Positions 1 to 32,090 of a stretch of DNA of 32,090 nucleotides are shown here, piece after piece. Origin of the DNA: Mariprofundus sp. GTDB lineage: Bacteria; Pseudomonadota; Zetaproteobacteria; Mariprofundales; Mariprofundaceae. Each line of letters opens with the position of its first letter. The stretch's first letter is position 1. Made by a program: the position numbers and the translations under genes. The stretch is from assembly GCA_021772835.1 (NCBI GenBank), contig JAJFLE010000021.1, forward strand, positions 1-32,090. Reading direction: 5' to 3'. The notes below the pieces were generated by a model. It saw only the letters and a program-made list of their open reading frames with translations, did no database searches and was not told the DNA's origin.

Positions 1-333
1 CCTGCTGGGGAACTTAAACATGGCCCTCTGGCATTGGTCGACGAGTCCATGCCTGTAGTATGTGCCCTGCCTGATGATCCACTACTGGAGAAAGTGCTCT
101 CCAACCTGCAGGAAGTCCGCGCACGTGGTGGAGAGCTATTCCTTTTCAGTGATCATAAGGTCAATATCGGTCTGGATCACTATCAGAATTTGACGTTGTC
201 TGACATTTACCCGGGCACAGCACCCATCGTTTACAGTATTCCGCTGCAGCTATTGGCGTATTATGTTGCTTTGATCAAGGGTACCGATGTGGATCAACCA
301 CGCAATCTTGCAAAATCTGTGACTGTCGAATAA
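1..333 (+). CDS. glmS: Glutamine-fructose-6-phosphate aminotransferase, C-terminal part (5' truncated)
   Basis: This is the last 110 codons of GlmS, which makes glucosamine-6-phosphate from fructose-6-phosphate and glutamine in the cytoplasm, the entry step to peptidoglycan and LPS amino sugars. The frame is open from base 1 and begins with [12 protein letters not shown], the conserved signature of the second SIS (isomerase) domain. It ends with [20 protein letters not shown] followed by NLAKSVTVE, the standard GlmS C-terminus. The glutaminase domain and the rest of the SIS domains lie outside the window. The gene converges on the yceH-like gene, with 31 bp between the stop codons and no clear terminator hairpin between them. 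Confidence 0.97.
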
Positions 334-364
334 ACCATCCAGGGCCAGCAGCTACAGAGATACG

Positions 365-1021
365 TTATTCCTGCTTCTGCCTGAGTTGTTCGACTTCTGA
401 CTGAAGCTGGGCAACGATCTCTTCAAGTCGGGCAATGCGGCTAAGGGCATCTTCAGAAAATGCCGCAGGTGTTGAGGAAGCGGCCCTAACGCGTTGGGTT
501 TCGATATCCGGGGTGCCGCAGAGCAGGTGAGTGTACCTGTCCTCGCGCTGGCCGGGTGCGCGGGGGATGCGAACCACCAGGGGTTCATCGCGTTCCATCA
601 GTTGCTGCAAAACGGCTTCAATCTCGTCGTGGTCGGCGAATTCCGCCATGCGGCCGGTGTTGACCTTGATCTCGTTCAGGGTGTGCGCACCGCGCAGTAG
701 CATGACGCAAATGATAGCGCGCTCTTTTGATGAGAGTTTCAGTCTGCGGGATAGAAATTGCTCGTAACGGTCAGCACGGGCCAATGTGTTGGCGGTGATC
801 AGGCCGTCGTGGCGCAGCTCATTGATCTCACTACCGACCTGCTGCACCGTCAGATTCATCACAGGTATTCGGCTCGATTTCTGGTTGCATGCTGCGACCA
901 GTGCATTAAGCGTCAGCGGATAATAGTCCGGCGTAGTCATCTGTTTTTCCATCAAGCTGCCCAGTACACGTGCCTGCAGTTTATTTAGCGAGACATCTAA
1001 GTTATCTGTAATATCAGGCAT
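365..1021 (-). CDS. YceH/DUF480 family protein (UPF0502)
   Basis: A 218-residue protein of the DUF480/YceH family, predicted to fold as tandem winged-helix domains; its cellular role is not established. The sequence shows the family's hallmarks: an N-terminal LQARVLGSLMEK segment, TPDYYPLTLNALVAACNQKS, then a second winged-helix part with LRGAHTLNEIKVNTGRM. A predicted coiled coil closes the C-terminus (ARLEEIVAQLQSEVEQLRQK). The start at 1021 is chosen over longer in-frame options because AAGGAG lies about 8 bases upstream of this ATG, and the family begins near the LNKLQARVLG segment. It is divergent from aroE, with a 178-bp spacer. Confidence 0.9.
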   Translation of the reverse strand: MPDITDNLDVSLNKLQARVLGSLMEKQMTTPDYYPLTLNALVAACNQKSSRIPVMNLTVQQVGSEINELRHDGLITANTLARADRYEQFLSRRLKLSSKERAIICVMLLRGAHTLNEIKVNTGRMAEFADHDEIEAVLQQLMERDEPLVVRIPRAPGQREDRYTHLLCGTPDIETQRVRAASSTPAAFSEDALSRIARLEEIVAQLQSEVEQLRQKQE

Positions 1022-1142
1022 GTTCTTCACTCCTTGTGTGCTCATACAGGCAGGATACACCTGCCATGCGGTGTGTAAAACAGCCTGTTGGCAGTTGTGA
1101 CTGCAGTGGCACGCGATGAATGAATTCCGTTGTTTGAGGAGT

Positions 1143-1199
1143 TGTCTGGCTGCATGACAAACTTTGACACATGCCGTTTGTCTTTCTAAGCTGACAAAC
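1143..1199. promoter_or_regulatory. Cluster of GACAAAC heptamers upstream of aroE (candidate operator or enhancer)
   Basis: TGACAAAC occurs at 1155-1162 and again at 1192-1199. The inverted form GTTTGTC lies between them at 1176-1182. Two further TGTC/GACA half-sites lie at 1143-1146 and 1166-1169, giving five in 57 bp. The cluster ends directly before the aroE ATG and is centred about 160 bp upstream of a sigma-54 consensus at 1330. PilR sites described in Pseudomonas contain repeated TGTC elements, so this could be a PilR enhancer or an operator for aroE or yceH. That role is inferred; the repeats themselves are directly visible. Confidence 0.45.
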
Positions 1200-2084
1200 A
1201 TGAAAATAGATGGAACTACAAAGACTTATGGCATTATCGGCTGGCCGGTAAAACATTCGCTATCACCTGTCTTTCAGACGACTTTTCTGCAGCAAAACAA
1301 CATCAATGCGGCCTATCTTCCTTTTGCAGTGGCACCTGATTTGCTCGTAGATGCTATGAGTGGACTCTGGGCTCTCGGAATTGAGGGATTCAATGTGACA
1401 GTGCCGCATAAGGAATCGGTGTTTCAAATGGTATCTTCTGACGAGGATGCCCTGCTGATTGGTGCAGTCAATACAGTAAAGCGTTCAGAAGCAGGGTGGA
1501 TTGCTACGAATACCGACTGGCTCGGTTTTCTGGCCGTGGTTGAGGGGCTTGGCTTTGCAACAGCGGGTCAGTCAGCACTTTTATTTGGCGCAGGAGGCAC
1601 AGCCCGCGCTGTATTGCATGCCCTAGCCCGTATGGAGTTGGACACCATATATATATGCAACCGAAATCCTGAGCGGTTGGCTGCATTCCTTTCGTTTGCA
1701 CAATCGAGCTACCCGCAGGTGAGCTGTCAGGCGGTTGACTGGCAGCAAAAAACAGTGACTGAGGCATGCCAGAGATCTGCGTTGTTGGTGAATACGACCA
1801 GCATAGGTTTGCAGGATGGGATGGACTTCCCGTTTGATCTTTCAGCAGGCCATGGCGTGGCTATTGATGCCGTATATAAACCGGACGGACAGACCGCGTT
1901 TGTGCGGGCGGCATCAGCAACGAGAGGGGTGGTGGACGGGCTGCCCATGCTGATTGCTCAGGGTGCTGAAGCCTTTGCCTGGTGGCATGGCAGCAAGAGG
2001 CCTGACTGTTCTTTGGCTTTAAATCAGATTGAACAACAGTTGGGGCGTGAACCGCTGACCCTGCCCGGATGGAACAGAGACTGA
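1200..2084 (+). CDS. aroE: Shikimate dehydrogenase (NADP+)
   Basis: AroE reduces 3-dehydroshikimate to shikimate with NADPH in aromatic amino acid synthesis. The 294-residue product is slightly longer than E. coli AroE (272). Visible motifs are the shikimate-binding KHSLSP (residues 18-23), NVTVPHK with catalytic Lys71, NTD with Asp106, and the dinucleotide-binding GAGGTARA (about 130-137). The ATG at 1200 starts the protein at MKIDG just before the YGIIGWPVKHS motif. The in-frame ATG at 1164 would add 12 residues with no family counterpart. The Shine-Dalgarno sequence is weak. The stop codon overlaps the pilB start (TGATG), which suggests translational coupling. Another shikimate pathway gene, aroC, is at 29282. 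A sigma-54 consensus lies within this coding sequence. Confidence 0.96.
   Translation: MKIDGTTKTYGIIGWPVKHSLSPVFQTTFLQQNNINAAYLPFAVAPDLLVDAMSGLWALGIEGFNVTVPHKESVFQMVSSDEDALLIGAVNTVKRSEAGWIATNTDWLGFLAVVEGLGFATAGQSALLFGAGGTARAVLHALARMELDTIYICNRNPERLAAFLSFAQSSYPQVSCQAVDWQQKTVTEACQRSALLVNTTSIGLQDGMDFPFDLSAGHGVAIDAVYKPDGQTAFVRAASATRGVVDGLPMLIAQGAEAFAWWHGSKRPDCSLALNQIEQQLGREPLTLPGWNRD
1330..1345 (+). promoter_or_regulatory. Sigma-54 (-24/-12) promoter consensus inside aroE
   Basis: TGGCAC-N5-TTGCT at 1330-1345 matches the sigma-54 consensus TGGCAC-N5-TTGCW exactly, with the invariant GG and GC elements spaced 10 bp apart. It points toward pilB, about 740 bp downstream. PilR, a sigma-54 activator, is encoded in the same gene run. 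The site lies in coding sequence, so chance occurrence is possible, but a match this exact is rarely expected in a window of this size. Confidence 0.4.
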
Positions 2085-3781
2085 TGAATCGCTCCAGGCT
2101 CGGTGATATTCTGCTACGGCAATCACGGATTACTCGTGAACAGTTCGACCATGTGCTGCGTGAAGCAAAGCTCAGCGGTGACACGATGACAGGGCAACTG
2201 GTGAAACAACAGATTTTTACTGAAAATGAACTGGTGGCATTCGTGGCCAGAGCTTTCGGAGCACCTGTGATTGATCTGGAACGCATCGAAGTAGAGCAGG
2301 GTGTGACCAAAATTCCGATTGATATATTAAGAAAGAATATGTCATTGCCACTTTTGCGTACAGGTAACGTCCTCAAGCTGGCTGTGGCAGACCCATACGA
2401 TATCAACAGCCATGATGAAATTGCTTTTATAAGTGGCTGCAAAATTGATCTGGTGATTGCGCCGGAAAGTCAATTGGTGAAGAAGCTTGATGACATGAGT
2501 CAGAGTGATTCACATCTGCAGGATGTGATGGCTGATCTTGGAGCTGCGGATATCGAGGTGGTCGAGTCATCGGACGAAAAACTCGATGCGTATGCACTGA
2601 CAGTAGAAACTGAAGCCGCTCCCGTCGTAAAGCTGGTCAATCTGATGTTACTTGATGCCATCAAACGCGGTGCATCTGATATTCACCTTGAGCCGTATGA
2701 GAAAGTATTGCGCGTGCGTTATCGTATTGATGGTGTGTTGCATGAAATTATGCGCCCACGCATGAGTATGCGAGATGCCATGATTTCAAGGTTGAAAATC
2801 CTTGCGCGCCTGGATATTTCTGAGCGTAGAATTCCACAGGACGGTCGCATCAAGTTGCGTCTGTCGCGTGCCAAAACGGTTGATTTTCGAGTCTCCGTAT
2901 TGCCAACTTTATTCGGAGAAAAAGTGGTGATGCGCCTGCTTGACCCAACCAGCTTGGAGCTGGATATGACCAAGCTTGGTTATGAACCCACAGCGTTGGC
3001 GTGGCTGAAAGAAGCGATTAACAGGCCATACGGCATGGTGTTGGTGACGGGCCCTACAGGATCGGGTAAAACCGTTAGTTTGTATTCGGCGGTATCCGAA
3101 TTGAATCAGCCCGGTGTGAATATCTCTACGGCAGAGGACCCTGTAGAGTTTAACTTTATGGGCATCAATCAGGTCAATGTGAATCCTGATATTGGCCTCG
3201 ACTTTCCAGCGACACTGCGGTCATTTTTGCGCCAGGATCCGGATATTATCCTGATTGGTGAAATTCGTGATCACGAAACGGCGGCGATCGGCATCAAGGC
3301 TGCCCTGACCGGTCATCTGGTGCTGGCAACGTTGCACACCAATGATGCCCCCTCAACCATGACGCGGCTGGTGAATATGGGGGTGGAATCATTTCTGGTT
3401 GGTTCAGCCGTCAATTTGGTTTCGGCACAGCGATTAGCCCGGAAAATTTGTCCCGACTGTAAAGAAGAGGATCATATCCCGGATTCAGCGTTGCTCGAAG
3501 CCGGTGTTGCTGGTGGTGACTTAATCGATTTTCGCCCCATGGTTGGTAAGGGCTGTCCCTTGTGCAACGGTACCGGTTATAAAGGCAGGAGCGGCATTTA
3601 TCAGGTGATGCCTGTTTTTGAAGAAATTCGTGAGGCGGTATATGCTGGTGCGAACAGCGATGTTATAAACAGGATTGCGATCGAGAAAGGGGTGAAATCC
3701 TTGCGGATGGCAGCCTTGGAAAAAGTGAAAAATGGTGAGATCTCTTTTGAAGAGTGTCTCAGGGTGACGGTGGCTGACTGA
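2084..3781 (+). CDS. pilB: Type IV pilus assembly ATPase PilB
   Basis: PilB is the cytoplasmic hexameric ATPase that powers pilus extension. The 565-residue protein has the usual length and order: an N-terminal MshEN-like region (RLGDILLRQSRITREQF), then the GspE/PilB ATPase core. The core shows Walker A GPTGSGKT (323-330), Walker B with the Asp box DIILIGEIRD (about 388-397), HLVLATLHTNDAP, and a tetracysteine zinc site at Cys456, Cys459, Cys491 and Cys494. The ATG at 2084 overlaps the aroE stop by one base. An in-frame ATG at 2069 would add five residues. GspE of type II secretion is similar, but the pilC-pilS-pilR-pilD context favours PilB. The stop overlaps the pilC start in the same TGATG manner. 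Confidence 0.96.
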   Translation: MNRSRLGDILLRQSRITREQFDHVLREAKLSGDTMTGQLVKQQIFTENELVAFVARAFGAPVIDLERIEVEQGVTKIPIDILRKNMSLPLLRTGNVLKLAVADPYDINSHDEIAFISGCKIDLVIAPESQLVKKLDDMSQSDSHLQDVMADLGAADIEVVESSDEKLDAYALTVETEAAPVVKLVNLMLLDAIKRGASDIHLEPYEKVLRVRYRIDGVLHEIMRPRMSMRDAMISRLKILARLDISERRIPQDGRIKLRLSRAKTVDFRVSVLPTLFGEKVVMRLLDPTSLELDMTKLGYEPTALAWLKEAINRPYGMVLVTGPTGSGKTVSLYSAVSELNQPGVNISTAEDPVEFNFMGINQVNVNPDIGLDFPATLRSFLRQDPDIILIGEIRDHETAAIGIKAALTGHLVLATLHTNDAPSTMTRLVNMGVESFLVGSAVNLVSAQRLARKICPDCKEEDHIPDSALLEAGVAGGDLIDFRPMVGKGCPLCNGTGYKGRSGIYQVMPVFEEIREAVYAGANSDVINRIAIEKGVKSLRMAALEKVKNGEISFEECLRVTVAD

Positions 3782-4977
3782 TGGCGACAACATTTGTTTG
3801 GCAGGCAAAGAATAAGCAGGGCTTGGCGCAGTCCGGTGAGATTGAAGCCGCCAACAAGGACGTCGTTGTTGCTATGCTGCGTCGCCAGGGCCTGGCAGGT
3901 ATCAAGGCCAAGAAAAAACCTATCGAAATTAACCTGTTCCCTGAAAAGGTGGTAGAGAAAGATATATCGGTATTTTTTCGCCAGCTTGCCACCATGATCA
4001 ATGCTGGGTTACCGCTGGTGCAGTGTTTTGAACTGGCCGAACGCGGTACTGAGAAGAAAGCCATGGGCAAGTTGCTCAAAAGTGTGCGACAGAGTCTGGA
4101 GGGGGGTAACCCGCTCGGCGAGACCATGCGCAAGTTCCCTGATGAGTTTGATCGACTGACCTGTGCTCTGATCGAAGCCGGAGAGCAGGGAGGTATTCTC
4201 GATACTATTCTGCTGCGGTTGTGCGCCTATAAAGAGAAAGCGCTGAGCCTGAAGGCCAAGATCAAATCGGCGATGGTCTATCCCATCGCCATTCTGGTGG
4301 TTTCATTTATTGTCACGTCAATTCTGATGATTTTTGTCATCCCGATCTTTGCCGAGATGTTTGCCGATTTCGGGGCAGAACTTCCTGCTCCGACACAGAT
4401 AGCGATGGCCATATCCGACATCTTTGTGGAATTCTGGTATGTGGTTGTGTTCGCACCGATTCTGCTGGTTATGCTGATCAAGGCGTTATACAAAACACCA
4501 AAAGGGCATTATCAACTCGATAAACTGTTGCTTGCATTGCCAATCATGGGCGATGTGTTGCGCAAAGCATCTGTGGCGCGATTCTGCCGCACCTTCTCCA
4601 CGCTTTCTGCTGCTGGCGTACCGATTCTTGAGGCATTGGATACTGTTGCCGAAACATCGGGCAATCTGGTGATTGAAGAGGTGATATTGAGTTCCAAAGA
4701 GTCGATCTCGCAGGGGCAGACGTTAACGGCTCCACTTGAAGCCAGTAAAATCTTTCCGGTGATGGTGACGCAGATGATCTCTATTGGTGAACAGACCGGT
4801 AGTCTCGAAGAGATGCTCAGCAAGATTGCCGATTTCTATGAAGAAGAAGTGGATACGGCTGTGGACAATATGCAGCAATTGATGGAACCACTGATCATGG
4901 CCTTCCTTGGCGTGGTGATTGGCGGTCTGGTCATTGCAATGTATCTGCCAATTTTCCAGATGGCTGCGATTGTTTGA
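3781..4977 (+). CDS. pilC: Type IV pilus inner-membrane platform protein PilC
   Basis: PilC (398 residues) is the polytopic inner-membrane platform on which PilB acts. Two T2SF/GspF domains are visible. The first, after an N-terminal FVWQAKNKQGLAQSGEIEA segment, contains FFRQLATMINAGLPLVQCFE. The second, starting near residue 265, contains RFCRTFSTLSAAGVPILEAL and ends with the MISIGEQTGSLEEML segment. Three membrane spans are apparent: about 165-195 (YPIAILVVSFIVTSILMIFV), about 216-240 (WYVVVFAPILLVMLIKAL), and the C-terminal IMAFLGVVIGGLVIAMYLPI. The ATG overlaps the pilB stop by one base. A 71-bp spacer with no clear promoter or terminator separates it from pilS. Confidence 0.96.
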   Translation: MATTFVWQAKNKQGLAQSGEIEAANKDVVVAMLRRQGLAGIKAKKKPIEINLFPEKVVEKDISVFFRQLATMINAGLPLVQCFELAERGTEKKAMGKLLKSVRQSLEGGNPLGETMRKFPDEFDRLTCALIEAGEQGGILDTILLRLCAYKEKALSLKAKIKSAMVYPIAILVVSFIVTSILMIFVIPIFAEMFADFGAELPAPTQIAMAISDIFVEFWYVVVFAPILLVMLIKALYKTPKGHYQLDKLLLALPIMGDVLRKASVARFCRTFSTLSAAGVPILEALDTVAETSGNLVIEEVILSSKESISQGQTLTAPLEASKIFPVMVTQMISIGEQTGSLEEMLSKIADFYEEEVDTAVDNMQQLMEPLIMAFLGVVIGGLVIAMYLPIFQMAAIV

Positions 4978-5048
4978 TGGTTGCGGGAACTGCTCCGAGT
5001 TATGGGCATGCAACAGGGTCTTGATTCTGTTCGAACGTTTGATCTGAC

Positions 5049-6587
5049 ATGCGCCTGATTCTTTATAGAGCCATTGCCGGAGGGGCCATCATGCTGGTTG
5101 CTGCCAGCTGGGTTTATCCAACGGCTGAAACCGCTCAGCAGGCACTCATTATAAACACAGGGCTATTGTTTATGCTGTGGCTGGCTATTGAGTTGGCCCT
5201 GACCTATAGCGAGCTCTCAGAACCGAAGCAGCGGGGGCTTGGTTATCTGGTGGATGCTATCCTGACCGGCATGCTGATTTATGCCACAGGTGGCATAAAC
5301 AGCCCGTTTTCATTGCTGCTTGGCTTGATAATTATCGCATCCGGTACACATGCTTTTCGCTTGCTGCCGCTGGTTATCACCATCGTTAGCTGTATCGCAT
5401 ACCTGATAGCCATCTATGGCGAAGCCCTGTTTGTGCGTGATGCGATGCTCGATACACAGCAGGCGCTGCATATTCTGTTGCAGGTATCCACGCTGATGCT
5501 GGTAGGCGGTGTGATGGCGTTTATAGCTCGACGTCATGCAAATTTGCGTGCCAGTAGTGATAAGGCTGTCAGACAACACCGTAAATTGAAGGATCTGCAT
5601 GACAAAATCATGTTATGCATGCGTGAAGGGGTGGTTGTGCTGGACGAGCAACTGCAAGTCAGTGATATGAATGATGCAGCTGGCGAACTCTTGGGTGAAT
5701 CCTCGATTGCTGAGCTGATTGCATCCTCTGCTTTGAGTGCTTTTTTTCACTCATCCGAAAAAACGATGTTCCAGTCAGAATACACACTGCGTAATAAGGT
5801 ATTGCTGGTCGCGGTGACAAAACTATCTTCTGATGCGGATGCAACCTGGCTACTGACTCTGGTTGATATCAGTGACATCAGGAGACTCGAGCAGCAGTTG
5901 ATTCAGAAAGAGAAACTGGCGGCAATGGGCCAGATGTCAGCCATGCTTGCACATGAAATTCGTAATCCTATTCAAACCATGACTCAGGGGCTGGAGATTA
6001 TGGCTTCCAATCAATCGGTGGGAGTGAATATTCATGAGATTATTCATGATGAGATGTTGCGATTAAATCGACTGGTTTCCACCATGCTTGATTATTCAAA
6101 GCCGCTTCTGCCTTTGATCTCGCCAATTATGATGCCACAGCTTATGGAAGCTGCTGTCAATAAAGTGGAGATGGTGAAGCAGGGACAAATTGACTGGAGC
6201 TGTGAGCTGGGTGAATTAAATATTGATGGCGACCATTTTAGGCTGGTGCTGGATAATCTGCTTTCCAATGCGGTTGCAAACAGCTCCGATAACAGCACTG
6301 TGCAGGTTTGCCTCGGTGGTGATGAGAGAAGCTGGTGCCTTTTTGTCTGCAATCAGGGCGAGATACCTGAGGCTGTGCGGCAATCGCTGTTCGAGCCGTT
6401 TATTACAGGTCGCTCCAGAGGTGTAGGTCTTGGCCTGGCTACAGTGAAGCAGGTGTGTGATGTGAATGGCTGGTCTATACGTCTGGAGAGTAAGTCAGGA
6501 CAAACCTGCTTCACTGTAACCGGTTCCATGGAGTTGAATCATGCAGCGGCTGATGTGGTAGATACGAGGGAGAAACTGCATGGCTGA
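5049..6587 (+). CDS. pilS: Sensor histidine kinase PilS
   Basis: PilS is the membrane sensor that phosphorylates PilR; in Pseudomonas it senses pilin levels and controls pilA. The 512-residue protein has about six hydrophobic segments in residues 1-165. These are followed by a PAS-like region (about 180-280, RREGVVVLDEQLQVSDM-like; the sequence reads CMREGVVVLDEQ), an H box LAHEIRNP with His302, an N box LDNLLSNAV, and a G box GVGLGLATVKQV. The ATG at 5049 is the first possible start after an in-frame TGA at 5040; no good Shine-Dalgarno is present. The last 8 bases overlap pilR. No pilA lies next to it, so the regulated pilin must be elsewhere. Confidence 0.92.
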   Translation: MRLILYRAIAGGAIMLVAASWVYPTAETAQQALIINTGLLFMLWLAIELALTYSELSEPKQRGLGYLVDAILTGMLIYATGGINSPFSLLLGLIIIASGTHAFRLLPLVITIVSCIAYLIAIYGEALFVRDAMLDTQQALHILLQVSTLMLVGGVMAFIARRHANLRASSDKAVRQHRKLKDLHDKIMLCMREGVVVLDEQLQVSDMNDAAGELLGESSIAELIASSALSAFFHSSEKTMFQSEYTLRNKVLLVAVTKLSSDADATWLLTLVDISDIRRLEQQLIQKEKLAAMGQMSAMLAHEIRNPIQTMTQGLEIMASNQSVGVNIHEIIHDEMLRLNRLVSTMLDYSKPLLPLISPIMMPQLMEAAVNKVEMVKQGQIDWSCELGELNIDGDHFRLVLDNLLSNAVANSSDNSTVQVCLGGDERSWCLFVCNQGEIPEAVRQSLFEPFITGRSRGVGLGLATVKQVCDVNGWSIRLESKSGQTCFTVTGSMELNHAAADVVDTREKLHG

Positions 6588-7950
6588 CATATTACTCGTT
6601 GAAGACGAGGCCAATGCGCGCAAAATCCTCTCTCTGGGTCTTGAATTGCAGGGTCACCGGGTGATCGCTTGTGCCTCTGCTGAAGAGGCAGAACTGCGCA
6701 TGAAAGATACGTCGTTTGATATTGTATTGACGGATCTGCGCATGGATGGGCGGAATGCAGGCCTGGATGTCATCACCACTAGCAAAACACTTCAGCCTCA
6801 GGCAAGAGTGTTGCTGCTGACTGCTTATGCCAGTGCCGAAACGGCAGTAATAGCCATGAAAGAGGGTGCGTTTGATTATTTGACCAAACCAGTTTCCGGG
6901 GAAGAGTTGGCTGCCGCCGTTGAGCGTGCGCTGTTTGATGCTGCTCCGTCATCCATAGAGGCCAAAGCTGAATACGCCGGTGAGAGATCGGATGAAAAAG
7001 AGATGCTGGTGGGCCGGTCGGAGTTGATGCAGCGCGTAAGGCAGAGACTTACCAGAGCTGCAAAGTCCGATTTTACTGTTTTGATTACAGGTGAATCCGG
7101 CACAGGTAAAGAGCTGGCGGCCCGCTTTGTGCATACCCAGTCCACGCGCAGCAAAAATATGTTTGTTCCTGTGCATTGTGCGGCTATTCCTGAAGGACTG
7201 TTTGAATCTGAGTTGTTCGGGCACAGGAAAGGCTCATTTACAGGTGCAGAATCCGATCGGGTCGGGCTTATTGAATCCGCACATGGTGGCACCCTGTTTC
7301 TGGATGAAGTGGGCGAAATGCCACTCTCAGTGCAGGTCAAGTTGCTCCGGGTTTTGCAGGAACGACGCATTCGTCGTGTGGGCGATGATGTTGAGCGGGA
7401 TGTTAATGTACGCATCATCGCGGCTACCAATCGAGATCTGGATGCCGAAGTTTCTCACGGAAATTTCAGGGAAGATCTGTTCTTTCGTCTGAATGTGGTG
7501 CCTGTGCATATGCCGCCACTGAGACAAAGGCGCGAGGATATCCCGCAACTGGCCAAGGCTATTGTACGGCAATGGAGTGAGGGCAGGGCACGTATCAGCG
7601 AGCCGTGTATGAATCGCCTGTGTGAGTTGCCATTTATGGGTAACGTGCGAGAGCTGGAAAATGTTTTGCAGCGTATGCTGGCGCTCAGTGATACCGGTGA
7701 CCTGGACCTGCAATTACTGAGTGAATTGTATTCCAAGGGGCAGGGTGAGACCCAACTCACTCTTTCATCGCTGCAACAGGACAAACATAATCTGGATGAG
7801 TGGATGGAATGCATCGAGAAGCAGGTGATTGATGAAGCCCTGACCAAAACAGGCGGTAATGTTACCCGCGCGGCCGAGGAGCTGGGGATTAGCTTTCGTT
7901 CATTGCGTTATCGGTTAAAGAAAATGGGTTTTGCCGGGGATGAAGGGTGA
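6580..7950 (+). CDS. pilR: Sigma-54-dependent response regulator PilR
   Basis: PilR (456 residues) activates sigma-54 promoters, classically that of the pilin gene. The domains, in order, are a receiver with phospho-acceptor Asp52 (VLTDLRM), a sigma-54 AAA+ domain with Walker A GESGTGKE (171-178), the sigma-54 contact loop GSFTGA (218-223, a Ser variant of GAFTGA), Walker B GGTLFLDEVGEMP, and a C-terminal Fis-type helix-turn-helix (NVTRAAEELGISFRSLRYRLKK). The start overlaps pilS by 8 bases (ATGGCTGA), and the stop overlaps the GTG proposed for pilD, consistent with one coupled transcript. The sigma-54 consensus in aroE makes self-regulation a possibility. Confidence 0.95.
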   Translation: MADILLVEDEANARKILSLGLELQGHRVIACASAEEAELRMKDTSFDIVLTDLRMDGRNAGLDVITTSKTLQPQARVLLLTAYASAETAVIAMKEGAFDYLTKPVSGEELAAAVERALFDAAPSSIEAKAEYAGERSDEKEMLVGRSELMQRVRQRLTRAAKSDFTVLITGESGTGKELAARFVHTQSTRSKNMFVPVHCAAIPEGLFESELFGHRKGSFTGAESDRVGLIESAHGGTLFLDEVGEMPLSVQVKLLRVLQERRIRRVGDDVERDVNVRIIAATNRDLDAEVSHGNFREDLFFRLNVVPVHMPPLRQRREDIPQLAKAIVRQWSEGRARISEPCMNRLCELPFMGNVRELENVLQRMLALSDTGDLDLQLLSELYSKGQGETQLTLSSLQQDKHNLDEWMECIEKQVIDEALTKTGGNVTRAAEELGISFRSLRYRLKKMGFAGDEG

Positions 7951-8717
7951 TATCGATGGTGTTGCTGGCTGTCATTGTCGGTATGATCTTCGGCAGTTTT
8001 GCCAATGTCTGTGTACATAGAATCCCGCAGAGAGAGTCGATCGCCTTTCCCGGTAGCCACTGCCCCAAATGTAATCATGGCATTGCCTTTTATGACAATA
8101 TTCCGCTGATCTCCTGGCTGTTTCTGGGTGGACGCTGTCGCCATTGCCAAGCTACCATAACATGGCGTTACCCGTTGTTGGAAGTGCTCATGGGTGTAAG
8201 CTGGGGTTTGTTGGCATGGCATTATGGTCCCACGTTCATGTTTGCCGAAGCCGTGTGCCTGTTCTCCTTGCTCTGGATATTAACTTTTATTGATCTGGAA
8301 ACGTTCCTGCTGCCGAATGTGCTGACATTTCCGGGTATCGCATTGGGTCTGGCTTTTTCATGGTGGTTCGGCGATTGGCAGGATGCACTGATCGGGGCCA
8401 TAGCAGGTTACGCTGTGTTATGGACGGTCGCCAGGTTATTCCTGAAAATAACAGGTCAGGAGGGCATGGGTTATGGTGATTTTAAGCTGCTTGCCATGCT
8501 CGGGGCCTTTATGGGCTGGCAGGCGCTGCCATTTGTTATCTTTGCATCTTCTGTGGCAGGAGCGTTGATTGGTGCAGTGATGTTGAAATTATGCAATCGC
8601 GGTTTCCGCACAGAAATCCCATTCGGGCCTTACCTGGCTGTGGCAGGCATGTGCTGGTATGTCTGGCATGAGCAGATTCTTGGCTGGTATCTGGATATTT
8701 CAGGTATCAACCTGTGA
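7947..8717 (+). CDS. pilD: Prepilin leader peptidase / N-methyltransferase PilD
   Basis: PilD is the inner-membrane aspartyl protease that removes type IV prepilin leaders and N-methylates the new first residue. The 256-residue protein shows the zinc-binding pairs Cys39/Cys42 and Cys64/Cys67 in the cytoplasmic methyltransferase loop, and about seven membrane spans. The two catalytic aspartates are Asp116 (FIDLETFLLPN) and Asp178 in the GYGDFK motif. The start used here is GTG at 7947, which overlaps the pilR stop as GTGA. An ATG at 7956, with AAGG about 9 bases upstream, is an equally good choice and would shorten the protein by three residues. The stop again overlaps the next start (coaE) as GTGA. 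Confidence 0.95.
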   Translation: MISMVLLAVIVGMIFGSFANVCVHRIPQRESIAFPGSHCPKCNHGIAFYDNIPLISWLFLGGRCRHCQATITWRYPLLEVLMGVSWGLLAWHYGPTFMFAEAVCLFSLLWILTFIDLETFLLPNVLTFPGIALGLAFSWWFGDWQDALIGAIAGYAVLWTVARLFLKITGQEGMGYGDFKLLAMLGAFMGWQALPFVIFASSVAGALIGAVMLKLCNRGFRTEIPFGPYLAVAGMCWYVWHEQILGWYLDISGINL

Positions 8718-9310
8718 GTGCACCGCGCAGAATCGGCCTGACCGGTGGTATCGGTAGTGGCAAAAGTACGGTGGCATCCATGTTCGCTGAACTCGCTGTG
8801 CCGGTACTTGATCTCGACCAGGTGGGCCGTGATCTGCTCGCCCCCGGTTCAAAAGCATTGCAACAGATTGCAGAAGCTTTTGGTGACTTCTGTCTGTTGC
8901 CGGATGGTTCTCTGGAGCGCAAGGCATTGGCCGCACACTGTTTTGCCGATGCTGCAAGAACTACGCAGCTCAATGCGATCATGCATCCCTTGATTTGGCA
9001 GGTTGAGGAGCAGTGGCTTAGCAAACAGCAGGCCCCGTGGGTGATTATTGAGGCGTCTGTTTTGTTGGAGTCGGGTGGTCTAAAGCGGATGGATGATGTC
9101 ATTGTTGTAATGGCAGATGAAAATATTCGTTTGCAGCGCGTTATGCAACGGGGTTGGCAGAGCAAAGATGAATTTTATGCTATTCTCAAACGGCAGTGTC
9201 TGGATGAACAACGGCGAAGACAGGCAGGTTATCATATCGAAAACAGTGGCTCATTACAGCACTTGCGTGATCAGGTGCTCGCGCTTTATGAGCTGTTGCA
9301 GCAACTCTGA
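8714..9310 (+). CDS. coaE: Dephospho-CoA kinase
   Basis: CoaE phosphorylates dephospho-CoA at the ribose 3'-OH, the last step of coenzyme A synthesis. The 198-residue length is typical. The P-loop is GGIGSGKST (residues 11-19). DLDQVGRDLL follows, and VIIEASVLLESG matches the conserved 'PLLFE' region with altered wording. QRVMQRGWQSKDEF and NSGSLQHLRDQV are the standard lid and C-terminal segments. The GTG start overlaps the pilD stop by four bases. The pilB-pilC-pilD-coaE order is common in gammaproteobacteria, here with pilSR inserted. It is the last gene of the run; rho has its own promoter 36 bp downstream. Confidence 0.95.
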   Translation: MSAPRRIGLTGGIGSGKSTVASMFAELAVPVLDLDQVGRDLLAPGSKALQQIAEAFGDFCLLPDGSLERKALAAHCFADAARTTQLNAIMHPLIWQVEEQWLSKQQAPWVIIEASVLLESGGLKRMDDVIVVMADENIRLQRVMQRGWQSKDEFYAILKRQCLDEQRRRQAGYHIENSGSLQHLRDQVLALYELLQQL

Positions 9311-9346
9311 TGATGCTAACAGTTATATCGGAGCCTCACCCCAAGG

Positions 9347-9375
9347 TTGACAGCGTAAGCTGACAGAATAACAAT
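9347..9375 (+). promoter_or_regulatory. Probable sigma-70 promoter for rho
   Basis: TTGACA at 9347-9352 is a perfect -35 hexamer. After a 17-bp spacer comes AACAAT at 9370-9375, which matches four of six -10 bases. It sits 120 bp upstream of the rho ATG and would give a leader of roughly 110 nt. The position and spacing fit; no transcription data were available. Confidence 0.5.
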
Positions 9376-9380
9376 GCATG

Positions 9381-9398
9381 CGTCGGATTTCTCCGGCG
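9381..9398 (+). other. Stem-loop in the rho leader
   Basis: CGTCGGA and TCCGGCG pair (one G-T) around the 4-nt loop TTTC at 9388-9391, giving a 7-bp stem just inside the predicted rho 5' leader. rho leaders in other bacteria mediate autoregulation by attenuation, so this may play a part; that role is inferred. Confidence 0.35.
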
Positions 9399-9494
9399 TT
9401 CCGTTTATCCGCAAGGATTTGTCGTAGTTTAGTTTCTTATTGATGGCACCTCAGACCTCATGATCCGACCAGTGTCCACTTTTGGAGTATTTTA

Positions 9495-11336
9495 ATGTCT
9501 AAAGAAAGCGAAAACGCACAGCCCGTGGTTAAAGCCACACAGGCAGCAGAAGTGACTCCTGAAGCGGCGAAGCCTCGCCCTCGTGGTCGCCCACGCAAGG
9601 TTGTGAAAGAAGCTGAAGTTGAAGTCAAAAGTGCAGATGCGACTGCTGATGCGGTTGCAGAAAAGACCGCCCGTCGAGGCCGTCCGGCCAAAGTGAAAAA
9701 AGAGGCGAATCCAGCCGTAGAAAAGAGTTTACAGGCTGCCGAAAACAGCCCGGCCAGTGAAAACAAGACCCCGCCGCCTGTTGAAACCAGGCCCGTGAGC
9801 GAAGAAAAACCTCGCCGCCGTGTTCGCCCGCAGAAAGCGGAGAACAAAGCCACGAATGAGACAGTTGAAAACGACAAAACAAATGCAAGCAGCGAACAGT
9901 CATCCGATAATTCTGCTGCGCCTAAAGCCAACCATCAGTCCAAAGGGGATGGTCAGGAGCATGTACAGGAAGGTGCTCGTCGCAACCGCTGGAAAAAGGG
10001 CGACCGCAATCCTAAAGCGCAACGCCCCCGTCGCGATGATGGTGAAGAGCGGGTCTCCGATGAAATGGAAGGCGTGACCATCAATCTGAAAGAGGTTTCG
10101 TCCAAATCTCCAACCGAGTTGTTGGAGCTTGCAGATAAGTATGACATTGATAATGCCGCTGGGATGCGAAAACAGGAACAGGTTTCTGCAATCCTGCGTG
10201 CACACGGCCTGCGCGGTGGTACCATCTACAGTGAAGGTGTGTTGGAGATTTTGCCGGATGGATTCGGTTTTCTGCGTTCACCTGATGCGAATTACCTGTC
10301 AGGTCCGGACGATGTGTATGTTTCCACCCATCAGATTCGCCGCTATTTCCTGCGTAAAGGCGATACAGTTGCCGGTGAAATCCGCGCCCCTCGACGTGGC
10401 GAAAAATATTTTGCTCTGAAAACAGTCGATACCACCAATGGGCAGTCGCCTGAGCAAGCACGCACCAAGGTACTGTTTGATAACCTTACTCCGCTCTATC
10501 CGGATGAACGTCTACATATGGAGATTGATAATCCGGAGAAGAAGGACCTCACTGGGCGCATAATTGATATCGTTTCGCCCATTGGTAAGGGGCAGCGCGC
10601 ACTGCTGGTCGCACCACCACGTACCGGTAAAACAGTGATGATGCAGTCGATTGCTCACTCTATTGAGGCGAATCATCCCGATGCTGTGCTGATCGTTCTG
10701 TTAATTGATGAGCGTCCGGAAGAAGTGACCGACATGAAACGCTCAGTGAGTGGGGAAGTGGTGTCCTCGACCTTCGATGAACCTGCCCAGCGCCACGTGC
10801 AGGTTTCCGAAATGGTGATCGAGAAAGCCAAACGTCTGGTTGAAACAGGTAAGGATGTTGTGATCCTGCTTGATTCGATTACCAGACTTGCCCGTGCTTA
10901 CAATACTGTGGTTCCATCCTCAGGCAAGATCCTTACCGGAGGTGTGGATGCCAATGCTCTGCACAGGCCAAAACGTTTCTTTGGTGCTGCCCGAAATATC
11001 GAGGGTGGCGGTTCGTTGACAATTATTGCAACTGCACTGGTTGAAACCGGCTCCAAAATGGATGAAGTTATCTTCGAAGAGTTCAAGGGTACCGGTAACA
11101 TGGAGATCAAGCTGGATCGCAAGATCTCTGATAAGCGTGTATATCCTGCGATTGATATTGCTCCATCGGGCACGCGTAAAGAGGAGCTACTTACGCCTCG
11201 CGAAGATCTTCAAAAAGTATGGATCTTGCGCAGGATACTTTCCCCAATGGGCTCGATTGATGCGATGGAGTTTCTGCTCGATAAACTTAGCACAACAAAG
11301 AATAACGCCGAGTTCTTCGACCGCATGAATCAATAG
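9495..11336 (+). CDS. rho: Transcription termination factor Rho with long N-terminal extension
   Basis: Rho is the hexameric RNA-dependent ATPase that ends transcription at C-rich, unstructured sites. At 613 residues it is about 190 longer than E. coli Rho (419). The first ~195 residues are low-complexity, Lys/Arg/Ala/Glu-rich and presumably disordered. They contain AT-hook-like cores: PRGRPRK near residue 29, RRGRPAK near 60 and RRRVRPQK near 107. The canonical protein follows: Rho N-domain ([14 protein letters not shown]), cold-shock RNA-binding domain ([22 protein letters not shown]), and the ATPase with Walker A around PPRTGKT (374-380), [13 protein letters not shown], the Q-loop region and [16 protein letters not shown] precedes the ATG by about 7 bases. 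No strong terminator is seen before the convergent cbbR gene. Confidence 0.97.
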
Positions 11337-11376
11337 AAGATGGCAGGTGTGAGCTTGAGCTCGCTGTTGTGACGAC

Positions 11377-12363
11377 TTATTTAACGATCTGTTGAATTGG
11401 AATGACCTTCATTTTTCTCTCAGGAGAGAAACCAGAAAGGAGAATGTCTTCTCCTTCATTGCGAATGATTTCCAGAAAGGTTCTTGGAATGATTCCCAGC
11501 TTTTTGTTTTTTTGGTGAACGGCATACCAACTGCGCACCAATGGAAAACCATTTACCGGCAAAACGGCGATATTGTTGCTGGCCAAATCCATCTGCAGAT
11601 TGTGCTGAGATAGCAGGGCTATACCCAACCCGGCCATAACACATTGTTTGATGGCTTCGCTGCTTTGCAACTCCATATAGGGGGATATTTGAATGCCTTG
11701 TTCTGCAAGCATATTCTCCAACACCTGACGCGTGCCGGAGCCTTTTTCACGCATGATGAAACGCTCTCTGCTGAGTGTTTCGAGAGAAGTGCCTCGTGCT
11801 TGAGCCATTGGATGATCCGGAGCTCCTGCAATAACCAACTTGTTGTTGATGAAACGATGCGCTTTAACATCGAGGTCTTTGGGCACTTGCCCCATGATTA
11901 ACAGGTCATCTTCGTTGGATTTCAGGCGATCGAGTACTGTTGCTCGGTTGGTTACAGTCAGGTACGGAGTGACCCCCGGATGCTGTCTGATAAAGCCTGC
12001 CAGAAGGCGTGGCATGAAATACTTTGCAGTTGTGACCACTGCGATTCGCAGATCGCCTTTTAGTTCGTTGGTTTCCTCGCTGGCTGTTTCGCCCAATTCT
12101 ACAAGCTTATCAAGAATTTCAACAGCAGCTACATATACATTCTGGCCTATGGTTGTGGTGCGGGTTTGTCCACCAGCCTGCTCCAGAAGAGGGTAACCCA
12201 AAGTATCGCAGAGTTTTTTTATCTGTACCGAGATCGTCGGTTGGCTTAAGTGCAGCGCCTCAGCCGCACGGGTGTAGCCACCAAGTCTGACTACAGCCTC
12301 GAATATTTGCAGCTGCCGTAAAGACACATTTCGAATAAGTCTATTGATAGATGATCTATGCAT
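11377..12363 (-). CDS. cbbR: LysR-type regulator of the RubisCO operon (CbbR)
   Basis: A 328-residue LysR-family regulator. The N-terminal winged helix-turn-helix is RQLQIFEAVVRLGGYTRAAE followed by ALHLSQPTISVQIKKL (about residues 16-60). The LysR substrate-binding domain follows, including RFIMREKGSGTRQVLE. The sequence style and its divergent position, 122 bp from cbbL, identify it as CbbR, which activates Calvin cycle genes in response to metabolites such as NADPH or RuBP in characterised species. The ATG at 12363 lacks a clear Shine-Dalgarno. It lies inside a dense cluster of ATAG/CTAT palindromes that may be its own operator. It converges with rho across a 40-bp spacer. Confidence 0.9.
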   Translation of the reverse strand: MHRSSINRLIRNVSLRQLQIFEAVVRLGGYTRAAEALHLSQPTISVQIKKLCDTLGYPLLEQAGGQTRTTTIGQNVYVAAVEILDKLVELGETASEETNELKGDLRIAVVTTAKYFMPRLLAGFIRQHPGVTPYLTVTNRATVLDRLKSNEDDLLIMGQVPKDLDVKAHRFINNKLVIAGAPDHPMAQARGTSLETLSRERFIMREKGSGTRQVLENMLAEQGIQISPYMELQSSEAIKQCVMAGLGIALLSQHNLQMDLASNNIAVLPVNGFPLVRSWYAVHQKNKKLGIIPRTFLEIIRNEGEDILLSGFSPERKMKVIPIQQIVK

Positions 12364-12378
12364 AGATGATAGTCTATG
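12341..12378. promoter_or_regulatory. Palindrome cluster over the cbbR start (candidate CbbR operator)
   Basis: Several perfect inverted repeats are packed together: CTAT-tg-ATAG (12341-12350), ATAGAT-g-ATCTAT (12347-12359), CTATGCATAG (12356-12365) and CATAGA-N6-TCTATG (12361-12378). ATAGATGAT is directly repeated at 12347 and 12362, 15 bp apart. LysR-type regulators bind such dyads with a T-N11-A core near their own promoter. The overlap with the cbbR start codon suggests autorepression. The repeats are seen directly; the binding role is inferred. Confidence 0.5.
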
Positions 12379-12485
12379 GCGGCGATAGAAATAATCAATT
12401 TCATTTTATGCTTCTTTATTCCCATGATTGCATTCCGGCGGTGACGACTGCTTGAGATAACAGTTCAAAAACAAGGAGAACAGAT

Positions 12486-13904
12486 ATGGGTAAAGCCTAT
12501 GACGCGGGAGTAAAAGAATACCGCGAAACCTACTGGATGCCGAATTATACACCTAAAGATACGGATATTCTGGCCTGTTTCAAAATTACACCTCAAGATG
12601 GTGTGCCCCGTGAAGAGGTGGCAGCAGCGGTAGCAGCAGAATCATCTACAGGCACCTGGACAACGGTATGGACCGATTTGCTGACTGATCTGGATTATTA
12701 CAAGGGCCGTGCATATGCGATTGAAGACGTGCCTGGTGATGATACATGTTTCTATGCATTTATCGCCTATCCGATTGACCTGTTTGAAGAAGGGTCCGTT
12801 GTAAACGTGCTGACTTCACTGGTTGGTAACGTGTTCGGATTTAAGGCATTACGTGCATTGCGCTTGGAAGACATCCGTTTCCCACTTGCTTACGTGATGA
12901 CTTGTAATGGTCCGCCACAGGGTATTCAGCAGGAACGTGATATCCTGAATAAATATGGGCGTCCATTGCTGGGTTGTACTATCAAGCCAAAACTGGGCCT
13001 TTCTGCGAAAAACTATGGTCGCGCCTGTTATGAAGGTCTGCGTGGTGGTCTGGATTTCACCAAGGATGATGAAAATGTGAACTCACAGCCATTCATGCGC
13101 TGGAGAGCCCGTTTTGATTTTGTTCAGGAAGCAATTGTGAAAGCAGAGGCTGAAACCGGCGAGCGTAAAGGTCATTATTTGAATGTGACTGCACCAACGT
13201 TTGATGAAATGATGAAACGTGCTGAATATGCGAAAGAAATCGGTACACCAATTATCATGCACGATTATCTTACTGGTGGCTTGACTGCGAATACAGGCTT
13301 GGCTCAATGGTGTCAGGATAACGGTATGTTGTTGCATATCCATCGCGCTATGCATGCAGTGCTGGATCGCAATCCACATCACGGCATCCACTTCCGCGTA
13401 TTAACCAAAATCCTGCGCCTTTCCGGTGGTGACCACCTGCATTCCGGCACCGTGGTTGGTAAGCTCGAAGGTGACCGTGATGCTACTCTGGGTTGGATCG
13501 ACATCATGCGTGATTCATACATTAAGGAAGATCGTTCTCGCGGCATCTTCTTCGATCAGGATTGGGGCGCTATGCCAGGTGTGATGCCAGTTGCATCCGG
13601 CGGCATTCATGTTTGGCACATGCCAGCATTGGTTAATATCTTTGGTGATGACTCTTGTCTGCAGTTTGGTGGCGGCACTTTGGGGCATCCATGGGGTAAC
13701 GCTGCAGGTGCAGCTGCTAACCGTGTTGCAGTTGAAGCTTGTGTTGAAGCGCGCAATATGGGACGTGAACTTGAGAAAGAGGGTAAAGATATTCTCACTA
13801 AAGCCGCTGCTCATAGCCCGGAACTTAAGATTGCTATGGAAACATGGAAAGAAATTAAGTTTGAATTTGACACGGTTGATAAAATCGACGTTGCGCATAA
13901 ATAA
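12486..13904 (+). CDS. cbbL: RubisCO large subunit, form IA (IAq type)
   Basis: CbbL fixes CO2 onto ribulose-1,5-bisphosphate in the L8S8 enzyme. The 472-residue length and sequence are form I, not form II. Catalytic elements are present: TIKPKLGLS with Lys167, the carbamylation motif [11 protein letters not shown] with Lys193, Asp195 and Glu196, LLHIHRAMH with His286, loop 6 [10 protein letters not shown] with Lys326, and the [16 protein letters not shown] phosphate-binding stretch. AAGGAG lies about 7 bases before the ATG. The presence of cbbQ and cbbO and the absence of csoS genes make this the non-carboxysomal IAq arrangement. A perfect 13-bp stem-loop follows the stop, before cbbS. Confidence 0.98.
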
Positions 13905-13913
13905 AAATGTAAC

Positions 13914-13952
13914 TCCCTGATAGCTGTTTACTTGTTATTCAGCTATCAGGGA
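13914..13952 (+). other. Perfect 13-bp stem-loop between cbbL and cbbS
   Basis: TCCCTGATAGCTG (13914-13926) and CAGCTATCAGGGA (13940-13952) are exact reverse complements around a 13-nt loop. No U-run follows, so it is not a typical intrinsic terminator. It probably acts as an RNA-stabilising or processing hairpin at the 3' end of the cbbL message, or as a partial attenuator setting the large-to-small subunit ratio. The structure is certain; the role is inferred. Confidence 0.75.
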
Positions 13953-13978
13953 TAACTTAAAATCTTAGGAGAATATAA

Positions 13979-14338
13979 ATGAGTGATATGCAAGATTACA
14001 ACTCAAGCTTGAGTGATGCAGCTCAAAGCCGGAAATATGAAACTTTTTCTTATTTGCCTGCTTTAAGCGTGGAATCTACACGTGCACAGATTCAATACAT
14101 TGTTGATAAAGGCTGGAACCCATCGATTGAACACACAGAACCGGCACATGCAATAAGCAACTACTGGTATATGTGGAAGTTGCCACTGTTTGGTGAAACA
14201 GACGTTGATGCGATTCTGGCAGAACTGGAAGCTTGTCATAAAGCCCATCCGGATAATCATGTTCGTCTGTTGGGTTTGGATAACTTCGCCCAATGCGCGG
14301 GCACATCGATGGTGATTTATCGAGGCATAGCTGTCTAA
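13979..14338 (+). CDS. cbbS: RubisCO small subunit
   Basis: CbbS (119 residues) caps the form I octamer. Recognisable family segments are [35 protein letters not shown], the [14 protein letters not shown] core and the C-terminal [20 protein letters not shown]. The N-terminal 17 residues are polar and variable, as is common. AGGAGA sits about 7 bases before the ATG. It is separated from cbbL by a 74-bp spacer holding a strong hairpin, and is followed 29 bp later by an intrinsic terminator. The cbbLS message may therefore end here in part, with cbbQO made by read-through or from another promoter. Confidence 0.97.
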
Positions 14339-14366
14339 AACCTGAACGATCTGCGGTGAACTACGA

Positions 14367-14404
14367 AGCCCTCGTCCGACAACGGTTTCGGCCGAGGGCT
14401 TTTT
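14367..14404 (+). terminator. Intrinsic terminator after cbbS
   Basis: AGCCCTCG (14367-14374) pairs perfectly with CGAGGGCT (14393-14400). The stem extends inward by CCGA/TCGG after one mismatch, and the hairpin runs straight into TTTTT at 14400-14404. This is the best intrinsic terminator in the window. It lies within the presumed cbb operon, between cbbS and the 103-codon ORF. Confidence 0.85.
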
Positions 14405-14418
14405 AATATCACGACACG

Positions 14419-14458
14419 GAGACATGCTGAATGTTCAGCGTCTCTTCAAATTTATAGT
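14419..14458 (+). promoter_or_regulatory. Palindrome plus -10-like box upstream of the 103-codon ORF
   Basis: GCTGAA-tg-TTCAGC (14426-14439) is a perfect dyad. It is extended outward by GAGAC (14419-14423) and GTCTC (14440-14444), with two unpaired bases on the left arm. TATAGT at 14453-14458 resembles a -10 hexamer, and the dyad occupies the corresponding -35 region, where no good -35 is seen. This arrangement suits a regulated promoter restarting transcription after the cbbS terminator, or a second RNA hairpin. Both roles are inferred. Confidence 0.4.
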
Positions 14459-14498
14459 AAGGTGCGTGGTTTAAAACGAGCATCGAAACGGTGGAAGT

Positions 14499-14810
14499 AT
14501 GAGTAAAACCCAGACTTATGTTGGCATAGAGAATGAAATCAATGGTGGTATGACGGCTATTGGCAAGATTATTCGTGATGCATGGGTGTTTGGCTTGTTA
14601 AGCGAGTCGGAAACATGCATGGGTTGGAATGCAGCAATGGTGGAGGTGTTGCTGGATAAGGTGAACCGGGAATGGGATAAGTACGGATGTCTGGTGAGTA
14701 ACCTTCCCGCTGAACTGTTTGAGCGCCATCGGCGTATTCATGATATCGCTTTCATTAAAGCTCAGGCAGCGGGTTGGTCTGGCGCGTTTGAAGTTGAAGA
14801 TGAAATCTAA
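14499..14810 (+). CDS. Unknown protein between cbbS and cbbQ
   Basis: A 103-residue soluble, mildly acidic protein with no signal peptide or membrane span and no motif I recognise. Its composition is protein-like throughout, with a Trp-rich core (DAWVFGLLSESETCMGWNAA, then VNREWDKYGCLVSNLPAE) and a C-terminal RIHDIAFIKAQAAGWSG segment. GGTGGAAG ends about 1-2 bases before the ATG, a weak ribosome-binding site. The position inside a RubisCO operon suggests a role in RubisCO assembly, activation or regulation, but nothing in the sequence proves it. It follows the cbbS terminator and is followed by the five-hairpin array, so its expression may be uncoupled from both cbbLS and cbbQO. Confidence 0.8.
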   Translation: MSKTQTYVGIENEINGGMTAIGKIIRDAWVFGLLSESETCMGWNAAMVEVLLDKVNREWDKYGCLVSNLPAELFERHRRIHDIAFIKAQAAGWSGAFEVEDEI

Positions 14811-14816
14811 GGAGAT

Positions 14817-14957
14817 GCTAATTTATTGCATGCTGCAAGAAATTAGCTCGCAAAAGAAAAGACGTGGTTTTTCTTTTGCTTACAAACCAACCATTTGCAT
14901 GGCCGGTTTGGCAGCCCATCTGTCGGCTGCAAAGAAATACTGACACATCAGTATTTC
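14817..14957 (+). other. Array of five consecutive stem-loops before cbbQ
   Basis: Five inverted repeats fill 141 bases with gaps of 0-3 nt. H1 14817-14847: GCTAATTT/AAATTAGC, one mismatch, then TTGCA/TGCAA, loop TGC. H2 14850-14879: GCAAAAGAAAA/TTTTCTTTTGC, 11 bp perfect, 8-nt loop. H3 14883-14910: CAAACC/GGTTTG, a 2x2 internal loop, then CCAT/ATGG. H4 14911-14930: GCAGCC/GGCTGC, 8-nt loop. H5 14934-14957: GAAATACTGA/TCAGTATTTC, 10 bp perfect, CACA loop. The stems do not share sequence, so this is not a tandem repeat. It lies between the unknown ORF's stop and the cbbQ ribosome-binding site and may be a structured leader, a processing element or a small RNA. Confidence 0.7.
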
Positions 14958-15007
14958 CCTAACAGGAATCATTTTTTTGCAGTGAATATAACGAATAAGA
15001 GGTAGAT

Positions 15008-15829
15008 ATGTCGGTAACTGAAAACATAGTAGATATTGAACAATATAAAATTGCTTCAGAGCCATATTATGAACCGGTAGGCAATGAGGTGGAGCTCTAT
15101 GAGTCTGCATACAGTGTTCGCATGCCTTTGATGATTAAAGGGCCCACTGGCTGCGGTAAATCCAGGTTTGTTGAACACATGGCATGGAAGCTTGGCAAAC
15201 CCCTGATCACTGTGGCCTGTAATGAAGATATGACCGCTTCTGATCTGGTGGGGCGCTTCCTGTTGGATAAAGATGGGACCAAATGGCAGGACGGTCCCTT
15301 AACCAGTGCAGCGCGTATGGGGGCGATTTGTTACCTGGATGAAGTGGTTGAAGCACGTCAGGACACCACCGTAGTCATTCATCCACTCACAGACCACCGC
15401 CGCACATTGCCGCTGGATAAGAAAGGGGAGCTGGTCGAAGCGCATCCCGATTTTCAGCTGGTTATCTCTTATAATCCCGGTTACCAGAGCCTGATGAAGG
15501 ATCTGAAGCAATCGACAAAACAACGTTTTGGCGCGATGAATTTTGATTACCCTGAAGAAAAAACCGAAATCAGCATTGTTTCAAAAGAGTCGGGTGTAGA
15601 TGCTAAAACTGCTGAGAAGCTGGTGCATATTGCTCATCGTGCTCGCAACCTGAAAGGGCACGGGCTGGATGAAGGCATTTCAACGCGTTTGCTGGTCTAT
15701 GCTGGTCAGTTGATCAATAAAGGAGTTGATCCTCTGGCTGCCTGTACGATGACGATGGTGGATCCGTTAACGGATGATCCGGATATGATAGATACCTTGA
15801 ATGCTGCTGTTGAAACTTTTTTTGCTTAA
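15008..15829 (+). CDS. cbbQ: RubisCO activase component CbbQ (MoxR-type AAA+ ATPase)
   Basis: CbbQ is the AAA+ motor that, with CbbO, removes inhibitory sugar phosphates from form I RubisCO. The 273-residue protein matches the family: Walker A GPTGCGKS (45-52), ITVACNEDMTASDLVGRFLL, Walker B ICYLDE (107-112), sensor region LVISYNPGYQSL, and the C-terminal lid ending in TMVDPLTDD. GAGG lies about 7 bases before the ATG. It is 48 bp upstream of cbbO. The 197-bp spacer before it holds the five-hairpin array, which may control how much CbbQ and CbbO is made relative to RubisCO. Confidence 0.97.
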   Translation: MSVTENIVDIEQYKIASEPYYEPVGNEVELYESAYSVRMPLMIKGPTGCGKSRFVEHMAWKLGKPLITVACNEDMTASDLVGRFLLDKDGTKWQDGPLTSAARMGAICYLDEVVEARQDTTVVIHPLTDHRRTLPLDKKGELVEAHPDFQLVISYNPGYQSLMKDLKQSTKQRFGAMNFDYPEEKTEISIVSKESGVDAKTAEKLVHIAHRARNLKGHGLDEGISTRLLVYAGQLINKGVDPLAACTMTMVDPLTDDPDMIDTLNAAVETFFA

Positions 15830-15877
15830 CCTGCTTATGTTTGTGGTTCCGTACTCTAAATATAACGGTGAACTGAT

Positions 15878-18220
15878 ATGTCCATAAAACTCGAAGATTA
15901 TGAGGCTTCATTAGAAGGCATCGTGCCTGAAATTCAGGATGTTTTGCAAGCGACGTTCCAGGAGGCTTCCCGTGTGATGTCACCTGCAGGTATGCAGACC
16001 TACCTGGATGGTGCTAAAAGTTTAGCCAATCTGGGCCGGGGCCACGATGTGGTTATCTCCTACCTGCAGGCAATGCCACTGGTGGCGAAAGAGTGTGGCG
16101 AGGATGTTATTGATGACTGTCTGTCTGCAGCAATGAAGCTCTCTTCAATGACATCAGGGGCTGTTGTTGCATTATTGTTTGGCAGCATGCCGATAGCGGC
16201 GCGCAACTTGGGTGATGCCGAACTGTTTCGTGGTTATTTGACCCTGGTGCATCAACTGGCTTCAACCGCATCGCGTGGGATTCGTCCCATGCTCAGTCAT
16301 ATTGATGAACTGTTATCCAAACTTACGCTTAGTGGTTTGCGCCGCTGGGCCAATTTTGGTGCGCAGGCCTATCGGCGTGATTATAATAATTTAACTGCCT
16401 ATTTTAATTTAGAGTCTGCAGACAGTCGTGCGATGCTTCAAAAAGAGCGCAGTGGTATTCTTTTTGTGAAGACCCAGCGAAAACTTAATTTTTATCTGCG
16501 TGCCTTATGGGGCAGGGATTTCTTTCTCAGGCCTACAGGTGCGGACTTTTCAGATTTCCGGCCATTTATTGAACATCGTATCTTACATTTACCTGATGCC
16601 CTGGACGATATTGGCGAGGTTTCAGGACTGGAAGTCTATAGAGCAACAGCTGCGCATATGGCCGCGCATATGATGTACTCCAGTGCACCAATATCTGCTG
16701 AAGAACTTAGTCCGGCCCAGATGTTTTTTATCGGTTTGGTAGAAGATGCTCGTGTTGAATATAAGGCCATCTGCGAATTCCCAGGCTTGAAACGTTTATG
16801 GATATCCCTGATTGAGACACCACAGGAAGAAGCCTCTGAGCATCCTACGATGGCCAAGCTGGAGCGAGTCGCTCTGATGCTTCTCGATGATACGGTTACC
16901 ATTGAAGATTCCGAGCTGGCTGCATTTGTGCAGCGCTTTTATCAGCAGATCGAAGCAAAGCAGGATGATAATCAATTGAGCTGGCATATGGGCTTGGACC
17001 TGTTCAATATTTTTGCATCCCGCAAAGAGGTGCCCAGCTTGCGTATTCTGGAACGCATTGCGATTCCTTATCGGGATGACAACCGTTACACGTGGGTATT
17101 TGAAGAGTTCTCCTGGGATGCGGACACGGAATATGTTCCGGCCAGTCAGCGTCAGGTACGTAAGCAGGTTAGCGTCATAGAGATGGCAAACGAGGTTGAT
17201 TGTGAGCTGGCCGGTGATGATGCACAGGAGATTTGGACGTGTTCTACCAATATGCGTCCATATGAAGATGATTTAACAGATGAGCAGGTTAGTTTCAATG
17301 ATATGTGGGGAAAAGAACCTGTTTCTGATCCATTTCACTATCAGGAGTGGGATTATCAAACCCAGCTGCATCGACCGGATTGGGTGACTCTGTTTGAACG
17401 CCGACAGCCTAGAGGTTTTGTAGAAGATATTCAGTCTATTATTGATGAGTACCGGCCAATTGCACACCGTATTAAACAAATTATCGATTTGTTGACCCCG
17501 GCAGGAGTGCAACGGCAGCGCAATCTAGAGGATGGTGATGAAATCGATGTGAATGCAGCTATCGATGCGATGGTTGCTATCCGCATGGGGGAGCAACCGA
17601 GCCCCAGGATAACGATGCGTAATGTACTAAAAAACCGTGATTTATCGGTGGTCGTGTTGCTGGACTTGTCGGAGTCGACCAATGAAGTGATGCAAGGCTC
17701 AGACAAATCGGTTTTGCAGCTGACATTAGAAGCCAGCACGTTGATTGCTACAGCCATGGAGGGTATTGGCGATCCCTTTGCCATTCATGGTTTTGCGTCC
17801 GATGGCCGGCATGATGTGCAGTACTACCGGTTCAAGAATTTCAACCAGCATTTTGATGATGACGTTAAAGCCTGTCTGGCAGGAATGAAGGGTGGTTTAT
17901 CCACGCGTATGGGCACGGCATTGCGTCACGCCGGTCAACAACTGATCAAGCAGCAGGAACGACGTAAACTTATACTTCTGGTTACTGATGGTGAACCGGC
18001 AGATATTGATGAAAGAGACCCTCAGTATTTGCGCCATGACACAAAAAAAGCGGTGGAAGAGCTACACACAAATGGCGTGCTGACATATTGTTTGAGTCTG
18101 GATCCGAACGCGGACGCTTATGTGAAACGAATCTTCGGGGAAAATAATTATACGGTTATTGATCATGTAGACCGCTTGCCAGAACAGTTGCCCTTGCTGT
18201 TTGCGAGCCTGACCGGATAA
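15878..18220 (+). CDS. cbbO: RubisCO activase adaptor CbbO (VWA domain)
   Basis: CbbO is the adaptor that links the CbbQ hexamer to RubisCO. The 780-residue protein has the family's long helical N-terminal part and a C-terminal von Willebrand A domain from about residue 590. The VWA metal-binding (MIDAS) motif is DLSES (596-600), supported by LVTDGEPADIDERDP further along. The middle region holds the conserved YRATAAHMAAHMMYS stretch. The gene follows cbbQ by 48 bp. The ATG at 15878 lacks a strong Shine-Dalgarno sequence but is the first start of the frame. A short unknown ORF begins 12 bp after its stop. Confidence 0.95.
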   Translation: MSIKLEDYEASLEGIVPEIQDVLQATFQEASRVMSPAGMQTYLDGAKSLANLGRGHDVVISYLQAMPLVAKECGEDVIDDCLSAAMKLSSMTSGAVVALLFGSMPIAARNLGDAELFRGYLTLVHQLASTASRGIRPMLSHIDELLSKLTLSGLRRWANFGAQAYRRDYNNLTAYFNLESADSRAMLQKERSGILFVKTQRKLNFYLRALWGRDFFLRPTGADFSDFRPFIEHRILHLPDALDDIGEVSGLEVYRATAAHMAAHMMYSSAPISAEELSPAQMFFIGLVEDARVEYKAICEFPGLKRLWISLIETPQEEASEHPTMAKLERVALMLLDDTVTIEDSELAAFVQRFYQQIEAKQDDNQLSWHMGLDLFNIFASRKEVPSLRILERIAIPYRDDNRYTWVFEEFSWDADTEYVPASQRQVRKQVSVIEMANEVDCELAGDDAQEIWTCSTNMRPYEDDLTDEQVSFNDMWGKEPVSDPFHYQEWDYQTQLHRPDWVTLFERRQPRGFVEDIQSIIDEYRPIAHRIKQIIDLLTPAGVQRQRNLEDGDEIDVNAAIDAMVAIRMGEQPSPRITMRNVLKNRDLSVVVLLDLSESTNEVMQGSDKSVLQLTLEASTLIATAMEGIGDPFAIHGFASDGRHDVQYYRFKNFNQHFDDDVKACLAGMKGGLSTRMGTALRHAGQQLIKQQERRKLILLVTDGEPADIDERDPQYLRHDTKKAVEELHTNGVLTYCLSLDPNADAYVKRIFGENNYTVIDHVDRLPEQLPLLFASLTG

Positions 18221-18232
18221 GAGCTAGGCCTC

Positions 18233-18589
18233 GTGGTATATGCTAGACAGGTTGATCAAATTGATGCTTCGGCATTTAATTTGTGGCGAAGAGCGCGATT
18301 GCGTTTGGGCAGCCCCCAGCGTTTATGTTTGCCTGACATGAAACATATCGTATTGATTATGAACGACAAACAATGGATCGTAGTCGATCAGCGACAAAAT
18401 GATATGCCACTGGTTGGCTGGACATTTTTTCAAAACCCCGGTCTGGAATGTTTACATACTCCGGTTGAATGTACTTTTAATTATTACCACTTTATGGCCC
18501 ATTATATGGGAGAAGAATTGAAAGAGAGGGTGTTAAGGCAAATGAAGGTCGCTCTGGAAACACTGTTGCAAAGTTGCGCAAAAACGTAA
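18233..18589 (+). CDS. Unknown protein downstream of cbbO
   Basis: A 118-residue soluble protein with a GTG start 12 bp after the cbbO stop, so probably cotranscribed. It is rich in aromatic and hydrophobic residues (KHIVLIMNDKQWIVVDQR, then LVGWTFFQNPGLECL and FNYYHFMAHYMGEEL), with no signal peptide and no motif I can name. It looks like a compact single domain of alternating strands with a C-terminal helix. An internal ATG at 18338 would give a much shorter protein, and neither start has a convincing ribosome-binding site. Its place at the end of the cbb operon suggests a RubisCO-related role, which is inference only. Confidence 0.7.
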   Translation: MVYARQVDQIDASAFNLWRRARLRLGSPQRLCLPDMKHIVLIMNDKQWIVVDQRQNDMPLVGWTFFQNPGLECLHTPVECTFNYYHFMAHYMGEELKERVLRQMKVALETLLQSCAKT

Positions 18590-18732
18590 TTTTACAGTGA
18601 TTCAGTTCAGAGGAGGATGCACGCCTTGGCACCGGATAGTGAGGGCAGGTACGCCGCTTTACAGTAGGCACTTGAAGTAGGGGTGCCTTGCAACGTATTT
18701 TGATCCTCTATTTGTCCCGGCAGCCTGCTAGC

Positions 18733-18743
18733 GGGGGGGGGGG
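18733..18743. repeat. G11 homopolymer tract (C11 on the minus strand)
   Basis: Eleven consecutive G lie 10 bases beyond the stop codon of the minus-strand HAD gene. In that gene's transcript this is a run of C immediately 3' of the coding region. It could be a slippage-prone tract, a C-rich Rho-loading site, or a sequencing-length uncertainty. No intrinsic terminator with a U-run is seen between this gene and the convergent ORF ending at 18589. Confidence 0.9.
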
Positions 18744-18753
18744 TAGAAACGAG

Positions 18754-19380
18754 CTAGAGGCCGAGGGAGTCGGGAAGGTGGTGGAAGTGGGGGATGTGGT
18801 AATCCCAAAATCCCTCTTTATCATGCGTAATCCAGACAGTTTTGCAGCCCAGTTCGCGCGCAACTTTGAGATTGTCCGCCATATCATCAACCACCAGCGT
18901 GCGTTCGGCTGAACAGCCTTCGGTTTGAATCAGCATGGCCAGTGTTTCCTTGTTTGGCTTGGGCATATAATCGTTAAAACGGATATCGTAGATGCGCTCA
19001 AAGTGATGGGCGATAGCAAGCACATCCAGAATGCGTTCCGCATGTTCAAGGATGCCGTTGGTGTGGATTACCTTGCGCCCGGGCAGTCTCGCCAGTGCAT
19101 CATCGAGTTGATCATCGGGTTTGAGAATTTCATGGGCATCGATATCGTGCACGTCGTGCAGAAATGTTTCGGCTTCCATACCGTGGTGCAGCATCATGCC
19201 GCGCAGCGTTGTGCCATACTCTTTCCAGTATTTCACTCGCAAGCGATCCGCCTCTTCGGGATCGACATCCAGTTCTTTGGCGACAAAGGCAGTCATACGT
19301 TTATCCATGCGCGCAAACACGCCGTTATCGGCGGCGTACAATGTGTTGTCGAGGTCAATCACAGCTAGGTCGAATGGCAT
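18754..19380 (-). CDS. HAD-family pyrimidine 5'-nucleotidase
   Basis: A 208-residue HAD-superfamily hydrolase. Motif I is DLDNT with nucleophile Asp9 and Asp11, followed by LYAADNGVFARMDKRM, typical of the SDT1-like pyrimidine 5'-nucleotidase subfamily. Motif II is the IHTNG segment, motif III is the Lys in MPKPNKET, and motif IV is VVDDMADN. The family removes phosphate from pyrimidine nucleotides or related compounds in the cytoplasm; the exact substrate here cannot be told. The start at 19380 places motif I at residue 9, as usual; upstream in-frame codons give an improbable Cys- and Met-rich extension. It is divergent from the yihY-like gene across 143 bp. Base composition is visibly richer in GC than the cbb operon. 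Confidence 0.88.
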   Translation of the reverse strand: MPFDLAVIDLDNTLYAADNGVFARMDKRMTAFVAKELDVDPEEADRLRVKYWKEYGTTLRGMMLHHGMEAETFLHDVHDIDAHEILKPDDQLDDALARLPGRKVIHTNGILEHAERILDVLAIAHHFERIYDIRFNDYMPKPNKETLAMLIQTEGCSAERTLVVDDMADNLKVARELGCKTVWITHDKEGFWDYHIPHFHHLPDSLGL

Positions 19381-19523
19381 GTCAGTATTATAGCACTTGC
19401 AGGGTGAGTGCATAGAGCTGAAATCCATGGCCTGTTCATTCGTGTCTGACCGCATCCGGCTGTGCATACAAGGCGTCGGGTTTTCTGCTACATTTGCCGG
19501 ACGGAATGCAGCGGAGGGTGTTT

Positions 19524-20891
19524 ATGTTTGATCTGATGATGAAATGGAAAGCGGCCGCTCTGCAGATGTTGTGGCCGGAGGAGATCGAAGCACTTCCCGG
19601 CTGGAAGGCGCTGCTGGCGCGCATGCTGCAGGTCAGTTTTGCGGTGGTGCGCGATTTTCTCGAAGGTCAGCTCACCCTGCGCGCCATGAGTCTGGTCTAC
19701 ACCACGCTGCTCTCGCTGGTGCCGCTTTTGGCACTGACCTTCTCCGTGCTCAAAGGTTTCGGCGTGCAGAACCAGCTTGAACCGGCGCTGGTGAACACGC
19801 TGTCCGCACTCGGTGACAAGGGCGAGGAGATCGCACGGCAAATCGTCAGTTTCGTGGATAACATCAAGGTCGGCGTGCTGGGCTCTCTGGGGCTGGGCAT
19901 GTTGATCTATACGGTTGTTTCCCTGCTGCACAAAATCGAGAAGTCCTTCAACTACATCTGGCACATCGAACAGGCCAGACCCATCGGGCAACGCTTCAGC
20001 GAATATCTGAGTGTCATTCTGGTAGGGCCGCTACTGATCTTTTCAGCGCTCGGTATGACCGCATCGCTGATGAGCAACACCGTGGTGGAAGCTGTTTCCA
20101 GCCTGCCGGTGATGGGTTTTGTTGTGCATTCCATTGGCCAGTTGATTCCCTACGCACTGGTGATCGTCGCTTTTACCTTTGTTTATATCTTCATGCCGAA
20201 CACCCGCGTGAAGATGGTGCCAGCGCTGATCGGCGGCACCGTAGCCGGTATCGCATGGGAAACGTCAGGTTGGGCCTTTGGCGCTTTTGTGGTCAATTCG
20301 GCCAATTACACAGCCATCTATTCCGGTTTCGCCATCCTGATCATGTTCATGATCTGGCTGTTTGTGAGCTGGCTGATTCTGCTGCTGGGCACCAGCATCG
20401 CCTTCTATTGCCAGAATCCGGGCCATATCACCATGCGCCGTGGACAGCAGGAGATGAGCGCGATGATGATGGAGCGGCTGTGTCTGCTGTCGATGTACTT
20501 TATCGGGCGGCAATACTACCGCCAGCAGAAACCCTGGCATCTGGATGAGCTGGAGCGCTGGCTGGGCGTGCCACTGAATGTGTCCGAATCAATCCTGAAC
20601 AGGCTGCATGATCGCCAGCTTATTCTGGCGACCAGCGAAGGCGCGCCTCCGTTTGTGCCTGCGCACGATATGGAGACGCTGCAGATCAAACAGATTCTGG
20701 ATGCCGTGCGCACAGGCGGTGATGCCGGTGGTCTGATGCCGTGGCGACTGCCCGATGATCCGGTCGTGAATCACATGCTGCAGGCGGCCGACGATGCCAT
20801 CGATCAGGCCCTGAGGCAGCAAACACTCAAGGACATGGTCATTGCTGGCATTGAACACAAGGGGGAAGGCAAGGGCGGGGCCAAAGAGTAA
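19524..20891 (+). CDS. YihY/UPF0761 family inner-membrane protein
   Basis: A 455-residue protein of the YihY family, once mislabelled ribonuclease BN; its function is not settled. The N-terminal ~310 residues hold the family domain with about six membrane spans, including TLRAMSLVYTTLLSLVPLLA, the YTVVSLLHKIEKSFNYIW motif and IGGTVAGIAWE. The C-terminal ~150 residues are soluble, with a helix-turn-helix-like part (LDELERWLGVPLNVSESIL). The ATG at 19524 is chosen because GGAGG lies 6 bases upstream; in-frame TTG 19494 and ATG 19506 lack this. It is divergent from the HAD gene, and its DNA is GC-rich compared with flanking genes. Confidence 0.92.
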   Translation: MFDLMMKWKAAALQMLWPEEIEALPGWKALLARMLQVSFAVVRDFLEGQLTLRAMSLVYTTLLSLVPLLALTFSVLKGFGVQNQLEPALVNTLSALGDKGEEIARQIVSFVDNIKVGVLGSLGLGMLIYTVVSLLHKIEKSFNYIWHIEQARPIGQRFSEYLSVILVGPLLIFSALGMTASLMSNTVVEAVSSLPVMGFVVHSIGQLIPYALVIVAFTFVYIFMPNTRVKMVPALIGGTVAGIAWETSGWAFGAFVVNSANYTAIYSGFAILIMFMIWLFVSWLILLLGTSIAFYCQNPGHITMRRGQQEMSAMMMERLCLLSMYFIGRQYYRQQKPWHLDELERWLGVPLNVSESILNRLHDRQLILATSEGAPPFVPAHDMETLQIKQILDAVRTGGDAGGLMPWRLPDDPVVNHMLQAADDAIDQALRQQTLKDMVIAGIEHKGEGKGGAKE

Positions 20892-21005
20892 GGATAAGTT
20901 GGAAGCACTTGAGCGTGTAACAAACCATCCTGCATCATGACCGGTGCCAGGATTTGAATGTTGAGTCCACGCCCGTTTTTCGGTTTAGCGGTCATGCAAA
21001 GTTAC

Positions 21006-21014
21006 GGGGGGGGG
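21006..21014. repeat. G9 homopolymer tract abutting the DUF6172 stop codon
   Basis: Nine G lie directly against the TAA (minus strand) of the DUF6172 gene, so its transcript reads TAA followed by nine C. It mirrors the G11 tract past the HAD gene 2.3 kb away. Confidence 0.9.
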
Positions 21015-21320
21015 TTAATCGTCGCTCTTTTGTGTCGGGTTTTCCGGTCTGTGACCGGGCTTGGCCAGAATTTCGATATAAAATGATTCCGGCTGCTGCG
21101 CCTGGGCGGCATCTATGGCTGTACCAAGCTCAGTCACAGCGGTCTCTTTAGCTTCTTCAGCGGTGAGGCCAAATTTGCAGTCGAATTCCCAGACGTCGAA
21201 ACCTTCCGGCAGCTCTCTTTTGCGTTCGCGCTTGAGGTACCTTTTGATATCGCGCCTTACAGTATCGACGAGTCTGGCGTATTTGATTTTCGGGTGGGTG
21301 AGTGTAAATGTTTTTTTCAT
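21015..21320 (-). CDS. DUF6172 family protein
   Basis: A 101-residue basic protein matching my recall of DUF6172: MKKTFTLTHPKIKYARLVD at the N-terminus, KRYLKRERKRELPEGFDVWE, DCKFG, then ESFYIEILAKPGHRP near the C-terminus. No function is known. The start at 21320 is chosen because the family begins with MKKTF; an upstream in-frame ATG at 21362 would add 14 residues. The Shine-Dalgarno is weak. The C-terminal tail (PENPTQKSDD) is polar. It is divergent from selO across a 253-bp spacer, where I see only the short CACAGAG-type element at 21379-21405 and no firm promoter. Confidence 0.85.
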   Translation of the reverse strand: MKKTFTLTHPKIKYARLVDTVRRDIKRYLKRERKRELPEGFDVWEFDCKFGLTAEEAKETAVTELGTAIDAAQAQQPESFYIEILAKPGHRPENPTQKSDD

Positions 21321-21573
21321 GTGATCCGAAGCCTGATCCAAGCCAGCATCAACTGCAATCAAGTTAAAAAAAATACGTCACCACAGAGATCCACGAAGAA
21401 CACAGGTTAAAATCAACGCGTTTTAAGGCGCTTCAAACACAATGTGGCGCTATTTGTAATCAGATGCTTTTACTCGGCTTCTCTGTACAGGCAGAGGTAG
21501 CGGTTTTCGGGAAAGGAAAAGCCCTTTATTGAGTAAGTTGCGACAGCAGGGTTGATTCTGCACGCTTAGGCTT

Positions 21574-23163
21574 ATGAAAGAACTACGTTTCGATAACCGT
21601 TTTACTCGCCTGCTGCCTGCCGATGCAGAGCAGGGGAACCATCGACGTCAGGTTCATCAAGCCTGTTATTCGCGGGTGAAGCCCGCTCTGGTTTCAGATG
21701 CGAGTCTGGTTGCTTATGCCCCGGAAGTGGCGGATATGCTGGGTTTATCGAATGCGTTCTGTGAGTCCGATGCTTTCGTAGATCTGTTTTCCGGCAATCG
21801 GTTGCTCGATGGCATGGACCCTCATGCTACCTGTTATGGTGGTCATCAATTCGGCAACTGGGCCGGACAACTGGGCGATGGGCGGGCGATTAATCTTGGT
21901 GAATTGATCAGTGAGAATGAAGAGCATTGGATGTTACAGCTCAAAGGTGCCGGGCCAACCCCATATTCCCGCACTGCCGACGGGCTGGCGGTGCTGCGCT
22001 CCTCCGTGCGCGAGTTCCTCTGCAGCGAGGCGATGTTTCATCTGGGCGTTCCGACCACCCGCGCCCTGAGTTTGATATTAACTGGTGAGCAGGTAATGCG
22101 GGATATGTTTTATGACGGTCGCGGGGCGCTGGAGCCGGGTGCTATTGTCTGTCGTGTTGCACCTTCGTTTATCCGCTTTGGCAGTTTGCAGATTTTTTCC
22201 GCACGTAAAGACAATGAAACACTGCAGGCACTGCTTGATCACACCATCACCCATGATTTCCCGCATTTGGGCAAGCCTGATAAGGCCTATTATTTGCAAT
22301 GGTTTGAACAGGTGTGCCAGAGCACGGCCGAAATGGTGGTGCACTGGATGCGGGTTGGTTTTGTGCACGGGGTGATGAATACCGATAACATGTCGGTGCT
22401 GGGATTGACCATTGATTACGGCCCTTACGGCTGGCTGGAAGGTTTCGATCCCGATTGGACGCCCAATACCACAGATCGCGAGATGCGTCGTTACAGTTTC
22501 GGTAAACAACCGGGGATTGCGGGTTGGAATCTGGCCCGTCTAGGCGAGGCTATCCTGCCGCTGATTGGTGATGTGGGCCCTCTACAGGAGGCGCTGGACC
22601 GATATTCGGCAAGCTACAGGTCCATGTGGCAGCAGATGATGGCAAACAAGCTGGGGCTGGAATCCTTTGAGGCGCCGGCGGATGTGACTTTGCTCGATGC
22701 GTTGCAGAACATTCTTACACTGACGGAAACCGATATGACGATATTCTATCGCAAACTGGCCAACCTCGATGCCACAGTAGATCCGGACAGTCATAGTGAT
22801 GGGGAAATCATGCAATCACTGCTGGATGCCTACTATGCTCCGGATGAGCTTGAAGGTGAGGTTCAACATCAAATTGCTGTCTGGTTAAGGCTGTATATCC
22901 GGCGACTACAACAGGATGGGCGCAGCAATCAGCAACGAAGGGCTTTGATGAATCAAGCCAACCCCAAATATGTATTAAGAAACTATCTGAGTCAGGTGGC
23001 CATCGATAAAGCTCAAGCAGGGGACTACAGTGAAATTCACAAACTCTATGAACTACTGAAACATCCGTATGATGAGCAACCTGAATGTGAATCCTATGCG
23101 GCCAAACGCCCTGACTGGGCCCGAGACCGGGCGGGTTGCTCCATGTTATCCTGTAGTTCATGA
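21574..23163 (+). CDS. selO: Protein adenylyltransferase SelO (YdiU family)
   Basis: SelO is a pseudokinase-fold enzyme that transfers AMP from ATP to protein Ser, Thr or Tyr, and is linked to redox stress. The 529-residue protein carries the family signatures: HQFGNWAGQLGDGRA (91-105), LKGAGPTPYSRTADG with Lys124, VREFLCSEAM, HGVMNTDNMS with Asp271, and IDYGPYGW with Asp281. It ends in CSMLSCSS, the bacterial Cys form of the C-terminal motif that holds selenocysteine in animals. The ATG at 21574 has AGG about 5 bases upstream. It stands alone between divergent DUF6172 and the next small gene. Confidence 0.96.
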   Translation: MKELRFDNRFTRLLPADAEQGNHRRQVHQACYSRVKPALVSDASLVAYAPEVADMLGLSNAFCESDAFVDLFSGNRLLDGMDPHATCYGGHQFGNWAGQLGDGRAINLGELISENEEHWMLQLKGAGPTPYSRTADGLAVLRSSVREFLCSEAMFHLGVPTTRALSLILTGEQVMRDMFYDGRGALEPGAIVCRVAPSFIRFGSLQIFSARKDNETLQALLDHTITHDFPHLGKPDKAYYLQWFEQVCQSTAEMVVHWMRVGFVHGVMNTDNMSVLGLTIDYGPYGWLEGFDPDWTPNTTDREMRRYSFGKQPGIAGWNLARLGEAILPLIGDVGPLQEALDRYSASYRSMWQQMMANKLGLESFEAPADVTLLDALQNILTLTETDMTIFYRKLANLDATVDPDSHSDGEIMQSLLDAYYAPDELEGEVQHQIAVWLRLYIRRLQQDGRSNQQRRALMNQANPKYVLRNYLSQVAIDKAQAGDYSEIHKLYELLKHPYDEQPECESYAAKRPDWARDRAGCSMLSCSS

Positions 23164-23301
23164 TGAGATTCTGCTCTTCCGGTCAAGCCCACGTTGCATG
23201 CCCAAGTCCGTGGAAATAAACTAAACTAGTCCGGTGAGGCCGCGCTGTCTGGTGGTGATGCGCTTCATGTGTATTGCTCAAGCTGAATGAGGGGAGGAAA
23301 T

Positions 23302-23652
23302 ATGGCATTGCTTAAGTTGAATCGCTTTAATGGAAATAAAGCAGGTGCTGTGTATGACATTGCTGTTGCTGTGAATGAAAAAGGAATTGCCTACATTGAA
23401 GATTATGAAAATCACCTTATGCTCCAACTGTTATCCGGCAATGCGATTCGTATAGAAAACCTGGATGGATTCTCAGCTGGATTTGTCTCCGATCTTGCCA
23501 GGTATGAGAAAAAGAACGCTGCTGCACACAAAAATGTGCATGTGTGTGTGGATAATATCACCGCTATTCTTCCGGCCCATGGCAGTGGCTACGACATTGG
23601 ATTTATCAACAATCGGGTTTGTTTAACCGTGAAAACATTGGATCCTCTTTAG
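23302..23652 (+). CDS. Small hypothetical protein
   Basis: A 116-residue soluble protein I do not recognise. The start at 23302 is fixed by GGGGAGG about 5 bases upstream; the ATG at 23287 lies before that site. The sequence alternates short hydrophobic strands (AVYDIAVAVNEKGIAYIED, then VHVCVDNITAILPAHGSGYD), suggesting a beta-rich fold. There is no signal peptide or membrane span. It lies 138 bp after selO and converges on the membrane protein gene ending at 23676, with a 23-bp gap that includes a T7 run but no clear hairpin. Confidence 0.75.
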   Translation: MALLKLNRFNGNKAGAVYDIAVAVNEKGIAYIEDYENHLMLQLLSGNAIRIENLDGFSAGFVSDLARYEKKNAAAHKNVHVCVDNITAILPAHGSGYDIGFINNRVCLTVKTLDPL

Positions 23653-23675
23653 GAGGTCTAACGCAGTTTTTTTGA

Positions 23676-24563
23676 CTAACCTTGAAGCGGTACAAGTTTA
23701 ACCGTCAGCACTGTTGTGAGCTCATTGAGTATCCTGCTTTTGAACAGGGCGGCAAGTATCCAGAACATGAACAACGGCAGCAGCAGAACCTGTACGACAA
23801 AAATGGTCAGATAAGCCGTCATCAGGCTCAGCAATGAGCTGATGATGTTTTCGGCATTATCCACCATCTTGATAAACGCTTCGCGGGTTTTATCCACTTT
23901 GTCGGCGGCACCGGCCGTCATCGAAGAGAAGAAACCCTGTTCCTGTTCGGGCTGCAGGCTGCTCATGTCATTATAACGTTCAGAAATGACAGAAAGTTTT
24001 TGCATAGAGGTCTCTATGTCAGGTTGCAGCCAGTGGTTATAAAGAGAATCGCTGATCAGTGCCGAGATCGGCAACATAAATCGCAACAGCAGCAGGATCA
24101 GACAGAGCTTAATCGCCAGTTGAAACAGGGGAACCATGGCGGAGTTATTCAACCAGATCAGGGGAATGGCTAGCAGTAAGATGACGGCAATGGCTTTGAA
24201 TGAAATGACTTCAGAGATTTCGAAACCCAGCTTCTGGATGCCGAGTGAAGCGATAGCTGCGACCAGAACCGATGAAAGGCGTTCGGTCATGTCGTCAATT
24301 GGGTCAAGAATCTGACCTGCGGCAATACTGATACCTACGCCTGCCGGTGCTAACTCCAAATGTGATTCTTTGACCACGGAAACTACGGCATTGACGCCGC
24401 GGGTTGTGGCATAAGCTATGGTGGCGGCCTGAATGGATTGGCTGAAGTAGTCATCTGCCAGTTTGTCTACGACCGGTATTTTAACAAAAGATGCTGCGAA
24501 AAAGAGCGCGCTGACCAGTACGATCAACGCTGTGCGTTTGAGTTTGCGGGTGTGCTCATTCAT
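23676..24563 (-). CDS. Polytopic membrane protein, third gene of the PA2779-PA2778 unit
   Basis: A 295-residue protein without a recognised domain. It has a hydrophobic N-terminal segment (about 11-30), two or three spans in 123-172 (FKAIAVILLLAIPLIWL, then KLCLILLLLRFMLPI) and a hydrophobic C-terminal region (about 242-278, TIFVVQVLLLPLFMFWILAAL). The central loop (about 175-240) is polar and helical and includes QPEQEQGFFSSM. AGGGA lies about 7 bases before the ATG. It is 56 bp downstream of the C39-like peptidase gene on the same strand, so the three genes probably form an operon. It could be a membrane partner or transporter-like subunit of that system. Confidence 0.8.
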   Translation of the reverse strand: MNEHTRKLKRTALIVLVSALFFAASFVKIPVVDKLADDYFSQSIQAATIAYATTRGVNAVVSVVKESHLELAPAGVGISIAAGQILDPIDDMTERLSSVLVAAIASLGIQKLGFEISEVISFKAIAVILLLAIPLIWLNNSAMVPLFQLAIKLCLILLLLRFMLPISALISDSLYNHWLQPDIETSMQKLSVISERYNDMSSLQPEQEQGFFSSMTAGAADKVDKTREAFIKMVDNAENIISSLLSLMTAYLTIFVVQVLLLPLFMFWILAALFKSRILNELTTVLTVKLVPLQG

Positions 24564-24619
24564 ACCGTATCCCTGTTACACATTCTGGTCGTTTATCAGC
24601 ATACTCGAATGGCTTTGGC

Positions 24620-25621
24620 TTATTGTCGAGAAACCGTTGTTAAAGACTTTCCGTTTTGCTGCCTGGCAATTTCTTTTCGCTGTTCAATTTCAGACCAGGT
24701 CCGGTGATACAGTGAGGAGGTGCTATCAATCAGTATGGCATGCTGGATCGCTTCCAGCGCCAGCTCAAAGTCTTGTTGATTCAGATACGTTTGTGCCAGG
24801 TTATTAAATGCATATGCGGAATCAGCATGATCGTGCGAGGCCTGCAGGTAAGCCTGCCGGGCTTCATTCAAGTTACCCAGCGCATATTGACTATTTCCAC
24901 GGCCCATGAGCGCAGCAAGGCTGTTTGGCCAGCGTGTGATTGCGGCTTCATACGAAACCAGAGCTGCGCGTGGCGCCCCTGTTTTTTCCAACAGTGTCAC
25001 TGCCGTGAGGTAGTCTTTCTCATTGGCTGTGACTGGCAACTCGCCTGCAGGCAGTACCAGCATGGCCCAGGAACCGGCCCGAACCCATGTGCGTTCAAAT
25101 GTGGAAATAGGCATTGCGTAGTCAGGCGTATCGCCGGAGTGAAGAGTGATGCTCTTGCTGGCAAGATCGAAGCCGGTGACAACTGCATAATGCCATTTCG
25201 GGGCTATACTCAGGCCGAGATTCTGGAAAACGATAACCGGATAACCGGCCTTGATTTCCCGTAAAATATTGTCCAGATATGGGGCCAGCTGATAGGCCAC
25301 CATGCCATAACGACGCGGCAGTGCCATCATTTCAATCTGAAGGCTGCCCTGTTTATCTGGTACAAACAGGACAGGTCTCAATTGTTCAGGAGAGATATCC
25401 ACGCCTGCATAGCCTAGTGCCATGGCCATGGCCGCCGGACCGCACTGATAATCCTGCTGCGGAAAAAACGGTACTCCGGCCACGCTGGCCGACGTGCTTA
25501 TTTCTGCAGGTTTATCTTGCATCAGTACGGCGGTCTGCTTAGCCATGCATCCACTAAATAGCAGCGCTGCAAGGCATGCCCCCGCCAACAGGCGGATACG
25601 ATGGACTGCCTTAATGGGCAT
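24620..25621 (-). CDS. PA2778-family C39-like cysteine peptidase lipoprotein with TPR repeats
   Basis: A 333-residue exported lipoprotein. A signal peptide ends in the lipobox LFSGC (Cys25). A papain-fold C39-like peptidase domain follows (about 48-195), with catalytic Cys60 in YQCGPAAMAMALGYAG, His144 in KWHYAVVTGFD, and Asp164 as likely third residue. The C-terminal ~130 residues hold about three TPR repeats (SLAALMGRGNSQYALGNLNE, SAYAFNNLAQTYLNQQDFEL). C39 peptidases of ABC exporters cut after GG in leader peptides, but this one stands alone and should face the periplasm. The start overlaps the PA2779-type stop by 11 bases, so the two genes are translationally coupled. Confidence 0.9.
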   Translation of the reverse strand: MPIKAVHRIRLLAGACLAALLFSGCMAKQTAVLMQDKPAEISTSASVAGVPFFPQQDYQCGPAAMAMALGYAGVDISPEQLRPVLFVPDKQGSLQIEMMALPRRYGMVAYQLAPYLDNILREIKAGYPVIVFQNLGLSIAPKWHYAVVTGFDLASKSITLHSGDTPDYAMPISTFERTWVRAGSWAMLVLPAGELPVTANEKDYLTAVTLLEKTGAPRAALVSYEAAITRWPNSLAALMGRGNSQYALGNLNEARQAYLQASHDHADSAYAFNNLAQTYLNQQDFELALEAIQHAILIDSTSSLYHRTWSEIEQRKEIARQQNGKSLTTVSRQ

Positions 25622-26018
25622 GACTGTGCGCAAACGGGAATACGTCGGTAAATCCGAGAATGTCGGTAACCAGCAACACCACAAAAATAAATACGGCAGC
25701 ACCGATGACTTCGCCGATAAAACCGCCAGCTGGCAGCTCATCGATTTTTCCTGCAAGCATTTGCACTTCTTTATCATTTAGCTGGGAAACTCGGGCTTTT
25801 GCGGCTTCAGCTGATACGCCCTGCTGCTGCAGTTCCTGCTGCACTTCGATCCGGTTCAGGAATGCGACAATCTTTTCACGTTCAACATTCGCCTGTTGTT
25901 GCTCAATGATCTGCTCTGTGCTAACGATGTCAGCATGGGCGAGAGGGATCTGTAGATTCAAGCTGGCGATGACAAACGTCAGCATCGCTATCATTATATT
26001 CTGAAAATTCTTATTCAT
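25611..26018 (-). CDS. PA2779-family exported protein
   Basis: A 135-residue protein of the PA2779 family, function unknown. A signal peptide ends in LAHA around residue 29. A Gln/Glu-rich helical region follows (about 30-92), then the motif LPAGG (95-99), a single hydrophobic span (about 101-123) and a His-rich tail (FAHSHAH). AAGGAG lies 8 bases before the ATG at 26018, which excludes the longer in-frame start at 26045. The gene is translationally coupled to the PA2778-type peptidase. The layout of helical leader, GG, then hydrophobic C-terminus resembles a C39 substrate; that it is the substrate is inferred. Confidence 0.88.
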   Translation of the reverse strand: MNKNFQNIMIAMLTFVIASLNLQIPLAHADIVSTEQIIEQQQANVEREKIVAFLNRIEVQQELQQQGVSAEAAKARVSQLNDKEVQMLAGKIDELPAGGFIGEVIGAAVFIFVVLLVTDILGFTDVFPFAHSHAH

Positions 26019-26208
26019 GAGTTTACTCCTTATGCCCTGTTCCATATTGAACCGCCGGGCAATGCTGCATGCTAGGGTGGCCGGTCAGTTGATTTCTGTG
26101 ATCCAGCAAACAGTTTTTAATTTACCTTGAATGTTGCACCAGCCCGGAGTTTTTATGATTAGTTTGGGCTAGTGGCCTCTGCTCCTGCAGCAATGTAAGC
26201 TGTTCGCC

Positions 26209-27081
26209 ATGACTGAACGGACAATACATCTACTTATTTTGGGTTGCGGCTATGTTGGCGCGAAGCTGGCATCCGCCTGTATGGCTGAAGGCATGCGCGT
26301 GACCGGTACAACTCGGTCTGAGGCGCGGGCCGCCGATCTGGATGTTTTGGGTTTAATGGCCGTAAGTGTGGACTCACCAGCAGAGCTCTCGGACGAGCTG
26401 TTGGCATCGGTGGATATGGTCGTTGATTCGATTCCTTTAACTCGGGATGCATCGGGCATGTTTGCTTCGCAGCTTGAATGGTTGCCTCGGATTGCCCCGA
26501 AACTGAGGCATCTGAAATGGGCTGGATATCTCTCTACCACCGGCGTCTATGGTGATGCGAAGGGGGCCTGGGTCGATGAGTCTTATGCGTGCAATCCGGG
26601 CAGTGCCAGAGGCAGCGAACGATTGGTGGCAGAAGCAGCCTGGCTGGAGTCTGGATTACCTGCCGAAGTGTTCAGGCTCGCTGGCATTTATGGGCCTGAG
26701 CGCAATATTGTGGGCCGACTCAAGGCTGGTGGTTATAAGGCTGTCGCCTGGCAGCCGCCGCACTGGTCTAATCGCATTCATGTGGATGACATTGTTGCGG
26801 CATTGATGGCTGCGATGTGCAAGCCACATGCTGGGCGTATTGTGAATGTGGCTGATGATGAGCCGTTACCACATGTCGACTATGTCACTGAGTTAGCCAG
26901 GATGATGGGTGCGCCGTCCCCTGAGATGCTTTCGCCTGAACAGGGGGAAAATGTACTGTCGCCTATGGCGCTGGAGTTCTTTCGTGATAATAAAAGAATT
27001 TCAAACCGGCGATTACATCGTGAATTATTACCGCAACTGCATTACCCTTCGTTCAGAGATGCGGCTCATGGTTTGGCATAA
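26209..27081 (+). CDS. NAD(P)-dependent epimerase/dehydratase-like SDR protein
   Basis: A 290-residue extended SDR-type protein. A Rossmann dinucleotide-binding motif, LGCGYVGAKLA (11-21), sits at the N-terminus, and the VTGTTRSEARAADL stretch suggests NADP binding. LSTTGVYGDAKGAWVDES matches the active-site region of the YeeZ-like subfamily, and VFRLAGIYGPERN and IHVDDIVAALMAAM are typical downstream motifs. The usual YxxxK is not intact, so catalysis may differ from classical epimerases; the substrate is unknown. A hairpin terminator follows at 27133. It is divergent from the PA2779 gene across 190 bp. Confidence 0.88.
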   Translation: MTERTIHLLILGCGYVGAKLASACMAEGMRVTGTTRSEARAADLDVLGLMAVSVDSPAELSDELLASVDMVVDSIPLTRDASGMFASQLEWLPRIAPKLRHLKWAGYLSTTGVYGDAKGAWVDESYACNPGSARGSERLVAEAAWLESGLPAEVFRLAGIYGPERNIVGRLKAGGYKAVAWQPPHWSNRIHVDDIVAALMAAMCKPHAGRIVNVADDEPLPHVDYVTELARMMGAPSPEMLSPEQGENVLSPMALEFFRDNKRISNRRLHRELLPQLHYPSFRDAAHGLA

Positions 27082-27132
27082 TGATTTAAAAGAGATGTTG
27101 ATTTGTTGGCTTCCTGTCAAAAAATAAATGCA

Positions 27133-27159
27133 AAAAGGTGAATGGTCATTTCACCTTTT
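27133..27159 (+). terminator. Intrinsic terminator after the epimerase-like gene
   Basis: AAAAGGTGAA (27133-27142) pairs perfectly with TTCACCTTTT (27150-27159) around a 7-nt loop. The 3' arm supplies the U-run and the 5' arm an A-run. It lies 51 bases after the stop. Confidence 0.7.
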
Positions 27160-27259
27160 CTTACAAAGTCAATGACTGGCATCATTATCATGGCAACCCG
27201 TCTTTGGGCTGTACGGTAGCGCTGAATGAATCAGCACTTCCTCAATAAAGGAGTGACAG

Positions 27260-27646
27260 ATGGCAAAGAGTTTGATGGATTTTGCGGCCGAAGCCAGAGC
27301 AAAGGTTGAAGAGATCAGCACCGCTGAGGTTGAACTGATTGTTGGTGACCCGGTATTGTTTCTTGATGTGAGAGAGCCTGGTGAGGTAAGGGAAGGGCAT
27401 CTGCCAAACGCATTGAACATACCGCGCGGGTTGCTGGAAGCGAAAGCTGATTTTGATTTCCCACATCGCGAGGAGCGACTGCAGGACAGGGATCAGGGCG
27501 TTATCGTCTATTGTGCCAGTGGCATGCGCAGCCTGCTTGCAGCAGCAACCATGCAGGAAATGGGTTTTAGCAATGTGAAATCAATGACAGGCGGATTTGT
27601 TGCCTGGAAGTCCGAGGGTAGAGAGATAGCAGGAGAATCCTGGTAG
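27260..27646 (+). CDS. Rhodanese-like domain protein
   Basis: A 128-residue single-domain rhodanese. Features are LFLDVREPGEVREGHLPNA, NIPRGLLE, and the active-site loop VYCASGMRS with catalytic Cys85. SMTGGFVAWKSEG closes the domain. Such proteins carry sulfur as a persulfide between thiol acceptors; the specific partner is unknown. There is no signal peptide, so it should be cytoplasmic. AAGGAG precedes the ATG by 8 bases. Terminators on both sides (27133-27159 and 27666-27693) show it is transcribed alone. Confidence 0.93.
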   Translation: MAKSLMDFAAEARAKVEEISTAEVELIVGDPVLFLDVREPGEVREGHLPNALNIPRGLLEAKADFDFPHREERLQDRDQGVIVYCASGMRSLLAAATMQEMGFSNVKSMTGGFVAWKSEGREIAGESW

Positions 27647-27665
27647 GAAGCATTGATGCAGACAT

Positions 27666-27693
27666 AAAAAGGGAGACAATGTCTCCCTTTTTT
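27666..27693. terminator. Bidirectional intrinsic terminator
   Basis: AAAAAGGGAGAC (27666-27677) and GTCTCCCTTTTT (27681-27692) pair over 12 bp with a 3-nt loop. A T-run to 27693 serves the rhodanese gene. On the other strand the A-run at 27666-27670 serves the convergent 42-codon gene. Confidence 0.88.
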
Positions 27694-27714
27694 AAGGGTA
27701 AACGTTCTCTCTGT

Positions 27715-27843
27715 TCAGTCTATGAAAATCAGACTAATCAGTAAGGCAAACAACAATGTTGCAACGACACCAAGCATGCGAATGGATGAGCTGGAGTTAT
27801 TTTCAAAAGCTTCAATATCCCCATGTGTGGTTAAACGTGGCAT
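27715..27843 (-). CDS. Small single-span membrane protein (42 aa)
   Basis: A 42-residue protein with a polar N-terminus (PRLTTHGDIEAFENNSSSS) and one C-terminal membrane span (LGVVATLLFALLISLIFI) ending in Asp. GGAG lies 6-7 bases before the ATG at 27843, and its 3' end abuts a bidirectional terminator. Both support a real gene. The 24-codon-longer in-frame version lacks a ribosome-binding site. Function is unknown; tail-anchored small proteins of this kind often bind larger membrane complexes. Confidence 0.6.
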   Translation of the reverse strand: MPRLTTHGDIEAFENNSSSSIRMLGVVATLLFALLISLIFID

Positions 27844-27969
27844 GTCTTCTCCGTTTTGCGGCATAGATGGGTTAAGGCTGCACGGGCTTATGACATAAGC
27901 TGTGATGGGGAACACCTATTTATGCCTCAGTACTGGTGCCTGGCGATTTCTTTCTGCTAAACTGCCTGC

Positions 27970-28350
27970 ATGAACTCAGAACAATTTCGATGTGCTGCTG
28001 AGCAACTGTTCAATGAGCTGCCTGCAGAATTTCGCAGACTTATGGAAAATGTTGTCATTATTACAGATGACTTTGCCACTGATGAGGTGCTTACCTCCAT
28101 GCAGATTGAATCACGCTACGAGCTGCTCGGTTTGTATGAGGGGCTGCCGATCACTGAACGTCAGTCTGTCGAATCGGGAGTGTTACCGGATATGATTCAC
28201 CTCTATCGCAAGCCCATCTTGGCCATGCAGGCTGAGAGTGGGGAATGTCTGTCCACTTGTATCAGAGATGTGCTGGTGCACGAGATTGGTCATCATTTTG
28301 GTTTTTCAGATGCCCAAATGCATGCGATAGAACGAAAGAGAGCCTCATAG
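27970..28350 (+). CDS. Zincin-like metallopeptidase family protein
   Basis: A 126-residue protein of the short zincin-like (PF06262-type) family. The zinc motif HEIGHHFGFSD (104-114) gives metal ligands His104, His108 and Asp114 and catalytic Glu105, close to the C-terminus as usual for the family. Upstream, ENVVIITDDFATDE, LLGLYEGLPITER and PDMIHLYRKPI are typical. Substrates are unknown. There is no signal peptide. No good Shine-Dalgarno precedes the ATG at 27970. Confidence 0.9.
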   Translation: MNSEQFRCAAEQLFNELPAEFRRLMENVVIITDDFATDEVLTSMQIESRYELLGLYEGLPITERQSVESGVLPDMIHLYRKPILAMQAESGECLSTCIRDVLVHEIGHHFGFSDAQMHAIERKRAS

Positions 28351-28374
28351 ATTTTTTGTGACGTCGCTAAACAG

Positions 28375-28415
28375 GCTTGCTTCGAGCAAGCGACCTGCTG
28401 ATGTGCTATGCAGGT
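28375..28415 (+). other. Two adjacent stem-loops upstream of fabI
   Basis: GCTTGCT/AGCAAGC (28375-28381 and 28385-28391) forms a 7-bp stem with a TCG loop. ACCTGC/GCAGGT (28393-28398 and 28410-28415) forms a 6-bp stem directly after it. No U-run follows. They lie between the metallopeptidase stop and the fabI start and may be a weak terminator or leader structure. Confidence 0.5.
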
Positions 28416-28496
28416 GAGCGAATACGGCACTACGTGCGCTTTGCCACTGCTGCTGATATTATTTCGCCTTAAGAGAAATGAGCAGGAGAGTTATAC

Positions 28497-29279
28497 GTGG
28501 GTATTCTTGACGGTAAAAAAGGCCTGATTCTTGGTGTGGCCAATAATAAATCTATTGCGTGGGGTGTTGCACAGGCAGCCAAACGCGAAGGTGCAACCCT
28601 CGGATTTAACTATCTTGGTGAAATGATGGAAAAACGTGTGCGTCCATTGGCTGAGAGTCTGGATGCCGAGATCATTGCGCCGATGAACGTTTCCGAGGAA
28701 ACCAGCATTGATGCCTTTTTCGCACAGGTGAAAGAGCAGTGGGGCGAGATCGATTTTATTGTGCATTCGATCGCTTTTGCCAATAAAGATGCCTTGCAGA
28801 ATGGTTTCTCAAAAACAACACGTGAAGATTTCCATCTTGCACTGGATGTTTCCGCATACTCGTTTGTAGCTTGTGCTCAACGCGCGGCCCCTATGATGAA
28901 AGAGGGCGGTAGCATGGTCACCATGTCGTATCTGGGCGCTGAACGTGCGGTTCCGGGATATGGTGTTATGGGTGTTGCCAAAGCTGCACTTGAGGCGTCA
29001 ACACGTTATCTTGCGCAGGATCTCGGCACACAAGGCATTCGTGTGAATTCTGTCTCGGCAGGGCCGATCAAAACGCTGGCAGCATCGGCAGTCGGTGATT
29101 TCCGTAAGCTGATGGAGAAAAGCGCGCGCGGCTCCATGCTGGGGCGCAATGTGTCGCAGCTTGAGGTGGGTAATACCACGGTTTATCTGCTTTCCGATCT
29201 GGCATCTGGTGTGACAGGTGAACTGCATTATGTCGATGCCGGTTTCCATATCGGTGCAGGCGATCCGGAAATCGATTAA
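28497..29279 (+). CDS. fabI: Enoyl-[acyl-carrier-protein] reductase (NADH)
   Basis: FabI reduces trans-2-enoyl-ACP in the last step of each fatty acid elongation round and is the target of triclosan-type inhibitors. The 260-residue protein shows the variant nucleotide-binding motif [24 protein letters not shown], and the active site Tyr145, Tyr155 and Lys162 (Y-X6-[10 protein letters not shown]). The start is GTG at 28497 with AGGAG about 8 bases upstream. The stop lies 2 bp before the aroC start, so the two are probably cotranscribed. Confidence 0.97.
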
Positions 29280-29281
29280 TC

Positions 29282-30343
29282 GTGTCCGGCTCCTCTTTCG
29301 GACAAATATTCAGGGTTACAACTGCAGGCGAGTCGCATGGCGCGGCCCTCGTGGTCATTGTTGAAGGGTGTCCCGCAGGTCTCTCTTTAAGCGAAGCGGA
29401 CATCCAGCCCGATCTGGATAGACGTAAACCGGGTCAGTCCAAATATACCACCCAGCGCCGCGAGGCGGATGAAGTGGAGATTCTCTCCGGTGTCTTCGAT
29501 GGCAAAACGACAGGTTGTCCCATAGCGCTACTGATTCGCAATACAGATCAGCGCAGCAAAGATTACTCCGAGATCAAAGATAAGTTCCGTCCGGGTCATG
29601 CCGATTTCACCTATTTCGAGAAATATGGTCTGCGTGATTATCGCGGTGGTGGCCGATCTTCGGCACGTGAAACTGCGGTTCGCGTCGCTGCTGGTGCTGT
29701 GGCCAAGAAGTTGTTGGCGGAATCGGGCATCTCTATTCTGGGTTGGGTAGATCAGATCGGGCCGGTGAAGGCCAATCCGTCAGCTTTCAATGCCGATGAG
29801 ATTAGCAATAACCCGTTTTTCTGTCCCGACGTCGATGCGGCTGAACAGATGGCAGAATTCATGGATGTGCTGCGTAAAACAGGTGATTCCATTGGCGCCG
29901 GTGTCACTGTTGAGGCGCACGGTATGATTCCGGGCCTGGGCGAACCCGTATTTGATCGACTCGATGCCGACATTGCCAAATCATTGATGAATATTCCTGC
30001 CGTGAAAGCTGTGGAAATTGGTGATGGCATGTCTTGCATAGAGGCCAGAGGTTCTGAGTTTGGTGATGCGATTCGTATGGATGGTTTCCAGAGTAATCAT
30101 GCCGGCGGTATTCTCGGCGGTATCTCCAATGGCGATACCATTCGTGCACGTATGGCGCTGAAACCGACCTCATCCATTCTCACATCACGACCAACAGTTG
30201 ATATCCATGGCAATGAAACGGATATTGTAACCAAGGGCCGACACGATCCATGTGTAGGTATCAGGGCCGTACCCATTGCCGAAGCGATGCTGGCACTGGT
30301 GCTGGCCGATCATCTGTTGCGTCACCGGGCTAGCAGAATCTGA
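29282..30343 (+). CDS. aroC: Chorismate synthase
   Basis: AroC converts 5-enolpyruvylshikimate-3-phosphate to chorismate with reduced FMN. The 353-residue protein carries the family signatures [18 protein letters not shown], the Arg-rich [31 protein letters not shown] and [17 protein letters not shown], and [19 protein letters not shown] near the C-terminus. The GTG start is 2 bp after the fabI stop. It converges on the mlaA-type gene with only 7 bp between stop codons. Together with aroE at 1200 it places two shikimate enzymes in the window, in separate units. Confidence 0.97.
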
Positions 30344-30350
30344 GTCTTGC

Positions 30351-31544
30351 TTACTGTGACAGCTCCAGCCAGGCACCGGTCAAGCCTGTTTTGTCGCTGA
30401 TTTCCTGCATCTTTTGCTGTGCCTGTTTGTTGCCTAGATGTTCCGTGTGGCGGAGGCGATACCATGTTTTGCCACTGAGGCTTACCTGCTTGATATCTGT
30501 TTCAAAACCATAGCCTTTAAGTCTCGCCTGCTCGGCAGATGCTTTGGCTTTGGTCTCATGCGATGTCAGATTGATAACATATGTCTGTAGAGCTGTGCCC
30601 CTGGTAACAGGCTGCGCGCTGGCTGAATTCAAGGGCGGATTGGCCGAATCGATTTCAGTGACCGGCTGAGCTGCTATGTTTTCAGCTGAGGCAGCTGGCA
30701 TTTCAGCCTCGTTCATGGCTACTTTCGTTCCGTTTTCTGCGATTGCAGATTCTTGAATAACATCATTGCTTTGCAATGAAGTTGCTTCATTATCCAAGCT
30801 CTGTTCATCATCGCCCCAGACATCTTCTTCCCATCCATCATCAGTTGATTCAATTTTTGGCGGGTTACCGTCATATATTTTATATTCACGGTTCTGTCGC
30901 CATGCCTCACGCGTAAATACATACGGATCCAGTGCAAGCTCATCACGCGCATTGGATGCATCAAGCAATTGTGCCCGTTTATCGACGTATTTCAGAACAG
31001 CAATAGGGATGGTGACTTGCGGGGCGAGAACAAAACCTGCCCAGAACAGCGGGTCAGTTGCCGTGGCAGTCAAAAAATCCGGCGTATCGCGCACCGAGTT
31101 AGGTCCCAGGAGCGGGTAAACAATATAGGCACCCTGTCCTGCGCCCCAAACAGCAAGTGTCTGTCCGAAGTCTTCTTCATGGCGCTCCAGCCCCATGGAT
31201 GATGCCACATCAACGAGGCCACCGGCACCGAGTGTGGTATTGATAAGGAAGCGGGAGAGATCGGCTACTCCCTGTGCGCCCTTACCCTGCAGAAAGTCAT
31301 TCAGCACGGTGTTTAAATAGGTCACATTGTCGAAGAAGTTGGAAACAGCCGTACGCACAGGTTTGGGGACTGCTGCGGTGTAGCCTTTTGCAGCGGGTTT
31401 GAGTGTGATGCGGTCAACCGTATCGTTGACGGTGTCCATGCCACGGTTGACCGGTTCAATGGGGTCATGGTTGTTTTCTGTGGTAGCACAGGCTGACAGG
31501 GTCAAAACCAGTGCCAGCACCATAAGTAGTCGGCTACGATTCAT
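30351..31544 (-). CDS. mlaA: MlaA/VacJ lipoprotein fused to a C-terminal SPOR domain
   Basis: MlaA is the outer-membrane lipoprotein that removes misplaced phospholipids from the outer leaflet for retrograde transport by the Mla system. The lipobox is LSAC (Cys19). The MlaA domain spans about 30-230: DPIEPVNRGMDTVND, TYLNTVLNDFLQGK, LGAGGLVDVASSMG, then GPNSVRDTPDF. An acidic low-complexity linker follows (about 236-315), then a SPOR domain (316-397, YVINLTSH to AWLELS) of the kind that binds denuded septal peptidoglycan. At 397 residues it is about 150 longer than E. coli MlaA. The rest of the Mla system is not in the window. Confidence 0.92.
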   Translation of the reverse strand: MNRSRLLMVLALVLTLSACATTENNHDPIEPVNRGMDTVNDTVDRITLKPAAKGYTAAVPKPVRTAVSNFFDNVTYLNTVLNDFLQGKGAQGVADLSRFLINTTLGAGGLVDVASSMGLERHEEDFGQTLAVWGAGQGAYIVYPLLGPNSVRDTPDFLTATATDPLFWAGFVLAPQVTIPIAVLKYVDKRAQLLDASNARDELALDPYVFTREAWRQNREYKIYDGNPPKIESTDDGWEEDVWGDDEQSLDNEATSLQSNDVIQESAIAENGTKVAMNEAEMPAASAENIAAQPVTEIDSANPPLNSASAQPVTRGTALQTYVINLTSHETKAKASAEQARLKGYGFETDIKQVSLSGKTWYRLRHTEHLGNKQAQQKMQEISDKTGLTGAWLELSQ

Positions 31545-31601
31545 GGTATCAATTATGCCTTTGCCAAAACTAAATGCACGAATAAGCAGTGGCTAAAGCC
31601 A

Positions 31602-32090
31602 TCACGGGCAGGGGTTCGGGTTGTCATTGTGCACATTTTCGATATCTGCAATGCATTCATGTGAAAGTTTCACCTCGTAGCTTGTGATATTATCCGCCAG
31701 TTGCTGCATGTCGGTAGCACCGATGATGGTCGATGTTACAAATGGCTGCTGGCGAATAAAAGCTAAAGCCATTTGAGCAGGATTGATGCCATGTTTGTGT
31801 GCGATATCTACGTAAGCTGCGGTTGCATTGATACCTCTGGAGCCTGAGTAGCGGGTGTAGCTGTCAAACAGGGTGAGTCTGGCAGATTGCGGCCTGCTTC
31901 CGTTCAGGTATTTTCCGGAGAGGGTGCCAAAAGCAAGCGGTGAATAAGCCAGCAGCCCCACCTGTTCACGACAGGATATTTCGGCAAGGCCAATCTCATA
32001 GGAGCGGTTGAGCAGGTTGTACGGGTTCTGGATGGATGCGATACGTGGCAAGTCAGACGTTTCTGCCAGCTTCAGGTATTGCATGGCACC
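31602..32090 (-). CDS. Aldo/keto reductase, Tas-like (5' part outside the window)
   Basis: The last 162 codons of an NADP(H)-dependent aldo/keto reductase; the frame runs off the window edge. IQNPYNLLNRSYEIGLAEI, GLLAYSPLAFGTLSGKYL, QMALAFIRQQPFVTSTIIGA and the C-terminal DIENVHNDNPNPCP match the Tas-like subfamily. The catalytic Asp-Tyr-Lys-His residues lie in the missing N-terminal part. It is upstream of and on the same strand as the mlaA gene, with a 57-bp gap, so cotranscription is possible. The physiological substrate is unknown. Confidence 0.92.
   Translation of the reverse strand, partial: GAMQYLKLAETSDLPRIASIQNPYNLLNRSYEIGLAEISCREQVGLLAYSPLAFGTLSGKYLNGSRPQSARLTLFDSYTRYSGSRGINATAAYVDIAHKHGINPAQMALAFIRQQPFVTSTIIGATDMQQLADNITSYEVKLSHECIADIENVHNDNPNPCP

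Follow-up and report, generated by a model that had tools for sequence, protein, structure and literature searches.

A block of hairpins between the RubisCO genes and cbbQ

Does the RubisCO operon of this Mariprofundus sp. carry, ahead of cbbQ, a structured RNA of its own, or does the hairpin-rich spacer found there have another origin? An earlier note on this DNA had described five back-to-back stem-loops between an open reading frame of 103 codons (ORF103) and cbbQ. We examined the locus in a window of 32,090 nucleotides, which is the whole stretch of DNA analyzed, and searched for similar sequences in its own genome, in the genomes of the order and in a sample of the phylum. Folding of positions 14811-15007 yielded a minimum free energy (MFE) of -63.7 kcal/mol, far below the -41.6 ± 3.5 kcal/mol of 200 dinucleotide-shuffled controls (z -6.24; 0/200 as low), a comparison that the note had proposed as a check. 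When folded alone, the block at 14811-14958 (148 bp) formed five consecutive hairpins on the plus strand (MFE -58.4, z -7.10) and reached an MFE of -66.0 (z -8.42) on the minus strand. The plus-strand folds place the five stem-loops where they had been described (Table 1), and the two stems reported as perfect are those of H2 and H5. The statement that the hairpins share no sequence holds only in part, because the 5' arm of H1 recurs in inverted form in the 3' arm of H5 (11/17 bases, by eye).

Table 1. Coordinates of the element, its parts and its second copy in the window. Primed hairpins are those of the minus strand.
Feature	Position	Strand	Basis and remarks
Element, 148 bp	14811-14958	- (strand apparently constrained as RNA; order H5'-H4'-H3'-H2'-H1')	Empty site in G057, covariance model, MFE, A.C > G.U
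Left copy of 4-bp target duplication CTAA	14807-14810	.	Includes the TAA stop of ORF103
Right copy of 4-bp target duplication CTAA	14959-14962	.	Sequence and empty site
Left terminal inverted repeat GGAGATGCTAATTTATT	14811-14827	+	5' arm of H1; resembles left ends of IS5-family elements L088/L117, L118 and L136
Right terminal inverted repeat	14942-14958	-	3' arm of H5; family right end GGAAGCGCTGATTTATT-like
Hairpin H1	14814-14849	+	Fold; as H1' on the minus strand, family loop AGGA/ANGGA; window copy without GGA
Hairpin H2	14850-14879	+	Fold; family loop most often GCGTGG (minus strand, CCACGC)
Hairpin H3	14883-14910	+	Fold; family loop on the minus strand often GUAA (GNRA type)
Hairpin H4	14911-14930	+	Fold; minus-strand family loop ANGGAN; window copy reads GACAGAUG, without GGA
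Hairpin H5	14934-14957	+	Fold; holds the right terminal inverted repeat
Second, decayed copy	27093-27243	- (model match on +, orientation same as first copy)	73 bits

An insertion at the ORF103-cbbQ junction

The spacer of a close relative lacks the block. In genome G057, whose CbbQ and 103-codon protein are 98% and 86% identical to those of the window, the spacer reads AACTAACAATAATC where the window has the 148 bp between two copies of CTAA. This empty site and the CTAA on both sides define the element as positions 14811-14958, with a 4-bp duplication; the duplicated CTAA contains the TAA stop and the upstream ORF thus keeps its end. A covariance model trained on ten copies of the element from the own genome matched the window copy at 14813-14960 (136 bits) and detected the element at none of eight other loci with the 103-codon ORF among relatives. 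The cbbQ gene lies beside the ORF at seven of the eight, and neither cbbS nor cbbQ is in the stretch examined of the last one (L016). The earlier note had called for the cbbS-cbbQ spacer to be collected from related genomes; the element was present at 0/7 loci with ORF103 adjoining cbbQ. Judged from these alignments, the block is almost certainly an insertion into the CTAA with which ORF103 ends.

The neighborhood of the insertion has features of its own. The 103-codon ORF (14499-14810) has no Pfam or NCBIfam match and has homologues in 9 of the 78 genomes of the order, the own genome included; among eight relatives, six have it with cbbS on one side and cbbQ on the other (L010-L015), and L017 shows cbbQ only. 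It perhaps encodes a protein that is accessory to the RubisCO genes. Between cbbS and this ORF, a terminator-like hairpin followed by a T run (14365-14402; -23.6 kcal/mol, z -3.77), with a similar sequence at the same place in G057, may separate the expression of RubisCO from that of ORF103-cbbQO. An ORF of 118 codons after cbbO (18233-18589) also has no Pfam or NCBIfam match.

A dispersed family with patchy distribution

The block is not unique, with further copies elsewhere in the own genome and one more in the window. Searches with blastn returned 10 further matches in the own genome. Folded with their flanks, most of these repeated the set of hairpins in unchanged order, in some cases from the opposite end; five clean hairpins were lacking in L002 and L005, and L025 was interrupted in H2. 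The covariance model returned 63 matches in this genome at E ≤ 0.01, among which some positions were counted again on the reverse strand; 31 of the matches reached at least 63 bits, the window copy included. The second window copy is missing from G051, where the aligned flanks are 19 nt apart, and the flanks are 34 nt apart in G050. Across the order, we found the element in 42 of 78 genomes in a patchy distribution, with the matches at E ≤ 1e-8 numbering 78 in G047, 48 in G065 and 22 in G054. In one region of G047 (L245; C42 39994-40461), three copies follow one another head to tail. In a phylum sample of 398 genomes, 47 matched at E ≤ 0.001, seven of these from outside the order. Additionally, a search pattern that spans H2 with its linker retrieved 53 named stretches, whose H2 conservation is for that reason not evidence; 42 bear the label Mariprofundus, Mariprofundaceae or Zetaproteobacteria, and the other 11 comprise one Cellvibrionales, one Gammaproteobacteria, six 'Proteobacteria' SZUA-204 and three unclassified bins.

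The genomic context of the copies was counted in a set of 101 and target duplications in a set of 110, with copies near contig ends or repeated left out. The element shows no orientation bias, as the left neighbor of 43/101 copies and the right neighbor of 45/101 were co-directional with the minus strand. Most copies are intergenic and 18/101 overlap an ORF of at least 90 codons by a simple ORF call. Such a context is as expected of a selfish element and not of a UTR device of the host. A host-level terminator or UTR element was accordingly rejected as a candidate, both for the absence of orientation bias to genes and because the scan found no terminator in the element. That scan, run at the window locus only (14300-15100), identified no terminators and one promoter-like site (minus strand, 15014-14985) versus a mean of 1.4 in shuffles; it is a simple scan that also missed the hairpin at 14365-14402. 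A known Rfam RNA was ruled out, with no matches in the window at gathering; at E ≤ 5, four loci with copies gave 10 matches, all below gathering and none to a Csr/Rsm family.

Evidence for mobilization as an IS5-type MITE

The element is short and multi-copy, and no ORF of at least 80 amino acids overlaps the window copy. Its commonest terminal inverted repeats read GGAGATGCTGATTwATT on the left and GGAAGCGCTGATTtATT on the right (11/17 in the window copy); other lineages have other inverted repeats, such as GAGCCTGTCGCAGAAT at both ends of L267. When the boundaries were free to move by one position, the 4-bp flanks were identical at all four positions in 61/110 copies (permuted right flanks: mean 21.8, maximum 34) and agreed in at least three in 90/110 (permuted: mean 72.8, maximum 83); with fixed boundaries, they were identical in 48/110. 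YTAR fits 44 of the 61 identical duplications, and IS5 of Escherichia coli is described as duplicating Py-T-A-Pu (PMC5493358). This 4-bp target, established over more copies, replaced our first guess from the flanks, an IS630-type MITE with a TA duplication.

Relatives encode insertion sequences with matching ends. In G065, a 1156-bp IS (L088/L117, 172-1327) has element-like left and right ends around a transposase of 316 amino acids that is assigned to IS5 by NCBIfam NF033581 (323.7 bits; cut-off, 140), and its flanks differ from each other (TTAG and TTAA). A complete related IS in G012 (L119) surrounds an IS5-type transposase and is flanked by CTAG on both sides. Homologous transposases (E ≤ 1e-10) are present in 19/78 genomes of the order; at the same threshold the own genome has no match to this IS transposase, and other PF01609 proteins are present there. 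We dropped co-occurrence of the IS and the element as a line of support, as the two are not associated among the 78 genomes (element in 11/19 IS-positive and 31/59 IS-negative genomes); the partner is consequently proposed from the shared ends and target. A search for IS5 transposases in the seven matched genomes from outside the order returned no IS whose ends match exactly those of the copies folded from that genome. On the strength of the ends, the duplications, the empty sites and the matching IS in relatives, the element has very probably been mobilized as an IS5-type MITE.

Several other IS5 copies deserve mention. L270 of G169 (753-1910), from this search outside the order, is a complete IS5-type IS with ends GGAACCTCTGA- and TTAG on both sides, and its ends resemble by eye the H1 end of copy L065, from a second subfamily of the element. 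L128 of G044 (1426-2111) is an IS5 copy in which an internal deletion has left about 0.7 kb and two intact ends, possibly a stage between IS and MITE. In L118 of G035, a palindrome that resembles hairpin H5 (965-991) lies close to the right end of an IS5 copy.

Covariation and the constrained strand

The paired positions of the family change together. In the ten copies used for training, the covariation score was 0.323 compared to 0.158 in shuffled and at most 0.122 in slid alignments. Thirty copies outside the training set, which were found with the model though not used to build it and were aligned by sequence only, scored 0.328 (shuffled, 0.143; slid, at most 0.119), with 87.9% of the cells paired and 36/54 pairs changed on both sides. 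The score rose to 0.411 (shuffled, 0.155) in 60 copies fitted to the model, an alignment that leans to the model and in which 49/57 pairs had changed on both sides.

Mismatches of the A.C and G.U types reveal which strand is constrained. The premise of this test, as we infer it, is that upkeep of the arms at the level of DNA or by copying predicts as many A.C as G.U cells. For this count, a set of 101 copies was drawn from 100 loci, and copies more than 85% identical were collapsed, which kept 58/101. Read in plus orientation, hairpins H2-H5 of these 58 copies (<85% identity) had 137 A.C and 52 G.U cells; A.C on the plus strand is G.U on the minus strand, so the RNA under selection appears to be that of the minus strand. 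The asymmetry was also observed in a sequence-only alignment (A5; 74:27) and below 75% identity, where the ratios were 72:25 for cells, 21:3 for sequences and 23:6 for columns. H1 opposes it (30 A.C and 42 G.U in the 58 copies), and a per-column test over all helices was weak (30:16, p 0.054; <85% identity). The minus strand also had the lower MFE in 71/95 copies (p 5.5e-7); for the MFE and loop counts, only copies of up to 165 nt were used, which kept 95/101 and 56/58, respectively. By the A.C/G.U asymmetry and the folding energy, we conclude with high confidence that the constrained structure is an RNA of the minus strand.

GGA loops and putative CsrA sites

The minus strand also exposes a recurrent loop sequence. 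GGA is in a terminal loop of the minus strand in 47/56 copies, and in at least two loops in 35/56, versus 1/56 on the plus strand; nine of the 56 have no GGA loop at all. In the H4' loop (ANGGAN), conservation is 93-95% in the columns A, G, G and A and only 67% and 52% in the two N columns, and the H1' loop reads AGGA or ANGGA. Common in the aligned copies are, in addition, the H2' loop CCACGC and the linker UUGUAAG, and 39/56 copies have an H3' loop of the GNRA type. The window copy, which is outside the 101-copy set and hence outside the sets of 58 and 56, was read separately and has 0 GGA loops. An ANGGAX hexaloop on a C-G-closed stem is described as a high-affinity CsrA/RsmE site in which N and X are free (PMC4005645), CsrA ligands selected by SELEX follow RUACARGGAUGU with the motif mostly in hairpin loops (PMC7652899), and CsrA motifs are reported to occur generally in pairs (PMC4383904). 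Loops of this Csr/Rsm type are a trait of the family and not of the window copy. All 13 genomes tested have csrA, three of them without the element.

Copies from distant genomes carry the same two loops. We folded copies from five of the seven matched genomes outside the order, and 11/11 had GGA in both H4' and H1' and none on the plus strand, a count that represents at most five independent cases because copies within a genome are related. Those of G078 are 74-79% identical to copies L058 and L060 of the order, and those of G171, G094, G085 and G219 only 41-58%, the latter with terminal inverted repeats that differ in sequence. Outside the order, the H2' and H3' loops vary and the GGA loops of H4' and H1' stay. 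Six of the 11 stretches with labels other than Mariprofundus, Mariprofundaceae or Zetaproteobacteria were folded; four of the six (L209, L219, L181 and L224; SZUA-204 twice, PFL40 and bin676) have no GGA, three of which keep five hairpins nonetheless, and L179 and L223 have two GGA loops.

Copies of atypical length add to the diversity of the family. From 20 such regions, we folded 19 (18 from G047, one from G054) and only read the tandem array L245; L243 and L244 are short partial copies. Seventeen of the 19 had at least two GGA loops, two had four, and 6/19 also showed a GGA loop on the other strand. The extra GGA hairpins are located between H4' and H3' in part of the atypical copies and in L058, L085, L174, L218 and L207; another type of insert, in the H2' loop, adds no GGA. 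Blocks of extra hairpins can be seen in L150 (1655-1873), L227-L239 (G047), L058 (486-707) and L207.

Two circumstances bear on how these counts are read. Most of the ten training copies of the model have UCC in these loops, so the collection of copies favors those with GGA; the model score correlated weakly with the number of GGA loops (Spearman 0.34, p 0.013, n = 53). Furthermore, the CsrA idea is post hoc, having come after the loops were seen. With this in mind, we lean slightly towards the minus-strand RNA binding CsrA through its ANGGA and AGGA loops, which we treat as putative sites.

Proposed explanation and alternatives

We consider it moderately probable that the block belongs to an IS5-type MITE whose minus strand specifies a five-hairpin RNA, most likely one that binds CsrA. 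An IS5-family transposase encoded elsewhere would recognize the terminal inverted repeats and move the element in trans, and each insertion would duplicate a 4-bp target of the YTAR type, here CTAA. The minus strand would specify the five-hairpin RNA, in which pairing and two loops are kept, and a properly transcribed copy could offer its H4' and H1' sites to a CsrA dimer. The RNA might then act as a mobile CsrA decoy or as a portable CsrA site within a host transcript.

The earlier note's proposal of an operon-specific leader or processing block, which would set the levels of RubisCO versus activase, has in its favor the location between ORF103 and cbbQ and the strong fold of the transcribed strand. 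As a conserved function, it is refuted by the empty ORF103-cbbQ junction in relatives: the element is missing from 8/8 of their ORF103 loci, seven with cbbQ adjoining, and one is a clean empty site. It is also countered by the dozens of unrelated sites without orientation bias to genes (43/101 and 45/101) and by the constraint on the opposite strand, and we find it hardly credible. What stands of the note's overall reading is the structured RNA, which the covariation over 10, 30 and 60 copies supports; the role in cbbQO does not.

The element could also be an ordinary MITE whose hairpins matter as DNA only, for transposase binding or as template-switching palindromes, with loops alike by common descent. 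H1 and H5 hold the ends for the transposase and must follow it, template switching between the arms can make paired changes without selection, and 9/56 copies have no GGA; yet such an element should have A.C equal to G.U, if our premise is right, instead of 137:52 in H2-H5 and 72:25 below 75% identity, H2-H4 keep their pairing outside the ends, and the GGA loops persist at 41-58% identity. We therefore judge it unlikely. Constraint on a single strand of DNA, recognized as single-stranded hairpins in the style of attC or of IS200/IS605 ends, which are examples of a single DNA strand as the constrained molecule, would likewise give a G.T-type asymmetry on one strand; the partner here is, however, a DDE transposase of the IS5 type with a 4-bp duplication rather than an HUH enzyme or integron recombinase, making this reading very improbable. 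A structured RNA of the minus strand could, finally, have another role, such as control of the transposase, binding of another protein or stabilization of neighboring transcripts, in which case the GGA loops would not be CsrA sites. Strand asymmetry and covariation name no partner, the CCACGC loop of H2', the UUGUAAG linker and the GNRA-type H3' loop (39/56) are common as well, and some copies keep five hairpins without GGA, but outside the order the loops of H2' and H3' change and those of H4' and H1' keep their GGA, and the variable positions of ANGGAN are precisely the two N. Such a role seems to us improbable.

Under the preferred reading, a mobile element with a minus-strand RNA that would bind CsrA, the window copy is probably just a passenger: it is inverted relative to the operon and has no GGA loop, and is thus most likely inert apart from adding 152 nt of structured spacer between ORF103 and cbbQ. 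The insertion could conceivably alter cbbQO expression in this one genome. For the window, the analysis removes a tempting but wrong story of RubisCO regulation. If the minus-strand RNAs do bind CsrA, the transposon could put new genes under CsrA or titrate the protein. Broader still, and with somewhat less than an even chance in our estimate, the copies may form a phylum-wide family of transposable CsrA-decoy RNAs, IS5-type MITEs with a conserved multi-hairpin RNA and two to four putative CsrA sites. Were this true, such RNAs would be encoded tens of times in each genome of Mariprofundus-type iron oxidizers and also in remote members of the phylum, and transposition itself would rewire or titrate the global Csr/Rsm network of the host.

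Comparison with known systems

With IS5-family IS and their MITEs, the element has in common the terminal inverted repeats, shared with the IS5-family IS of relatives, the Py-T-A-Pu duplication, the lack of an 80-codon ORF, the mostly intergenic location and the multiple copies; it differs from them in its five back-to-back hairpins, the strand-specific RNA covariation and the conserved GGA loops. ERIC, RUP, Correia/NEMIS and REP/BIME are likewise short, dispersed, palindromic and intergenic repeats of bacteria, though their ends, targets and hosts differ from those of the element. None of these is known to have five covarying hairpins bearing CsrA-type loops.

The open-licence literature searched yielded no example of a MITE combined with a CsrA-type hairpin RNA, and as a MITE the element represents a new family. 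No paper joining MITEs and Zetaproteobacteria was found there, and MITEs and CsrA appeared together only in the Rfam 12.0 paper, with no link between the two. Small RNAs from MITEs are mentioned in a 2024 review of prokaryotic MITEs, with nothing of a five-hairpin form in the sections cited here (PMC10969869). Its examples include the sRNAs Cbsr3, Cbsr13 and Cbsr16 of Coxiella burnetii, which derive from QMITE and whose role is given as unknown (PMC10969869); they resemble the element as small RNAs from MITEs, a likeness by description and not by sequence. The MITEs of Thiomargarita (PMC4853749) are set beside it by description only as well.

The closest parallels in form are the RNAs that sequester CsrA or RsmA, namely CsrB/CsrC and RsmX/Y/Z. 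RsmZ of Pseudomonas fluorescens is described as having 127 nt, with four A(N)GGAX stem-loops and a terminator (PMC4005645). We do not file the element as a Csr/Rsm sRNA, because no terminator or promoter was identified at the window locus and CsrA binding is proposed from the loops, whose sites are putative. It also differs from those RNAs in having usually two GGA loops and in being dispersed and mobile, and it is like them in its consecutive stem-loops and in its A(N)GGAX loops on C-G-closed stems.
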